This document shows positions 1 through 64,000 of a DNA stretch of 64,000 bases, piece after piece. A program made the position numbers and the translations under genes. A model generated the notes under the pieces. It did not search any database. It worked only from the letters and a program-made list of their open reading frames with translations, and was not told the DNA's origin. The DNA comes from Pseudomonadales bacterium (GTDB taxonomy: Bacteria; Pseudomonadota; Gammaproteobacteria; Pseudomonadales; Ketobacteraceae), in NCBI GenBank assembly GCA_002708905.1, contig PAPM01000002.1:110593-174592 (forward strand), given 5' to 3'. Position 1 is the first letter of the stretch; every line of letters starts with the position of its first letter.

Positions 1-483
1 CTTGGCCATGGGGGCAAGACAATTAGTGGTACAGGACGCGCCGGACACGATCAGATCATCCACTTTCAGCGTGTCGTGATTGACACCATAGACGATAGTA
101 GGGAGATCATTGCCCGCCGGGGCGGAGATAAGCACTTTCTTGGCACCGGCATCAATATGGGCCTGACTCTTGGCCTTGGAACAGAAAAAGCCGGTACACT
201 CCAGTACGATATCGACGCCGTGATCACCCCAAGGCAGGTTGCGTGGGTCGGGCTCTTTATGCACTCTGATCCGCTTGCCATCCACGATCAGGGATTCTTC
301 GTCGCTTTCCACAGTATGCCCGGTAAACGGGCCCTGCACACTGTCGTACTTGAGGAGCTGGGCCAGCATCTTAGGTTCCGTCAGATCGTTGATGGCCACC
401 ACTTCGAAACGATCATCGGAGAAAATTTTGCGGAACGTGAGTTTGCCTATTCTACCGAAACCATTAATCGCAACTTTTAGCAT
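1..483 (-). CDS. gap: Glyceraldehyde-3-phosphate dehydrogenase (5' part, cut by window edge)
   Basis: Type I GAPDH, which oxidises glyceraldehyde-3-phosphate to 1,3-bisphosphoglycerate with NAD and phosphate in cytoplasmic glycolysis. Translating the minus strand from the ATG at 483 gives 161 open codons to the window edge, about half of the usual 330-340 residues. The N-terminus has the Rossmann motif INGFGRIG (residues 6-13) and an Asp at 33, which in this family favours NAD. The catalytic cysteine is Cys151 in SGASCTTNC; most homologues have SNASCTTNC, so one Asn is replaced by Gly. A GGGGA ribosome binding site lies about 8 bases upstream of the ATG. The gene diverges from the MarR-type regulator at 652, and the two share an upstream region carrying two repeated operator-like sites. 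The 3' half is outside the window. Confidence 0.93.
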
Positions 484-588
484 GATATTTCCCCTGGCAT
501 TAATAAGTGCTGTAGAGAGTACACTGCTTTGATGATAGTAGTGTGATTCAACTCAAAGCACCAGCCCCTCACCCCAATCCAACCAATT

Positions 589-630
589 GCTTGACTACTC
601 AACTATTTCGGCATATGCTTGACTACTCAA
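589..630 (+). promoter_or_regulatory. Tandem operator-like repeats between gap and marR-type gene
   Basis: The 14-base sequence GCTTGACTACTCAA occurs at 589-602 and again at 617-630, 28 bp apart. Within each copy TTGA and TCAA are inverted around CTAC. The sites lie in the 168-bp divergent region, the second ending 22 bases before the regulator's ATG. MarR-family dimers typically bind short inverted repeats in their own promoter, so these are likely binding sites for the adjacent regulator. That role is inferred. Confidence 0.55.
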
Positions 631-651
631 GTAATAATCAAGGAAATAGGA

Positions 652-1071
652 ATGAACAAAATTTCACCACAAGTGCGGTTCCTGATTGATCATGCGACGA
701 TTACCACCAAGCTGCACAAACAGATTGACCTGAGCCTGTCCTATCAGGGCATCAGCTTTACCGAGTTCCTGATCATGCACTATTTGTATGCTTCACCGCA
801 GCACATGATGCGGCGCACAGACCTGGCCGACAGTGTGGGCATTACCGCGTCCGGCGTTACCCGCCTGCTGGCGCCCATGGAGAAGAACCGTATTGTGGAA
901 AAGGAAAAAAACCCGCGGGATGCCCGCCAGAGTCTGGTCAAACTCACCGCCACCGGGCAGCAGCTATATCAGGATTCTATGGTGGGATTCGCTGATTTTG
1001 CCAAGCACAAACTGAAGGGCTGGACGGTTAAGCAGATCGACATGATGTCGGAGCTGTTCCGGGGAATATAA
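652..1071 (+). CDS. MarR-family winged-helix transcriptional regulator
   Basis: Predicted dimeric winged-helix repressor of 139 residues, within the normal MarR size range. The recognition-helix and wing region reads RRTDLADSVGITASGVTRLL followed by KEKNPRDARQSLVKLT, the DARQ/D.R.. wing pattern typical of MarR proteins. The ATG at 652 is preferred over an in-frame codon at 619 because AGGAA lies just upstream of 652 and the 619 start would put the coding sequence inside the second operator-like repeat. It diverges from the GAPDH gene, so it may control gap, itself, or both. No ligand can be inferred. Confidence 0.88.
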   Translation: MNKISPQVRFLIDHATITTKLHKQIDLSLSYQGISFTEFLIMHYLYASPQHMMRRTDLADSVGITASGVTRLLAPMEKNRIVEKEKNPRDARQSLVKLTATGQQLYQDSMVGFADFAKHKLKGWTVKQIDMMSELFRGI

Positions 1072-1128
1072 CGTTGCCGCGTCAACCGGATTTTCAAAGC
1101 ACCCGCGAATTGTGGTAGGTTTTTGGTT

Positions 1129-2415
1129 ATGAGGTGTTTTGAATTGATTTCAAAGTGGTCCTGTGTGCTCGGTTTATGGTGGTTGTGTTGCAGTGCAATA
1201 GCAGCACAATCCGCCCAACTGGCCATCTCCTGCGGTGCGCTGGGGATACAGCTCACGCTCTGTCAGGAGGGTGTGGAGGCCTGGTCCCGCCGCACAGGCA
1301 CCGACGTAAAAGTCGTGGCCACACCCAACTCCTCCACCGAACGCTTTGCGCTGTACCAGCAGATTCTCGCCTCCCACTCTCCTGATATTGATATTTTCCA
1401 GATTGATGTGGTGTGGCCCGGTACCTTTGCGCCCCATCTGGTGGATCTATCCCAATATATAGGCAATGACTTCACCAAACAGTTCTTCCCCACCATGATT
1501 CACAACAACACCATCGACGGTGCCCTGGTGGCCATGCCCTGGTACACCGATGCCGGTGTGCTCTACTACCGGTCTGATCTGTTGGAAAAATACGGTGAAG
1601 CCCCCCCAAAAAACTGGCAACAACTCACAACGATTGCCCGCAAGATCCAACAGGCTGAGCGGGATGCGGGCAACCCCCGGATGCAGGGATTTGTGTTCCA
1701 GGCCAAGGGTTATGAAGGGCTCACCTGTGATGGGCTGGAGTGGATTGACAGTTTTGGGGGCGGCACCATTGTCAGCAGCGCAGGCAAAGTTACCATCCAT
1801 AATCCGCAGTCCATTGCCGCTCTGGAGCTGGCGGCCAGCTGGATTGGCGATATCGCACCGCAGGGTGTACTCAATTATGACGAGGAAGCCAGCCGCGGTG
1901 TGTTCCAATCGGGTAACGCGGTGTTTATGCGTAACTGGCCTTACGCCTGGTCCCTGGGTAATGCGCCGGACAGCCCCATCAAAGGCAAGATCGGAGTGAT
2001 CGCGTTGCCCAAAGGGGGCGAGCAAGGTCATCACAGCGGCACTCTGGGCGGTTGGCAGTTGGCGGTGTCCCGCTACTCCAAACATCCCAAGCTGGCAGCG
2101 GATCTGGTGCGTTACCTGACAAGTTATGCTGAGCAGAAACGGCGCGCCATTGCGGCGTCCTATAACCCTACTATCAAATCCCTGTATCAGGATGAAGAGG
2201 TGCTGGAGGCGGTGCCGTTCTTCGGCACGTTGTATCAAAGCTTTGAAAATGCCGTGGCCCGGCCCTCCAGAGTGACAGGTAGTCAATACGCACGGGTGAG
2301 TGCTGAATTCTATTACGCAGTACACGATATCCTGAGTGGCAAGGTTGCAGCGGCCCCGGCATTGGAATCGTTACACAAAAAACTGGTGCGCTTGTCGCGG
2401 GGGGAGCAGTGGTGA
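1129..2415 (+). CDS. Sugar ABC transporter, periplasmic solute-binding protein
   Basis: Family 1 extracellular solute-binding protein (428 residues) of a CUT1-type importer, resembling trehalose/maltose-binding proteins. Residues 1-26 form a signal peptide ending at CCSAIAA, so the mature protein is periplasmic. The body has the family features, such as DIFQIDVVWPGTFAPHLVDL near the N-terminus and GTLGGWQLAVSRYSKHP late in the chain. The ATG at 1129 is chosen over a TTG two codons earlier because the weak GGTAGGT site is better spaced from it. It is the first gene of a tight four-gene operon with two permeases and an ATPase. The substrate is probably an oligosaccharide or disaccharide, but no glycoside hydrolase or sugar kinase is nearby to identify it. 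Confidence 0.88.
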   Translation: MRCFELISKWSCVLGLWWLCCSAIAAQSAQLAISCGALGIQLTLCQEGVEAWSRRTGTDVKVVATPNSSTERFALYQQILASHSPDIDIFQIDVVWPGTFAPHLVDLSQYIGNDFTKQFFPTMIHNNTIDGALVAMPWYTDAGVLYYRSDLLEKYGEAPPKNWQQLTTIARKIQQAERDAGNPRMQGFVFQAKGYEGLTCDGLEWIDSFGGGTIVSSAGKVTIHNPQSIAALELAASWIGDIAPQGVLNYDEEASRGVFQSGNAVFMRNWPYAWSLGNAPDSPIKGKIGVIALPKGGEQGHHSGTLGGWQLAVSRYSKHPKLAADLVRYLTSYAEQKRRAIAASYNPTIKSLYQDEEVLEAVPFFGTLYQSFENAVARPSRVTGSQYARVSAEFYYAVHDILSGKVAAAPALESLHKKLVRLSRGEQW

Positions 2416-3290
2416 CGCTACAAAAACAGCGCGTGCGCTGGGCCTGGATCTTTTTGGCCCCCATGCTGTTGGTGCTCGCCTTTGTGGCTGGCTGGCCATT
2501 GTTGAAAACCATGGCCTACGGGTTTACCGATGCCAGCCTGATCAACCCGGAATCCGCCCAGTTCGTCGGTTTTGATAACTTCGCCTTTTTGCTGCAGGAC
2601 CCGTACTGGTGGGCGTCGGTGTGGAACACGGTGGTGTTTGCGGTCAGCTCCGTGTTTCTGGAAACGGTGTTGGGTCTGATTATCGCCCTGGCATTGAATG
2701 CCCAGTTTCGTGGACGCGGTGGATTGCGGGCCGCAATTCTGATTCCCTGGGCCATTCCCACGGTGGTATCGGCGCAAATGTGGAACTGGATGTTCAACGA
2801 TGTGTTCGGTGTCATCAATCACATGTTGTTGGGTGTGGGCCTGATCCAGGAGCCCATTGCCTGGACCGCCTCGCCGGATACGGCTTTGCTTTCCATTATT
2901 TTGGTGGACGTTTGGAAAACCACACCCTTCATGGCGTTGCTGCTGTTGGCAGGTCTGCAGATGTTACCCAAGGAGTGTTATGAATCCGCCCGGGTGGACG
3001 GCGTGCATCCGGTAAAAGTGTTTTTCAAAGTGACCCTGCCGTTACTGAAGCCGGCGCTGATGGTGGCCATTATCTTCCGCCTGTTGGATGCGTTGCGGGT
3101 GTTCGACCTGGTGTATGTTATGAGTGGCAACAACCGTAGCACCATGTCCATGTCCGTGTATGCGCGGCAACAATTGATTGATTTTGGTGGCCTGGGTTTT
3201 GGTTCTGCTGCCGCAACCCTGATCTTTGCCATCATTGCCTTGTTTACGGTGGTGTATCTGATGGCGGCACGGGTGGGGCGTGAGAACTGA
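2412..3290 (+). CDS. Sugar ABC transporter permease (MalF-like)
   Basis: Inner-membrane permease of about 292 residues with six predicted membrane segments, beginning with WIFLAPMLLVLAFVAGWPLL. The cytoplasmic EAA loop that docks with the ATPase is visible as YESARVDGVHPVKVFFKVTL. It starts at GTG 2412, overlapping the binding-protein stop codon by 4 bases (GTGA), or one codon earlier at GTG 2409; either way translation is coupled. It should pair with the permease at 3292 as a heterodimer. Confidence 0.88.
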   Translation: MTLQKQRVRWAWIFLAPMLLVLAFVAGWPLLKTMAYGFTDASLINPESAQFVGFDNFAFLLQDPYWWASVWNTVVFAVSSVFLETVLGLIIALALNAQFRGRGGLRAAILIPWAIPTVVSAQMWNWMFNDVFGVINHMLLGVGLIQEPIAWTASPDTALLSIILVDVWKTTPFMALLLLAGLQMLPKECYESARVDGVHPVKVFFKVTLPLLKPALMVAIIFRLLDALRVFDLVYVMSGNNRSTMSMSVYARQQLIDFGGLGFGSAAATLIFAIIALFTVVYLMAARVGREN

Positions 3291-3291
3291 T

Positions 3292-4134
3292 ATGAACGCA
3301 AAGCAGATGAAAAAAATTATCTCTCGCACGGCGTTCTATTTACTGCTTGCCGTTATCGGTTTGTACACCGTGTTCCCTTTCTATTGGGCAATTGTGTCCT
3401 CATTAAAAACCGGCTCTACCCTGTTTGAAGTGGAATACTGGGTGTCCAACCCCTATTGGCAGAACTATGTGTCGGTGTTTCAGGAACAACCTTTCGGCCG
3501 CAATATTCTGAACTCATTGTTCGTATCAGTTTCCACGGTGGCGCTATCCCTGGCATTAGCGCTGGCAGCGGCCTATGCCATTGGCCGTATCCAGTTCCGG
3601 GGCCGCATGCTGTTGCTGTTTGTCATTTTGGGGGTGTCCATGTTCCCGCAGATTGCGGTGCTCTCAGGTATGTTTGAACTGATCAATTCACTGGGCCTGT
3701 ACAACAACCTGTTGGCGTTGTCGTTCTCCTATCTGATTTTTACTCTGCCGTTTACCGTATGGGTGCTGACCACCTTTATGCGCGAATTGCCGAAAGAACT
3801 GGAAGAAGCCGCCATCGTGGATGGTGCTACGCCCTTTACCATCGTCACCCAGGTTTTTATGCCATTAATGGGGCCCGCCCTGGTCACCACCGGATTGCTG
3901 GCGTTCATTGCCGCCTGGAACGAATTCTTATTTGCGCTGACCTTTACCCTGTCCAGCGAGATGCGCACGGTGCCGGTGGCCATTGCATTAACCTCCGGTG
4001 CCAGTGCCCACGAACTGCCCTGGGGTAATATCATGGCGGCATCGGTCATTGTCACCGTGCCGCTGATTATTCTGGTGCTGGTATTCCAGAAACGCATTGT
4101 TTCGGGCCTAACCGCAGGCGCAGTGAAAGGATGA
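3292..4134 (+). CDS. Sugar ABC transporter permease (MalG-like)
   Basis: Second membrane subunit (280 residues) of the CUT1-type importer. It starts with a short cytoplasmic tail and a first membrane helix (AFYLLLAVIGLYTVFPFYWA). The EAA motif LEEAAIVDGATPFTIVTQVF near residue 175 is the ATPase-coupling loop. The ATG at 3292 is one base after the upstream permease's stop codon, so an in-frame start at 3280 inside the previous gene is unlikely. It ends 14 bases before the ATPase gene. Confidence 0.88.
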   Translation: MNAKQMKKIISRTAFYLLLAVIGLYTVFPFYWAIVSSLKTGSTLFEVEYWVSNPYWQNYVSVFQEQPFGRNILNSLFVSVSTVALSLALALAAAYAIGRIQFRGRMLLLFVILGVSMFPQIAVLSGMFELINSLGLYNNLLALSFSYLIFTLPFTVWVLTTFMRELPKELEEAAIVDGATPFTIVTQVFMPLMGPALVTTGLLAFIAAWNEFLFALTFTLSSEMRTVPVAIALTSGASAHELPWGNIMAASVIVTVPLIILVLVFQKRIVSGLTAGAVKG

Positions 4135-4148
4135 GGAGAATCTAACCT

Positions 4149-5267
4149 ATGGCCGGCATCTCCATGCAGACAGTCGATAAACGCTTTGGCAAAACCGAGG
4201 TAATTCAACAGGTTGACCTGGCTATCAACGATGGCGAGTTTGCCGTGTTTGTGGGGCCATCCGGTTGTGGCAAGTCCACATTGCTACGACTGATTGCCGG
4301 TTTGGAAGAGGTCAGCGGCGGCACTATTCAATTTGATAACCAGGACGTCACTAACCTTGAGCCCAGTGAGCGTGGCGTGGCCATGGTGTTTCAGTCTTAT
4401 GCGCTCTATCCTCACATGAGTGTGTATGACAACATGGCGTTTGGTTTGAAACTGAAAAAAACCGACGCTAAAACCATCAGGGAACGGGTGCAGGAGTCAG
4501 CGCGTATTCTGCAGATCGAACACCTGCTGGATCGCAAACCCAAGGAACTGTCGGGCGGCCAACGGCAACGGGTGGCGATCGGTCGTGCTATTGTGCGCAA
4601 GCCCCGGGTTTTTTTGTTTGATGAACCCTTATCAAACCTGGATGCGGCGTTAAGGGTGCAGATGCGATTGGAGCTGAAGCGCCTGCATCGGGAGTTGGGC
4701 ACCACCATGATTTACGTGACCCACGACCAGGTGGAAGCCATGACCCTGGCGGATCGCATTGTGGTATTGAACGGTGGCAGGGTGGAGCAGGTCGGCACAC
4801 CGCTGGAGCTGTATCATCATCCGGCTAATCTGTTTGTGGCGGGGTTTATTGGGTCGCCGAAGATGAATTTTATTGCGGGTAAAATTGCTGGGTGCAACGG
4901 TAACCTTGTACAGGTGGATATTGGCACAAGCCATCCGATATCAGCTGAAGTTCCTGAAAGCAGTTCACTAAAACCTGGTGTGCCCATCACCATCGGCGTG
5001 AGGCCGGAACACCTGTCCGATGCCGACCCGTCGGAAGGGAGTGAACAAACATCTCATGTAGAAGGGACGGTTATAGCGGTTGAGCACTTGGGGTCAGAGG
5101 CTTATATCCACTTGAAATTGAATACCAATGCCGCAGATGAACCACTGGTGTTCAAAGCCATTGGTGACACCGGCTGGGAAACCGGACAGCAAGCCACAGT
5201 CACTGTTGAACCCGGTAGATGTTACCTGTTTGATGAATCAGGCAACGCTGTGGAGCGTGGCCATTGA
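4149..5267 (+). CDS. Sugar ABC transporter ATP-binding protein (MalK/UgpC-like)
   Basis: Cytoplasmic ATPase (372 residues) that should power the importer. Walker [10 protein letters not shown] is at 36-44, the Q-loop at Gln82, the signature LSGGQRQ at 134-140, Walker B VFLFDEP at 154-160 and the switch His in YVTHDQ near 192. From about residue 235 there is an OB-fold regulatory/TOBE region as in MalK, UgpC and ThuK, which commonly serve sugars. The AGGAGA site upstream fits the ATG at 4149. It is the last gene of the operon, and no clear terminator follows it. Confidence 0.92.
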
Positions 5268-5370
5268 TCTTGCCATCAAATATTACTATTCTAGGCTCTG
5301 ATTACAAAACAATCACATTCCAATTCGTAGTGAACTGGATGTCTTAGAGTGAACTTGCTGTGGTCATTCA

Positions 5371-6240
5371 ATGAATTTTCAGTGTTTTAGACTTTTAACC
5401 CTTCTCGCTTTGTCCCTTTTTGCATTTGGTTGCGGTGGTTCCGATAAATCATCCTCCAACGCCGGTGAACCCGAAGATCAGGAATTTATAGCAGTGTCTG
5501 ATGTGGATCTGACTGGTACGTGGCTCGTTACAAGAGCGACCGAGACGTACAAGGAAGAAACAGGCGAGTATCTGTACACCACGTACGTCAAGTATAAATA
5601 CGTTTTAGAAGATACTCCCAACGGGGTAAAAAATGAAAGGTGTTGGGAGCTCGGTGGTGCTGCTGGATACGGAGTGAAAACGCTGGAACATTATTATATG
5701 TACGTGTACGAGGACGGATTCAAACTGCAGGACATGAACACCTTAATTCGTCGATCTGAGTCCAAGGATGAATACAGTCCAGGCTTTGTATTTAGGGTAG
5801 AGGAAAAACTGGAGCGGATTAGCAAAGACACTTTGGTGGATGACGGATATTTGATGATTTCCGGGGCCAATGTCAATGTCAATGAAACCGACAACGTATG
5901 TTATTGGTATGTCACATCGACCTTGGGTGTAACGCAAAATTTAGAAATAATGATTCCCTACTTAGAAGAAGATTTAAGTTTTTCAATTCAGTTTCGTGGT
6001 AATCTTGAAGTGGGTGAATATGAGTTCGATGAATACAACTATCAAAATCAAATCACTGATATGAATGTACACTCGAGTGCAAGAGATTTTTGGGATTCAG
6101 TCGGATCGAATATCCTTGCGCCGGATTCAGCTACGGTGGAAATTACTGTGGTTGAGCCAAAATATCTGGAAGGAAATTTCAGCTTCGTTGGTCAAGATAT
6201 GGAAAGCTACACCGGTAGCTTTAGTATTCAGTTACCGTAA
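5371..6240 (+). CDS. Putative lipoprotein of unknown function
   Basis: A 289-residue protein with a lipoprotein-type N-terminus: hydrophobic LLTLLALSLFAFG followed by Cys21 and a Gly/Ser-rich linker. The lipobox (AFGC) is slightly unusual at -3. After the linker comes VDLTGTWLVTRATETY, a start resembling lipocalin-like or META-like beta-barrel domains of surface lipoproteins, but I cannot assign a family. The rest is rich in Tyr, Glu and Asp and predicted mostly beta. It follows the sugar transporter by 103 bases and precedes another lipoprotein gene, with base composition more AT-rich than the transporter. The ribosome binding site is poor, so the start is only fairly sure. Confidence 0.65.
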   Translation: MNFQCFRLLTLLALSLFAFGCGGSDKSSSNAGEPEDQEFIAVSDVDLTGTWLVTRATETYKEETGEYLYTTYVKYKYVLEDTPNGVKNERCWELGGAAGYGVKTLEHYYMYVYEDGFKLQDMNTLIRRSESKDEYSPGFVFRVEEKLERISKDTLVDDGYLMISGANVNVNETDNVCYWYVTSTLGVTQNLEIMIPYLEEDLSFSIQFRGNLEVGEYEFDEYNYQNQITDMNVHSSARDFWDSVGSNILAPDSATVEITVVEPKYLEGNFSFVGQDMESYTGSFSIQLP

Positions 6241-6358
6241 CTGAAGTGTAGTCTAGGATTAATTTCGATTATAAATATATAAGACATTTATTACACTTGA
6301 GTTGGCTTTCAGAGCGATTTGGTGCCCAAATATATTTGTATCCACACGAGATCTAGCT

Positions 6359-9295
6359 GTGAATATTTTTTCTTTTAAAGGCATATCCTTATTAGCTATG
6401 TGTTTGTTGCTTCTATCTGCCTGTGGAGGTGGGGGTGGCGATGGCAGCGGTGGTAACACTGGTGGTGATAATTTTCCTGAAGTTGACCTGAGCGGTCCCG
6501 AGTTTGATCAATACAGTGGCTCAACTTCGGCAGCTATACTCGTTCCTCGAATAATGGATACGTACGTATCCGTTGTTCTGTCTGACACCTTGTCATTTCT
6601 CGATGGTGAACAAGCCAGTGCGATGACAGTCAACGCTTTGAATGTAGGAGGTGATTCGGAGCCAGAAGGTGAAACAAATTTGGCGGCCAGGTTCTCTCGT
6701 GTCAATGAAACCATTTTGTGCAAAGAAGGTGGAACGGAAACAACGACTGGAGATGTCGGGGAATTGACGGGCTCTTTAACGATCCACTATGAACAATGTA
6801 ATGATGGAGCGTCCATATTGCATGGTGATGTTGTAGTGAACATCTTAAGCTATGACTTATATAACTTAGAGACAAACAGCTTTTTCAAAAAGCTGTTAAT
6901 TACCGAAAATGGACATACGGTCAGTCTATCTGGGCAGCTATATTCTTTTGACGACGATGAAAATACCACTGAAAGGCAGACCGCAAATTTGGTTTTGGTA
7001 GATACGGATTCTGGTGCTCAAATCAAATTGCAGAACTTTAGAACCTATGAATGCCAATACTGTAATAACGGTAGAGAAAGAACGTATGAAGGTCGGATAT
7101 ATCATTCAGAATACGGTTATGTAGACGTTACCACACCGGAGGTACTGATCAGTGATAATGATGATCCAATCAATGACCCTTCCAGTGGTCAATTGAGATT
7201 CCAAAGCAGTCAAGGACAAGTGTTCTTGGTTACATACGAATATATTGAGGTTTATAGGGATTCCACGATCAACGTAAGAGAATACCTGGTCCACGTTGAA
7301 CTGGACGAAAACAATGACGGAGTGGTTGAGCACCAGGCCTATTTCCCCATCGCGATTTCTGATAATTATGAGATTTACGACATTTCCGACTCCGATGGCG
7401 ATGAAATGCCCGATGGCTGGGAAAGGTTGTTTGGATTCGATGAGACTGACAGCAGCGATGCGGAATTGGATAGCGATCAAGATGGTTATCAGAATCGTGT
7501 TGAATATATAAAGTACGGTAATCCTATAGACGAAACGATTTTGCCAGTAGTGTCGAACCTATCCATGGATCTGTCGCTGTTTCGAGATCAGGTTAAGGCG
7601 GATGAGACCCATTCAATTATTGCTCGAGTGCGCAATCCAAACATTACTTATGGTGCATTGGATATCACGGTAACGATTGCCAAGTCGTCGAATGTAGAAT
7701 GGGGAGATCTCGGTCGATGTAAACTATCGAATACGAATCCAAACGAGGTTACATGTCCAATTTCTTCAATTAGACCTGACTTTGGAAGCAGCTTTTCAGT
7801 CGGGCTAACAGGTGAACCGGGAGAGTTTACGGTAACAGCAACGCTTTCAAGTGCCTCTGATTTTGACTCGTCAAATAATTCCGATCAATTAACCGCTGAA
7901 TTTCTTCAGCGTGAATCCGATCTTGGGTTGGTTAGGAAGTTAAGTTCATTATTTAATTCGGATCAGTTCGATGTTGCGGTTATAGATTACCAATCTCAAA
8001 TGCACCTGATGATTAGCCAGTGGGGTGGAGATGCACACAATAGCGTATTCAGAATGAGTTTACCTGAGCACGTGGACGTAGTTGCAGCGAGATACTTCAT
8101 TGGGGATCAATCGGGTGATTGCGATATTGTTACCGAAGTTGTTTGTGAACTCGGAATTGTGCCGTCTAATGGGGGTACTTATAAGGGATATGTTGAGTTG
8201 GATTTGATTGGAATATCAGAGGGCTTTGGTGAATACACTGCAAGTATCACGTCTGATTCGATAGAGTTACAGCCGAATGATAATAGCTTCACTCAAAGAA
8301 TTTTTGTTGGTAAATCAATGCTTCCTTATCAGACGCTAATTGATAATGCAGACAGCCCGCTGACAATTGACCTGGAGCCTGGTATGTATGTAGGCGCTTT
8401 GAATTTCAGTGACAAGGAAGTTACATTAAACGGTGGCTCTGGTCGAGAAGCGACAATTATCCGCGCAAGGTCACCAATAGTAGGATTGGACGACTGGTTC
8501 AATGTTGGTGACAACGGTGTGGTTCGTAATATTACCTTTGTTGGACGTGACTATTTTGGAGCAGATGGACATCCTTTGAGAATATATGGTTCGGATGTCC
8601 TAATAGAAAATAATATATTCGAACATAATGGTAGTGGTGGTGGAGTTGAATCGTGGGGCATCCACAACATTACCATACGTAATAATATCTTTAGGAACGC
8701 TAAAGCGCATGATTACGGTTGCATAGCGATCAGTCTTGGTGGTGACGGCTCATATCTCATCGAAAACAATTTAATATTGAACACTGAATGTGTTGCGATG
8801 GATGTTTCACGCTATGGAAATAATTCTGAAGTTGAAGTCACACATGTGGTTACGAATAACACAATCGTGAATAACCAGGCGGGGATAGTAGATACTATTG
8901 CATATGAAGGCAGTAATTTTGTATATCAGAACAACATTCTTGCGGGCAACATAATCGGAATTCGGATTCGTGACCCATATCCGCGGATTGACGATGTACT
9001 GCCAGATACACTACAACCCATTAGAAATAATATCTTTTTTGATAATTTAGATAATGTTTTAGTGGATAGCAGTTTGAATCTTGAATTTCAGGAAGATGGC
9101 ACCAATATTTATTTGTCACCACTCTTTGTAGATGAAGCCGCCTCTGACTACGAGCAATCACCTGAGTCACCGGCAATTGATGCGGGTAGGTCTGAGTTGG
9201 CTCCAGTATCGGATTTTAGAGGTTTGATGAGGCCGTTGGATGGTGATGGCGATGGTTTTATGGATATTGATATCGGTGCATATGAGTATCAGTAA
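6359..9295 (+). CDS. Large lipoprotein with calcium-type repeats and right-handed beta-helix
   Basis: A surface or periplasmic lipoprotein of about 978 residues. Starting at GTG 6359 gives a classic signal with lipobox LSAC (Cys22) and a Gly-rich linker; an upstream TTG at 6302 would add 19 residues before the signal and is less likely. A mid-region stretch DSDGDEMPDGWERLFGFDET followed by DSDQDGYQN resembles thrombospondin type 3 calcium-binding repeats. It is followed by a CARDB/DUF11-like beta-sandwich region. Residues roughly 690-900 hold Asn-rich rungs (IENNIFEHNG, ITIRNNIFRNA, VTNNTIVNNQAG) of a parallel beta-helix. The end, SPAIDAGRSELAP through DIDIGAYEY, matches the choice-of-anchor Q pattern. 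No catalytic residues were recognised; polysaccharide binding or cleavage is only a possibility. Confidence 0.7.
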   Translation: MNIFSFKGISLLAMCLLLLSACGGGGGDGSGGNTGGDNFPEVDLSGPEFDQYSGSTSAAILVPRIMDTYVSVVLSDTLSFLDGEQASAMTVNALNVGGDSEPEGETNLAARFSRVNETILCKEGGTETTTGDVGELTGSLTIHYEQCNDGASILHGDVVVNILSYDLYNLETNSFFKKLLITENGHTVSLSGQLYSFDDDENTTERQTANLVLVDTDSGAQIKLQNFRTYECQYCNNGRERTYEGRIYHSEYGYVDVTTPEVLISDNDDPINDPSSGQLRFQSSQGQVFLVTYEYIEVYRDSTINVREYLVHVELDENNDGVVEHQAYFPIAISDNYEIYDISDSDGDEMPDGWERLFGFDETDSSDAELDSDQDGYQNRVEYIKYGNPIDETILPVVSNLSMDLSLFRDQVKADETHSIIARVRNPNITYGALDITVTIAKSSNVEWGDLGRCKLSNTNPNEVTCPISSIRPDFGSSFSVGLTGEPGEFTVTATLSSASDFDSSNNSDQLTAEFLQRESDLGLVRKLSSLFNSDQFDVAVIDYQSQMHLMISQWGGDAHNSVFRMSLPEHVDVVAARYFIGDQSGDCDIVTEVVCELGIVPSNGGTYKGYVELDLIGISEGFGEYTASITSDSIELQPNDNSFTQRIFVGKSMLPYQTLIDNADSPLTIDLEPGMYVGALNFSDKEVTLNGGSGREATIIRARSPIVGLDDWFNVGDNGVVRNITFVGRDYFGADGHPLRIYGSDVLIENNIFEHNGSGGGVESWGIHNITIRNNIFRNAKAHDYGCIAISLGGDGSYLIENNLILNTECVAMDVSRYGNNSEVEVTHVVTNNTIVNNQAGIVDTIAYEGSNFVYQNNILAGNIIGIRIRDPYPRIDDVLPDTLQPIRNNIFFDNLDNVLVDSSLNLEFQEDGTNIYLSPLFVDEAASDYEQSPESPAIDAGRSELAPVSDFRGLMRPLDGDGDGFMDIDIGAYEYQ

Positions 9296-9354
9296 GTGTC
9301 TGACAGGGGCGTGTTTCGCTGGGTTGTGTTAGTTACTCTCCTAACCTATCCAGA

Positions 9355-9468
9355 TCAGTTTCGTAACTCAGCGATATACGCTCCATAGTTGTAATACGCA
9401 TTGAATCGCATAGACAGGTCAATTTCATGATGCTCCGCAACCATAATGGCCTGTTGGCGAGAAGTCAT
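9355..9468 (-). CDS. Small ORF, 37 residues, strong ribosome binding site
   Basis: On the minus strand a 37-codon frame starts at ATG 9468, with GGAGGA 4 bases upstream, one of the best ribosome binding sites in the window. The product begins MTSRQQAIMVAEHHEIDLSM, ends in an aromatic-rich segment (FNAYYNYGAYIAELRN) and has no signal peptide. It lies alone in the 362-bp gap between two + strand genes. No family was recognised; start, ribosome binding site and plausible amino-acid composition are the only evidence. Confidence 0.5.
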   Translation of the reverse strand: MTSRQQAIMVAEHHEIDLSMRFNAYYNYGAYIAELRN

Positions 9469-9657
9469 TTTCCTCCAGCTCAGTGATAGCTGTGCGTCAA
9501 TAAGTCACAAATGCCATCGAAATATTAAGTCTGTTTGCAGAAAGTTTGGCCAATTAGGGAGCCATCCCGGCACAATCCCAATCCCCCTGGCCGCTTGACC
9601 CCACATCCTGGGCTAGAATCAGGCTATTGCCTTCCGTTACACGCCAGGATCTATATC

Positions 9658-10571
9658 ATGAACTCTGATACTTCATTTGATCCCCCCCTATACCTCTGTG
9701 GCCCCCTTCGCGAACCCAAGCAAATGCTGGCGGATCAGGAATACAGCGGCCACAGCTCCATTCATGACGACAGCATGGCGGAAAAACTGGGTTTCAGGCG
9801 GGTCCCATTGAAGGCCCCACTCATTTCAGTCAGTTCACTCCCCTGCTGGCGGAGATCTGGGGCAATGCCTGGTTTGAGCGGGGCTGCTTCTCGGCGCATT
9901 TTCAAAACATGGTGGTGGAAGGCGAACAGGTGCGGGCGTTCGTGGAGCGCCCCGCCCCCGGCGCCTCTCGTGTGCGCGCTTGGGCGGAAAAGGCCGATGG
10001 AACCCCGGTGTTGGAAGCCAGTGCCAGCCTTGGTGATGGCTCCACCTTGCTGGACGAACGCATGGCCAAACTGAGGCCCCCGGAGCAACTGTTGATCCTG
10101 GCGGACTTGCACGTGGGCATGACCGGCGCTGTGGAGGAGCCGGTACGCATGGACGCCGATCAGCACATGGGTAACCTGTATCCTTTTTCCCTTAACCAGA
10201 AACTGGAGCGCATTACGGAGAACTCACCCTGGTTTTCCGACGCCGCCGCGTCCCCCTGGGGCCGCGCCGTCATTCCGCTGGAAATGGTGAGCGTGCTGGC
10301 GGAATACAGCAGCGATCTGGCGGCGTTCCCGGTGAAGCAGCCGGTAGTGGGTCTGTTTGCGGACCAGGAGATTCGCATGGTCGATGGACCTCTGTTGGTG
10401 GGGGAAGACTATCTTATCCGCCGAGAAGTGGTGGCGCTGGCGGAAAGCAAGCGCACGGAATCCTATTGGATTCGTACCAAGATCTATGATGCCGACGGGG
10501 AGAATTTGAAAGCAGAGATGTTATTGAATCACGCTACGTTGAAGGCATCCTATGCAGGGTATGCGGACTAA
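9658..10571 (+). pseudogene. Frameshifted MaoC/hot-dog-fold-like protein gene
   Basis: The coding sequence opens at ATG 9658 (AGGA upstream) and reads MNSDTSFDPPLYLCGPLREP up to GFR around 9795. The protein-like sequence then continues one frame over as FQAGPIEGPTHFSQFTPLL and runs to the stop at 10571. Restoring one T in the TTT run at 9792-9794 joins the two parts into about 304 residues. The restored protein has patterns like MaoC/hot-dog proteins: a Gly-Pro-rich loop before a helix (IEGPTHFSQFTPLLAEIWG), then GEQVRAFVERP strands, suggesting a double hot-dog acting on acyl-CoA or a similar thioester. The family call is inferred. The break could be a true mutation or a sequencing error; the downstream reading frame shows no further decay. 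Confidence 0.6.
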
Positions 10572-10623
10572 GTAATGCGTCCTGCAATGCAGACTTCATT
10601 CAGTTAAGCATGAAACACGTTAA

Positions 10624-11664
10624 TCAGTTTGATATTCGTTGCAGTGTCATTTCGAATGATTTGGTCGAGTTGAGAGTGACCAGTTGCTCGCTGACTTCGT
10701 CAAGATAGAACGGGTAAATCACATCGCTCAGTTTAATGGTCAGGGTGTTGTCATTGAACGACCAGTTGCTCTCCGGGTAGGGCAGTTCTACCAGGGCGTT
10801 GGGGTCCACCCAATTGAAGCCAATCGCGCCGTTGCTACGCAATTCCAGGTAGCCGCCGTTGCGCCACATGGTGAGGTCCTCTTCTGAGAGGGGTATATTC
10901 TTGTGAATAAGCTCTACCGACATATGCCAGACGCTCGATGCCAAGTCATCCTGTTGATAGCGAGAGCTGATTAGCCAACCCCAGAATCCGCCGCAGAGCA
11001 GGACGGCAACCAAGAAAATGAAAATCATCTTGAAGCGAAAATTAAGCAGCGGGCGAGTCTCACGCGCGTCGCCAGCGGCCGTCACCAATTGGGGAGATGG
11101 TGAGGAAGTTGCCTGAGGCCGTGCTTCAGTTGGTGGATAGTCAAACAAATGTTCTGGTGCGGCGTCGAGTGCAGCAGAAATCAGTTCGGCCGTTGAAGTC
11201 GCAACATCCAGCCACTCACCCTGGTGGATGGCTTGGAGAAACCGTAAGGGTAACCCGCTTTGATCTGCAAGCCAGTGCAGGTCAACCGACCGTTCTTCCA
11301 TAATGTGTTGCAACGCATCCTGCTTGACACGGACCCGCTGCACTGTGGCGAGAGGACGGTTTCCGGTGCGGGCAGCGATACCTTCCTTGCCGTCATAGTT
11401 CATTTCATCCTCGACCAACTCCTGCCAGGGCAAGCATGCGTCGGAACCGGTGGCCACAGTATATTGGCAAAACTGTTTGATTACTGCGCACTGGTGACGC
11501 CCCCAGCGTCCTTCTGCTTTACCGGAGTTGAGTGCCACTGCTTTGTTGTACAGGCTACGGGCTCCACCATCCAGAATACTGGCGCGGACCCCAAAGCAAC
11601 GGGCTGCGGTCAACACCAGTTCAGGCCTTACGGCGTAGAAATCATTAGGCTGTAAGTCTTCCAT
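10624..11664 (-). CDS. Membrane-anchored HTH protein with periplasmic domain
   Basis: A 346-residue single-pass membrane protein. Residues about 117-173 (QHIMEERSVDLHWLADQSGL and following) look like an XRE-type helix-turn-helix, though degenerate. A transmembrane helix spans about 212-232 with Arg/Lys before it, placing the N-terminus in the cytoplasm and residues 234-346 in the periplasm. The periplasmic part has the pattern GGYLELRSNGAIGFNW and TLTIKLSDVIYPFYL, also found at the C-terminus of the protein at 13169. The architecture resembles RodZ- or CadC-like anchored regulators, but I do not assign it to either. It diverges from the lipoprotein gene at 11838, with a perfect inverted repeat between them. 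Function unknown. Confidence 0.7.
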   Translation of the reverse strand: MEDLQPNDFYAVRPELVLTAARCFGVRASILDGGARSLYNKAVALNSGKAEGRWGRHQCAVIKQFCQYTVATGSDACLPWQELVEDEMNYDGKEGIAARTGNRPLATVQRVRVKQDALQHIMEERSVDLHWLADQSGLPLRFLQAIHQGEWLDVATSTAELISAALDAAPEHLFDYPPTEARPQATSSPSPQLVTAAGDARETRPLLNFRFKMIFIFLVAVLLCGGFWGWLISSRYQQDDLASSVWHMSVELIHKNIPLSEEDLTMWRNGGYLELRSNGAIGFNWVDPNALVELPYPESNWSFNDNTLTIKLSDVIYPFYLDEVSEQLVTLNSTKSFEMTLQRISN

Positions 11665-11706
11665 AGCTTGCCTGTAACCACCGGTTTTTACTGATCTTTA
11701 ATGGTA

Positions 11707-11728
11707 TTTATTAATAACGATTAATAAA
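11707..11728. promoter_or_regulatory. Inverted repeat in divergent promoter region
   Basis: TTTATTAAT at 11707-11715 and ATTAATAAA at 11720-11728 form a perfect 9-bp inverted repeat around AACG. It lies between the divergent genes ending at 11664 (-) and starting at 11838 (+), 42 bases upstream of the HTH protein's start. The position and dyad symmetry suit an operator, plausibly for the membrane-anchored HTH protein itself. The AT-rich arms could also form part of a promoter. Confidence 0.4.
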
Positions 11729-11837
11729 GGTCAATGAAGGTTTGTGCGGACTCCCACTGGTCCTCAAAGATGTCCTCAAGCGCCGGTGTTCAATTGGACG
11801 CCTGGTGATCACTGACAGGATTGTGGAGGACGACACG

Positions 11838-13136
11838 ATGAAATCATTATTTTGGAATACTACCCGTTCGCAGGCGTTGATGCTCGCATTAATCATTACC
11901 GGGTGCGGCGGATCAGGGGAAGGCGGCGGGTCTTCATCGGAGCCCGAGGTTACCATTGCATCCGGCCGATTTGTGGATAGCGCGGTGGCCGGGCTGAGCT
12001 ACCGCTCAGGCTCGGTTGCCGGCGTGACCGATGCACTGGGGACGTTCGAATATGAAGTGCTCGGTGGCGTGCCACAACTGGTGCTTTTTGCTTTCAACAA
12101 TGTGGAGATCGGAGCGACGCAGGGGCGAGATATCGTGACGCCACTGGATCTGGTGACTGATAGTAGTATCAACGCATTGGAAGTTCAGAACATTGCGCGC
12201 TTCCTACAGATGCTGGATACTGACGCGAACCCCAGCAATGGAATTTCCCCTTCAATGGATTTGATGAGCGCAGTACTTGCCTTTAGCTGGAACCCGGTGG
12301 ATTTCTACGACGCTGACTTTTCGAACCAGTCCGCTGTCACCCAAATCATTGCCGATGTGAGCAGCGTCGATACCCAGCCCCATATCCTGCCCAGTGCCGC
12401 CGAGGCAACCCAGCACCTGAAGCAAACCGTTGCCTGCCACAGCTCAGGGATATTCTCCGGCCATTTTTCGGGCGCTGATGCCGGCCACTTCGTGCTCTGG
12501 ATTCAGCACCAGCGCGTTGACCCGGCCAGTTTTGGCGATACTGAGCCGCACCTGGGTGTCACCAGTGCCTATGTCTACAGCTCAGTCCAGAACCGCTTGA
12601 TCGGGGTTTCACCCCAAGAAGGACTGTCTTTCAATTCAAGTAACGGTTTTGTGGCAGGTCGCGCGAACAATGGTGCGGAATTTTCCGGTAGTCTTACTAA
12701 TTACAACGCCATTAACGACGGTACATGGCGTAACGATGTAGAGGGCGGCCAAGGCGCTTTCTCCGGCACACGGGTGGCAGGTGATACCACAGCAGTCTAT
12801 CGACTCAGCGGAGCGGTGGGCGTACTCAATCCGGTGGAGATCAGCGCAGATAGTACGGGCGCCATAGCCCTGGATGTGTTTGCCGATAACCGGGTGGCAG
12901 GTGAGATGGTTACCTCCCGTGGTGACCGTTATCCCGTGGCGGGCGAGCTGCAGGGCGACGCCATCAGCGTCATCAGTTCCACCGGCATGGCGCTCAGTCT
13001 GGTGTTTGATGCAAGCGGCACTCATGGGGACAACCATGATGTTGGCCTGTTTGGGTTGCCAGGGTTTTGGGGTAGTTGGCAATTGGGCAGCGATGCCGGA
13101 GTGGTTATCGGCAGTAGTTGTCGGCTTAACCAATAA
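11838..13136 (+). CDS. Putative lipoprotein with N-terminal FVDSAVAGL-type domain
   Basis: A 432-residue predicted lipoprotein. The ATG at 11838 has GGAGGA 7 bases upstream and starts a signal ending in the lipobox ITGC, followed by a Gly/Ser linker; the frame is open further upstream but without a start context. The sequence SGRFVDSAVAGLSYRSGS, then VTDALGTFEYE and VTPLDL, is a pattern seen at the N-terminus of many uncharacterised marine-type lipoproteins. The C-terminal half is beta-rich with repeated Gly-Xxx strands (GTWRNDVEGGQGAFSGTRVA) and could be a small barrel or sandwich. It is followed 32 bases later by the periplasmic protein gene at 13169, so the two are probably cotranscribed. 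Function unknown. Confidence 0.68.
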   Translation: MKSLFWNTTRSQALMLALIITGCGGSGEGGGSSSEPEVTIASGRFVDSAVAGLSYRSGSVAGVTDALGTFEYEVLGGVPQLVLFAFNNVEIGATQGRDIVTPLDLVTDSSINALEVQNIARFLQMLDTDANPSNGISPSMDLMSAVLAFSWNPVDFYDADFSNQSAVTQIIADVSSVDTQPHILPSAAEATQHLKQTVACHSSGIFSGHFSGADAGHFVLWIQHQRVDPASFGDTEPHLGVTSAYVYSSVQNRLIGVSPQEGLSFNSSNGFVAGRANNGAEFSGSLTNYNAINDGTWRNDVEGGQGAFSGTRVAGDTTAVYRLSGAVGVLNPVEISADSTGAIALDVFADNRVAGEMVTSRGDRYPVAGELQGDAISVISSTGMALSLVFDASGTHGDNHDVGLFGLPGFWGSWQLGSDAGVVIGSSCRLNQ

Positions 13137-13168
13137 CCCTGTGGGGAAATGGCGAAAGGAGTTGATTC

Positions 13169-15286
13169 ATGAGCAAGATTTATTTGTGGTGTGCGCTTCA
13201 CATTTTATGCGCTTTGTACTGTGGCCAGGTTTATGCTTCAGGTGAATTTGAAAAATTTCTTGAGGGTAAGTCTCCGGCATCTGCAGCAGACAAAAAGAAA
13301 GCCGAAAGCAATTTTATCGGCACATGGGTGCTGGCTGAGAATAGTCTGGGAGGTAAGCAATTTCCGCTGAAGCCGGGTTTCTTTCATGTACTGGACAGCC
13401 ACTATCTGTTTATAAGCTTAAACCGGCAGGCAGGTAAAAATGATAACTGGTTTAAAAGGCCGGAGAAGGCTTCCTTTGGAACATGGGAGCTCGATATTTC
13501 ATCCGTGCTCTACCTCTCCAAGGATGTAGAGCGACAGGCGCAGAACTATGTTTCGGAAAGGAAAAGCAGGCTGGAGAAAAAAGAGGCCAAGTTAATTGAG
13601 CGTTTCCCCGAACTCGAAAAAATGAGCGTGGAACAAGGGCGCCGCTTTATTAAACAGCATAGGAGTGAGCTCAAAGACATTCTTGAGGATAAGTCACTGT
13701 CTACACAGGGACTGGCCAGAGCGCAAAGTCTGCTTCCGCTGATATCAGCAGCCGTGAACAGCAATCAGAAAGTTTTATACTTTGGCAGCGTAAAAACACG
13801 GTTTTCAGAAGAAATCACGCCTACTCGTGAACTTTATGATTCAAAAGACGACTATGAGAAACTGCACACCAAAAGTGATGTTCTGGTTTATCTATCCGCC
13901 AATCGGTTTTATATCAAAGATTTGCGACGGGAGGGCCAAAGTATGATTGCCTTTGTAAAGCCCCCGGTAAGTGACAGAGATTTTCCGCCGGAAATCGCTT
14001 CCTACTACAATGATAAGCTCGCTGGAGAAGTAAAGGCTCGTGCCAGTTCGATTTATTCCGGATGGAACAAATTGTGTGGTTACTGGAAAGTGATCGAATC
14101 AGCACTGCCGCAAAATGCCGTTACGGATTGCAAAACACAGCGTGATGCGTTGCTGGCTGTGGGTGTGGAAAGACAGAAAGATTATGTGTACCCGTTTGTT
14201 CAGCCCAAGCTTCCCGGCAGCTTTCCCAGAGACACCGTCGCTGGTTTGCAACAGTTCACTCAGGCTCCGGTTGGTGCTGCGGTAAAACCGGAACCGATCC
14301 CGTTTCTGGGATACTGCTTTAGTTATACACCTCAAGATGATGAGATGTATGCTGCCTTGGAATCCAACGGATTTTCCGGTGCGGCTTTTACCATGAACTA
14401 CTCCCCCCTGTTTGAGGTAAACCAAAAAAACTGGTCCGATGAAGAGTTCCAAACCTATCGATCACTGAACTTCAGTTCACCACTGGTTTATCTGCGCAGG
14501 GATGGTGTAATCGGTATCTATATTCCTGAAAAAGTAAAAGAGTACCGCCCCAGGAAAACCGGCGCCATGTATTATGATCCCGCAAACACCTGGCGCTATG
14601 CTGATAATAAAATCGAACTTAGTTTGGCAGGGGGCAAGGTCAAGCGAACGCTATATACCGGTAAAACACTGTACCTGTCGCCGGGTGTCCAGAATTCCGG
14701 GCCAGAGAGCGAACGAATTTTCCATTGGGATATCCATTTTATACGCAGCGACAATCCGGGGGATCTTGCGGGTGTGAGCCCGTCACCGGGAGTGGCGGTG
14801 AAAGTACCGCCAGCGGGGCGCACGTTGTGTGACTTTGTGTCCCATGCCGGGAACGAGCCGAAGCAGCCTAAGGTTGCAGTGCGCGCAACCACACCCACAC
14901 TCATTGCAAAGCCGGTAACGCCACAACCTGCGGTAACAGCACCTTTTGTTCTGTCTGATTATGCCCATATCCATGTGGTTCCCGTTGATCCCAATTCCCC
15001 TATTGCGCCGGAAGTCAAAGCGATGTGGGCCAAAGGTTTTTATTTGCATTTGAAACCAGGCGGTAATTTTGGCTTTAATGCGGATCAGCCCGGGCCTTAT
15101 GTCTACCTGCCGGTTAATCGCTGGCAAAATAAGAACGGCGCGTTAACGTTGACCCTAGACACCATTGCCTATCGCTTTGACCTACCCGATACACAAAGCG
15201 CCGGCGACGTGACACTGAACACGATTGATAGCACGCTGAAAGCATTCAAAATGACTTACGTTAGCAAAGCGAAGGGCGCACGCTAA
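13169..15286 (+). CDS. Exported protein of unknown function, shares C-terminal domain with 10624 gene
   Basis: A 705-residue protein with a signal peptide (IYLWCALHILCALYCGQVYA) and a strong ribosome binding site (AAAGGAG, spacing 8). After the signal comes a segment FIGTWVLAENSLGGKQFPL resembling GTW-type beta-barrel starts; a charged, probably helical stretch (RKSRLEKKEAKLIERFPELE) lies near residue 130. The last 84 residues (from KGFYLHLKPGGNFGFNAD through ALTLTLDTIAYRFDL) match the periplasmic end of the HTH membrane protein at 10624 in order and spacing of motifs. That suggests a shared ligand or interaction fold. No enzymatic motif was recognised. Probably one operon with the lipoprotein just upstream. 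Confidence 0.68.
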   Translation: MSKIYLWCALHILCALYCGQVYASGEFEKFLEGKSPASAADKKKAESNFIGTWVLAENSLGGKQFPLKPGFFHVLDSHYLFISLNRQAGKNDNWFKRPEKASFGTWELDISSVLYLSKDVERQAQNYVSERKSRLEKKEAKLIERFPELEKMSVEQGRRFIKQHRSELKDILEDKSLSTQGLARAQSLLPLISAAVNSNQKVLYFGSVKTRFSEEITPTRELYDSKDDYEKLHTKSDVLVYLSANRFYIKDLRREGQSMIAFVKPPVSDRDFPPEIASYYNDKLAGEVKARASSIYSGWNKLCGYWKVIESALPQNAVTDCKTQRDALLAVGVERQKDYVYPFVQPKLPGSFPRDTVAGLQQFTQAPVGAAVKPEPIPFLGYCFSYTPQDDEMYAALESNGFSGAAFTMNYSPLFEVNQKNWSDEEFQTYRSLNFSSPLVYLRRDGVIGIYIPEKVKEYRPRKTGAMYYDPANTWRYADNKIELSLAGGKVKRTLYTGKTLYLSPGVQNSGPESERIFHWDIHFIRSDNPGDLAGVSPSPGVAVKVPPAGRTLCDFVSHAGNEPKQPKVAVRATTPTLIAKPVTPQPAVTAPFVLSDYAHIHVVPVDPNSPIAPEVKAMWAKGFYLHLKPGGNFGFNADQPGPYVYLPVNRWQNKNGALTLTLDTIAYRFDLPDTQSAGDVTLNTIDSTLKAFKMTYVSKAKGAR

Positions 15287-15299
15287 AGCGAATTAACCA

Positions 15300-16457
15300 T
15301 TAACGGCGACCGCAGGCACACGCAGTGAGAGGCCCTCCCACAACCCGGTCACGGCCTTGCTCCTTGGCCAGATAAAGGTTTTTATCTGCCTGTTTCAAGG
15401 CCTTTTCACCCTGTCCATCCGTTACTTCAGCGACACCAATACTTATCGTGACCTGGTAACTGTTTTCACCTTCACCAAAAATATGATGACTGAGATGCTT
15501 ACGGATTTTCTCCGCAATATTTTTGGCTTGATCCAGATTGGCTTGAGGCAGCAAAACGACGAACTCCTCTCCGCCAAACCTGCCAGGAAGATCGCAATCA
15601 TTGCGGGTCGTTTGCTTCAATACCTTACCCAAAGCTTTCAAAACCTCATCACCAGCCCCATGCCCCCAGCTATCATTGATACGCTTAAAATAATCCACAT
15701 CACACATCAAAATACACAATGCACCACCACTACGACGCTGGCGCCTGCATTCTGCATTCAGCTGCTGCATAACAAACGCCCGGCTGGCGAGACCGGTTAA
15801 CTCATCCGTCACCAACAGACGGTTCAATTCATTTTTTTCCGCCTGCATCAAATAACCCAGTAACAGGAACAGCAAGACCATGGGTACCGCAATCATTGCA
15901 TAAATTACCCGCAACCAAACAGCCCAGAACGACGTCAGAATGCCACCTTCAAACAATGAGACTTTTAACAAGGGCGCATAAGTCGTTGCACCACTCCAGA
16001 AACCGATCTCATTTCCCACAAACAATACGGCGGCAATCACAAACGCGGATTTATACAATTTCGGTTTAAACAGCAAACGCACCATGATGAGCAATCCCAA
16101 ACACAATAACATCAAAGGTGAGTCGCGGTAGCCATAACCAAATGACACAACAATGGCGCCACTGAATACCACGTACACTGTTATTGCAGACAACCAGGGA
16201 TAATCCTTTGTGCTCAGACGATTGCGCCAGCAATAACTCGCAATAGCGAAGGAAATGATAATGACGCCGGACATAAACCACTCCGATATGAGCGCCATAT
16301 CATCATGAAATATGTCCTGATTTTGAGATTTTGCAATCGAAGGTAATAAAACAAATATGCAATACAGTGGTATGGGAAGTGCGGACAATAGCAGGCATCC
16401 GGTGATATCCCGTTGTTCACGCAACCACAGCTCAAGTTGAGGAAGCAAATTTTTCAT
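15300..16457 (-). CDS. Membrane diguanylate cyclase (GGDEF)
   Basis: Predicted enzyme making cyclic di-GMP from two GTP. The 385-residue protein has about six membrane helices in residues 20-205, then a GGDEF domain starting at LVTDELTGLASRAF. The active-site motif is GGEEF at 295-299, preceded by DVDYFKRINDSWGHGAGD. The inhibitory I-site (RxxD) is degenerate: three residues before the Asp of DLPGRF is Asn, not Arg, so product inhibition may be weak. The ATG at 16457 follows a GTG at 16460; either start lies inside the end of the upstream gene, whose coding region overlaps by 26 bases. Both genes encode membrane cyclases and form one transcription unit. Confidence 0.9.
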   Translation of the reverse strand: MKNLLPQLELWLREQRDITGCLLLSALPIPLYCIFVLLPSIAKSQNQDIFHDDMALISEWFMSGVIIISFAIASYCWRNRLSTKDYPWLSAITVYVVFSGAIVVSFGYGYRDSPLMLLCLGLLIMVRLLFKPKLYKSAFVIAAVLFVGNEIGFWSGATTYAPLLKVSLFEGGILTSFWAVWLRVIYAMIAVPMVLLFLLLGYLMQAEKNELNRLLVTDELTGLASRAFVMQQLNAECRRQRRSGGALCILMCDVDYFKRINDSWGHGAGDEVLKALGKVLKQTTRNDCDLPGRFGGEEFVVLLPQANLDQAKNIAEKIRKHLSHHIFGEGENSYQVTISIGVAEVTDGQGEKALKQADKNLYLAKEQGRDRVVGGPLTACACGRR

Positions 16458-17607
16458 CACCAGCTACCTTCGTACTAACCACGGTGTCTCGACCTAATGC
16501 TTTCGCTTGATATAATTTATCGTCCGCCATGGAAAGCAGCTCATCAGCGGCAACCCCCCAGCCTTCATTGCCCCTTGCTTCAACCAAGCCAATACTTAAC
16601 GTGACATGAAATACCTCACCGTCACTTAAGAACGGTGTTTGAGCAAGGGTTTCCTGAATTCTGCGGCAGACCGTTTTCGCGCCTTCCAGATCGGTGTCGA
16701 TAAACAGAATGGCAAACTCCTCCCCCCCTAACCTGGCGGGTAGATCCTCGGGGACCCGCATATGGCTGCGCAGTATCTCTGCGATGGCCACGAGGACCTC
16801 ATCCCCCATGGCGTGACCGTACCGGTCGTTGATTTTCTTGAAATGATCCGCATCGATCATGGCCAGGCACAAGGGCTGATCGGTTCGGGATTGACGCGCA
16901 CATTCCTGCTCAAGCCGGGCGATAAAGTGGCGCCGATTTGCAATACCGGTAAGGCTGTCGCTACGTACCATATGAATCAACCCCTCGCGCTGGTAGTCTG
17001 CCTGGTTGGCCAATATCGCGATAATCACGCCATAGCCGATCACACTGGTGTAGAGAATGCCGGTACGAACCATTTCCGCTAAAAGCAAATATTGATCGGT
17101 CTCAAACGCCTGGGGCGAATACGCCGGCGCATAGGGAACCAGGTCATGATAGAGAAGATAATCATTTGTCAGCAGATAAAGAGCGCCCAAGGCTGCCCCT
17201 TGAAACACAGCCTTCAAACCCAGCAGGAGCAAGCCGATGGGCACAACAGTAATCATCACCAGATTAGTGGGATAGGTGAGGTTTCCCCCCAGGATCGCAA
17301 CACATCCAAGCGCGGTGGCCACCAGAAACGCAAGCAGCGACACACTGACAGGAATCTCCCGCAGCTCCCTGCGACGGGGCCATAGCCGAATAAGCATCAG
17401 GATCTGTATGCATGCGCAAACGGTTAAAATCACACAACCTGAGGAGATATAGAACGGGTTTAGTAACGCGCGCCACTCTTCTATCAACAGGCTGGCAGCC
17501 AAACCAATGATGAAAACAAACAGAAAAGGCAAATTAAGCCAGATGCTGACAATGACCCTTTGGGTGGGCGTGGCGGAGCTTAAATAGGTATTAATTGCGC
17601 CCAGCAT
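16432..17607 (-). CDS. Membrane diguanylate cyclase (GGDEF)
   Basis: A second cyclic di-GMP synthase (391 residues) directly upstream of, and overlapping, the one at 15300. Around six membrane segments occupy residues 18-200 and resemble those of its neighbour, so the pair may have arisen by duplication. The GGDEF domain begins at MVRSDSLTGIANRRHF, with MIDADHFKKINDRYGHAMGD and the active site GGEEF at 294-298. The I-site position has Val rather than Arg before DLPARL, so allosteric inhibition is probably lost. The ATG at 17607 has AAGGTA 8 bases upstream. No known sensory domain name fits the membrane part. Confidence 0.9.
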   Translation of the reverse strand: MLGAINTYLSSATPTQRVIVSIWLNLPFLFVFIIGLAASLLIEEWRALLNPFYISSGCVILTVCACIQILMLIRLWPRRRELREIPVSVSLLAFLVATALGCVAILGGNLTYPTNLVMITVVPIGLLLLGLKAVFQGAALGALYLLTNDYLLYHDLVPYAPAYSPQAFETDQYLLLAEMVRTGILYTSVIGYGVIIAILANQADYQREGLIHMVRSDSLTGIANRRHFIARLEQECARQSRTDQPLCLAMIDADHFKKINDRYGHAMGDEVLVAIAEILRSHMRVPEDLPARLGGEEFAILFIDTDLEGAKTVCRRIQETLAQTPFLSDGEVFHVTLSIGLVEARGNEGWGVAADELLSMADDKLYQAKALGRDTVVSTKVAGDEKFASST

Positions 17608-17913
17608 ATGCGCGGTACCTTCTTATTTTTATTCTCATAGGGCGTGCTGTATTCATTTTGCACAAATCAGTATATAGCTCCAGAACTGGCAACTGTATAA
17701 AACCAATTGTTACGTATGGCTACCCTCGCATACATATTGCTACTAACCTAACTGAGTTACCCTTATGCGCCTACATACCCCTTCTACATGCCTCTCCACA
17801 TTACTCTGCCGAACATTTTGCAACACAATTACACCATTCAACTCTAACCTATCTCCGGTATCCCTGTTTTAATGGTTCAAAACAAAAACTAACTAGGCGC
17901 AGGCAGTTCTCAC
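17608..17913. other. Intergenic region with no recognised element
   Basis: This 306-bp stretch separates the divergent diguanylate cyclase pair and the acyl-AMP ligase gene, so it must hold two promoters. It is more AT-rich than its flanks. I see no clear hairpin, repeat or well-formed sigma-70 box; a + strand frame through it (117 codons) has no ribosome binding site and runs into the ligase gene. Confidence 0.5.
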
Positions 17914-19995
17914 ATGCACCCGATTCCGGAATTCAAGAACCTGGTTGAAATGGCTACCTATCGAGCCAATACCCAACCACACACCACCTATGTGAACTTC
18001 ATTAAGGACAACGGCGCCTGCGACGATACCAGTACCTTTCTATCGCTGCATGAAGATGCACAGCGAATCGCCGCCTACCTGCAGGCAAAAGGCTTAAAAG
18101 GGCGGAACGTTTTATTGCTGTTCCCCTCCGGTATTGATTACGTCCGTACCTTTTTTGGCTGTCTTTATGCGGGGGCTACCCCGGTGCCAGCCTATCCCCC
18201 CATGGGCGCCAAAGATTTAACCCGTCTGCAGAACATTGCTAACGATTGTAATGCCGGTGCCATACTTTCCAATCAGGTCCTGGCACCCACCATTGAAAAC
18301 TGGACGAGCAATTTAGGTCATCACAATTCAGTGCCATCCCTGGCGGTGGAAGATATGCTCGCGGGAAACCTTGATGCAGGGTTTGAACCTTATCAAGCCG
18401 ATCCCAACGAACTCGCCTTTTTACAGTACACATCCGGTTCGACCGGACATCCCAAAGGGGTTGAAATCACCCACGGCAACCTGCTGGCCAACTTTCAACA
18501 AATTGAACATGGCTTTCTGCATGGTAATGAACAACTGTCAGAGATAGACCAATTACGGCTGGTGATATGGTTGCCGCCTTTCCACGACATGGGATTAATT
18601 GGCGGCGTACTCACACCGGTTTACATTGGGGCTCAGGTCTCCTTGATGGCTCCACTCACGTTTTTGAAACGTCCCATGGTTTGGTTGAAAACCATTGCCG
18701 AACAAAAAGCCCATGTCAGCGGTGGCCCTAATTTTGGTTATCAATACTGCGTACAAAAGATATCAGAAGACCAGGCAGAACAATTGGATCTCTCCAATTG
18801 GCATATCGCCTTCAATGGCGCCGAACCTATCCAGGCGCAAGCCTTACACAATTTCGCTGAACGCTTCAAAACCAGTGGTTTCAAATCCAGTGCGTTCCTG
18901 CCGTGCTATGGATTAGCCGAAGCCAGCTTGTTCGTTGCCGGCTCACCATCAGGAAGAGGCGCACACACCCTTAACGCCGATTTATCCCAACTGGCACAAG
19001 GGCGCTACAAAAATACAGATAACGTAAGCGGAAACAACACGCTGGTGAGCTCCGGCACCTTTGCCCTGGATACGGATGTCCGAATTGTAAACCCACAAAC
19101 GTTGCACCTCTGCAAAGAAGGCGAAGTGGGTGAAATCTGGATCAACAGCCCATCGGTCGCCCGTGGCTATTGGAATAAACCACAGTTTTCCAAGAGCGTT
19201 TTCCAGGCCACCATCAAGGGCGATGCAAACAGGAAAGCGTTCCTGCGCAGTGGTGACCTGGGCTTTGTTCAAGATGGCGAGCTATACGTAACCGGCCGCA
19301 TCAAAGAGATGATCATCATCGCCGGTCGCAACCATTACCCTCAAGATATTGAACAAACCCTGCAATCGGCTAATCCAAGCTTCAAAGGCGGTGGCGGCGC
19401 GGCATTTTCAATAACCCGCGAGGGTGAAGAAGAGCTGGTGATAATGCAGGAAATTAGTCGAGCAGCGGGCAATCAGGCCGATTATAAAATGCTGGCTGCC
19501 GAGGGAGTGAAAGCCATTTCATCACGTCATGGCATTACGCCCCATGCCTTGGTGCTGGTGTCCGGTAGCACCATTCCCAAAACATCCAGTGGCAAAATAC
19601 AGCGTGCAGCCGCCAAACAACACTATCAAGAAGGCAATGTGGTGCCGGTTTATGTTTGGCAAGCCAACAAACCATCTACTAAACCAGCAACCACCGAAAC
19701 AGAGCTGGATAACGAATTCGTAGACGATTGGTATTCAGAGCTGCATAGAGAGGTGCAACATTGGGTTGCCGACAAGTTGGATATAGAAAACCACCATATT
19801 GATCTGGATGTTACCTTTTCCGACCTGGGTGTGAATTCGATAGAGACGGTTGAGCTGGTTGATCGCCTACAGGATCGAATCGGCCGCGTCATACCTGCCA
19901 CCGAATTGCTGCGATACCCGACAGTGAAAGCGTTAATATCGCACTTTGCAGAAGAGCTGGAACAGAAAGAACTGGCTTTGCGTGAAGAAGCTTAA
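17914..19995 (+). CDS. Fatty acyl-AMP ligase with fused acyl carrier domain
   Basis: A 693-residue FAAL-type adenylating enzyme. The ATP-binding motif YTSGSTGHPKG is at 172-182, followed by LPPFHDMGLIGG, NGAEPI, the adenylate motif YGLAEASLF, SGDLGFVQDGELYVTGR and the catalytic-lysine region KTSSGKIQR near 580. The C-terminus carries a carrier domain with DLGVNSIETVEL, where Ser642 should take phosphopantetheine (the usual motif is DSL; here NSI). FAALs activate fatty acids as acyl-adenylates and pass them to a carrier protein rather than CoA, usually for polyketide, lipopeptide or lipid synthesis. No polyketide or peptide synthetase is nearby, so the acyl acceptor is unknown. The ATG at 17914 has AGGCAG upstream. 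Confidence 0.9.
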   Translation: MHPIPEFKNLVEMATYRANTQPHTTYVNFIKDNGACDDTSTFLSLHEDAQRIAAYLQAKGLKGRNVLLLFPSGIDYVRTFFGCLYAGATPVPAYPPMGAKDLTRLQNIANDCNAGAILSNQVLAPTIENWTSNLGHHNSVPSLAVEDMLAGNLDAGFEPYQADPNELAFLQYTSGSTGHPKGVEITHGNLLANFQQIEHGFLHGNEQLSEIDQLRLVIWLPPFHDMGLIGGVLTPVYIGAQVSLMAPLTFLKRPMVWLKTIAEQKAHVSGGPNFGYQYCVQKISEDQAEQLDLSNWHIAFNGAEPIQAQALHNFAERFKTSGFKSSAFLPCYGLAEASLFVAGSPSGRGAHTLNADLSQLAQGRYKNTDNVSGNNTLVSSGTFALDTDVRIVNPQTLHLCKEGEVGEIWINSPSVARGYWNKPQFSKSVFQATIKGDANRKAFLRSGDLGFVQDGELYVTGRIKEMIIIAGRNHYPQDIEQTLQSANPSFKGGGGAAFSITREGEEELVIMQEISRAAGNQADYKMLAAEGVKAISSRHGITPHALVLVSGSTIPKTSSGKIQRAAAKQHYQEGNVVPVYVWQANKPSTKPATTETELDNEFVDDWYSELHREVQHWVADKLDIENHHIDLDVTFSDLGVNSIETVELVDRLQDRIGRVIPATELLRYPTVKALISHFAEELEQKELALREEA

Positions 19996-19996
19996 G

Positions 19997-20024
19997 GGCC
20001 ACCAACATGCCCTGAATGGTGGCC
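19997..20024 (+). terminator. Hairpin directly after acyl-AMP ligase stop codon
   Basis: GGCCACCA (19997-20004) and TGGTGGCC (20017-20024) are perfect complements around a 12-base loop, starting two bases after the stop codon. No T-run follows, so it is a weak intrinsic terminator candidate or a transcript-end stabilising structure. Confidence 0.45.
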
Positions 20025-20036
20025 GATTCCCAGTCC

Positions 20037-20071
20037 CCCGCCTCATACACCGGCGATGATGTTGCTGTTCA
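20037..20071 (+). repeat. Short displaced copy of an internal segment of the 25047 gene
   Basis: Bases 20037-20052 are identical to 25621-25636 (16 of 16) and 20055-20071 to 25653-25669 (17 of 17), in the same order and orientation. The 16 bases between the blocks at 25637-25652 are replaced here by two. The 25 kb copy lies inside the large lipoprotein gene. This looks like a tiny relic of that gene or a relative, in a non-coding gap. Confidence 0.6.
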
Positions 20072-20244
20072 TAATATAAGCAGTTTTTGTTGGGTTGGGT
20101 GCGCTTGTTCGATCACTACTGAGGTCGGGCTCAGGAGAATGCCCTCCAATCAAGAGTTATTGCATTATCCTCAGGTGCTTATGGATAGGAGCTATAATCT
20201 ATCTAGTGTCTTAACACGAAGCGCCATTTGGAATGCCCCATACG

Positions 20245-21093
20245 ATGAAAACAATATTCAACGTTTTAGATGAACAATCGTTCAGATACGTTTGGCGTTT
20301 AAGCTTGTTGATGGTGTTGATTCTGCTTATTCTTTCCATCTTGTTTGGGAATGTCATTTTTCTGGAACCGTTTTATATTTTTCCCATCACTATTGTGAGT
20401 TGGTATGGATCTAAAAAATCGGGGCTGATTCTGGCGACAGTTTCAACGATATTGTTGCTTTCGATACGGGCAATTGATGCTGAGCTCACTCCTTTGGCTT
20501 TGTTAAGCTACGGCCTCCCTTGTTTGCTTAGCTTTTCCATCCTCGCCATCCTTATCACTAACTTTCGTAATGTACATCGGGTTGAATCCGCAGCTGCCTA
20601 TACGGATACCCTAACACACATCAATAATTCAAGGTGCTTTTATCATGAACTGTCTAATGAGATGGTGCGTTCATTACGATACAAACATAGATTATCACTG
20701 GTTTATCTGGATATTGATAACTTCAAATTAATCAACGATTCACGTGGCCATGGTGAAGGCGATAATTTGCTGATAGCAGTTGCTAAAAGTTTGACTGAAT
20801 CATTAAGAAAAACAGACATTGTTGCCAGGTTAGGGGGTGATGAATTCGCTTGCCTTCTACGGGAAACCGGGCAGGATGAAGCAAAAGCTGCTTTTTCGAA
20901 AGCAACTGATTTGTTGAAGAAACGTATGAAAAGTGGAAGATGGCCGGTCACATTTAGTATCGGATTAGTCACCTTCGAAAAAATGCCGGAAGATACTAAG
21001 GAAGCAATGAGGATAGCAGACGAGCTTATGTACTCAGTTAAAAACTCTGCCAAAGATGATATTTCATATATGGTTTGGAATGGGAATGCTTAA
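20245..21093 (+). CDS. Membrane diguanylate cyclase (GGDEF)
   Basis: A 282-residue cyclic di-GMP synthase. A compact membrane region of about three to four helices (residues 15-110) has the pattern LEPFYIFPITIVSWYGSKKS, common in small membrane cyclases. The GGDEF domain starts at AYTDTLTHINNSRCF and has DIDNFKLINDSRGHGEGD and a canonical GGDEF at 197-201. The I-site is intact (RKTD five residues ahead), so it should be inhibited by its product, unlike the two cyclases at 15300 and 16432. ATG 20245 (GGAA upstream) is preferred over the in-frame ATG at 20233, but the choice is close. It converges on the PTS enzyme I gene at 21118. Confidence 0.88.
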   Translation: MKTIFNVLDEQSFRYVWRLSLLMVLILLILSILFGNVIFLEPFYIFPITIVSWYGSKKSGLILATVSTILLLSIRAIDAELTPLALLSYGLPCLLSFSILAILITNFRNVHRVESAAAYTDTLTHINNSRCFYHELSNEMVRSLRYKHRLSLVYLDIDNFKLINDSRGHGEGDNLLIAVAKSLTESLRKTDIVARLGGDEFACLLRETGQDEAKAAFSKATDLLKKRMKSGRWPVTFSIGLVTFEKMPEDTKEAMRIADELMYSVKNSAKDDISYMVWNGNA

Positions 21094-21117
21094 AAATTGT
21101 TAGCCCCGCCTTCCACA

Positions 21118-22752
21118 TCATCTGGAAATATTCCTGATGGTATCTTTGATAATCGCCACCAAAGGAGCAGCAACACTGAGCGCACTTATGCCACATTGCA
21201 GAAGCCTGTCCGTATGCTCGGGCCGTCCAGCCAACTCGCCACAAACTGATAATGGCATGGTTGGCAGATCGTTATGAACAATCTCAATTAGTCGAAATAT
21301 CACTTCGGAAGCATCATCAAAATAAGGCTCTACTGCTGCATTCTCCCTGTCGGCCGCAAATACATATTGAGTTAAATCGTTGGTGCCGAAACTCATGAAA
21401 TCAACGTAAGGGGCTATGGATCTGGCAGACAAAGCCGCTGCCGGTGTTTCGATCATGGCACCGAGTTTGGGTTCAGCAATGTTAAGTTCACTGCATCGCT
21501 TGGCCAACATATCCCTGACAAACTTAACATCCTCCGGCAAAGTCACCATGGGTACCAGAATCTGAAGATCGTAACTATTATGCAAAGCAAGCAGAGCCGT
21601 AAGTTGAGTATGGAGTATCTCCGGGTACTCACGCATCACGCGGATTCCTCTTCTCCCAAGGGCCGGGTTGCTCTCTGCGAGAAAGCCCATAAATGGCAGT
21701 GGTTTGTCCGAGCCGACATCCAGAAGCCTAACGCAAACCGATTTGGCTTTATAAGGCGCCAGAGTATGATGAATCTCCGCCAGCAGCTCATCGGCACTTG
21801 GAGGAAACGTGCGCCCTATATAAGCCTGCTCCAATCGATAAAGACCAATGCCGTCAGCACCATTTTTCATTGCCTTGTCAGAGTCCTCATGGCAACCAAC
21901 ATTCGCGTTAACCGGGATTCTGGTGCCGCTTCTGGTGATTGCGGCCTTGGATGCATTGGCCAGTGATTCAAGAAGGTGTGCGTTATATCGGTTCTTTTCT
22001 TTCAGAAAAGCCGTGCGCCTTTCCGGGCTGGGGTTTACCGTTACTTCGCTATTCCGAGTATCGATCAGGGCGTATCCCCGGTCAGGTATCACTCTCAGTA
22101 TATTATGAATGCCTGAAATGCAGGGCACTCCCATCTGTCGCGTAAAAAGAGCAGCGTGAGATCCAACTGTGCCGAATTCCAATAACAAAGCCTTGGCTTT
22201 TCTGCTGGCTAAGAAAACGGTATCAGATGGTAATATGCGCCGTGCGACCAATACACAGCCGGATGGAATACTTTCAAATGGGTTTATGGAGACCCCTGCC
22301 AAGGCATTGCGTAAACGTATGGAAATATCACGAATATCTTCGCCTTTTTCTTTAGCAATTACTGACTCCATTAATAAAAACCGATTCTCCCACTTCAAAA
22401 ACACACTTTTAACTGCACTGCTCGCAGAAACCAAGTTGTCAACGATTTCCTTTTTCAACTCGTCTTTTAAGAGTTTATCGCTAAGAATGTCACTGTGGAA
22501 TCCAAATACTTCGGCTAACTTTGCATCTATCTCTTTTTCTACGCGCGTAGCCAATAAGAGTAGGTCTTCTGTAATCTTAGTGGTTGCTTGATCAAGACGA
22601 TTTAACTCATTTTCTGCACTGTATTCTAACGAGTTATCAGGCAAATCAATCGGATCAGATAACCCACGCTGCAAATGAATGGTTCCATCTGCGAGTCCAG
22701 GGGAGACCGACAATCCATGAAGAATTACGGTTTTTGAATGTTTGATGCTCAT
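21118..22752 (-). CDS. PTS enzyme I (phosphoenolpyruvate-protein phosphotransferase)
   Basis: A 544-residue enzyme I that should take phosphate from phosphoenolpyruvate onto a histidine and pass it to HPr. The phospho-His is His199 in GTVGSHAALFTR (E. coli EI has GGRTSHTSIMAR, so the glycines differ). The PEP-binding barrel shows GIGLYRLEQAYIGR, LLDVGSDKPLPF, ALGRRGIRVM, ETPAAAL and FGTNDLTQYVFAADR, and the catalytic Cys in SVCGELAGRP. Length fits EI without the GAF domain of PtsP. The ATG at 22752 has GAGG upstream. No HPr or enzyme II gene is in the window; the sugar importer at 1.1-5.3 kb is an ABC type. A regulatory (nitrogen-type) or partner-at-distance role is possible. Confidence 0.9.
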   Translation of the reverse strand: MSIKHSKTVILHGLSVSPGLADGTIHLQRGLSDPIDLPDNSLEYSAENELNRLDQATTKITEDLLLLATRVEKEIDAKLAEVFGFHSDILSDKLLKDELKKEIVDNLVSASSAVKSVFLKWENRFLLMESVIAKEKGEDIRDISIRLRNALAGVSINPFESIPSGCVLVARRILPSDTVFLASRKAKALLLEFGTVGSHAALFTRQMGVPCISGIHNILRVIPDRGYALIDTRNSEVTVNPSPERRTAFLKEKNRYNAHLLESLANASKAAITRSGTRIPVNANVGCHEDSDKAMKNGADGIGLYRLEQAYIGRTFPPSADELLAEIHHTLAPYKAKSVCVRLLDVGSDKPLPFMGFLAESNPALGRRGIRVMREYPEILHTQLTALLALHNSYDLQILVPMVTLPEDVKFVRDMLAKRCSELNIAEPKLGAMIETPAAALSARSIAPYVDFMSFGTNDLTQYVFAADRENAAVEPYFDDASEVIFRLIEIVHNDLPTMPLSVCGELAGRPEHTDRLLQCGISALSVAAPLVAIIKDTIRNISR

Positions 22753-22827
22753 GATAACCTCAAAAAATGCAGCTGTTCATTCTAGTCAATCGAAAATGAC
22801 TTAAACTAACAACTGCAAGTCATGATG

Positions 22828-23610
22828 TTATATCTGTTCGACGGAAACGAATTGTTGTGTTGGAAAAACCGCTGGGCCAAATTGATTATAGATAGCGACA
22901 TCGGCGGCATCCCGGCCATATCCTATGGATACGTAACCGGCGGTTTTTGATGCCTGCGTTGCGTCAAAAATGTACCAGCGCCCTGATACAAAGGCTTCAA
23001 ACCAGGCATGCAGCTCCATCGGTTCCAATTGATGCAGGTAGCCGACAACCATCCGTGCGGGAATACTTAAGCTTCGGCATAGTGCAATTCCCAGGTGGGC
23101 AAGATCGCGACACACACCAACTCTCTCTCTATTAACTTCGACAGCGGATAATGGCAATATGCTGCTTCCGGGTTGAAAATAAATGGTTGTCCGCAACCAA
23201 TTTTCTATTTCCGCCACTTGATCATAGCCTGGAATCTGATTAGCGGTTATTTCCCTCGCCATATTGTTAAAACGATCCGACTCACAATATCGACTGGGAA
23301 GAAGGTATTTCAAAACATCGTCCGGCAATGTTTGAATGTCAACAAACTCGCCTCCAGCATGCGTGTCGATACTGTCTGCAATCATGATGTTGGCCGACGT
23401 GGATACGGAAAACTGCCCGGAGGGAGCGACGAGCCGTTGACACAGGTTGCCAAAATCATCTGTGAATTCGAATACAGGAACCGTCGGATAAATCAGATAC
23501 TCTTCAGAGGCTACCCATTGTTGACCACCACTCCTGGGACGGAGCATCCATATAAAAGGGGTGGGCGTTTCGATTTCGAAATTCAACTTACAATGGGTTT
23601 TCAACCACAT
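22828..23610 (-). CDS. Transglutaminase-like cysteine protease family protein
   Basis: A 260-residue protein with the papain-like triad of the bacterial transglutaminase-like superfamily: Cys167 in RVGVCRDLAHLGIALCRSL, His201 in ELHAWFEAF and Asp216 in YIFDATQ. The N-terminal 100 residues form the beta-rich region usual in these proteins. There is no signal peptide, so it is probably cytoplasmic. Such proteins act as proteases or amidases; the substrate is unknown. The ATG at 23610 has AGAGG about 10 bases upstream. It follows the NYN gene by 61 bases on the same strand, so the two may be cotranscribed. Confidence 0.85.
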   Translation of the reverse strand: MWLKTHCKLNFEIETPTPFIWMLRPRSGGQQWVASEEYLIYPTVPVFEFTDDFGNLCQRLVAPSGQFSVSTSANIMIADSIDTHAGGEFVDIQTLPDDVLKYLLPSRYCESDRFNNMAREITANQIPGYDQVAEIENWLRTTIYFQPGSSILPLSAVEVNRERVGVCRDLAHLGIALCRSLSIPARMVVGYLHQLEPMELHAWFEAFVSGRWYIFDATQASKTAGYVSIGYGRDAADVAIYNQFGPAVFPTQQFVSVEQI

Positions 23611-23671
23611 GGTTTTGGTACCTCTATATTATCCAAAGATGGGTGGCACCAGCTCCGACGGCATCACCCTG

Positions 23672-24388
23672 CTAACTCTTTTTGCTCTTCCTGCAATCCC
23701 GTACCGAATAAGAGCTGCCCTGGCCGCGCTTTATCTCAAACAAATCGATGGCTTTGAACATGCTGCTGAGATTGGTAAAGCCGTAATTCCGGCAATCAAA
23801 TGATGTTCTGTTGGATATATTGGCACCCACCGCACGTAGATCAGCCCAGCCATCATCGTCTTCCGTTGCTTCAATAGCGTGACGCAGCAGTGCGATCAAT
23901 TTGGTATCGGATTTTATGTTTTTAGGTTTGGAAACGTTCTTTTCTTCTTTCGCATCTGACCGATCCAGGAACAGGAACTTGGAGCAGGCATTAACAAATG
24001 GCATGGGTGTTTTGCGCTCTCCAAAACCCAAGACCACCTTACCTTCGGCGATGGCTCTGGTGACCATTGGTGTAAAGTCGCAATCCGATGAAATGAAACA
24101 CATGACATCAATATCTTTGGTGTACATAATGTCCATCGCATCGATAACCAGTGCGATATCGGAGGCGTTTTTTCCCTTGGTTAAATCATATTGCTGCACC
24201 GGTTGAATGGCATATTCATGGAGCATCTCCTCCCAGGGTCTCAGGGTGGGTGACTTCCAGTTACCATAGGCTTTACGAATGGTAACCACGCCGTACTTGG
24301 CTACTTCACTTAGTACATCCTCGAAACGGCTGGCCGGTGCATTATCAGCGTCAATAAAAAGCGCTATCTTTTGTTTTAACTCATTCAT
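23672..24388 (-). CDS. NYN-domain (PIN-like) protein with OST-HTH/LOTUS domain
   Basis: A 238-residue protein. The N-terminal NYN domain shows FIDADNAPAS with Asp13, then Asp77 (ASDIALVIDAM) and Asp102/Asp104 in ISSDCDFTPM, the acidic residues expected to bind metal in this nuclease fold. Residues about 160-235 (LIALLRHAIEATEDDDGWAD, then FDCRNYGFTNLSSMFKAIDL) form an OST-HTH/LOTUS RNA-binding domain. Family members are typical of bacteria with 1-250-type layout and are inferred RNases or RNA-binding factors. The transglutaminase-like gene follows 61 bases downstream. Confidence 0.9.
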   Translation of the reverse strand: MNELKQKIALFIDADNAPASRFEDVLSEVAKYGVVTIRKAYGNWKSPTLRPWEEMLHEYAIQPVQQYDLTKGKNASDIALVIDAMDIMYTKDIDVMCFISSDCDFTPMVTRAIAEGKVVLGFGERKTPMPFVNACSKFLFLDRSDAKEEKNVSKPKNIKSDTKLIALLRHAIEATEDDDGWADLRAVGANISNRTSFDCRNYGFTNLSSMFKAIDLFEIKRGQGSSYSVRDCRKSKKS

Positions 24389-24511
24389 TATTCTTCAGTA
24401 TTACCTGCTTATAGATTATTTTGTCGTATTCGCTTGAGCTTGTGCGTCAGTGCGCGCATGATGGGATGCAAAGCGGCGCCGACACGGTGGTTGCGATTAA
24501 AGGAAGTTCCT

Positions 24512-24706
24512 ATGCGCAATATTGAATTGACCGTTACTGAATGGCAATCACTTAACGATCTACAGCAAAAGATCAAACAGGAAGTCTCATGCGCACACCG
24601 AGCTAAATTCCTTTTGCTCGGCCTGATAGCCGAAAAAGCAGGCAATTTAGTGGTTACATTCGAAGGGCGGTTACAATTGAGAGAACATGATGGCAAGCCA
24701 TCATGA
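24512..24706 (+). CDS. Small protein, 64 residues, unknown function
   Basis: The ATG at 24512 has AGGAAG five bases upstream, a good ribosome binding site. The product begins MRNIELTVTEWQSLNDLQQK, is mostly charged and probably helical, and lacks a signal peptide. The frame is open upstream to 24434, but without a better start. Its last six bases overlap the end of the convergent small gene at 24701. It resembles short helical DNA- or RNA-associated proteins, but no family was recognised. Confidence 0.55.
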   Translation: MRNIELTVTEWQSLNDLQQKIKQEVSCAHRAKFLLLGLIAEKAGNLVVTFEGRLQLREHDGKPS

Positions 24707-24892
24707 TTGATTCTTGTTCGTCTTTGGATACGTGGATGGCTTCCACGGGTTGCCACTGACGCCATTGGGTATGCTTTGAATCTCACCACCCAGTCTGAGG
24801 AAATCTTCTGTTTGTGACCTGATATTGCTTCTTAGTTCTTCGTGTGAGGGTGAATTCGGCTGATTTTTGGTGCGCTTGGGATTTTTCAACAT
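24701..24892 (-). CDS. Small protein with FL..GGEIQ.I motif, unknown function
   Basis: A 63-residue protein with a strong GAGGAG ribosome binding site six bases before ATG 24892. It begins MLKNPKRTKNQPNSPSHEEL and contains SQTEDFLRLGGEIQSIPNGV, a helix followed by GG and a hydrophobic strand. The pattern FL.(R/A)GG.(V/I)..I recurs in small gammaproteobacterial proteins, including the RNA-polymerase-associated SutA of Pseudomonas, but similarity is confined to that motif and the function is not established. It converges on, and overlaps by six bases, the small gene at 24512. Confidence 0.65.
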   Translation of the reverse strand: MLKNPKRTKNQPNSPSHEELRSNIRSQTEDFLRLGGEIQSIPNGVSGNPWKPSTYPKTNKNQS

Positions 24893-25046
24893 ATCGAACT
24901 CCTCGAAAGCGAGTCCCCAGTGTAGAGCATTACTGAGTAGAAAGCTCTATTTAACTCTTCCAGTTAATCATTCAGTACGTTTATCCCCGACCGAATCGTA
25001 TTTCAACGATCCGGCCGGAGTAAGAACAAACTTTGCCTAATTCAAT

Positions 25047-27386
25047 TCACAGCGCATCAAAACTCGCGTTCAACCCAAAATGATGCCTCGGCTTACCCAC
25101 CGTCTTCACGCTCCCCGGCATCACCGCTAAACTGCTGTCCCCATAACTCAACACCAGACTATCCGGCAGCTGCACCACACTCAGCCCGCGATTGATCTGA
25201 TCCACAATCAAACCGGCAATGGCGCGGCCAAAGAACAGCTTGGGTGGGAACTGCAGACGGTAGTCGAACCACTGGCCCGTGTTCAGGCTGATGTCGAGCT
25301 GCGGGTTGATCAGGGCCAATTGCAGGCCGCTTTCGCCGTCGGTGGAAAGCTGCACCGGAACTTCCATATTGAAGCTGGTGCGGCTGGACAACTCCCAGTC
25401 ACCCGCCTCGTTGCGCACTTCATAATGGATCTCGAAATAATCGACGGTGAGGAAGGCAATAGACTGAGCCTCTCCACTACGATCACCGCCTCTAAAGGAA
25501 AGTTCAGGCACGCTCTTCGGTGCCAGCACGATGCGGGTGTTGGCATTGTCCATGGTCGTAATAAAGTAGCCGCCGGTTGCCGACAGCTCATCCAGAATCG
25601 GCACGGTGGGCGAGAGGATACCCGCCTCATACACCGCCAGCAGCGCCTGGTTGATGATGTTGCTGTTCACCACCAGCCCCAGGTTGGCGGTGTTATCCGC
25701 TGCAGGCACTGTGGTGGGAGTAAAGCGGAAGCCCAGCATGTTGGGGGCCAGTCCGGGGGCGGGGCCCAGTTGCTCAGGAATGCCCAGCAGATCCGGGAAC
25801 AGATGATCGTCCAGCTGCAACACCTCGGGGAAGCCCAGGTTCACACCCAACTCGATGTCGCCCGGCTCCAGCTCAGTGGTCTCGGTGCCGATGCGCCCCA
25901 TCAGGGAAATCGTCATGCGGTTACTGTCCACCACATCCAGATCCTGCACACCCACCAACGCCGTGAGCAGGGCGCCATTGTTCACCGTGGCACCCAGGCG
26001 CACCTGCAGCTCATTGATCAACGGATCGATGATCAGGTTGGCAATCAGCGGCACCAGCTTGCCCAGCAACAGATCCACAATCAGATCGCGGGCGCCTTCG
26101 ATGCCGCTCTCGATCAGATCGGCCACCATGCCCGCCAGGCCAAAGCCAAAGTTACGAATCGCAGCAGGCAGATTGAAATTGAGATTGAAATCGCTGTCGG
26201 CGCTGCCCAGGCCGATGGCATTGATGGACTGCACGCTGACATTCACATCGCCGTTTTCCGCCTCTAAGCCGAAATCCGCCGCCAGGCGCAGACGATTCAC
26301 ATTGATGCCTGCGTTAAAGCCCACCGTCAAACCGGAGGTGTTAATGCCCAGCAAATCCATCAATTCGTTTTCTTCAGAGTTAAAACTCAACAGACGGCTG
26401 TTGATGCGCACACCCAGATCAGTATTGCGCAGCTCCGCGTCCAAACCAATACCGTCCCAACCGGAACCGGACTTCAGATCCAGCTCGCTGATCTCCAGCT
26501 CTTCGAATTCCAGATCGGTCAACGTGGCGCTGACGGAAATCAGATCCACATTCAAGGGGCCGATGGCCACCTCCGGCGTACATTCCTCACGACAACCGAA
26601 AACCGGCACGCACACCCGGAAGCACTGCTCGGGCACAATCACCACCTTGCCCAAGCCGATGGACACCGACTCACTGAACAAGGTATTGGCGTTGGCGCTG
26701 CCCAGCAACGCCGCCAGATTCTGTTCCTCGACCAACTCCTGGGCGAAGGGCACCAGTTCGTCGATGGTGGCCTGATCCACATCCAGCTTCACGATGTCAT
26801 TCAGCACCGTGGCGCGATCGGCGTAGTGCAGCGTGTCCACCTGGGCGTACACATCCTCGGTGTTGAACTGATAAAACTGACTGGGGCTGACCTGAACCTC
26901 GAACTCATTACGACTGCCCAGGGTGGCCGGTACGCCGTTCACCTCCAGGGCATAGACCCCGGACGGGTCCACCAACTTGCCATGAATGGTCACCCGATTC
27001 CCAAGCTCTGATTCGGTGGGCAGCGCCTCGGTTATCACCACCCGCGGCCCCTGGTTATCAAAGAAGAAAAAGCGCCTGGGCCCGAACTCCTGCGGGTTCA
27101 CCGACAGATTGTTCTGACCCTGAGTGAGATAAGGGGAGAGATCCAAACCACTGGCGATGGCCTGACCATCGGCGAACTCGAACAGATGCTGCACCGGCAC
27201 GCCGTTCAGGGTAATGCGCTCCGGCAGCTCAGCGCAGCGGATTAAAAAACGTTCTGGTAATTGATCGATAAAGCGCGCGTTCTTATACGGTAATACGATC
27301 TCGTATTCCTGGGTTTTACAGCCTGAAGTGAATAAAAAAGATACAAGAAGAAGCCCCAACAAGAGCTGATTTATGTTTTTGTTCAT
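25047..27386 (-). CDS. Large lipoprotein with possible TULIP/BPI-like lipid-binding fold
   Basis: A 779-residue predicted lipoprotein: signal LLLGLLLVSFLFTSGC with the lipobox cysteine about residue 23 from ATG 27386. That start is preferred over one five codons earlier. The N-terminal 200 residues are beta-rich with an Ig-like look (VTIHGKLVDPSGVYALEVNG). A Cys-rich piece (VPEQCFRVCVPVFGCREECT) follows. The middle is long and amphipathic, with hydrophobic helices (LLGKLVPLIANLIIDPLINE) and strands ending in NSNIINQALLAVYEAG, the layout of tubular lipid-binding (TULIP/BPI-like) proteins. That fold is inferred from pattern only. It could bind or carry lipid in the outer envelope. Confidence 0.7.
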   Translation of the reverse strand: MNKNINQLLLGLLLVSFLFTSGCKTQEYEIVLPYKNARFIDQLPERFLIRCAELPERITLNGVPVQHLFEFADGQAIASGLDLSPYLTQGQNNLSVNPQEFGPRRFFFFDNQGPRVVITEALPTESELGNRVTIHGKLVDPSGVYALEVNGVPATLGSRNEFEVQVSPSQFYQFNTEDVYAQVDTLHYADRATVLNDIVKLDVDQATIDELVPFAQELVEEQNLAALLGSANANTLFSESVSIGLGKVVIVPEQCFRVCVPVFGCREECTPEVAIGPLNVDLISVSATLTDLEFEELEISELDLKSGSGWDGIGLDAELRNTDLGVRINSRLLSFNSEENELMDLLGINTSGLTVGFNAGINVNRLRLAADFGLEAENGDVNVSVQSINAIGLGSADSDFNLNFNLPAAIRNFGFGLAGMVADLIESGIEGARDLIVDLLLGKLVPLIANLIIDPLINELQVRLGATVNNGALLTALVGVQDLDVVDSNRMTISLMGRIGTETTELEPGDIELGVNLGFPEVLQLDDHLFPDLLGIPEQLGPAPGLAPNMLGFRFTPTTVPAADNTANLGLVVNSNIINQALLAVYEAGILSPTVPILDELSATGGYFITTMDNANTRIVLAPKSVPELSFRGGDRSGEAQSIAFLTVDYFEIHYEVRNEAGDWELSSRTSFNMEVPVQLSTDGESGLQLALINPQLDISLNTGQWFDYRLQFPPKLFFGRAIAGLIVDQINRGLSVVQLPDSLVLSYGDSSLAVMPGSVKTVGKPRHHFGLNASFDAL

Positions 27387-27425
27387 GCCCCACCATTCCA
27401 TTAGCTAATACATTCAGTTTGAGTG

Positions 27426-27520
27426 TAGTAGCGTATTGCCCCGATAAAATTGTTGCGTAAGTTTTGATCTGTGTGCTGGCTAACCTGCGTTATGGATCAT
27501 AACATGGGCAAATTGGATTA
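27426..27520. repeat. Dispersed intergenic repeat, copy A
   Basis: Four blocks are shared with copy B (29269-29362): TAGTAGCGTA (27426-27435), CCCGATAAA (27440-27448), CTGTGTGCTGG (27469-27479; one mismatch in B) and CATAACATG (27498-27506). The block spacing differs by at most two bases between copies. It lies between the divergent 25047 and 27624 genes. It may be a promoter module, a small RNA or a mobile-element remnant; no coding frame was seen. Confidence 0.6.
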
Positions 27521-27623
27521 GTTTGTAATGGGCTTGCCGATAATCCTGATGCGAACATAATCTCTTCACATGTTATTAGTAAAGTGAGTTAATTAGCATT
27601 CAAATTAAATTGGGGGACTGGAA

Positions 27624-28265
27624 ATGAAAATTCGCATGGGGAAGATCTTTCTATTGGTGAGTGTGCTGGCAATGTCTAGTTTTTCCTACGGGCAAGTATG
27701 GAAATACACCTATTCAGGCGGGCCGTTATTGATTGACGAAAACACAGACTACGATGGTTTTCCAGATACGTTTCCGGGTTACAACGGGGACATATCAATT
27801 GATGAGAGCGCTTTGCCCGGAGGCACACTTGCTAATACAACCGTATCCTTTCTTGCCATAGCGGCCTATTTTGACGACGAGGAATACACCATCGATACGC
27901 CGTTCGGCATTCTGGATAATGCAAGCCAGGTCGATGGGCTGCTGGCGTTCACTATCCACGAATTTCCTGCCATCCAGGCATACTTCAATTTCACTACCGA
28001 CGAAAACCGTCAAATCGTCGCCTGGGAAAGTGACTTTCTTGCCGGACCACCGGACGGCGGCATCAGCAGCGAAAACGGAGATTACTATCGCATTGGGGGC
28101 GATGGGCCGGACGTATATTACTATTCTGAAAGCGCGGGCTCATGGAGCCGACCCCATGCCGTGCCGGAATTATCCGCTGGTGCTACGGAACTCGCACTTG
28201 GGTTGCTCGCCGGCTTGATGCTGCTGATGCGGGAGTTCAAAACTGGGCGTAGTCGACCAAGGTAA
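27624..28265 (+). CDS. Exported protein with PEP-CTERM-like C-terminal sorting signal
   Basis: A 213-residue protein with a signal peptide (IFLLVSVLAMSSFSYG) and the strong site GGGGGACTGG upstream of ATG 27624. The body is acidic and beta-rich (GGPLLIDENTDYDGFPDTFP). The C-terminus, VPELSAGATELALGLLAGLM followed by LLMREFKTGRSRPR, has the tripartite layout of PEP-CTERM-type sorting signals: a short motif, a membrane helix and a basic tail. The motif is VPEL rather than the classic VPEP or PEP, so the match is to the general type. An exosortase would be expected elsewhere in the genome. Function unknown. Confidence 0.7.
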   Translation: MKIRMGKIFLLVSVLAMSSFSYGQVWKYTYSGGPLLIDENTDYDGFPDTFPGYNGDISIDESALPGGTLANTTVSFLAIAAYFDDEEYTIDTPFGILDNASQVDGLLAFTIHEFPAIQAYFNFTTDENRQIVAWESDFLAGPPDGGISSENGDYYRIGGDGPDVYYYSESAGSWSRPHAVPELSAGATELALGLLAGLMLLMREFKTGRSRPR

Positions 28266-28288
28266 TACGCGCAGGTATTCAGCTTATG

Positions 28289-28533
28289 AGCTTCCTGTTG
28301 GGGAAAGTTGGTTTCCTGTTGATCAGTGAGGGCTTCCCAGTGGAGAAATAGGTTTCCCGGTGATCAATCGGGGCTTCCCGGCGGGAAATTTGGCTTCCCG
28401 ATGATCAATGGGGGCTTCCCCCTGGAGAAATTGGTTTCCCGGTGATCAAAGTTGATCTCCCAGTGATCAGTTAGGGCTTCCCCCGGAAAAATTTGGCTTC
28501 CCAGTGGCAAAATTGATCTCCCAGTGATCAATA
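28289..28533. repeat. Tandem repeat array, 41-bp period with about 20-bp half-units
   Basis: The units starting GGGCTTCCC or similar are at 28289, 28330, 28371, 28412 and 28474, with lengths 41, 41, 41, 62 and about 60. The extra length in the last two equals one half-unit. Half-units alternate GGCTTCCCAGTGGAGAAA-like and GGTTTCCCGGTGATCAAT-like sequences; TGATCA recurs in most. The array fills the gap between convergent genes, from 24 bases after the PEP-CTERM-like gene to the stop codon of the DJ-1 gene. Copies are imperfect and there are no unique spacers, so it is not a CRISPR. Confidence 0.8.
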
Positions 28534-29118
28534 TCAGGCGTTTTTGGTCCAGGCAAAATCCATTTGCTTTGCCGTCGCCTCGGCCAGTTCAAGGCTGTGC
28601 AGTTTACTGACCAAGTGCAGGCTCATATCAATGCCTGCCGAAATACCAGCGGATGTCACGATGTTTCCCTGATCGACCCAGCGCACCTGCTGTTTCACAT
28701 CAAGCTGGGGGAACTGAGCTTTCAGATCAGGGATATCCTCCCAGTGGGTTGTCACTTGTTGGTTGGACAACACCTGAGCCTGAGCCAGTAAAAAGGCGCC
28801 GGTGCACACCGAGGCGATCAGCGATACCTTGGATGCCTGAAGGGCAATCCAGTCGAGAACGTTCTGTTTACTCATCTGTTGGGTGTGAACGCCACCGGGA
28901 ATGATCAAAACATCCAGCTCGGGATGGTTGGATAAATCAAAATCCGGTAATACGCGGTAACCGGCCCTGGCGATGACGGGATCGAGGTTTTCGGCAATCA
29001 GGAATGGGTTGAATGGTTGGTTGTTCTGGCAGACTCTGGATGCGGTGGAGAAGACTTCGAAGGGGCCGGAGAAATCCAGTACTTCTGCGTTGTTGTAGAT
29101 GTAGATTCCGACGTTCAT
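28534..29118 (-). CDS. DJ-1/PfpI family protein
   Basis: A 194-residue class I glutamine-amidotransferase-like protein. It opens MNVGIYIYNNAEVLDFSGPF, as in the DJ-1/PfpI branch related to isocyanide hydratase and to the N-terminal domain of AraC-type regulators. The nucleophile elbow is ASVCTGAFLL, with the reactive cysteine, and a Glu earlier (DFSGPFEVF) fits the active-site partner. It could be a hydratase, chaperone or glyoxalase-like enzyme; the family does not decide. Its stop codon borders the 41-bp repeat array. Convergent with the gene at 27624. Confidence 0.85.
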   Translation of the reverse strand: MNVGIYIYNNAEVLDFSGPFEVFSTASRVCQNNQPFNPFLIAENLDPVIARAGYRVLPDFDLSNHPELDVLIIPGGVHTQQMSKQNVLDWIALQASKVSLIASVCTGAFLLAQAQVLSNQQVTTHWEDIPDLKAQFPQLDVKQQVRWVDQGNIVTSAGISAGIDMSLHLVSKLHSLELAEATAKQMDFAWTKNA

Positions 29119-29429
29119 GTATCACCATTTCATGCCGGTGGTCTCCCGCGTGATGCAGGCCAGCCCGACTCAATCTTATCTTGGCATCATGCTGCTACTT
29201 AATCCACAACTGGTCATGCAGGTGGCCTCCGGCATGACCCCGCCTAGCCATCACATATGGAGTAAGAGTAGTAGCGTACAGTCCCGATAAATTTGTGTGT
29301 GATTTTTAGGCTGTGCGCTGGTTGATCAGCCGGCGGACCATAACATGAGCAGTTTAGATTGGTTCTCTTCTAACATCGCGGAGCAGTATCTGACCAGCTA
29401 ACCACATTAGAAAGCTCAACAAACGTCAA
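29119..29429. other. Intergenic region with a hairpin and one dispersed repeat
   Basis: It holds two features. A hairpin, GGTCATGC (29212-29219) pairing with GCATGACC (29232-29239), lies 93 bases upstream of the DJ-1 gene's ATG; a related half-copy TCATGCCGGTGGTCTCC occurs at about 29130. Dispersed repeat copy B (29269-29362) follows. No coding frame was recognised. The composition becomes AT-rich at its right end, where the accessory island begins. Confidence 0.5.
29269..29362. repeat. Dispersed intergenic repeat, copy B
   Basis: It shares with copy A (27426-27520) TAGTAGCGTA (29269-29278), CCCGATAAA (29283-29291), CTGTGCGCTGG (29311-29321) and CATAACATG (29339-29347), with nearly the same block spacing. 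It sits at the left edge of the AT-rich island, so it could mark an old insertion or recombination boundary; that is inference. Confidence 0.6.
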
Positions 29430-29717
29430 CTAATAAAAATGTTTTACCTCGCCATAAGGTCTGAGGGCACCAACCACATCACCCGGTCGTTCATCATCCG
29501 ACGAATATTTCGGTAGTTCAATTTTCGTAGAATAAGAGGCATACTTAAAATACTTCACTAAAATGCTATCGTTGATTCTTAACAGTATGCTAGAAAGCCG
29601 ACTATGGTCGACCGATGTATACACAAGATTTGGGGAGTAGGCTCGAAAGGTACTGGGAAGGACCAAATTGGCCAATAGAAAGTTTGTAGACACAGACATG
29701 CTATAAACCACATACAT
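29430..29717 (-). CDS. Possible small protein or gene remnant, 95 residues
   Basis: A 95-codon minus-strand frame starting at ATG 29717, with no convincing ribosome binding site. The product (VLPSTFRAYSPNLVYTSVDH near residue 20, ending RPYGEVKHFY) has a protein-like composition. Its start is only 31 bases from the divergent gene at 29749, which leaves little room for two promoters. It could be a fragment of a lost gene or a chance frame. Not recognised. Confidence 0.25.
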   Translation of the reverse strand: MYVVYSMSVSTNFLLANLVLPSTFRAYSPNLVYTSVDHSRLSSILLRINDSILVKYFKYASYSTKIELPKYSSDDERPGDVVGALRPYGEVKHFY

Positions 29718-29748
29718 AATTTCATTTTCACTTCGATGGGGATAAGTC

Positions 29749-30780
29749 GTGGAAAATAGATTGACCGTTAGTTTTTTATGTTCCTACATCATCATTGCAG
29801 CTTATTTTTTCATTCATCCTTCTATAAGTTTTGGGCAAGAGTCATGTGATTCGGTTCTCTTAGCAAAGACTGTTACCGTTATGCAATCGAGTTCAAAATC
29901 AAAACTCGCATGGCTACAGTTAATTAATAGCTCTAACTATGAAGAGGCTAAGAAAAATTATTCGGCTCAAGTGCCTGGCTACTTCAACGGTTCCTATAAG
30001 GACTTTTCGGTTAAGAGAAGCGAATATTTTTCCAAGGAGTCATATAGCCAAAACACAGAAGAAGCAAGGGCAACGCTAAGTATTTCTACGCCTCCCGAGA
30101 ATGTAAGTGCATGGCGTAGTTGTGTGCTTGCGAATTCTGGAGGTCTGTCACATGTAATAGAGCATGTGAGTGAAAGTTCTGCAACCCTTATTGTAGCTTG
30201 GAATCCGCCGCTAGGCTCGGGGGAAATCACTGAACTCTCCCTATTTCTCGACGGTGGTTATGTGTTACAAACTCTGCCAACCACACTTCTTGGGCAACGA
30301 TCAGTAATCATTAGCCGTGACGAAGTAAACAAAGGGGTTAGCGGGACAATTTCCGGGATAGTAAATGGAGTATCATATACAACGACACTTTATATCCCTG
30401 CGACACCTAATCCGCCGCCGCCGTGCAACAGTAAGAACCGTACAATATCTGTCGATGTAGGCGCTAACATGTTCGCTATAGCGCGCATTCCAGCTAGTCA
30501 ATGTGATCGCAACATAAATGTCCGGGTAGTAGCTAGGGCAATATATGAAACTCCAGGGGATCCATGGGTTTCGCTCGAGGTTAAAATTCCTGGCATTATT
30601 TCTCCATGGAACAGCGGTAGGCTCGGCGTGCCCGCAGAGTCACCAAGCTATCGTGATGCGAAGTTCAACCAAACTATAAGTTTACCCGCTGGTCAATCGA
30701 TGGATGTAATTGCAAACACAGCTAACTTCCGTGCCAAAGCAGACTTTCTTCGCATTGAGGCAGATATCACGGAACCCTAA
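29749..30780 (+). CDS. Exported protein of unknown function in AT-rich island
   Basis: A 343-residue protein starting at GTG 29749, with GGGGAT seven bases upstream. A signal peptide (VSFLCSYIIIAAYFFIHPSI, then SFGQ) directs export. The middle holds a PPENVSAWRSCV segment and a beta region LIVAWNPPLGSGEITELSLF; a Pro-rich linker (PATPNPPPPCNSKNR) separates a C-terminal beta-sandwich-like domain of about 115 residues with two cysteines (PCNS, SQCD) that may form a disulfide. No catalytic motif was recognised. It is the first of four + strand genes leading to the caspase-like gene. Confidence 0.6.
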   Translation: MENRLTVSFLCSYIIIAAYFFIHPSISFGQESCDSVLLAKTVTVMQSSSKSKLAWLQLINSSNYEEAKKNYSAQVPGYFNGSYKDFSVKRSEYFSKESYSQNTEEARATLSISTPPENVSAWRSCVLANSGGLSHVIEHVSESSATLIVAWNPPLGSGEITELSLFLDGGYVLQTLPTTLLGQRSVIISRDEVNKGVSGTISGIVNGVSYTTTLYIPATPNPPPPCNSKNRTISVDVGANMFAIARIPASQCDRNINVRVVARAIYETPGDPWVSLEVKIPGIISPWNSGRLGVPAESPSYRDAKFNQTISLPAGQSMDVIANTANFRAKADFLRIEADITEP

Positions 30781-30891
30781 GAATTCATACTTGAAAGTAT
30801 ACTAACGTGCCCGTACTGGCGCTTGTTATTGATAGTTAGGTGATTTGAGTGATTAAGCTGAAGATAATGAAGATTATTAGAGGAAATAAAT

Positions 30892-31305
30892 ATGGCTGAA
30901 AGTAGTGCTGTGAAGCAAATAACTGTGGGAGTAGCGATAATAGTGATTGCTGGTGTTTTAACTTTTTTTGGCAGAGAAATTTGGATGTGGTGTTGCGAGA
31001 CTCCTGAACCTGTTCTGACTTCTACATCGGTTAGAATATTTCGAGTAGATCCAGATAATCTGTCTAGATGTGAACTAAAAAATCCTGTTCAGATTATGTC
31101 GGATGGCACTCAATTGGGCTTGGTCGCAACTGACCTAAGGAAGAGCGCAGTTATATTGGTATTTTTTCCTAATGGTGCTACACATATTTTGAATGGAGTA
31201 GGATTGAAACCGGTTAGCATACCTAAAACAAATGTAATTCTATCCGCAGCTTCACTCGCTGAAATTGATGAGTGTTCGGTACGAATAAATCTGTCCATAA
31301 AATGA
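30892..31305 (+). CDS. Small single-pass membrane protein in AT-rich island
   Basis: A 137-residue protein starting at ATG 30892 (GAGG upstream). Residues about 9-28 (ITVGVAIIVIAGVLTFFGRE) form one membrane helix followed by WMWCCETPEP. The rest, about 100 residues, is a small beta-rich domain (ILVFFPNGATHILNGVGLKP), probably on the periplasmic side. The family was not recognised. It lies 111 bases after the secreted protein gene and 71 before the next membrane protein gene, so it is probably part of the same unit as the caspase-like gene. Confidence 0.55.
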   Translation: MAESSAVKQITVGVAIIVIAGVLTFFGREIWMWCCETPEPVLTSTSVRIFRVDPDNLSRCELKNPVQIMSDGTQLGLVATDLRKSAVILVFFPNGATHILNGVGLKPVSIPKTNVILSAASLAEIDECSVRINLSIK

Positions 31306-31376
31306 GATGAAACCGCAATTTTTAATGCTAGTTTAAAATAGGATAAACTAGAAATCATATCCCACTTTATAAGTAC

Positions 31377-31847
31377 ATGACATTGGATAAAATTCAAACA
31401 TCAATAGTTCTGTTTTGTATGACAGCATATGCTATACACTTGGCAGGTGACGTTTGGCGATATAGAAACTATAAATATAACCTACTGCAATTCACCGCGC
31501 TTGCTGTTGTCTTTTTGGTTTTGGCTTGGTCATCCGGATTTCCATTTCCGAGAATCTCTTTTGGAAGCACTTCATCTGAAGCCACTTTAGCTGCAATGTT
31601 TGTTTCAATTGTATTAGGCATGATATCCAACTACATTTTTTTTAACGATACTTTTTCATTTAGACAATGCGTCAAACCAATTCTAGTCTCTCCGATTCTT
31701 TTAATGCCCCTATACAGCCTTGTTGAAGGCTCATCTAAATTTGAAAGCATCAAGGTAGCCTCACTATGCTTGATTTCTTATCAAAACGGTTTTTTCTGGA
31801 AAATATTTTTTGAGAAAATAGAGGATGCCATTAGAGATGAAGGTTAA
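31377..31847 (+). CDS. Multi-pass membrane protein in AT-rich island
   Basis: A 156-residue, very hydrophobic protein with about four membrane helices (IVLFCMTAYAIHLAGDVW; FTALAVVFLVLAWSSGF; AAMFVSIVLGMISNYIFF; ILVSPILLMPLYSLVEG). Its 3' end overlaps the start of the caspase-like gene by 11-23 bases, so the two are likely translated together. It resembles no transporter family I know; its layout suggests a membrane partner for the peptidase. Confidence 0.6.
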   Translation: MTLDKIQTSIVLFCMTAYAIHLAGDVWRYRNYKYNLLQFTALAVVFLVLAWSSGFPFPRISFGSTSSEATLAAMFVSIVLGMISNYIFFNDTFSFRQCVKPILVSPILLMPLYSLVEGSSKFESIKVASLCLISYQNGFFWKIFFEKIEDAIRDEG

Positions 31848-33456
31848 CGACTTATCTTTTCTTCTTCTTCTTTTTCCGGCTATTTGTTTAGGTAACGAAT
31901 CAAAAATACTCCCTGAATATAAAAAGTACTTTATAAAATACTCCAATGAGAGGAGCATCTTCTCAGAAAAAATAGCTCCGAGATTTGGAGGAGCAAAAGT
32001 CGGAAGAAGCTTCGCAATTATTGCTGGAGTATGGGATTATGAATTCGGAAACCTTCCTCCGGCAAAGGCCGACATGGAAGAACTAAAAAGCTACCTCCTC
32101 AATGAGGAGTATTTTGATGAAGTTGTTTTTCTAAAGAACTCAGAAGTAAACTACAACAACCTAAAATACTTTTTGCAATATTATTTCAAGAACCGATTGA
32201 ATGACTATCCACAATCAAGATTTCTATTTGCGTATAGTGGCCATGGCTTTTCAGATGGCGATGAAGGTTATTTAGTAAAATCTAGTGCTACACACCTTCG
32301 AGATTTCAACAACAGTATTGGAATGGACGTGCTTCGCCCACTGATACAAAAAGTTGTTAATAAGTCACACCACACGCTTGTTCTAATTAATGCATGTCAT
32401 TCTGGAACATTTTTTGGAAGCAGCTTTGGAAGCAAGCAATATTTACCAAGAAAAACCGGTGCTCATGCAATCACCGCAGGTGGATCAGATGAGGAAACGT
32501 TTTCAATACCATCTTTCGGAAAAGGTAGTCTTTTTTTTGAGGTCTTTTTAGACGGCGTTAGAGGGGGGGCAGACTTCTACCCAATTGGTGGTGATGGAAT
32601 CATTACTTTCAATGAAATCTTTGGATATATCCATAACAATGTTGCGGAACAAACAACCTCTCAAACCCCAAGAGAAGGCGATTTAAGACCGAGGGGAAAT
32701 AAAAGCGAAGGAAGCTTTTTCTTTATCGACAAAGATGTCGAAATACTAGACGTGAGTATAATAGATACCCTGATCGACCAAATCACATTTGGAAATAATA
32801 TTCCCAAGCCTACCGTTAAAAACTTAGCTCTATCTGTAGAGCGCTTAGAAGACATTGAATCTTTCGATTTTAATAAAGAAAAATCACTTAGGGAGGACGT
32901 CGAAAGCCGATCCCATAAAAGTTTAGATGACGAAGAGTACTTTATGTTTATCCCAGACGGAGGGAACTTTGGGGGAGATAGAAGATTTATGACGGGTAGA
33001 GAAATTGAATTTATACAAAGGGTTGAAACAAAAACTAGTTTTCTTGCAGGAAGTCCATGCGAGCTAAACGTTATTAAAGTTGAAGATTATTCCGTACCTA
33101 AAGGACCAAAAGAGGCTAGAGATAAAACAACTGTCTATAAAAACACATATAATTACACGGTAGACCTAACCAAACCCCTTTGGATTAGTGAGGATGATGA
33201 ATATAGGGATGGTTATCGGTTATTTAATGTTAGAAATCTCTCGGAGGATGGCTCAAGCGCAATAATGGAGTCATCTATTGTCCACAACAATGAAGGTATA
33301 CCGCGAAAAAAAACATTTAAAGTATCAGAGTACGGCTTTCAAATTTCGTATGATTTTCCAGTTCCAGAAGTTCCAGAGTTATCCATATCAAAGTTGAACG
33401 AGATCTGCCTAGGTCAAGATTTGAAAAAATTAAAAATCACATCGCCTGAAAAATAG
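31837..33456 (+). CDS. Exported caspase-like (peptidase C14) protein
   Basis: A 539-residue caspase-fold protease. A signal peptide (LSFLLLLFPAICLG) precedes the catalytic domain, so it acts outside the cytoplasm, unlike most bacterial caspase-like defence effectors. The p20-type domain starts GRSFAIIAGVWDYEFGNLPP; the catalytic His is in LFAYSGHGF and the Cys in LINACHSGTF, followed by GAHAITAGGSDEETF. Residues about 300-539 form an unassigned C-terminal region that is not a known NTPase. The ATG at 31837 gives the cleanest signal peptide; an ATG at 31825 is possible. It overlaps the four-helix membrane protein gene and converges on the ATPase gene at 33497. Cleavage is usually after Arg or Lys in this family; substrate unknown. 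Confidence 0.82.
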   Translation: MKVNDLSFLLLLFPAICLGNESKILPEYKKYFIKYSNERSIFSEKIAPRFGGAKVGRSFAIIAGVWDYEFGNLPPAKADMEELKSYLLNEEYFDEVVFLKNSEVNYNNLKYFLQYYFKNRLNDYPQSRFLFAYSGHGFSDGDEGYLVKSSATHLRDFNNSIGMDVLRPLIQKVVNKSHHTLVLINACHSGTFFGSSFGSKQYLPRKTGAHAITAGGSDEETFSIPSFGKGSLFFEVFLDGVRGGADFYPIGGDGIITFNEIFGYIHNNVAEQTTSQTPREGDLRPRGNKSEGSFFFIDKDVEILDVSIIDTLIDQITFGNNIPKPTVKNLALSVERLEDIESFDFNKEKSLREDVESRSHKSLDDEEYFMFIPDGGNFGGDRRFMTGREIEFIQRVETKTSFLAGSPCELNVIKVEDYSVPKGPKEARDKTTVYKNTYNYTVDLTKPLWISEDDEYRDGYRLFNVRNLSEDGSSAIMESSIVHNNEGIPRKKTFKVSEYGFQISYDFPVPEVPELSISKLNEICLGQDLKKLKITSPEK

Positions 33457-33496
33457 TAGCATCATTAAGACAGAAGTTTAATTGTTAGACCTCTTT

Positions 33497-35017
33497 TTAC
33501 AACAAGTCCCTACCGCATTGACGGCATACAGGCTCTTGGCCTTCAGGGTATAATTCGATATTGATAAGATTGTCTGTTAAACAGTGCTCACATGGGAGCC
33601 AGCGATCCTGAATGAATTTCTCAAAAGGAACAACTCTATGCATCAATCGCACGACGCAAGGATCGATTACAGCATACAAGTGTGTTGGCCTTGTTGCCGG
33701 GGGTACAACTACACTACCCACTTGAGAAACCATTCCAACGTTTACCCAGCCAGTAATTTTGTTGCGAGCACCGTTAGAAGATATTTTTAGTATGCTATTA
33801 GCAACATAATTGGTTGTAAATAACTCGTTTCCAACTCGCTGAATTTCACGGATTACTCCTTCACCATAATGCTCGATGCTTAGTTGTTCACTATGATCTA
33901 CAGAGGCTTGGTCAATCGAATATTGGCTTATTTTATTAGAGTCTGGGTCTCTCGCACCTTGTATCGCTAAAATTTTTTCACAGAGTCTGATCAAATTCCT
34001 AGGAGATCCATTTGCGAGTAGACATAGCTTTTCGTCTATATTTGATTTAACTTCTAATAGGTAGTCAAAGCTCTTTATGTCACCATTACTGAACGCTTTT
34101 AAACGTTTGGAAAGGACATCTACTAGATTTTTTCTTGTCCATTTTAGCTCGTACTGGGGAACTCTATCAGGTCTCGCGTCTTCTCTAAAAAATGGTTCAA
34201 TTTTATCCCAAAGAAAGAACTTAAACCCGTAGCCTGGAAGGCCAAGCAATTCTAGATCCTTTATCAATGGTTTTATTAACTGATAGGTTGCTTCAGGATT
34301 GTTTCCTGTTTTCTCAGTTTCGTCAGGCCTATCTATGAGAACATAAATCGATTTAAATCCGATCTTCTTAACTAGCTTTAGAAGTGTTTCAAGTTGAAAC
34401 TTGTATGTTTCCCCAAGCCTTTTCTCCTCTTGCTTAACATCAGGAAGGTCAACACTTTCTAGATCGTAGTTCTTCAATAGAAAATTAATGGCTGACTCCA
34501 TAAAGCCGACATTTTGCCTCCAAAAGTCTTTGAATTTATCTGGGAGGCTTTTTAATTCGTTTAGCACTTCTTGGATTTCATCACCAGTTAATTCACCCAA
34601 GTAGGTGTGTATGAAGATTGACAGTTGCCTTTTTTCATCTTTGGACAAATTCTTTGAGACGTCTGGCCATTCGCTCAAGTAAGACAGAAAAGAAACAAGT
34701 ATCCTAGTAATTACATTCCTAAGATGATATTGGAGAGAAATGTCATCGATATTTTGTCCAGAGCCAAATTCAAATCTATCATAAGTGACAGCAAGGAAGC
34801 CGTACTTGAATGCATTTGCTTCAACCATACGCCTTTGAGCAGTTTTTCCTGCCCCTCTTGGTGCTAGGACGATGGAAGAATTCGGCGAATTTGGATCACC
34901 TAAAACAGCATCAAAGTATGGAGGAGGAACAAAATATTCTTTTAGCAGATCCTCTTCATCTGCGTTAGTCTTTAGAAATGGATGTGACTGAAATCCTAAT
35001 TTTTCAAAAAGTGACAA
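33497..35017 (-). CDS. P-loop ATPase with C-terminal zinc ribbon
   Basis: A 506-residue cytoplasmic NTPase. It opens LGFQSHPFLKTNADEEDLLK, then YFVPPPYFDAVLGDP and the Walker A LAPRGAGKTAQRRM (Lys58). A Walker B-like strand SIYVLIDRPDE puts Asp229 in place, and GSPRNLIRLCEKI resembles the sensor/arginine-finger region of AAA/STAND ATPases. The end carries four cysteines, CEHC (476-479) and CRQC (498-501), a likely zinc ribbon for nucleic acid or protein contact. Start is TTG 35017 with AGGAG six bases upstream. The family resembles P-loop ATPases frequent in defence islands, but I cannot name it with certainty. It is the last gene of a three-gene minus-strand unit. Confidence 0.75.
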   Translation of the reverse strand: MSLFEKLGFQSHPFLKTNADEEDLLKEYFVPPPYFDAVLGDPNSPNSSIVLAPRGAGKTAQRRMVEANAFKYGFLAVTYDRFEFGSGQNIDDISLQYHLRNVITRILVSFLSYLSEWPDVSKNLSKDEKRQLSIFIHTYLGELTGDEIQEVLNELKSLPDKFKDFWRQNVGFMESAINFLLKNYDLESVDLPDVKQEEKRLGETYKFQLETLLKLVKKIGFKSIYVLIDRPDETEKTGNNPEATYQLIKPLIKDLELLGLPGYGFKFFLWDKIEPFFREDARPDRVPQYELKWTRKNLVDVLSKRLKAFSNGDIKSFDYLLEVKSNIDEKLCLLANGSPRNLIRLCEKILAIQGARDPDSNKISQYSIDQASVDHSEQLSIEHYGEGVIREIQRVGNELFTTNYVANSILKISSNGARNKITGWVNVGMVSQVGSVVVPPATRPTHLYAVIDPCVVRLMHRVVPFEKFIQDRWLPCEHCLTDNLINIELYPEGQEPVCRQCGRDLL

Positions 35018-35092
35018 AAGATGCTCCTATATACTCGCAAGATTGCTTTTCCTACTACAGTTGGTAGCGCAAATACCTTCCTTAAAAAGTTC

Positions 35093-35722
35093 TTATGCTT
35101 TGGGCACAACTGCGCTTTGTTCGGACATTTTTATATCCATTATCGCCGATATATAAGTCCTAACAGCGCTACAAATAAGCAATATCCTCTGGAATTCATA
35201 GTTGAACACTTTATATTCATCTAATTTCCCTTTTTCGTAAAAGTACCGCCATGTTTCAAATGCATCGCTTGACCTAACCAGCACTGATTTTATATCAACA
35301 GGTCCCGTACTCCCGAGACTTGGCTCTGGGCCAATGGGTTTCTCTTTGCCGACGTAAACAACAACCTGAACTGCTGCTAACTTTTCGTCATCTACTTCGT
35401 TTTTCTCTTTATATACTGAACGTATTCCTTCTTGTATCTCTAATGGAAGTGTTTTAAATAAAGTCCATAAATGATGTGTTTGATTTACTTCATTTCCCAC
35501 GAGCATATGTAGACACTTCAAATATAGTTCCAGCGATAAAGATAGCATTGTGGCGGAAGATATAACTGAACTGATCGAGTATAATGAATATGTACGTGAG
35601 GAATCTGCACTGTCTTTTAGTGCCTGCCTTATATACACTTGTGCGTGTGCATTGAATTGATCAGCAGATGCTAAAGCCATTCTTGTATCATAGTGCTTCT
35701 TTTCTTTCTTCTTTCGAGACAT
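35093..35722 (-). CDS. HEPN-like helical protein
   Basis: A 209-residue, mostly helical protein. The segment LSLELYLKCLHMLVGN followed by QTHHLWTLFKTLP matches the EL.LK..L...G...THdL..LF..L pattern of HEPN proteins, many of which are RNases or nucleotide-transferase partners in conflict systems. I do not see the canonical R-x4-6-H catalytic motif, so it may be catalytically inactive or a divergent member. Start is ATG 35722 with no strong ribosome binding site. It lies between the DUF4062 gene (53 bases away) and the ATPase gene (75 bases). Confidence 0.6.
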   Translation of the reverse strand: MSRKKKEKKHYDTRMALASADQFNAHAQVYIRQALKDSADSSRTYSLYSISSVISSATMLSLSLELYLKCLHMLVGNEVNQTHHLWTLFKTLPLEIQEGIRSVYKEKNEVDDEKLAAVQVVVYVGKEKPIGPEPSLGSTGPVDIKSVLVRSSDAFETWRYFYEKGKLDEYKVFNYEFQRILLICSAVRTYISAIMDIKMSEQSAVVPKA

Positions 35723-35775
35723 TAAGAAATATGCCTATTCATATATAGGTGAACTAGGTTGTGTGAACCACTATG

Positions 35776-36624
35776 TTACAGGGACTCTGCCACGGTCCAT
35801 CCTTCATGAGTTAACTCAAAGAATTCACCTTTGTGGCCACGCGTTGTTACAAGACTATTAGATACTAACGTATTCAAAGCCGACTCCCACCTAGTGAACT
35901 CTTTACGGTTTGTTTTACCAAATGACTTGCCACCCGCTTGAATTTCTTGGCCACCAATATACTCAACCTTCATAATTGAACCATACTCATCAGATGAGGC
36001 AGCCTTCAATAATGAAATAGAATCTTCAGTTAAGCTATAAGAATTAGCTCTGGTTATATTTGGAATCTTCTGGATTTCTGGAACATAGTCGGCTTCAACA
36101 ATAAGATCGTTAATATATTGATTTTTATTCAAACAAAGCTGAAACTGTTTGGAAAGTTTTTGCCTAAATTGTTCTAGCGTGTCATACGTTTCCACTAGTC
36201 CACGTTGCTGCCAGTTTGATCTTGCTTCTCTAACTCTTTTATATTGTTCTGCATCTATGCTCTCAGGAGATACAGGCTTTGATGAAAAGTAGATCATCGC
36301 TGGTTTCCCTGCAGCCACGTGTTCCTCTATTTCTTCAACAGTGCCACTTAACGCTTTTCCTGTTGGAGTCCCCAATCGCGTCCAGAAGATGCCTATTAAA
36401 ATATCGCAATATCTTAGTACTCTTTGATTTATCAGCTCTTGAGGTCTAGCCCCAAGCTCAGGTGAAGAATGAGAGTCCCAGCCAACTGCAGAAAGCATAA
36501 TTTTGGACTTTTCAGAATTAATATCATTCCAGTCGTGAATTATTTGCCGGGTTATGTCTCTTTCCTCCGATACATCTCCTGGCGAGGCAATCATCACGGG
36601 TAATACTGTAGCTTTGTAAGCCAC
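35776..36624 (-). CDS. DUF4062-domain protein with C-terminal winged-helix-like region
   Basis: A 282-residue protein starting at GTG 36624 with AAGGAG six bases upstream. Residues 1-120 have the DUF4062 signature VMIASPGDVSEERDITRQII, then INQRVLRYCDILIGIFWTRLG, TGKALSGTVEEIEEH and GKPAMIYFSS. This fold resembles TIR and nucleoside-deoxyribosyltransferase-like domains and often heads STAND NTPases. The C-terminal 80 residues (RWESALNTLVSNSLVTTRGH, FELTHEGWTVAESL) look like a winged helix. It is the first gene of the minus-strand unit with HEPN and ATPase genes, and could be the sensor or effector of a three-part system. The biochemical activity is not established. Confidence 0.75.
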   Translation of the reverse strand: MAYKATVLPVMIASPGDVSEERDITRQIIHDWNDINSEKSKIMLSAVGWDSHSSPELGARPQELINQRVLRYCDILIGIFWTRLGTPTGKALSGTVEEIEEHVAAGKPAMIYFSSKPVSPESIDAEQYKRVREARSNWQQRGLVETYDTLEQFRQKLSKQFQLCLNKNQYINDLIVEADYVPEIQKIPNITRANSYSLTEDSISLLKAASSDEYGSIMKVEYIGGQEIQAGGKSFGKTNRKEFTRWESALNTLVSNSLVTTRGHKGEFFELTHEGWTVAESL

Positions 36625-36840
36625 TTAGTTCTCCTTATACTGTAAGCAAGGTGAATTGAGCCCTTCGAAATATCCAAATACAGTATGTTGTAGACAAATC
36701 TATCAAAAGCGCTGCATTCGTAATACTTAGATCCGCTTTGGCCAGAACTTACGTGATATCCAAGGATGAAAGCAGAAATCCTTCAGTATACCCCTTAAGC
36801 AACACCGGAAGTTCCAGTATCCACATTAATAGTCTTTGTT

Positions 36841-36911
36841 TAGTAGAAGCTTGTCTACTACTAATGTAACTAATGCAACGCAATATGGGGGGCTGTAAAC
36901 AGCTACCCCCC
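36841..36911 (-). terminator. Tandem hairpins at the end of the ABC exporter operon
   Basis: GGGGGGCTGT (36887-36896) pairs with ACAG (36899-36902) and CCCCCC (36906-36911), overlapping the TAG stop codon of the minus-strand ABC gene. A second stem TAGTAG (36841-36846)/CTACTA (36855-36860) lies farther downstream on that strand. No long T-run follows, so termination efficiency is uncertain. Confidence 0.5.
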
Positions 36912-38645
36912 AACCTGCAACTGATACAAATGCCGATACAACCCCTCCACCCCCAACAACGCCCGATGCCCACCCACCTGCACAATCTCCCCCTGATGCA
37001 TTACCAGAATGCTATCGGCCTGGGTAATGGTCGAAAGGCGATGGGCGATCACCACCAGGGTGATGTCGCCTTTTAGTTGCAGCAGGGATTGTTGGATTTG
37101 TGCTTCGGTGGCGGAATCCACGTTGGCGGTGGCTTCGTCCAGTACCAGTATTTTGGGTTTGCCTGCCAGGGCGCGGGTCAGGGACAGCAGTTGGCGTTGG
37201 CCTACAGAAAGCGATCGCCCCTGTTCATCCAGAATGGTGTCGTAGCCTTGGGGCAGTTGTTCAATATGCTGATGGAAGCCGGTGGCCCGTGCGGCCGCTT
37301 CGATTTCTGTGCGGGGCAGGTTGCGGCCGATGTCGATGTTGTCGGCTACGCTGGCGGCCAGCACAAAGCTGTCCTGTTGTACGATGGCAAATTCGCGGCG
37401 CAGTGTTTCATGAGATAGGTTGGCAAGGTTTTGTTCGCCCAGTTGGATGTGGCCTTGGTCCGGTTGGTAGAAGCGCAGCAGTAAGCTGGCGATGGTGCTT
37501 TTGCCGCTGCCGGTGTGGCCGACGATGCCGATGAACTCGCCACTGTTGATGTGAAAGCTCACATTTTTCAATACGGGTTTGATGCCGTCGTAACTGAATT
37601 GTACGTGGTCAAAGCGGATGTCTGCCGGTTTGGGTTCGATGGGGTTTGATTGTGTTTCGGTATGCGTTTCAGGTTTCTCGTCGATCCAGTGGAACACGCG
37701 CTGGGCGGAGACCATGGCCTGTTGGAACAGGTTGAGGCGTTGGGTCATTTCGATGAGGGGTTCGCTGAAGCGCCCCAGGTAATTCAGAAAGGCGTAGATC
37801 ACCCCCACTTCGATCACGGCGCCGGTGGATTCCAGGTGGTTGATGCCGAACAGGTAGAGCAGGCCCGCCAGGGTGAGCAGTTGCAGCATGTCCACCATGG
37901 GGCGCAGCAGCAAAGCGTCCATCTGCATGGTGCGGCGGCGGGTTTTGAAATGGGCTTGCACAGTGTCGCTGTAGTGGCGGGCAAAGAATTGTTGTTGGCG
38001 AAACAGTTGGATTACGGCCACGCCCTGGATCATTTCGTTCATGCGGGCGTTGATGTCCGACAGCAGTTCCCGCGCTTTCTGGAACACCGGTGTGCTCAGG
38101 CGGCGATAGGCGATCATGACGGTGATCACCGCCGGCAGAAACAGTAAGCACACCAGCATCAGGCGCCAGTCCAGCACGGCCATGGCGATGAAGATGCCCA
38201 ACACCCGCACGCTGTTCTGGATGTAGATGCCCAGCACGCCCACAAACAGTTCTTTGACGGATTCGGTGTCGTTGGTGATGCGGGAGATCAGGCTGCCGGT
38301 GGGCGTGTAATCAAAGCGCCGCAGAGGCAGCGATACCACGCGGGCAAAGATCTGGTGGCGCAGGGTGCGCACGACGTTCTGGGCGATCTGGTTCCAGAGG
38401 ATGGTCTGGCGATAGCTGAGGCTGGCGGCCAGGATGGCGGCGGTGAGGTAGGCAACCAGCATCAGGCCGATGTCCGGCGCGGACCAGTGATTGGGGATCA
38501 GGTAGCCGTCGATAAAATGTTTGATCAGCAAGGGGCCCACCACGTCGGCGGCGGTGGCCAGTAGCAGCAGGATCACGGCTCGGGTGAGGATGGGGCGATG
38601 GTCGAGGGTGTAGCGCAGCAGGCGGACGAAGGTGTTTTGCGTCAT
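36903..38645 (-). CDS. mdlB: ABC exporter half-transporter (MdlB-like)
   Basis: A 580-residue type I ABC exporter half: about six membrane helices in the first 310 residues, then an ATPase domain. Walker A is GHTGSGKSTIAS; the signature is LSVGQRQLLS, departing from the canonical LSGGQ; Walker B is ILVLDEATANVD with the catalytic Glu present. It overlaps the partner gene at 38642 by four bases (ATGA). In heterodimeric exporters one site carries the changed signature and the other the changed Walker B, as seen here between the two halves. MdlAB-type exporters move drugs or lipids; the substrate is unknown. Hairpins at its stop codon are likely the operon end. Confidence 0.85.
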   Translation of the reverse strand: MTQNTFVRLLRYTLDHRPILTRAVILLLLATAADVVGPLLIKHFIDGYLIPNHWSAPDIGLMLVAYLTAAILAASLSYRQTILWNQIAQNVVRTLRHQIFARVVSLPLRRFDYTPTGSLISRITNDTESVKELFVGVLGIYIQNSVRVLGIFIAMAVLDWRLMLVCLLFLPAVITVMIAYRRLSTPVFQKARELLSDINARMNEMIQGVAVIQLFRQQQFFARHYSDTVQAHFKTRRRTMQMDALLLRPMVDMLQLLTLAGLLYLFGINHLESTGAVIEVGVIYAFLNYLGRFSEPLIEMTQRLNLFQQAMVSAQRVFHWIDEKPETHTETQSNPIEPKPADIRFDHVQFSYDGIKPVLKNVSFHINSGEFIGIVGHTGSGKSTIASLLLRFYQPDQGHIQLGEQNLANLSHETLRREFAIVQQDSFVLAASVADNIDIGRNLPRTEIEAAARATGFHQHIEQLPQGYDTILDEQGRSLSVGQRQLLSLTRALAGKPKILVLDEATANVDSATEAQIQQSLLQLKGDITLVVIAHRLSTITQADSILVMHQGEIVQVGGHRALLGVEGLYRHLYQLQVGG

Positions 38646-40399
38646 CTCCCTTCCTCCACCGCCTGTTCAATCTGCTGATAGCGCACCATTTGCGCGTACC
38701 AGCCGTTGTGGGCCATGAGTTCGGCATGGCGGCCTTGTTCGGTGGGTTGGCCCTGTGTCAGTACCACGATGTGGTCCGCCTGTTCCACGGCGGTGAGCCG
38801 GTGGCAGACGATGATGGCGGTGCGGTTGTGGCGGGCCTGTCGTAGATGCCGCAGGATCTGTTGTTCGGTGGCCACGTCCACGGCGGACAGGGCGTCGTCC
38901 AGTATCAGCAGCGGCGCATCCATCAGCAGAGCGCGGGCGATGGCCAGCCGTTGTTTCTGGCCGCCGGAGAGGGTAATGCCCCGCTCCCCCACCAGGGTTT
39001 GATAGCCGTTGGGAAAGGCCAGGATGTCGTGGTGCACGTTGGCCAGTTGGGCGGCGTGGTGGATCTGTTGTTCGGTGGCCTCCGGATTACCCAAGGCGAT
39101 GTTGGCGGCAATGCTGGTGGAAAACAAAAACGATTCCTGGGGTACGACCACCATGTGGCGGTGTAGTTCTGCCAGGGGGAATTGGTGCAGGGGGTTTAGA
39201 TCGAATTGGATGTTAGCGTCGGGCGATTCGTATTGGCGCAGCAGCAGGCGGATGAAGGTGGATTTGCCTGATCCGGTAGGCCCGACGATGCCCAGGGTTT
39301 GGCCCGGTTGGAGTTGGCCGTGAAAGTTTTGCAGTACGGTTCTGGTTATTTGGTCAGAGTGTTCCGGATAGCTGAAGCGGTTTATGTTCCATTCCAGTAC
39401 GGCGTTGGGGGTGAGGGTTTGTGTTCCAGCATCAACTATATCCGGCTCAGTCTGCATAATCGCATCCAACCGTTGCCAGGCCACCACGCCCCGCTCCATC
39501 AGATTCAACAACCAGCCATAGGCGAACATGGGCCAGATCAAAAAGCCCAGATACAGGGTAAAGGAGGTGAGTTCGCCCACGCTGAGTTGGTTGTTGTGAA
39601 TCAACCAGGCGCCATAGGCCACCGCCAGCAGAAAGGAGCTGCCGGTAGTGAGAAAAATCACCGGATCGTATTTGGCTTCGGCCCGCGCCACCTGCATGTT
39701 GGCGTTACTGGCGGCCTCGGCGGCGTGGTCGAACTGGTTACTGGCCAGTTGCTCCAGCCCATAGGCTTTCAACATGCGAATGCCGCTGATGGATTCCTGG
39801 GCGCGATCGTTGAGGTCGCTGAAGCGGGCCTGGGCCTGTTCAAACCCGGCGTGCAATTCCTTATTGATGCGCATGAACCAATACGCCATCAGCGGCCAGG
39901 GCAACAGGGCTACTAAAGTCAGCTGCCAGTGGATGGCGAACACCAGCACCAACAGCACCACAATGCCGGTGAGGATGCCATCGAACAGCGCCAGCATGGC
40001 TTCCCCGGCAAACATTTCCACCGCGCTGACGTCGTTGGTGGCGCGCGCCATCAGGTCACCGGTTTTATGGCGTTGGAAAAAGCTCGCAGGTAAACGCAGC
40101 AGGTGATCGTGAAAGCGTTGCCGCAGGATGGCCCCCAGTTGATAGGAAGCACTGTAGAGGGAGAGCCGCCACAGGTAGCGGAATACGTACACCAGTAGCG
40201 CGACTATTGCTATCAAGCCCAGTTGTTGGAACAGTTGTGTGGAAGTGAGGGTATCGTTGGTTGCGGCGTCCACAATGCGCCCGGTGATCCAGGGCGGCAG
40301 CAGATTCAGCAACGCCACCATGATCAGCAACAGCATGGCGACAGTGTAGCGCCGCCACTCGCGGCGGAAATACCAGCTTAGTTGGGTGAACAGCCACAT
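38642..40399 (-). CDS. mdlA: ABC exporter half-transporter (MdlA-like)
   Basis: A 585-residue partner of the MdlB-like gene. The membrane domain starts with LLLIMVALLNLLPPWITGRI and has six helices; the ATPase domain has GPTGSGKSTFI, the canonical signature LSGGQKQRLAIARALL and the Walker B LLILDDALSAVD, where Asp replaces the catalytic Glu. That substitution is typical of the non-hydrolytic site of heterodimers. Start is ATG 40399. It is the first gene of the exporter pair and follows the mrp operon by 25 bases, so read-through from mrpG is possible. Confidence 0.85.
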   Translation of the reverse strand: MWLFTQLSWYFRREWRRYTVAMLLLIMVALLNLLPPWITGRIVDAATNDTLTSTQLFQQLGLIAIVALLVYVFRYLWRLSLYSASYQLGAILRQRFHDHLLRLPASFFQRHKTGDLMARATNDVSAVEMFAGEAMLALFDGILTGIVVLLVLVFAIHWQLTLVALLPWPLMAYWFMRINKELHAGFEQAQARFSDLNDRAQESISGIRMLKAYGLEQLASNQFDHAAEAASNANMQVARAEAKYDPVIFLTTGSSFLLAVAYGAWLIHNNQLSVGELTSFTLYLGFLIWPMFAYGWLLNLMERGVVAWQRLDAIMQTEPDIVDAGTQTLTPNAVLEWNINRFSYPEHSDQITRTVLQNFHGQLQPGQTLGIVGPTGSGKSTFIRLLLRQYESPDANIQFDLNPLHQFPLAELHRHMVVVPQESFLFSTSIAANIALGNPEATEQQIHHAAQLANVHHDILAFPNGYQTLVGERGITLSGGQKQRLAIARALLMDAPLLILDDALSAVDVATEQQILRHLRQARHNRTAIIVCHRLTAVEQADHIVVLTQGQPTEQGRHAELMAHNGWYAQMVRYQQIEQAVEEGR

Positions 40400-40424
40400 G
40401 GGTCAGTCTCACGCACAGTGAATA

Positions 40425-40787
40425 TCAGCTCTTGGGCGCGCGTCGCACCAGAATGTCTTTCTTCAGGGATTCGTTGATGGTGCCTTCCTGGAACGGCGTG
40501 CGTCGCTGCAATGCCGCCTTCGCCACCATATAGGCGGATACCGGCGCAGTAATAAACAGGAACAGACTGATGACCAGTTCCTGAATGCTTAAGCCCTCTC
40601 CCCTTAATGCGTGCAGCATCACCGACGCCACCAGAATGCAGCCGATGCCTAACGTGGTGGCTTTGGTGGGCGCGTGCAGGCGGGTGTAGAAGTCCGGCAG
40701 TTTTACCATGCCCAGGGCGCCGATCAGGATGAACAGGCCGCCCATCACCAGTAAGAAAGACGCAAACACTTCCAGCCAGAAACTCAT
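40425..40787 (-). CDS. mrpG: Na+/H+ antiporter subunit MrpG
   Basis: A 120-residue membrane subunit of the Mrp (Mnh/Pha) multisubunit cation/proton antiporter. It has three helices and the family pattern GGLFILIGALGMVKLPDFYT followed by RLHAPTKATTLG. GAGGGAGA sits upstream of ATG 40787. It is the last gene of the mrp operon, 14 bases after mrpF, and helps complex assembly rather than transport itself. Confidence 0.92.
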   Translation of the reverse strand: MSFWLEVFASFLLVMGGLFILIGALGMVKLPDFYTRLHAPTKATTLGIGCILVASVMLHALRGEGLSIQELVISLFLFITAPVSAYMVAKAALQRRTPFQEGTINESLKKDILVRRAPKS

Positions 40788-40801
40788 GTTGTCTCCCTCG
40801 T

Positions 40802-41071
40802 TTATTCTATGATATCGCCGCGCAGCAAATACTTGGCCAACGCGGCGGTGCTGACAAAGCCCAGCATGGCAATCAGCAGGGCGGATTCAAAATACATGTC
40901 GGAGGCAAAGTACAAACCCAGCAACACAATCAGGGCGATGCTGTTGATGTACATGGTGTCCAGCGCCAGAATGCGGTCGGCGGTGGAAGGCCCAACCAAC
41001 AGGCGGATGGTATTCAACACCAGCGCCACGCCCACCATCACCGATACGATCATCAATACCGTATTCAACAT
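40802..41071 (-). CDS. mrpF: Na+/H+ antiporter subunit MrpF
   Basis: An 89-residue protein with three membrane helices and the conserved LLVGPSTADRILALDTMYIN of MrpF. It overlaps mrpE by seven bases. It is required for Mrp complex function in known systems; no catalytic residue is assigned to it. Confidence 0.92.
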   Translation of the reverse strand: MLNTVLMIVSVMVGVALVLNTIRLLVGPSTADRILALDTMYINSIALIVLLGLYFASDMYFESALLIAMLGFVSTAALAKYLLRGDIIE

Positions 41072-41559
41072 GCGAAGATCTCCCTTAGCGGTGCCTCGTA
41101 GCGGGTTTTGATCCGTTCAATCAGGCTTTGCTCGTCGTCGATGTGCAGGGCGTGGATATACAGCCATTGCATGTCTTCGGAAAAATCCACACTGACGGTG
41201 CCGGGGGTGAGCGAAATGGTGCTGGCCAATACGGCCAATGGGAAATGCCCGGTGAGATCCAGCGGCAACGCAATCAAACCCGGTTTCAGATTTTTATTGG
41301 AACTCAGAATGCGCCCGGCCACTTCAAAATTGGAGACCACGATATCCCCTAGCACCATGATGATGTAGCGCAATGCGTGCAATGGCTTTTTCACCCGGGC
41401 ATGGGGATCGCTGAGCGGCGCGGCCACCCAGGGAATGATGATGGCGAGGATGGTGCCCAGCACCAGATGACCAAAAGTGAATTCATTCAACAGCAGCCAC
41501 ACGATCACCAGCAGCACACTGTGCAATGGCATGGGGAAGATTTTTTTAAGCATCTTCAC
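41065..41559 (-). CDS. mrpE: Na+/H+ antiporter subunit MrpE
   Basis: A 164-residue subunit with N-terminal membrane helices (SVLLVIVWLLLNEFTFGHLV) and a soluble C-terminal part containing SLTPGTVSVDFSEDMQWLYI, a MrpE hallmark. It overlaps mrpD by 14 bases and mrpF by seven. Confidence 0.92.
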   Translation of the reverse strand: MKMLKKIFPMPLHSVLLVIVWLLLNEFTFGHLVLGTILAIIIPWVAAPLSDPHARVKKPLHALRYIIMVLGDIVVSNFEVAGRILSSNKNLKPGLIALPLDLTGHFPLAVLASTISLTPGTVSVDFSEDMQWLYIHALHIDDEQSLIERIKTRYEAPLREIFAC

Positions 41560-43048
41560 CTCCTGTGATCAGGGTGATTCCCTGCTTTAAATCGTCGGCG
41601 GCCATTTGCGTGAACTCGGTAATGGTTCCGGCAAACACCACCATCAACGGCAGGCTGACCATGAGCAGCATCACGGCCGTGAGTTGTGAAGGATATGCGC
41701 GAGTGGCTTCGGAATTTTCACCCCGGGTGCGCCAGAACAGGGTGCCGCCGGAACGGGACAACATGATCAGCGCCGCCAGACTGGCAATTAAAATCGGTGG
41801 CCAGATCCACGCAGCCTGTTCACTGGCCAGGGCGGCTTTCAGCATCAACGCTTTGCCGATAAAACCGGAAATGGGCGGCATGCCGATCAACGCCAATGCC
41901 GCCAGAAAAAATAATCCACCCAACAAGGCCGGTTGATTTACGGGCCGTGATTGCACAAAGCGGTCTTCCGCCTTGCCCCGTTGCTGGATGATCAAACCCG
42001 CCAACAAAAACATCAGCGCGGTGGCCAGCGTGCTGTGCACCAGGTAATAGAGTGCCGCCGAGGTCGCTTCGTGAGTGTTCAACGCTACCATCAACAACAG
42101 GCTGCCGATGGAGACGATCACCAGGTTGGCCGTCAGCTCCCGCAGGGTTTTGCTGGCCAGGGTGGCGATGATGCCCACCACAACGGTGAGCCATCCCAAA
42201 GGCCATAACCAGGGCTGGGCGATGTTGGCCAGTTCACCGGCGTTGTCGCCAAAGATGGTGCCGTGCACGCGCCACAAACTGTACACGCCCACTTTGGTCA
42301 TGATGGCGAACAACGCCGCCACCGGCGCGGGCGCGGCGGCATAGGCGCGGGGTAACCAGAAATGCAGCGGCATCATGGCGGATTTCAAACCGAACACCAC
42401 CAGCAACAACATGGCCCCGGATTTGGCCAGTTGCACATCGTTGGCGTCAATGTGCGCGGCGCGCTGTTGCATGTCCGCCATGTTGAGAGTGCCGAACGTG
42501 CCGTAGATGATGCCCAGCGCAAACAGGAACAATGCGGAACCCGCCAGATTCAGTGTCACATAATGCACGTTGGCCAAGGTTTTCTGCGGACCGCCACCGT
42601 GAATCAATAATGCGTAGGAGGCAATTAACAACACTTCGAAGAATACAAACAGGTTGAAGATGTCGCCGGTTAGAAACGCGCCCTGAATCCCCAGCGCCTG
42701 GAACATCAATAACGGATGCAGGAACTTGCCCTGTTGATCTTCAGTGGCGCTGCTGAACAGCTGCACGCACAACAGCAGGAAGGCGGTGAGCACACACATC
42801 ATGGTGGAGAGTCGATCCGCCACCAATAAAATGCCGAAGGGGGGGTTCCATTCTCCCACGGCGTACACCAGCGTACCTTCGTTATGCACTTTCAGTAACA
42901 AAGCGACAGTGGCGATCAACAGCAACATGGAAAACAGGGTGCCCGCCAACCGTTGCCATCGCAGTCCGTTGGTGAGGGGTGGCATCAATAGCAAGGCACC
43001 GGCCAGCAGGGGTATCAGCAGCGGCAGTACTGGTAAATGCTGCAGCAT
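41546..43048 (-). CDS. mrpD: Na+/H+ antiporter subunit MrpD
   Basis: A 500-residue membrane protein of the proton-pumping ND/Mrp type, with 14 or so helices. It has FVFFEVLLIASYALLIHGGG, with the ion-channel Glu, and the lysine-bearing SGAMLLLVVFGLKSAMMPLH with HFWLPRAYAAAPAPVAALFA. MrpD homologues share an ancestor with NuoM. It starts at ATG 43048, sharing one base with the mrpC stop codon. It and MrpA are the likely ion-translocating units. Confidence 0.93.
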   Translation of the reverse strand: MLQHLPVLPLLIPLLAGALLLMPPLTNGLRWQRLAGTLFSMLLLIATVALLLKVHNEGTLVYAVGEWNPPFGILLVADRLSTMMCVLTAFLLLCVQLFSSATEDQQGKFLHPLLMFQALGIQGAFLTGDIFNLFVFFEVLLIASYALLIHGGGPQKTLANVHYVTLNLAGSALFLFALGIIYGTFGTLNMADMQQRAAHIDANDVQLAKSGAMLLLVVFGLKSAMMPLHFWLPRAYAAAPAPVAALFAIMTKVGVYSLWRVHGTIFGDNAGELANIAQPWLWPLGWLTVVVGIIATLASKTLRELTANLVIVSIGSLLLMVALNTHEATSAALYYLVHSTLATALMFLLAGLIIQQRGKAEDRFVQSRPVNQPALLGGLFFLAALALIGMPPISGFIGKALMLKAALASEQAAWIWPPILIASLAALIMLSRSGGTLFWRTRGENSEATRAYPSQLTAVMLLMVSLPLMVVFAGTITEFTQMAADDLKQGITLITGGEDA

Positions 43049-43464
43049 CAGCGTTTATTCCTTTTGTGTTTCTCGTTCAGGTCCGCTTTGTTCTTTTCGA
43101 TCTTGTCGGCGAGCGCTTCTTCCACCGCCGTGCGTTCCGGTGGCAGTTCGCGGCCATCCACCTGATCATTACCCAGATCGGAACGGGCGCGCAGGGACAG
43201 AATCAATACGAACGCCGTCATGGCGAAGCCGATTACGATGGCGGTGAGCACCAGGGCTTGGGGTAATGGATCCGCGTACTGTTCACTTTGGCCAATGATG
43301 GCAGCGCCGTTGACCGTGAGACGGCCGCTGGCGAACAGGAACATATTCACCGCATAGGACAATAACGTAAGCCCCAGAATCACTGGAAACGTCTGCGCCC
43401 GCAGCATCAGGTAAATACCAGCGCTGGTCAGCACGCCTACGCAGAGTGAAAAGGTAAATTCCAT
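43048..43464 (-). CDS. mrpC: Na+/H+ antiporter subunit MrpC
   Basis: A 138-residue NuoK-like subunit with three helices (GIYLMLRAQTFPVILGLTLL; LPQALVLTAIVIGFAMTAFV). The C-terminal 40 residues are a charged cytoplasmic tail (ALADKIEKNKADLNEKHKRN), longer than in many MrpC. Starts at ATG 43464, one base overlap with the mrpA stop codon. Confidence 0.92.
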   Translation of the reverse strand: MEFTFSLCVGVLTSAGIYLMLRAQTFPVILGLTLLSYAVNMFLFASGRLTVNGAAIIGQSEQYADPLPQALVLTAIVIGFAMTAFVLILSLRARSDLGNDQVDGRELPPERTAVEEALADKIEKNKADLNEKHKRNKR

Positions 43465-46259
43465 CAGTTGCCTCCATCCCGCAAGCGTTCACTGGTGGTG
43501 AGTTTGCCCAGGTTGGCCAGGATCAAGAGCGTGGCGCCGATCACCGTGAGATACACGCCGAAATCAAACACCATGGCGCTGGCCAGTTCGAATTCTCCTA
43601 CTAAGGGCAAATGGAAATGATCAAACCAGGTGGTGAGGAAGTTGCGGCCAAAGGCCCAGCTGCCCAAACCTGAAAGCGTGGAGATAAACAGCCCGCTGGC
43701 GATTAATCCCAGATAGTTGATGGGCATGCGCTCCTTCATCCACACCACCCCGTGGGCGACGTATTGTTGAATTAATGCAATAGCGGTAATCAGCCCCGCA
43801 ATAAAACCACCGCCGGGCATGTTGTGCCCCCGCAGGAAGATAAACGCGGATACCAACAGCGCCAACGGCAACAGGCTTTGCGACACCACCGCCAACAGGA
43901 AGGGATGCTTTTCCTTGGACCAGCGATAGCCTTTGCTGTCCGCTGAGGGCATGTGCACCAGCATCTGCGCCAGCACTTTGTAGATGCCCAATGCGGCGAT
44001 GCCCAGCACGGTGATTTCCCCCAGGGTATCGAAACCGCGGAAGTCCACCAGGATCACGTTCACCACGTTGGTGCCGCCGCCACCGGGTTTGCTGTTCTCC
44101 ATAAAGAAATCGGAAATGCTGTCCAACGGGCGGGTGAGCATGGCGTAACAGATGGTGCCGATGACGCTGCCGAATAGAGCCGCCACGCTGAAGTCGCGCA
44201 CGATGATGGTCAGCGGGCTGTCGATGGTGGGGCTTTTCTGCGGCAGGAAGAACAGCGCCAGCAGGAACAGCAGAATGGTGACCACTTCCACCGAGAGTTG
44301 GGTCAGTGCCAGGTCCGGCGCCGAGAAATAGGTGAAGGCGATGGAGACGATCAGGCCCACCACCGACAGGGCAATCAGTGCGACTAAACGCAGATGACTC
44401 CACCACAGGGTCACGAAGGTGGCGGCGATCATCAGCGCAGCGCAGAAACCCACCACCCAGTTGATGGGCAGTTGGGGGTGCGTGCCGATGGCGTCCACCA
44501 GGTTGAACAGAGGCAGGGCGCTCACTATTAACGCCAGCAAGATCATTAGAAACATGGCTCGTTGCAGGGAGCCGTTATCGATCCAGCCGTGTAACTTGGT
44601 CACCTTGGCGATCATCTGCTGAATCAGGTTTTCAAACACGTATTTGGCGTCGTGATCCACAAACTGTTCCTGAAAACCGAACAGATGGCGCCGATTCATG
44701 TAGAGGGTCAGGCCCCCCGCCACCGCCAACGCACTCATCAACAGCGGGAAGTTGAAGCCGTGCCATACCGCCAGGCTGTAATCCGGCACTGACGCTTGCA
44801 ATACTGACGCCGAGGCAATGTTCAACAGATCCCCCACCATAAACTGCGGAAAGATCCCCACCAGCAGACACAGCACCACTAACACTTCCACCGGCACCCG
44901 CATGTAGCGCGGCGGCTCGTGGGGTGTTTTCGGCAGGTCGATGGGTTCGCCGTTGAAGAACACATCGTGCATAAAACGCAGGGAGTAGGCCACGGCGAAG
45001 GCGCCACCGGCAGTGGCCAGCAGGGGAATCCACCAGGACAGTGCCCCCAGGGTGTATTGGTGCAGGGTTTCGGTGAACAGCATTTCCTTGGAGAGGAAGC
45101 CGTTCAACAGCGGTACGCCTGCCATGGAGGACGCGGCCACCATGGCCAGGGTGGCGGTCCAGGGCATGTACTTCCACAAACCGTTGAGTTTGCGCATGTC
45201 GCGGGTGCCGGATTCGTGATCAATGATGCCCGCCGCCATAAACAGTGAGGCCTTGAACACCGCGTGGTTGATGATGTGGAAGACCGCAGCCACCGCCGCC
45301 AGATCGGTGCCCAGCCCCAGCAGCAGGGTGATCAAACCCAGGTGGCTGACGGTGGAATAGGCCAGTAGACCCTTGAGATCATGCTTGAATAGGGCGATGT
45401 AAGCGCCCACTAGCATGGTGGCCATGCCGGTGAGGGACACCACCACAAACCAGAACTCCGTGCCCGCCAGCACCGGGTAAAAACGGGCCAGCAGGAACAC
45501 TCCGGCCTTTACCATGGTGGCGGAATGCAGGTAGGCGGACACCGGCGTCGGGGCGGCCATGGCGTGGGGCAGCCAGAACTGGAACGGGAACTGGGCGGAC
45601 TTGGTGAAGGCACCCAATAAGAACAGCGCCAGAATATAGGGGTAGTATTCGCTGTTGCGCACCACGTCCCCCATGGCCAGCACTTCCCGCAGTTCATAGC
45701 TGCCGGTGACATCGGCAATCAGCAGCAGTGCGCCCAGTAACGCCAGTCCACCTGCCCCTGTCACCGTCAATGCCATGCGGGCGCCTTTGCGGGCTTCGGT
45801 CTTGTGCCACCAGAAGCTGATTAACAGGAAGGAGCTGATGCTGGTGAGTTCCCAGAACAGCCACAATTGAATCAGGTTGCTGGAGAGCACCACACCCACC
45901 ATGGCAGACATAAAGAACAGCAGGTAGCCGTAGAACAACCCCATGTTATCGGCGTCGGACAGGTAGTAGCGTGCATAGAGGATGACCAGCAGGCCGATCC
46001 CCAGGATCAGCAGGCAGAACAGGAAGGCCAGGCCATCAAGATGCAGTGAGAGGTTGAGCCCCAGCAGCGGTACCCAGGGCACCGAAAACACCGGCACCTC
46101 GCCGGAGAAGACCTGGGGCGCCAGTTGTAGCAGAACGCCAAGGGCGGCGGCGGGCATCAGTGCGGTGAGCCAGGCGGTGGGGGTGCGACCCGCTTTGCCA
46201 AAGATCACGGGTAGCAATATGCCCATCATGGGCAACAACAAAATCCATAACACACTCAT
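43464..46259 (-). CDS. mrpA: Na+/H+ antiporter subunit MrpA fused to MrpB
   Basis: A 931-residue protein combining the NuoL-like MrpA and, from about residue 790, an MrpB domain (LLPLALLVSAFIFLRGHNMP, GGGFIAGLITAIALIQQYVA). This is the MrpAB (PhaAB) fusion of the six-gene operon type. The MrpA part has LIQLWLFWELTSISSFLLIS with its Glu, and FTKSAQFPFQFWLPHAMAAP with the channel Lys region; a proton-binding Asp/Glu-rich segment follows. The complex exchanges Na+ or K+ for protons and supports pH and salt tolerance. The ATG at 46259 begins a hydrophobic helix. It is the first gene of the operon; its promoter must lie in 46260-46387. Confidence 0.93.
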   Translation of the reverse strand: MSVLWILLLPMMGILLPVIFGKAGRTPTAWLTALMPAAALGVLLQLAPQVFSGEVPVFSVPWVPLLGLNLSLHLDGLAFLFCLLILGIGLLVILYARYYLSDADNMGLFYGYLLFFMSAMVGVVLSSNLIQLWLFWELTSISSFLLISFWWHKTEARKGARMALTVTGAGGLALLGALLLIADVTGSYELREVLAMGDVVRNSEYYPYILALFLLGAFTKSAQFPFQFWLPHAMAAPTPVSAYLHSATMVKAGVFLLARFYPVLAGTEFWFVVVSLTGMATMLVGAYIALFKHDLKGLLAYSTVSHLGLITLLLGLGTDLAAVAAVFHIINHAVFKASLFMAAGIIDHESGTRDMRKLNGLWKYMPWTATLAMVAASSMAGVPLLNGFLSKEMLFTETLHQYTLGALSWWIPLLATAGGAFAVAYSLRFMHDVFFNGEPIDLPKTPHEPPRYMRVPVEVLVVLCLLVGIFPQFMVGDLLNIASASVLQASVPDYSLAVWHGFNFPLLMSALAVAGGLTLYMNRRHLFGFQEQFVDHDAKYVFENLIQQMIAKVTKLHGWIDNGSLQRAMFLMILLALIVSALPLFNLVDAIGTHPQLPINWVVGFCAALMIAATFVTLWWSHLRLVALIALSVVGLIVSIAFTYFSAPDLALTQLSVEVVTILLFLLALFFLPQKSPTIDSPLTIIVRDFSVAALFGSVIGTICYAMLTRPLDSISDFFMENSKPGGGGTNVVNVILVDFRGFDTLGEITVLGIAALGIYKVLAQMLVHMPSADSKGYRWSKEKHPFLLAVVSQSLLPLALLVSAFIFLRGHNMPGGGFIAGLITAIALIQQYVAHGVVWMKERMPINYLGLIASGLFISTLSGLGSWAFGRNFLTTWFDHFHLPLVGEFELASAMVFDFGVYLTVIGATLLILANLGKLTTSERLRDGGN

Positions 46260-46387
46260 TCGAGCGAAGGCCTCGTCGTAATGGCAATTATTCTTTTATA
46301 GCAGCGTCCGTCTATACCAGCCCAACACGATAACATGATTTTGTTGCGCTTTGACAGATTATGTCAGTCTGCTTTCTAGTGAGCTGC

Positions 46388-47890
46388 CTATGTTCCGCAA
46401 AAGGTTCGCAGTACTTTTTGCTCCGGTTGCGGTGGCTGTTGGTATGCCGCAAACTCCGGGTATTCGGTATAGGGATCTGCCAACGCTGCCAGCAGGTTTT
46501 CGAACACAGAGTAATCACCTTCTTCCGCCGCTTTAATGGCCTCTGCTACACGGTGGTTGCGGGGAATGATGGCCGGGTTGGATGCTTCCATGCGTATAAC
46601 ACTTGCCTCGGCGTCACTTTCACGCTGCGCCAGTTGTTGTTGCCACTCATCCAGCCATTCGTGGAGATTGCGTTCCATGGCGGCGGAGTTGCGGCATTCC
46701 GGCAGGGTGAGCAGCCCCAGTACGGCACTGCGATCCTGTTGCGGTTGCGTCACATGGCACAGACGGCGGAAGAACTGGGTGTAATCCAGTCCGCCCTGCT
46801 CCATCCATTCCATGATCGCGGCAATGCGCTGCAGATCCCCTTCCTGTACCTCGCTGAAGCCCAGCTTCCGGTTCATGGCCGATTGCCAGGCCTGGCCGTG
46901 GACTTCGGAGAATTCTTTCAACACGGCAGTGGCCTGGGCCACCGCGTCATCTTCGTTTTCCGCGGGGAACAGGGTCAGCATGGCCTCTGCCAATCGCGCC
47001 AGATTCCATTGCCCGATGGCGGACTGGTTCTGGTAGGCGTAACGGCCCTGCTGGTCGATGGAGCTGAACACCTTGCTGGCACTGAAGGCGTCCATAAAGG
47101 CACAGGGGCCGTAATCGATGGTCTCGCCGCTGACGGTCATGTTGTCGGTGTTCATGACGCCGTGGATGAATCCCAGCTGCAGCCATTTGGCGATTAAATG
47201 TGCCTGACGCATACAGATGGCCCGAAACAGTTGCAGATAGCGATCCTCTGCGGAGCGGTCGATCTCTGGGTAATGGCGTTCCAGCACGTGGTCCGCCAGG
47301 GCGGTTAAGGCTTCATAATCCTGGCGCAGGGCAAAGAATTGAAAGGTACCCACCCGGATATGACTGGCGGCGACCCGCGTGAATACCGCGCCCGGTTCCA
47401 TTTGCTCCCGCACCACCTCTTCGCCGGTGGCAACCACGGCCAGGGCCCGGGTAGTGGGTACCCCCAGGGCGTGCATGGCTTCGCACAGAATGTATTCTCT
47501 GATGGCGGGGCCTAATGGCGAGCGTCCGTCGCCGCCACGGGAGAACGGCGTGCGGCCACTGCCCTTCAATTGAATGTCCCGCAGCTCCCCCCGTTGATTA
47601 CGCACGTCGCCCAGCAATATTGCCCGGCCATCCCCCAATTGCGGATTCAGTTGTCCGAACTGGTGGCCGCAATAGGCCATGGCCAGGGGATCGGCCTGAT
47701 CGGGAATCTGGTTGCCACTGAAGATGGCCGCGATGTCAGCCTCGGTGGCACCGTTCAGATCAATGTTCAGCTCGGTCGCCAGTTTTGTATTAAACCGGAT
47801 CAATTTGGGGGTTTTTACCGGCGTTGGAGCCAACCGTACAAAGCAGGCCTCCGGCAGACGGGCATAGGCATTTTCAAAAGGAAATTTCAT
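46388..47890 (-). CDS. selO: Protein adenylyltransferase SelO
   Basis: A pseudokinase-fold enzyme (500 residues) that transfers AMP from ATP to protein Ser, Thr or Tyr residues. It has AYCGHQFGQLNPQLGDGRAI, then RDIQLKGSGRTPFSRGGDGR, LGVPTTRALAVVATGEEV and VMNTDNMTVSGETIDYGPCA, all SelO/YdiU hallmarks including nucleotide-binding Lys and metal-binding Asp. The protein ends LRTFCGT, with Cys where eukaryotic SelO has selenocysteine. The start ATG at 47890 gives MKFPFENAYARLPEA, a typical SelO N-terminus; the frame extends further upstream to 47917 without support. It is divergent from the acyl-CoA dehydrogenase pair. Confidence 0.93.
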   Translation of the reverse strand: MKFPFENAYARLPEACFVRLAPTPVKTPKLIRFNTKLATELNIDLNGATEADIAAIFSGNQIPDQADPLAMAYCGHQFGQLNPQLGDGRAILLGDVRNQRGELRDIQLKGSGRTPFSRGGDGRSPLGPAIREYILCEAMHALGVPTTRALAVVATGEEVVREQMEPGAVFTRVAASHIRVGTFQFFALRQDYEALTALADHVLERHYPEIDRSAEDRYLQLFRAICMRQAHLIAKWLQLGFIHGVMNTDNMTVSGETIDYGPCAFMDAFSASKVFSSIDQQGRYAYQNQSAIGQWNLARLAEAMLTLFPAENEDDAVAQATAVLKEFSEVHGQAWQSAMNRKLGFSEVQEGDLQRIAAIMEWMEQGGLDYTQFFRRLCHVTQPQQDRSAVLGLLTLPECRNSAAMERNLHEWLDEWQQQLAQRESDAEASVIRMEASNPAIIPRNHRVAEAIKAAEEGDYSVFENLLAALADPYTEYPEFAAYQQPPQPEQKVLRTFCGT

Positions 47891-48119
47891 ACAAGGGAAT
47901 CTTCTTATCAGGGTCATGCACTGCGTTGATTTAGGTACAGCTTAACAACATGGTTTTAGGTAGCAAGCAATAAACCGGCTGGGTAGGCTCGTAGCTAAAA
48001 CGGTCTATAAACAGGCGCTTTTTGCCATTGTGCAACCGCCCACCATTTCCTATGGTGGCTGGAGTCTCGATAACAATTACAACGGCAATCACAAAAGCAA
48101 TCACAAAGGCAAAAGGACG

Positions 48120-49316
48120 ATGGACACTACCGCACAACTGGACGCTTTCCGTCAGGAGACCGCCGCCTGGCTGGAACAAAACTGCCCCCCTTCAATGCGT
48201 ACACCCATGAGCGAAGCCGACACCATCTGGGGTGGTCGTCACTTCGAATACCCCAGCGAAGATGCCCGCATCTGGAAAGAGCGGATGGCGGCCAAGGGCT
48301 GGACTGCACCCACCTGGCCCACACAATACGGTGGGGGTGGGTTATCCAATGCCGAAGCTGCCATTTTGAAACAGGAAATGCGGCGTCTGAATTGCCGTGT
48401 GCCGCTGTTCAGTTTTGGTTTGGGTATGTTGGGGCCAGCTCTGCTGGAATTCGGCAATGAACAACAGAAACAGGAACACCTGCCGAAAATCGCCAATGGG
48501 GAAATTCGCTGGTGTCAGGGTTATAGTGAACCCGGTGCCGGATCGGACCTGGCGGGCCTGCAGACCAGCGCTGTGGACGCCGGTGATCATTTTGTGGTGA
48601 ACGGGCACAAAGTCTGGACGTCTTACGCAGACAAATCCGATTGGATTTTTTGCTTGGTGCGTACCGACAAGTCCCACAAGCAAGGCGGTATTTCTTTTTT
48701 GTTGTTCGATATGCAAAGTGAAGGGGTATCCACCCGCCCTATTCAATTGATTAGTGGCGCCTCGCCGTTTTGTGAAACCTTCTTCGATCAGGTGAAAGTA
48801 CCGAAAGCCAATCTGGTGGGTGAGCTGAATAAGGGTTGGGCCATCGCCAAACGTTTGTTGCAACATGAGCGGGCCATGATTTCAGAAATCGGCTTCGCCG
48901 ACCCCTCCGGTCAGGCGGCGCCGTTGGCCGACCTGGCGAAAGAGTATCTGGGCCAATCCCACGGCCGTATTGCGGATCGCGTGTTGCGTGCAGACATTGC
49001 CCGTCATGACATGAAAACCCACGCTTTTATGGCCACGCTCAAACGGGCCAACGATGAAGCCAAAGCGGGTCAGTCGGTGGGTGCCACTTCCTCCATGTTC
49101 AAGTACTATGGAACGGAAAACAACAAAGCCAAATTTGACCTGATGATGAAAATTGCCGGTCATCACGGATTGGGCTGGGAAGGTGGCGGTTTTAGCGATC
49201 GCGACCTGACTTCCACCCGGCGCTGGTTGCGTTCCAAAGGCAACTCCATCGAAGGGGGCACCTCAGAAGTACAGTTGAACGTTATTGCGAAACAGGTATT
49301 GGGTCTTCCCGATTAA
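48120..49316 (+). CDS. Acyl-CoA dehydrogenase, putative catalytic subunit
   Basis: A 398-residue FAD-dependent acyl-CoA dehydrogenase that would introduce an alpha,beta double bond in an acyl-CoA and pass electrons to ETF. It has GYSEPGAGSDLAGLQTSAVD for flavin contact and SIEGGTSEVQLNVIAKQVLG at the C-terminus, where Glu fits the catalytic base. The ATG at 48120 (AAAGGA upstream) is preferred over an in-frame ATG at 48030, which would prefix 30 low-complexity residues. It precedes a second dehydrogenase by 23 bases. The pairing resembles heterotetrameric dehydrogenases described for steroid side chains and some branched acyl-CoAs; that substrate is speculative. Confidence 0.88.
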   Translation: MDTTAQLDAFRQETAAWLEQNCPPSMRTPMSEADTIWGGRHFEYPSEDARIWKERMAAKGWTAPTWPTQYGGGGLSNAEAAILKQEMRRLNCRVPLFSFGLGMLGPALLEFGNEQQKQEHLPKIANGEIRWCQGYSEPGAGSDLAGLQTSAVDAGDHFVVNGHKVWTSYADKSDWIFCLVRTDKSHKQGGISFLLFDMQSEGVSTRPIQLISGASPFCETFFDQVKVPKANLVGELNKGWAIAKRLLQHERAMISEIGFADPSGQAAPLADLAKEYLGQSHGRIADRVLRADIARHDMKTHAFMATLKRANDEAKAGQSVGATSSMFKYYGTENNKAKFDLMMKIAGHHGLGWEGGGFSDRDLTSTRRWLRSKGNSIEGGTSEVQLNVIAKQVLGLPD

Positions 49317-49339
49317 CGCAGCAGGACAGGAGCACCACC

Positions 49340-50461
49340 ATGAGCATGGTATTAAATGAAGAACAGGTTGCCACCCAGGACGCTGCGAAAAAGCTGCTGC
49401 AATCCCAGTCGCCGGTGTCGGCCTTGCGCAAGTTGCGAGATGAAAAAGATGAGAACGGATTCGACCCTGACCTGTGGCAGCAGATGGTTGAATTGGGTTG
49501 GGCGGGTATTATTGTTCCGGAAGCGTTGGGCGGCTTGGGTTTGACCGCAGGCTACCTGGGGGTGGTGTTGGAGGAGTGCGGCCGCACGTTGACGTCCTCG
49601 CCTCTATGGAGCAGTGGACTGTTTGCCAGTTACCTGTTGATGCAGTGTGATGAGAGTGAAAACCAACGGCAGACATTGTCTGCTATGGCGCAAGGCGCAT
49701 GCCTGGTGTCAGTGGCGCTGGAAGAAAAAGCCCGTCATGCCCCGCTTGATATTGAAACAACTCTAAGTGAGGATTCCCGTTTTAATGGCAGAAAACATTT
49801 TGTGGTCAATGGCCATGTGGCGGACAAGTTTATCGTTACTGCACTTGATCCGCAGAATAATTTTTGCCTGTTGTTAATCGACGCAAAGCAGACTGGTGTC
49901 AGCGTGGAGCGTAACTGGATGGAGGATTACCATAACTCCGCTACGGTGACGTTTACCAACGTCTTGGTTGAATCTGAAAACCGGTTGCAGTCAGAGGATG
50001 CCAAAAAATTATTCGACAAGAGCCTGGATATAGCCCGCCTGGGGTTGGCGGCAGAAATGTTGGGTTTAGCGAGCGAAGCGTTTGAGCGCACCCTGGCGTA
50101 TCTGAAAGAACGGGAGCAATTCGGTGTGATCATCGGTGCATTCCAGGGGCTAAAGCATCGCGCTGCCAATATGTTCGTGGAACTGGAATTGGCCCGCTCC
50201 TGCGTGCGGGAAGGCTTGTGTTATCTGGATGATGGTGGTGCGAGTTCGAACAAGCTGGCGCGACTGGCTTCCATCGCTAAGATGCAACTGAGTCAAACGG
50301 TGAACCTGGTATCCAGGGAGTCGGTGCAGATGCACGGTGGTATCGGCATGACGGATGAGCATGAAATCGGATTCTTCCTGAAGCGGGCCAGTGTATTGGA
50401 ACAACTGCTGGGGGATGATGTATTTCATACGGATCGTTATGCCACACTGGCGGGTTATTGA
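49340..50461 (+). CDS. Acyl-CoA dehydrogenase-family protein, putative partner subunit
   Basis: A 373-residue acyl-CoA dehydrogenase-like protein, translated just after its neighbour with AGGAG upstream of ATG 49340. It has flavin-binding REQFGVIIGAFQGLKHRAAN and SVQMHGGIGMTDEHEIGFFL. The C-terminus (LEQLLGDDVFHTDRYATLAG) lacks the Glu-containing EGT motif found in the first dehydrogenase, as in non-catalytic partners of heteromeric dehydrogenases. Together the pair may form an alpha2beta2 enzyme with composite FAD sites. The downstream hairpin at 50489-50511 probably terminates the transcript. Confidence 0.85.
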   Translation: MSMVLNEEQVATQDAAKKLLQSQSPVSALRKLRDEKDENGFDPDLWQQMVELGWAGIIVPEALGGLGLTAGYLGVVLEECGRTLTSSPLWSSGLFASYLLMQCDESENQRQTLSAMAQGACLVSVALEEKARHAPLDIETTLSEDSRFNGRKHFVVNGHVADKFIVTALDPQNNFCLLLIDAKQTGVSVERNWMEDYHNSATVTFTNVLVESENRLQSEDAKKLFDKSLDIARLGLAAEMLGLASEAFERTLAYLKEREQFGVIIGAFQGLKHRAANMFVELELARSCVREGLCYLDDGGASSNKLARLASIAKMQLSQTVNLVSRESVQMHGGIGMTDEHEIGFFLKRASVLEQLLGDDVFHTDRYATLAGY

Positions 50462-50488
50462 TTTGTTGTAGCGCATGCATTGAAAACT

Positions 50489-50511
50489 CGCGGGAGAGTA
50501 GTGCTCCCGCG
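50489..50511. terminator. Hairpin between convergent genes
   Basis: CGCGGGAG (50489-50496) and CTCCCGCG (50504-50511) form a perfect 8-bp stem around AGTAGTG. It lies 28 bases after the dehydrogenase stop codon and 38 before the end of the minus-strand gene, so it may terminate both. There is no T-run. A 12-base perfect palindrome GTTACCGGTAAC overlaps its right side (50513-50524). Confidence 0.55.
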
Positions 50512-50548
50512 GGTTACCGGTAACGCGCATTACCTTCCATTAGTTCCT

Positions 50549-52267
50549 CTATTGAGCTTGCCTTCTGAACCAGCCCAATCCTGCCAGAACCAGCATTAAA
50601 CCTAAATTCAGTGAGCCACCACCGGAGCTACTGGAGCCGCTGCTTTGACCGGAGTTGTCATCGCTGGTGGTATCGTCATCCGAGGAGCGGTCATCGTCGC
50701 TATCATCACCTGTACTATCATCGGTACCAAAACTAATGCTGTCCTCCACCATATTGTTAGCAAGCTGTTCGTCGATCTCATCACTGCTTACACTGCTGGT
50801 GACAATATAAGGACCGGCGCTGTCTGAACTGACGCTGAGTGTAATGATCTCGCTGGCGTTGGCATTGAGGGAATCGAGGCGACAGGTTGCCAGGGTATCC
50901 ACCACAGAGCATTGTGTGCTGAGGCTGAACGGATCGGCACCGTCAATCCGCACGCCAGCGTCCACTTGAAACTGAAACTGCAGATGGTGGGCCGCCACGG
51001 GTCCCTGGTTAGTGATGGTCGCTTCCACCGTGGTGGTACCATTCGCCAGCACACGGGTTGCGGTGGCCAGGTCCAGATCCAGGGTCAGGTCAAAAACGGC
51101 GAACCCGCCTGCGCTGCCCACATAGGCAAAGCGGGAATCCGGTGACAGGATCACCCGTTCGTTCTGACGTAATTCCACCACCCCATCCTGTCCATGTACT
51201 TCGGCGCCGGCATAATGCAGTTCGCCGCTATCCAGGTCGCGGTGAAACAGGATCAAGGTATCCTGGATGGTGTCGGTGGCATAGGCCAGATGCCCATTGT
51301 TACTGAATTGAAGATTGTTGACCCAGATCAGACGATCCATATCGGCATCCGGGGTGTCCACATTGGCCGTTCCGGAAAAACTCAGTGAGCCGGTGGGGGT
51401 GATCTGGAATTCGAATATCTCTGAGTTACTGGTGCAGGTGGCATACAGATGCCGACCATCGGGGCTAATGGCAAGGTCGGTGGGTTGATTCAGTCCGCCC
51501 AGTCCATCCTGGGTAAAGTCCGCCTGATCCACGTAGGATAGCGCTCCGGTTGTGGTGTCCCTTTGAAAGTGGCCAATAACACCGTTGGAACTGGAGGAAG
51601 AAACCCACATACCCACATAAAGGTGGTTTTGATCCGGGCTGATAATTACTGATGTGGGATAGTCATAACCGGAGGTGAATTCAGGCTCTACTTCGGTAAT
51701 AAACTGTACTTCCCTCAAGGTGCCGTTCGCCGCCCGTTGCAGTACGGTTACTGAGTGGCTGTTGAGGCTGGCCACATACAAAAACTGACCGTCGTCAGAC
51801 AGAGTGAAGCGGGCGGGCGATGCCAATCCCCGTTGCGAATACTCCTGGACTTCCACCAAAGCCCCGGTGTCGGCGTTGCGCTCAAATACAAAAATGGAAT
51901 TATCGGTATCTTCGGGTGAACCTCCCAACACATAGATGTGGCGTTCGTCCGACGACATTTCGATGTCCTGTGGACGATGGGTACCTGCACCGGTGTCTTC
52001 ATCACCCAGCACAGTGTCGATAACGGATAACAGTTTGGAGCCTGGACTCCGTTGCATAATATTAATGGCGTCATCAACACCGGCAATGCTGTAGACGAAG
52101 CGATTGTCTGCGGTGCTGACACTATCGTAGGTAAAGTGGAAATGCTCACTACCCGGAGCATCATTGACCAAGGTCTGCAGGTGGCTCAAGGGAGCGGATT
52201 GAACTGGGTTACTAAATAGTGAAATACCGGCAACGACAGATAAAATGAGAGGGGCTTGTTTCGACAT
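50549..52267 (-). CDS. Beta-propeller protein with GlyGly-CTERM sorting signal
   Basis: A 572-residue exported protein. Signal peptide (APLILSVVAGISLFSNPVQS); residues about 50-390 form repeated propeller blades of the lactonase/YVTN type (VTVLQRAANGTLREVQFITE; LAISPDGRHLYATCTSN; VILSPDSRFAYVGSAG). A CARDB/DUF11-like beta-sandwich follows, then an Asp/Ser linker and the tail SSGGGSLNLGLMLVLAGLGW plus FRRQAQ, a GlyGly-CTERM signal processed by rhombosortase in other gammaproteobacteria. The final destination is probably the cell surface or the medium via type II secretion. No enzyme activity is implied by the propeller alone. Confidence 0.8.
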   Translation of the reverse strand: MSKQAPLILSVVAGISLFSNPVQSAPLSHLQTLVNDAPGSEHFHFTYDSVSTADNRFVYSIAGVDDAINIMQRSPGSKLLSVIDTVLGDEDTGAGTHRPQDIEMSSDERHIYVLGGSPEDTDNSIFVFERNADTGALVEVQEYSQRGLASPARFTLSDDGQFLYVASLNSHSVTVLQRAANGTLREVQFITEVEPEFTSGYDYPTSVIISPDQNHLYVGMWVSSSSSNGVIGHFQRDTTTGALSYVDQADFTQDGLGGLNQPTDLAISPDGRHLYATCTSNSEIFEFQITPTGSLSFSGTANVDTPDADMDRLIWVNNLQFSNNGHLAYATDTIQDTLILFHRDLDSGELHYAGAEVHGQDGVVELRQNERVILSPDSRFAYVGSAGGFAVFDLTLDLDLATATRVLANGTTTVEATITNQGPVAAHHLQFQFQVDAGVRIDGADPFSLSTQCSVVDTLATCRLDSLNANASEIITLSVSSDSAGPYIVTSSVSSDEIDEQLANNMVEDSISFGTDDSTGDDSDDDRSSDDDTTSDDNSGQSSGSSSSGGGSLNLGLMLVLAGLGWFRRQAQ

Positions 52268-52416
52268 TGGGTCACATCCTTGCGCAAATAAATGGTCACA
52301 AAAATTAAATAAGCAGTTAAGCCCGAGCGGATCTGCTCAGGTCATCTTGGATATGACAGGATCAGGGCAAAAATTTTGCGAAGGAAAGGAAACTGGATCT
52401 ATGGCTGGAATAGAAC

Positions 52417-52450
52417 AAGGGTGTCGTGCTTGCTGCAGCGCGACACCCTT
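52417..52450. terminator. Intrinsic terminator-like hairpin after katG
   Basis: AAGGGTGTCG (52417-52426) and CGACACCCTT (52441-52450) make a perfect 10-bp stem with a 14-base loop. On the minus strand it lies 18 bases after the katG stop codon and is followed by TTGTTCTATTCC, a partly T-rich tail. It probably terminates katG. Confidence 0.7.
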
Positions 52451-52468
52451 ATCCTGTTTTCACGTTTT

Positions 52469-54769
<2,301 letters not shown>

Positions 54770-54819
54770 CTACAAGTTGCATATTTTTATTACAACCATA
54801 TGTTTTATCTATAACGGCA

Positions 54820-56577
54820 CTACAGCTCTTCCTGAGCTTTGAATTGCAGAGAGGAGAGACGGCGATAAAGTTCATTATTTTCCAACAGTTCCTTGTGGGA
54901 ACCAATGGCTTCGATGTGGCCTTTGTTTAACACTGCAATCCGGTCTGCATTTTTCACGGTGGCCAGGCGATGGGCAATGACCAGGGTGGTTCGGCCTTGC
55001 ATCAGCGTATCCAGTGCCTGTTGCACCAGAAACTCACTTTGTGCATCCAGTGCACTGGTAGCTTCATCCAGCAACAGGATGGGGCTGTCAGCCAGTAATG
55101 CGCGGGCAATGGCAATACGTTGCTTTTGTCCACCGGATAAGCCGATACCACCATCGCCCAAACGGGTGTCATAGCCATGGGGGAATTCTGAAATAAAATC
55201 ATGGGCGTGGGCGGCTTTGGCCACTTGCTCCACTTGTTGAAGCGTCGCTGTGGGATTGCCATAGCGAATGTTTTCCAGAATGGTGCCGTAAAACAAACTG
55301 GGTGATTGGGTAACAATGGCAAAGCATTTGCGCAGTGTTTTCAACGGCAGGTTTTTAATGTTGACCCCATCCAACAGGATTGCGCCGGTGTTGCTTTCAT
55401 AAAAGCGTAATAACAAATCAAACAACGTGGATTTGCCGGCACCGGATGGACCCACCAAGGCCAGTGTTTCTCCGGGGTGTATTTCCAGTGACAACTGATC
55501 GATGGCAGGTTCGTCGGGACGGCTGGGGTAATGAAAGCTCAGGGATTGAATTGAAATCGCGCCCTGCAGAGGAAGCGTTAAGGGTTTGGTGTCCGGTGCT
55601 TCGATGATTTCTGACGTGGACTGCAACAGTTCAAACAGGCGCTGGGTGGCGCCTGCAGCACGCTGCAACTCGCCGATTACTTCGGAGATGGAAGCCACCG
55701 CTGAACCCACGATGACGCTGTAAAACACGAACGCCGCCAGTTCTCCACCACTGATGGCGCCATTGATGACGTCCACTCCCCCCACCCACAGCATTACGCC
55801 CACGGCGCTCAGCACCAGGATGATGACAGCAACAATCAGAAATCCACGCTGCACATTGCGCTGAATGGCAACGCGAAAGGCGGTCTCAACAAAGGTTTTG
55901 AATTTGGCCTTGTCTTCTTCCTGATGATTGTAGGCCTGCACGGTCTTGATGTTGCCCAGGATTTCTCCAACATAGGAACCCACATCCGCCACTTTATCCT
56001 GACTGTGTTTGGATAGACCGCGAACCCGGCGTCCGAACAAGAGAATCGGTGTTACCACCAACGGTACCGACACCAGCACAATGGCGGTTAACTTGGCATT
56101 GGTGATAAACAACCAGATCAATCCACCCAGAAACATGATCAGATTGCGTAATGCCATCGACAGGGAGGAGCCCACCACGGATTGAATCAGGGTGGTATCC
56201 GTTGTGATGCGGGATTGAATCTCCAGGGATCGGTTGTGTTCGAAGAAGCCGGGATGCAGGTCAATCAGGTGATTGAAAACCCGTTCCCGCAGATCTGCCA
56301 CCACCCGCTCCCCCAACCAGGATACCCAGTAGTAACGGGTAAAGGTGCCTGCCGCGAGAATCACAGCAATACCAATGAAAAGAAAGACATAAAAACGCAG
56401 CTGGACGGTGGAGGCAGTGGCGATGCCCTGGTCGATCAGCAGGCGGATACCCTGGCCGATGGAAAGCATGGCGGTCGAGGTGACCAACAGGGCAAGCAGT
56501 CCATAGATAATCTGGCGTCGATAGGGTGACACGATGGCCCAGGCGAGTGATGCCGGGCTGGAGGTGTTGGAAGTCAT
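54820..56577 (-). CDS. ABC exporter, fused permease and ATPase (MsbA-related)
   Basis: A 585-residue homodimeric-type exporter. Six helices occupy the first 300 residues (IIYGLLALLVTSTAMLSIGQ and others), and the ATPase domain has Walker A GPSGAGKST, Q-loop FAIVTQSPSLF, canonical signature LSGGQKQRIAIARALL, Walker B ILLLDEATSALD with catalytic Glu, and the H-loop VIAHRLATVK. The family includes lipid and drug exporters; the overall look is close to MsbA-related half-transporters with an unknown substrate. ATG 56577 is preferred over an ATG at 56598; neither has a clear ribosome binding site. It lies 134 bases downstream of katG's start on the same strand, so probably an independent unit. Confidence 0.83.
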   Translation of the reverse strand: MTSNTSSPASLAWAIVSPYRRQIIYGLLALLVTSTAMLSIGQGIRLLIDQGIATASTVQLRFYVFLFIGIAVILAAGTFTRYYWVSWLGERVVADLRERVFNHLIDLHPGFFEHNRSLEIQSRITTDTTLIQSVVGSSLSMALRNLIMFLGGLIWLFITNAKLTAIVLVSVPLVVTPILLFGRRVRGLSKHSQDKVADVGSYVGEILGNIKTVQAYNHQEEDKAKFKTFVETAFRVAIQRNVQRGFLIVAVIILVLSAVGVMLWVGGVDVINGAISGGELAAFVFYSVIVGSAVASISEVIGELQRAAGATQRLFELLQSTSEIIEAPDTKPLTLPLQGAISIQSLSFHYPSRPDEPAIDQLSLEIHPGETLALVGPSGAGKSTLFDLLLRFYESNTGAILLDGVNIKNLPLKTLRKCFAIVTQSPSLFYGTILENIRYGNPTATLQQVEQVAKAAHAHDFISEFPHGYDTRLGDGGIGLSGGQKQRIAIARALLADSPILLLDEATSALDAQSEFLVQQALDTLMQGRTTLVIAHRLATVKNADRIAVLNKGHIEAIGSHKELLENNELYRRLSSLQFKAQEEL

Positions 56578-56725
56578 TGTAATTGTTGGAATCCACATGC
56601 ATGGCGGGTGAATGGAGGCGTTAAGCCTATATTAGCGGGAACCGGTTTTGTATGGAATTCGTTACCAGCCCTGTTTGAACAGGACGGAGTACTATAATTA
56701 ATGAATCTATCAAGCGGGGTCGGTT

Positions 56726-58639
56726 GTGAGTCTTGTTGTGGCTCGATTAATTATACATTGGCGTATTTGGGGATTGTTGATGGTTTTGGCTATTGCGCTG
56801 AACCCGCAAGCCTATGCCTCCAGTGCAGTTGATCCCTTCTCTCTGCAGCGGGTGGAAATGCAACCTGTGCCCGCCGAATACGCATCCTTCTGGATTGAAG
56901 ATGACAGCCGGGTGAAAGGACAGCTGCCCGCTGAGGAAGTGTGGCGACCGGTTGAATTTGCCACGATCACGGCTGGCCCGCTGACCAAACCGATCTGGTT
57001 TCGCATTCCGGTGCAGAACGTCACCCAGGCGACGCTGACCAATATAGCGGAAGTCCGTTGGCTGAATATTGATAGGGTCGATTATTACATCCAACGTGCA
57101 AACGGGCAGGAACATCATTTCCTTGGAATCAATGAACAGGGTGAACTGGTACCGGCCAAGAACTCCAGCTTTGACTTTCCTCTGACGTTGCAACCGCTGG
57201 AACAGGTTACGTTATTGTTCCGGGTGGAAACCCGTTACTTCAGTTTTCTGCCACTGTTTATCTGGGATCAACAGGCCTACGAAGCGCACCTGGTTACCGT
57301 TCACAATTGGTATATTCTCGGTTTTGGCGCTTTGATGGCGTTGCTGCTTTATAATTTTTCTCTCAGTGTTTTTGTCCGGGATCGCGCGTATCTGTTTTAC
57401 TGCTGTTATGTGGTGTCCATCCTCATCTATGAAATGGCGTTCAACGGCATGGGTAATGTATTTGTATGGCAAGACAGCATATGGATGCATAAGAACGGAT
57501 TGGGACTTGGAATTTATCTGAGTTTTCTGGCCGGCACGCTGTTTTTCAGGGAGTTTCTTAATATCGGTGCCTACAGTGTCTGGTTGCAACGGCTCGTCGA
57601 TCTTTCCATAGTCTATTGGTTGATTGCGCTGGCAGCACTGTTCACCCTGGATACTTTTTTCCAGAACAGTATTTATATGAGTATGATCGCCTGTGTGTTT
57701 GCATTGGCGGGCTCATGCTATCTCTGGTATCTCGGCAATCCGTTGGCAAAGTATTACCTGTTGGCCTGGGTCACCCTGCTGTTTTTTACCGTGCTGATGC
57801 TATTGATGATCATCGGTGTGTTGCCCCACCACCCTGTAACAGAACATGGTCAGATGATTGGCTTTGTGACGGAAATGCTCTTTTTGTCCTTTGCTTTGGC
57901 AGCCCGCATCAATCTGGAACGGGATCAACGGGAGAAGGCCCAGAAGCAGGCGTTGAAGCTGCAACTGGATATTAACCGGGAGCGGGAAAACACCATCGAG
58001 GCGCAGCAGAAAGTGCTGGAACTGGAAAAACATAACAATCAGATGCTGGAACAACGGGTGCAGGAACGGACTCTGGAGTTGCAGGATGCGCTGGGTAATC
58101 TGTCGGTGGCCAATCAGGAATTGGCACGACTCACCGTGACCGATCCGTTAACCGGAACCGCCAACCGTCGACACTTTGATGAAATGCTGGACGTGGAAAT
58201 CCAGCGTGCGGCGAGGAGCTCGTTACCTCTCTCTTTAATATTGATCGACATCGATCACTTTAAGCAATTGAATGACCAGCACGGCCACATTGCCGGGGAT
58301 GAATGCCTGAAGCACTTTGCTGACCTGCTGACGCGGATGGTGAATCGAAAAACCGATCTTGTGGCCCGCTACGGCGGAGAGGAGTTTGCCCTGGTGCTTC
58401 CGGAAACCAGTCAGGATGCGGCGTTTGTGGTGGCGGAAAAAGTACGCCTGGCAGTGGAGGACATGCGCTTCTCTTTTAAGGGGACCATTATTCCCATTAC
58501 GGTAAGCCTGGGTGTGGTGGGCCTGATACCGAAACAAGGTATGACCGTGACGGATTTCGTGGATGCGGCGGATAATGCGTTATATTCGGCGAAGCACGGA
58601 GGCCGTAATCGATCGGTGATGGCGACGGCGGCTTCATAG
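56726..58639 (+). CDS. 7TMR-DISM diguanylate cyclase
   Basis: A 637-residue membrane sensor-cyclase. After a signal segment (LLMVLAIALNPQAYA) comes a 7TMR-DISMED2-type extracytoplasmic domain (about 35-190; VEMQPVPAEYASFWIEDDSR, then TKPIWFRIPVQNVT), seven membrane helices (about 195-400), a coiled coil (EAQQKVLELEKHNNQMLEQR) and a C-terminal GGDEF domain. The active site is GGEEF at 550-554 and the I-site RKTD is intact, so cyclic di-GMP feedback is likely. The DISMED2 domain is thought to bind carbohydrate-like ligands. GTG start at 56726 with GGGGT upstream. Its end overlaps the convergent LysR gene by six bases. Confidence 0.9.
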   Translation: MSLVVARLIIHWRIWGLLMVLAIALNPQAYASSAVDPFSLQRVEMQPVPAEYASFWIEDDSRVKGQLPAEEVWRPVEFATITAGPLTKPIWFRIPVQNVTQATLTNIAEVRWLNIDRVDYYIQRANGQEHHFLGINEQGELVPAKNSSFDFPLTLQPLEQVTLLFRVETRYFSFLPLFIWDQQAYEAHLVTVHNWYILGFGALMALLLYNFSLSVFVRDRAYLFYCCYVVSILIYEMAFNGMGNVFVWQDSIWMHKNGLGLGIYLSFLAGTLFFREFLNIGAYSVWLQRLVDLSIVYWLIALAALFTLDTFFQNSIYMSMIACVFALAGSCYLWYLGNPLAKYYLLAWVTLLFFTVLMLLMIIGVLPHHPVTEHGQMIGFVTEMLFLSFALAARINLERDQREKAQKQALKLQLDINRERENTIEAQQKVLELEKHNNQMLEQRVQERTLELQDALGNLSVANQELARLTVTDPLTGTANRRHFDEMLDVEIQRAARSSLPLSLILIDIDHFKQLNDQHGHIAGDECLKHFADLLTRMVNRKTDLVARYGGEEFALVLPETSQDAAFVVAEKVRLAVEDMRFSFKGTIIPITVSLGVVGLIPKQGMTVTDFVDAADNALYSAKHGGRNRSVMATAAS

Positions 58640-59542
58640 CCCGGCAAGCTGTTGCTCCAGCAGCGCTCGAAACCACCCGTGAGCAGGGTCCCTTTCCAGG
58701 GCTTTTGGCCACTGCAGATAAATGGGGATGCCGGGTATCGCCACCGGAAACGCTAAAATCTGTAAGCCCAGGCTTGGCGCCAACTCCTGGGCCATGCGCC
58801 TTGGCACGGTCGCAATCAGGTCGCTGTTGCCGGCCACCGCCAGCAAATTCCCGTAGTGCATCACCTGAGCCCCCACCCGTCTGCGCCAACCCGGCTTCCC
58901 CAGTATCTGATCCAAGGGCAGGATTTGTTGTTCCCGTGGCGGCAGTACCACGTGTTCAGCTGCCAGAAACCCCTGCAGTGACAATTGCCCTTGTATCTCA
59001 GGGTGTTGTTCACGTGCTACGACCGCCAGCTGTTCCTCCATCACGACTTTGGCCTGCAGACGGTCATCGGTGGGTAATTGGGAATCGATGGCGAAATCCG
59101 CTTTGCCATCCAGCAGCAGCCGTTGCCATTGATCCAGCTGCGGCAGGCAGCGTACCCGGGTCTGCGGACTGGATTGGCGCAGCTTCACCATCAGCGGGCC
59201 CAGTGCCATGAATTCGAAGTAATCCGGGGCCAACACCTGAAAGGTCCGTTCGCTGGTGGCGGGATCAAAGCAGTTGGCCGGATCCAGGGCTTGGGCAATT
59301 TTTTGTAAGTGTTCACTTACTGCGGCGTAGAGCTCCTGGGCACGGGGCGTTGGGTTTAAACCGCCCCGGGTTCGGGTGAACAGGGGATCGTTCACCGTGA
59401 GGCGCAGGCGTTGCAGGGCGGCGCTGACGGCCGGCTGGCTCATACCCAGTCGTGCGGCGGCCTGACCCAGTTTTCCCTCCTCCACCACTGCGATGAATAC
59501 CGGCAGCAGGTTCAGATCCACAGATCGTAAATTCAGTTTCAT
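58634..59542 (-). CDS. LysR-type transcriptional regulator
   Basis: A 302-residue regulator. The N-terminal winged helix reads LLPVFIAVVEEGKLGQAAAR, LGMSQPAVSAALQRLR and VNDPLFTRTRGGLNPTPRAQ; the C-terminal two-domain effector-binding region follows. It is divergent from the fatty acid hydroxylase family gene at 59628 with 85 bases between, so that gene is the likely target. A 22-base inverted repeat at 59544-59565 is a good binding-site candidate. The effector is unknown. Confidence 0.92.
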   Translation of the reverse strand: MKLNLRSVDLNLLPVFIAVVEEGKLGQAAARLGMSQPAVSAALQRLRLTVNDPLFTRTRGGLNPTPRAQELYAAVSEHLQKIAQALDPANCFDPATSERTFQVLAPDYFEFMALGPLMVKLRQSSPQTRVRCLPQLDQWQRLLLDGKADFAIDSQLPTDDRLQAKVVMEEQLAVVAREQHPEIQGQLSLQGFLAAEHVVLPPREQQILPLDQILGKPGWRRRVGAQVMHYGNLLAVAGNSDLIATVPRRMAQELAPSLGLQILAFPVAIPGIPIYLQWPKALERDPAHGWFRALLEQQLAGL

Positions 59543-59543
59543 G

Positions 59544-59565
59544 GATATTTAATATATTTAATATC
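59544..59565. promoter_or_regulatory. AT-rich inverted repeat in LysR divergent promoter
   Basis: GATATTTAATATATTTAATATC is a near-perfect inverted repeat, with outer arms GATATT and AATATC. It begins two bases upstream of the LysR ATG. LysR proteins bind T-N11-A dyads in this position, usually between the regulator and its target. The sequence is also so AT-rich that it may double as the -10 region. Confidence 0.45.
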
Positions 59566-59627
59566 GATTGGATGAATATTATAGGCCAGATCAGACTTAT
59601 CTTCAGGTTTCACACTGGAGAAGAATA

Positions 59628-60494
59628 ATGACACTCAATGATCTGGTTTCCCTTTCTATCGTGGCCTTTGTAGCCCTGGCGTCATTGGCAGAGTGGTTGA
59701 GCGGGCGCAGTGCGAATGGTGCCCGCACCGCCCGTGACTGGCAGATGGCCGGGCTTACTGTGGGCATGATGGTCGCGGTGCAGAGGCCGTTGGTGTTGCT
59801 GGTCATTGGATTGGGCCTGACGGCGCTCTTCCCCAACAGCGCCGGCTCACTGGCCTGGTTGGAGGAAGCCTACTTTTGGCCCACATTGATTGCGTTCTTC
59901 TGTCTGGAAGAACTGATACATGGGGCGGGTCATTACTTTGCCCATTGTCGGCGCCCCAAGGCCCGTTGGGCGCAGGCGGTCCAGGCGGTGTATAAGTTGT
60001 CCCATCGTCCTCATCATATGAGTGGCGACGACGAGCGGGGCAAATTGAATGTGGTGCAGACCTTCACCAATGGCTGGCTCTGGTGGTTTGTCATGCCCAA
60101 CTACTGGTTTCAGTTGTTGGCCCTGTATCTGGGCCTTACGGAAGTGTTCCTGTGGGGCACGGTGACAAAGGGCCTGTGGGCCGCTCATACCCATGTGAAC
60201 TGGAACTACGATCTGTACTTTCACAATCACAAATGGGCCTGGGTGCGTCAAACCATGTGGGCACTGGCGCATATCATTACCTTCCCTACCCAGCATCATC
60301 ATCACCATGCCCGGGGCAAGAACTCAGCAAAGAATGTGTGCGGCTCACTGGCGTTGTTTGATTGGCTCTTGTTCGGGACCCTGGCGATCGAGACCCAGCG
60401 ACCGGAGGTATATGGCTGGCGTCAAACGGAACGGGAACAGAAAAGTGCGCTGTATCGTTACTTCAACACCGATGTAAAACAATATCTTCGTTAG
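59628..60494 (+). CDS. Fatty acid hydroxylase/sterol desaturase family protein
   Basis: A 288-residue membrane-bound di-iron oxygenase. It has four or so helices and the histidine clusters HGAGHYFAHC, LSHRPHHMSG, AAHTHVNWNYD and PTQHHHHHARGKNSAKN, which match the HX3H/HX2HH type of iron ligands. Family members hydroxylate or desaturate sterols, carotenoids or fatty acids. ATG 59628 has GGAG eight bases upstream and suits a start before the first helix; a 59568 start is unlikely. Probably controlled by the divergent LysR regulator. The product is unknown. Confidence 0.88.
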   Translation: MTLNDLVSLSIVAFVALASLAEWLSGRSANGARTARDWQMAGLTVGMMVAVQRPLVLLVIGLGLTALFPNSAGSLAWLEEAYFWPTLIAFFCLEELIHGAGHYFAHCRRPKARWAQAVQAVYKLSHRPHHMSGDDERGKLNVVQTFTNGWLWWFVMPNYWFQLLALYLGLTEVFLWGTVTKGLWAAHTHVNWNYDLYFHNHKWAWVRQTMWALAHIITFPTQHHHHHARGKNSAKNVCGSLALFDWLLFGTLAIETQRPEVYGWRQTEREQKSALYRYFNTDVKQYLR

Positions 60495-60543
60495 CCGGAT
60501 CATAAACGGTATGCTGTGGCAGACTTAACGTACCGGCGCAGTA

Positions 60544-61407
60544 ATGAACACAGCACACAATAACGCTCCCCTGGCGGCAATCTGGATGACAGGCACCCTG
60601 CTGTCATTCAGTGTCATGGCTATAGCCGCCCGGGAATTATCGAAAGATTTTACCACCTTCCAGATTCTGGCGTTGCGCAGCGCCATCGGCTTGCTGGTGA
60701 TTACCCTGGTGGTGCTGCATTTGGGCTGGCATCATATTTCGTTGCATCAGCTCAAGACCCACCAGCTGAGAAACATTGCCCACTTTCTCGGACAGTTCGG
60801 TTGGTTTTTTGCGATTGCCTATATTCCGTTGGCGGCAGTGTTCGCGATTGAATTTACCGTGCCGCTGTGGACCATGATCTTTGCCGCCTTGCTGTTGCGG
60901 GAACGTATCACAGCACATCGGTTGTTGGCCTTGGGGTTGGGAATTGCAGGTGTGGTGGTGATTCTGCGACCCGGTTGGGAAATCGTGCATGTGGCGGCCC
61001 TGGCTATGCTGGGCGGGGCGTTGGCCTACGGGTTATCCCACACCCTGACCAAAAAGCTGGCGGCTGACAACAGTCCGCTCTGTATCCTGTTTTTTATGAT
61101 GGCTATGCAATTGCCGTTGGGCCTGATACCGGCGGCATTTGATTGGGTTACGCCACAATTGCATCATTGGCCCTGGCTGATCCTGGTGGGCCTTACGGGG
61201 CTTACTGCACATTATTGTATGGTCAGGGCGCTGGCCCTGGCGGATGCCTCGGTGGTGATTCCCATGGATCTGATTCGCCTGCCGTTGATCGCGCTGTTGG
61301 GCTTCCTGCTCTATGGCGAGCAGGTGGATCTTCTGTTTATTGTCGGCGCCGGATTGATTTTGTCAGGCAATCTGCTCAATCTGTTCGGTGAACGTCAGGT
61401 TAGGTAA
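60544..61407 (+). CDS. DMT-family (EamA) transporter
   Basis: A 287-residue inner-membrane protein with ten helices in two repeats of the EamA type. The first repeat starts LAAIWMTGTLLSFSVMAIAA and has GQFGWFFAIAYIPLAAVFAI; the second has AMLGGALAYGLSHTLTKKLA and HYCMVRALALADASVVIPMD. Such proteins export amino acids, purines or other metabolites. It starts 49 bases after the hydroxylase gene's stop codon, without a strong ribosome binding site. Confidence 0.88.
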   Translation: MNTAHNNAPLAAIWMTGTLLSFSVMAIAARELSKDFTTFQILALRSAIGLLVITLVVLHLGWHHISLHQLKTHQLRNIAHFLGQFGWFFAIAYIPLAAVFAIEFTVPLWTMIFAALLLRERITAHRLLALGLGIAGVVVILRPGWEIVHVAALAMLGGALAYGLSHTLTKKLAADNSPLCILFFMMAMQLPLGLIPAAFDWVTPQLHHWPWLILVGLTGLTAHYCMVRALALADASVVIPMDLIRLPLIALLGFLLYGEQVDLLFIVGAGLILSGNLLNLFGERQVR

Positions 61408-61447
61408 GAACGAATTATGCAATAGCGGATGACTAAGGATGAATGAT

Positions 61448-61855
61448 ATGTACACAGGTAGTTGTCTTTGTGGCGGGATCAAATTTCAAATTGAAGGGGA
61501 ACTGGAACCTATCCAGATCTGCCATTGCGTACAGTGCCGCAAGGCTCAAGGCAGTGCGATAGTCACCAACATTCCGGTGCAGGAATCCAATTTCACATTG
61601 TCGCAGGGGCAGGAACTGATCGGCGCCTTTGAATCCTCTCCCGGTAAACAGCGTTGTTTCTGCAAAAACTGTGGCTCACCGGTTTACAGCAAAACCGCCA
61701 AGCTGCCAGGTGTGTTGCGGATTCGCGCGGGAACCCTGGACGGAGATCTTAACACCAGGCCCGTGGCCCACTTCTATACGAATTACAAAGTGAATTGGTA
61801 CGAGTTTAATGACGATCTGCCGAAGTTCGCAGAAGGCCTGGAAACACAAAGCTAG
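61448..61855 (+). CDS. GFA-family (Mss4-like) zinc protein
   Basis: A 135-residue protein of the glutathione-dependent formaldehyde-activating enzyme (GFA) family. Zinc-ligand cysteines are in YTGSCLCGGIKF, ICHCVQCRKAQG and CFCKNCGSPVYS. Many members are not true GFA enzymes, so activity is not assured. ATG 61448 is preferred over 61439 because AAGGAT is well spaced from it. It is 40 bases after the DMT gene and ten before the next, so all three may share a transcript. Confidence 0.88.
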   Translation: MYTGSCLCGGIKFQIEGELEPIQICHCVQCRKAQGSAIVTNIPVQESNFTLSQGQELIGAFESSPGKQRCFCKNCGSPVYSKTAKLPGVLRIRAGTLDGDLNTRPVAHFYTNYKVNWYEFNDDLPKFAEGLETQS

Positions 61856-61864
61856 TGGAGCGTT

Positions 61865-62728
61865 ATGCCGGTTGTACGAATTTTCCTGCTGACTGCGTTA
61901 ACCATGGCGGCATTTGCCGGTAATTCGGTATTGTGCCGGATGGCGTTGAAGGAAACCGAAATTGATGCTGTTTCCTTCACGTCGATACGGTTGGTGTCCG
62001 GTGCCGTGGTGTTATGGTTGATCGTCCATTTGCGGCAGCGTGGTAGCCGGCACGCCAGAGATAATCGTCACAGCAACGAAAAAGGCTCCTGGTTTTCGGC
62101 CGCAGTGTTGTTTGGCTATGCGTCCTGCTTTTCATTCGCGTACCTAACCCTGTCTGCCGCCACCGGCGCACTGCTGTTATTCGGAGCCGTACAGGCCACC
62201 ATGATCGGTTATGGCATCTGGTCCGGTGAGCGCTTGGGGCGATGGCAATGGTTGGGGGTGGCGCTGGCGCTCTCAGGAACCGTCGGTCTGTTTCTGCCGG
62301 GGCTTACGGCTCCACCTTGGGTAGGAGCATTATTGATGTTGGGAGCTGGCATCGCCTGGGGTGTTTATTCGCTGCGGGGTAAAGGGGCCGTTGATCCCAT
62401 AGGTGTGACGGCGGGAAATTTTATGCGGGGTGTGGCCTTTGCGTTGTTATTGAGTGCCGTTCTGTTGCAGCAGATGAAGTTGGACGGTTGGGGGATAAGC
62501 TATGCCATTGCCTCCGGAGCAGTCGCTTCCGGATTAGGTTATGTGTTGTGGTACACCGTATTGCCTTACTTAAGAGCCACTAGCGCGGCAACGGTACAGC
62601 TTAGTGTGCCGGTGATTACTGCATTTGGTGGCGTGGTGTTGTTGGGGGAGGCGATCAGCGTGCGGCTGGTGCTGGCGGCAGTGGCCATATTGGGGGGCAT
62701 TGGGTTGGTGGTTGTGGAACGGAAGTGA
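61865..62728 (+). CDS. DMT-family (EamA) transporter
   Basis: A second EamA transporter (287 residues, ten helices), beginning IFLLTALTMAAFAGNSVLCR and having ATGALLLFGAVQATMIGYGI and ATSAATVQLSVPVITAFGGV. It differs in sequence from the paralogue at 60544. GGAG lies five bases upstream of ATG 61865. It ends just before a strong bidirectional terminator. The substrate is unknown. Confidence 0.88.
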   Translation: MPVVRIFLLTALTMAAFAGNSVLCRMALKETEIDAVSFTSIRLVSGAVVLWLIVHLRQRGSRHARDNRHSNEKGSWFSAAVLFGYASCFSFAYLTLSAATGALLLFGAVQATMIGYGIWSGERLGRWQWLGVALALSGTVGLFLPGLTAPPWVGALLMLGAGIAWGVYSLRGKGAVDPIGVTAGNFMRGVAFALLLSAVLLQQMKLDGWGISYAIASGAVASGLGYVLWYTVLPYLRATSAATVQLSVPVITAFGGVVLLGEAISVRLVLAAVAILGGIGLVVVERK

Positions 62729-62730
62729 AG

Positions 62731-62758
62731 GAAAACGGCGCCGTTAAGCGCCGTTTTC
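62731..62758. terminator. Bidirectional intrinsic terminator
   Basis: GAAAACGGCGC (62731-62741) and GCGCCGTTTTC (62748-62758) form a perfect 11-bp stem with a six-base loop. A-rich and T-rich ends give a T-run on both strands. It separates the convergent DMT transporter and RTX-type genes and should stop transcription from both. Confidence 0.85.
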
Positions 62759-62771
62759 TGCTTTGGGGATG

Positions 62772-64000
62772 TTATGGAGTCAGTAATCCATTGACAAATT
62801 CCTCGGCATTTAGTGGGTCTTGGCCATCGAATTGGATTTGGCCAAGTCTGTAGCTGGAACGCCCAAACCAGTTTTTAATGGTTATAGTATCAGTGGACTC
62901 GATGGTAACGATGGTTAGTTTAAGGTCATTGTCGATTTGCTCGGCCGTTATCGACGTGGCGGATATGCCGCTACCAAATTGGAGCAGGTCCCTGTTACCA
63001 GAAATTTCATAGAGGTAGAGAGTGTCATTACCATCGCCGCTGTTGAAGATAAATGTATCTATGTGTGCATCATAAGAAGAGCCTTCTCGTGAGACGGTAT
63101 CATCGTCGTTTACGGTCAATACATGGTCGGAGAGTTTGTCGTTGCCTTTGCCACCGATGATGGTGTCGGCGCCGCTACCGGCAATGATGATATCATCTTC
63201 TATTCCACCCAGAAGAACTTCCGCATCATTAGTGCCAAATAATTTGTAGTTGGAGGAATAAAACCCCTTATCCTTAACCCAGGATGCTGCTGCGATAGGC
63301 TCAGCGTTGCCAAACTGGATCTGACCCAACTTATATTCACTTCTTACGAACCAGTTGAAGACAGTGACACTGTCGGTATCAGAGAGCACCATCTTCAGGT
63401 TATCACCATCGCGGTACAAGGTGATATCGTCCTCGGTAATGGAACCGGTAAACAGCAGCAGATCCTTGTGACCAGAAATTTCATAGAGGTAGAGAGTGTC
63501 ATTACCATCGCCGCTATTGAAGATAAAGGTATCTACATAGGTATCATAAGAAGTGGTTTCCCGCGAAACGGAATCATCGTCGTTTACGGTCAATATATGG
63601 TCGGAGAGTTTGTCGTCACCTTTGCCACCGATGATAGTGTCGGCGCCGCTACCGGCAATGATGATATCATCTTCTACGCCACCCAGAAGAACTTCCGCAT
63701 CATTAGTGCCAAGTAATTTGTAGTTGGAGGAATAAAACCCCTTATCCCTAACCCAGGATGCTGCTGCGATAGGCTCAGCACTGCCGAACTGGATCTGACC
63801 CAACTGATAGGTACTGTTCGAAAACCAGTTGAAGACAGTAACACTGTCGGTATCAGAGAGCACCATTTTCAGGTTATCACCATCGCGGTACAAGGTGATA
63901 TCGTCCTCGGTAATGGAACCGGTAAACAGCAGCAGATCCTTGTTACCAGAAATTTCATACAGGTAGAGAGTGTCGTTGCCATCACCGCTATTGAAGATAA
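62772..64000 (-). CDS. RTX-type calcium-binding repeat protein (C-terminal part, cut by window edge)
   Basis: The C-terminal 409 residues of a secreted protein, open through the right edge. It contains repeated units of exactly 158 residues (474 bp), each with the hemolysin-type nonapeptides LLGGVEDDIIIAGSGADTII and GGKGDDKLSDH, followed by DTFIFNSGDGNDTLYLYEIS, DDITLYRDGDNLKMVL and VTVFNWF. Calcium folds such RTX repeats after type I secretion. The last unit diverges before the stop codon (FVNGLLTP). The protein ends without a sorting helix, consistent with a C-terminal type I secretion signal. The N-terminus and function (adhesin, toxin or enzyme) are outside the window. Confidence 0.85.
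   Translation of the reverse strand, partial: IFNSGDGNDTLYLYEISGNKDLLLFTGSITEDDITLYRDGDNLKMVLSDTDSVTVFNWFSNSTYQLGQIQFGSAEPIAAASWVRDKGFYSSNYKLLGTNDAEVLLGGVEDDIIIAGSGADTIIGGKGDDKLSDHILTVNDDDSVSRETTSYDTYVDTFIFNSGDGNDTLYLYEISGHKDLLLFTGSITEDDITLYRDGDNLKMVLSDTDSVTVFNWFVRSEYKLGQIQFGNAEPIAAASWVKDKGFYSSNYKLFGTNDAEVLLGGIEDDIIIAGSGADTIIGGKGNDKLSDHVLTVNDDDTVSREGSSYDAHIDTFIFNSGDGNDTLYLYEISGNRDLLQFGSGISATSITAEQIDNDLKLTIVTIESTDTITIKNWFGRSSYRLGQIQFDGQDPLNAEEFVNGLLTP

What the first reader, a model, noticed from the sequence alone, without database searches (positions are those of the whole stretch)
29430..36700. AT-rich island with caspase-like, HEPN-like, DUF4062 and P-loop ATPase genes
Seen: the composition falls sharply here (for example 18 of 60 bases are G or C at 32101-32160, against 35 of 60 at 38101-38160). 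The genes fall into two converging units: four on + (secreted, two membrane, caspase-like) and three on - (DUF4062, HEPN-like, P-loop ATPase). Known: each of these modules is common in bacterial conflict and programmed-death systems. Inference: one or two acquired defence or signalling systems. I recognise no described system with this combination, in particular an exported caspase.
Basis: partly seen in the sequence, partly recalled or inferred. Interest (0 to 1): 0.85.

Follow-up and report, generated by a model that had tools for sequence, protein, structure and literature searches.

The report
Exported caspase and phage-defence gene island
A 7-kilobase AT-rich stretch of a bacterial chromosome carries, on one strand, relatives of two recently reported anti-phage proteins and, on the other, a protein-cutting enzyme of the caspase family that is predicted to be exported and sits beside a membrane-protein gene, an arrangement also found in a Rhizobium plasmid, so caspase-type self-killing would likely operate outside the inner membrane.

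Summary
In detail: 29749-36624 has 39.2% G+C (859 same-length windows elsewhere: mean 51.8%, minimum 46.1%), with two converging gene units. None of five congeners has close copies of the caspase, ATPase, HEPN or DUF4062 genes, so gain is likely.

Minus unit: a DUF4062 protein laid out like the reported NADase Swarozyc (TIR/deoxyribosyltransferase-type fold, Glu97-Glu98 invariant in 46 rows, winged C-terminus), a HEPN-fold protein without the conserved RNase motif, and an ATPase over the curated cut-off for anti-phage protein DS-41 (478 versus 370 bits). Their relatives were not found together in the limited DNA fetched, so these are probably separate defence genes in one operon.

Plus unit: the caspase is not unique (107 of 120 listed homologues have a signal-peptide-like N-terminus; 116 keep the His-Cys dyad). 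New is its partner: the membrane gene overlapping it has one relative in 72,556 plasmid records, directly upstream of an exported-type caspase (Rhizobium gallicum). In five other rhizobial loci the caspase lies beside, mostly fused to, GH25 lysozyme. I infer an envelope-side caspase controlling a membrane- or wall-damaging partner: a new variant of membrane-linked caspase pairs. Function is untested.

The parts
29749..30780 (+). P1: predicted secreted 343-aa protein, no known family; G+C 0.445; membership in the plus unit uncertain
   Evidence: no family; no plasmid match
30892..31305 (+). P2: 137-aa protein with one N-terminal membrane segment, no known family
   Evidence: no plasmid match
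31377..31847 (+). P3: membrane protein, 156 aa, three strong hydrophobic segments; partner gene of the caspase; relative directly upstream of an exported-type caspase in Rhizobium gallicum
31837..33456 (+). P4: caspase-family (C14) protease with predicted signal peptide, His136-Cys187 dyad (539-aa reading), C-terminal about 240 aa of its own; its start overlaps the end of P3 by 11 bases. A further in-frame ATG lies at 31825
33497..35017 (-). P5: P-loop ATPase (Sll1717 / ORC-CDC6-like) with C-terminal Cys pairs; member of NCBIfam DS41_1_antiphage
   Evidence: (478.4 bits, cut-off 370)
35093..35722 (-). P6: HEPN-fold protein, 209 aa, without a conserved R-x4-6-H motif
35776..36624 (-). P7: DUF4062 TIR-like putative NADase (about residues 1-175) with C-terminal winged-type domain (about 200-282)

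Best explanation
The stretch is a likely horizontally acquired patchwork of two converging gene units: on the minus strand three genes that would act as separate phage-triggered shut-down proteins (a Swarozyc-like TIR-fold putative NADase, a HEPN-fold protein and a DS-41-type ATPase), and on the plus strand a caspase predicted to be exported, with a membrane partner, which would likely act at the cell envelope. Shown: gene order, composition, family membership of P5, conserved dyad in P4 and conserved Glu97/Glu98 in P7, predicted folds of P6 and P7, and recurrence of the P3-P4 gene pair in Rhizobium gallicum. Inferred for P7: the winged C-terminal domain senses a phage structural protein, as reported for the K. 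pneumoniae protein with the portal, and the N-terminal domain then destroys NAD+. Inferred for P5: an infection-sensing ATPase like DS-41. Inferred for P3-P4: the caspase is made with P3, is held at or near the inner membrane on the periplasmic side, is switched on by an envelope signal read by its C-terminal region or by P3, and then cuts P3 (or frees it) so that the membrane is breached; in the other rhizobial relatives a GH25 lysozyme takes the place of P3.
Confidence: 0.55

Rival explanations
1. P7-P6-P5 is one three-gene defence system: the ATPase and HEPN protein regulate or add to the NADase-like protein.
For: Same strand, gaps of 53 and 75 bases, similar composition; a P6 relative abuts a HerA-type ATPase gene in an acidobacterial contig (they overlap only if the longest start is right), so a HEPN-ATPase pair occurs.
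Against: Relatives of each gene were found without the others: 0 of 22 P7 loci (18 places), 0 of 1 near-full-length P5 place (L037/L095), 0 of 3 P6 loci seen by direct search. The five DUF4062 proteins of the Swarozyc preprint were tested as single proteins, and the DS41_1 homologue in G306 has no such neighbour.
Confidence: 0.2
2. P4 is an envelope housekeeping or developmental protease (processing of surface proteins), unrelated to defence, that happens to lie beside defence genes.
For: Exported-type caspases of this family are numerous and modular (SEL1, FGE-sulfatase, DUF1566, WD40, TPR fusions); no phage link found.
Against: Patchy: no close copy in 5 of 5 congeners (best 34% identity, E 3.3e-15, in G005) and no match at E 1e-10 in 366 of 369 class genomes; same low G+C as the defence genes; in rhizobia it lies on plasmids with wall-degrading enzymes.
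Confidence: 0.25
3. All seven genes are one system, with the cytoplasmic DUF4062 protein making a nucleotide signal that activates the caspase, as in type IV Thoeris (recalled; seen here only as a cited title).
For: TIR-like and caspase-like genes side by side.
Against: Convergent transcription; P4 is predicted to be exported, so it would not meet a cytoplasmic signal; no fetched locus but the window's own held matches of both P7 and P4.
Confidence: 0.05
4. The island is a neutral stretch of AT-rich foreign DNA with decaying genes and no current function.
For: Species-specific, AT-rich, no conserved ends.
Against: All seven frames are open from start to stop; catalytic residues of P4 and P7 and the P5 family score are kept.
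Confidence: 0.08

Closest known systems
Swarozyc, DUF4062 TIR-like NADase (PMC13174449, preprint; outline, passages and part 1 of 2 of the Results read)
   Same: P7 has the same layout: N-terminal TIR-like domain with conserved Glu, C-terminal winged-type domain; single short protein
DS-41 (DefensePredictor, PMC13092281; passages, outline and figure legends read) / NCBIfam NF053860
   Same: P5 is over the equivalog cut-off, over the whole model
   Different: Gene content of the E. coli DS-41 system could not be checked (supplements not open); neighbours P6 and P7 match no NCBIfam model at E 0.1
[quoted passage not shown] 2020, PMC7159879; section 33 and passages read)
   Same: 5' membrane gene plus 3' caspase gene with variable C-terminal part
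   Different: P4 scores 41 bits against a cut-off of 140 for the EACC1-associated caspase; it has a signal-peptide-like start, which would put it on the other side of the membrane; P3 has several membrane segments and not the EACC1 layout. A caspase over that cut-off occurs elsewhere in congener G005 (L091, 175 bits)
Bacterial gasdermin with caspase-like protease (recalled; only a search listing and a citing sentence seen)
   Same: protease that activates a membrane-damaging partner encoded next to it
   Different: gasdermin systems are cytoplasmic (recalled); P3 is an integral membrane protein with no family match
Canu caspase-nuclease system (PMC12799240; passages read)
   Same: caspase beside the protein it activates
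   Different: no nuclease family was matched by the genes next to P4; the Canu caspase carries an Ig-like fold; periplasm and signal peptide are not mentioned in the main text

Membership tests
Swarozyc (DUF4062 NADase) | DUF4062 domain | tested here: met
   P7 itself 23.0 bits, just under the 24.7 cut-off, but many homologues 58-68% identical over the full length carry PF13271 in the precomputed column; PADLOC PDC-S60 2.3e-28
Swarozyc (DUF4062 NADase) | TIR-like fold and conserved catalytic Glu | tested here: met
Swarozyc (DUF4062 NADase) | C-terminal helix-turn-helix/winged phage-portal sensor | tested here: inconclusive
Swarozyc (DUF4062 NADase) | NAD+ hydrolysis triggered by phage portal, abortive infection | not testable with these tools
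   bench assay needed
DS-41 | DS41_1 ATPase | tested here: met
   NF053860 478.4 bits, cut-off 370, positions 1-448 of 448
DS-41 | remaining gene content of the validated E. coli operon | not tested
   supplements could not be opened; main text names DS-41 once
HEPN ribonucleases | HEPN fold | tested here: met
HEPN ribonucleases | conserved R-x4-6-H motif (definition recalled) | tested here: not met
   no such motif among the invariant columns of 8 aligned sequences (read by eye)
Caspase family C14 | caspase domain with His-Cys dyad | tested here: met
   PF00656 33.5 bits, cut-off 21.4; H136 and C187 invariant in 11 rows; dyad in register in 116 of 120 homologues
EACC1-caspase two-gene system | EACC1-associated caspase model | tested here: not met
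   41.4 bits, cut-off 140
EACC1-caspase two-gene system | 5' gene with a single conserved membrane helix flanked by alpha+beta parts | tested here: not met
   P3 has three strong hydrophobic segments by a hydropathy window
EACC1-caspase two-gene system | membrane gene directly 5' of the caspase gene | tested here: met
   P3 and P4 overlap by 11 bases
Bacterial gasdermin | gasdermin domain in the partner protein | tested here: inconclusive
   P3 matches no Pfam family at E 0.1; no gasdermin profile was used on its own

The most novel reading that the evidence does not exclude
Exported caspases form an envelope-side self-killing module: the protease sits in the periplasm and, on sensing damage or attack at the cell surface, activates a co-encoded membrane breacher (the P3 family) or wall-cutting lysozyme (GH25), a periplasmic counterpart of caspase-gasdermin lysis of which the searches made here found no description.
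Probability: 0.22. Interest if true: 0.82.

Novelty: new variant of a known kind. Interest (0 to 1): 0.52.

Why it matters
The bacterial caspase defence systems met in the papers seen here are treated as intracellular. A recurring pairing of an exported caspase with a membrane protein, or with lysozyme, would put proteolytic death control at the cell envelope, where phage entry and lysis and attack by rivals happen, and gives a two-gene unit that is small enough to test directly. The minus-strand unit adds a Swarozyc-type and a DS-41-type gene in one apparent operon, a natural place to ask whether such proteins cooperate.

Tried and rejected
Rejected: one seven-gene system (convergent units; relatives scatter). 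Rejected: P4 as an EACC1-type caspase (41 of 140 bits). Rejected: P6 as a clear HEPN ribonuclease (no conserved motif).

Led nowhere: viral scans for P5, P4, the P3 alignment and the caspase alignment; PDB sequence searches (no relevant match); P7 against phage records; P5 against E. coli genomes at DNA level; P6 against plasmids; P1 and P2 against plasmids; promoter and terminator scan no better than shuffles; repeats at the island ends; a search for the G368 caspase in its relatives mostly recovered its FGE-sulfatase half. The flank proteins tested in the genus showed no orthologue-level match except an ABC fragment at a contig end in G002, so the exact empty site could not be shown. The five plasmid matches of P5 (29% identity) were not followed.

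Against the reading: three non-rhizobial plasmid caspases matched by a P4 homologue have neither GH25 nor a P3-like neighbour. Foldseek alone gave no P6 match below E 0.001, and its P7 list mixes GTPases, TIR domains and other Rossmann-type folds.

Counts dropped or limited: of 3008 P7 homologues 120 were listed and 45 aligned; of 227 P4 homologues 120 were listed and 10 aligned. The 120 P4 homologues include one row that the listing marks as the window's own (P0125). The N-terminus count depends on the rule: 103 of 120 with a first rule, 107 of 120 with a second. A first, stricter dyad pattern gave 95 of 120; it missed proteins with Gly after the Cys motif and was widened to give 116 of 120.
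Full report
WHAT IS THERE. Seven open frames form two converging units. P1-P4 lie on plus, P7-P6-P5 on minus with gaps of 53 and 75 bases; 40 bases separate the stops of P4 and P5. No tRNA, Rfam match or convincing end repeat was found, and no frame near the ends was recognised as an integrase (by eye).

ACCESSORY NATURE. The window lies in a 5.4-Mb genome held without a name. In five congeners, P6 and P7 have no match, P5 has none over the family cut-off (a 53-bit match in G003), and P4 has only paralogues in one, G005 (34% identity or less). A protein of the Mrp antiporter operon at 40-46 kb is present in 6 of 6 genomes of the genus, with its neighbours. The DNA after it differs in the four congeners where enough could be read; G002 ends there after a fragment 88% identical to part of the ABC transporter protein of 36903-38645. 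So the region is variable; the exact insertion site was not shown.

MINUS UNIT. P5 matches NCBIfam NF053860, DS41_1 anti-phage protein, over the whole model (478.4 bits, cut-off 370), and also the wider Sll1717 ATPase model. DS-41 is one of 31 further validated systems in DefensePredictor and is reported also from Halobacteria (PMC13092281, passage). Only the window's genome among 293 order genomes, and it and G306 among 369 class genomes, are over the cut-off; 18 of 293 and 24 of 369 have some weaker or stronger match. The G306 gene, 34% identical over 509 positions, has no P6- or P7-like neighbour.

ONE SYSTEM OR THREE? In the DNA fetched, 0 of 22 other loci with a P7 match (18 distinct places), the one place with a near-full-length P5 match and 0 of 3 loci with a P6 match by direct search held one of the other two. 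Many of these loci are about 3 kb long, so this is a limited test. I favour separate defence genes in one operon.

PLUS UNIT. P4 is a caspase-family protein with an intact His136-Cys187 dyad (539-aa reading; invariant in 11 rows). Of 120 listed homologues, 116 keep the dyad in register and 107 have a signal-peptide-like N-terminus, against 45 of 600 internal 40-residue pieces (103 of 120 with another rule). The nearest eight (51-63% identity) match over 54-69% of P4; seven of them end in a Cys-rich tail with the run C-G-C-W-G, while P4's last 240 residues are its own. More distant ones carry SEL1, FGE-sulfatase, DUF1566, TPR or WD40 parts. So the exported-type caspase belongs to a large modular family and is not an oddity.

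The partner is the new element. P3, whose end overlaps the start of P4 by 11 bases, has one match in 72,556 plasmid records at E 0.01 (E 1e-4). It lies on plasmid pRgalIE4872d of Rhizobium gallicum, as a 162-aa membrane protein 7 bases before a 635-aa exported-type caspase, which is itself one of only five plasmid matches of P4. The two membrane proteins align at about 30% over 86-110 residues and share the run I-S-Y-Q-x-G-F-F-W. The chance of such placement is about 7e-7 by a rough count. In the other four plasmid matches, and in a fifth locus found with a P4 homologue, all from rhizobia, the caspase gene lies just after an open GH25 lysozyme frame; four of these five GH25 frames start like exported proteins by the hydropathy rule, the fifth (L139) falls short of it. 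Fusion of the caspase to a GH25 domain is shown by Pfam for two (L106, L107) and by annotation plus sequence match for two (L108, L109); in L139 caspase and GH25 are annotated as two overlapping frames. The remaining three plasmid matches of that homologue (Allocoleopsis, Rippkaea, Runella) have neither partner. These are unrelated to P3 and no control was run.

MECHANISM. For P3-P4, I infer a periplasm-facing caspase whose partner is a membrane protein, with wall lysis by GH25 as the alternative output in rhizobia. The layout resembles the EACC1-caspase two-gene system (PMC7159879, section 33), but P4 fails that caspase model (41 of 140 bits), P3 is not of EACC1 layout, and export would place the protease on the other side of the membrane. 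Cleavage of P3 and membrane breach are untested.

LITERATURE. Searches with words for exported, secreted, periplasmic or extracellular caspases, and for caspase with lysozyme, listed no paper whose title or abstract describes this; passages looked for in three papers on bacterial caspases gave no signal-peptide discussion beyond a Tat-like N-terminus in one. The library lacks most subscription papers, so absence there is weak evidence.

Noticed in passing
This fits a portal-sensing module with exchangeable effector.
   Followed up: partly
L106, L107, L108, L109, L139 (rhizobial plasmids): Exported-type caspase next to a GH25 lysozyme gene and mostly fused to a GH25 domain; L108 has a CHAT-TPR gene and L109 a second caspase gene nearby.
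   Followed up: partly
L088:2642-5578 (Caulobacter henricii plasmid pCB4): A TIR-domain gene directly before a 525-aa protein that begins with a P7-like DUF4062 part; the TIR gene resembles PDC-S66 and ThsB models.
   Followed up: no
L026:8299-10588 (acidobacterial contig MWYY01000044.1): A HerA-type ATPase gene abutting a P6-like HEPN gene, a possible two-gene defence pair.
   Followed up: no
L091:4616-7118 (congener G005): A caspase over the EACC1-associated cut-off (175 bits, cut-off 140) with a small one-helix gene just upstream, elsewhere in the same genus.
   Followed up: partly
P0126 to P0133 (protein ids): Close P4 relatives; seven of the eight end in a Cys-rich CGCWG-type tail, suggesting surface binding.
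   Followed up: no
L087:4031-4837 (Synechococcus elongatus PCC 7942 plasmid): A full-length P7 relative (42.5% identity) on a plasmid of a laboratory cyanobacterium, handy for bench work.
   Followed up: no
window 36903-40399: A two-gene ABC transporter of high G+C (0.59) between the island and the Mrp operon, not found after the Mrp operon in the four congeners that could be read.
   Followed up: partly
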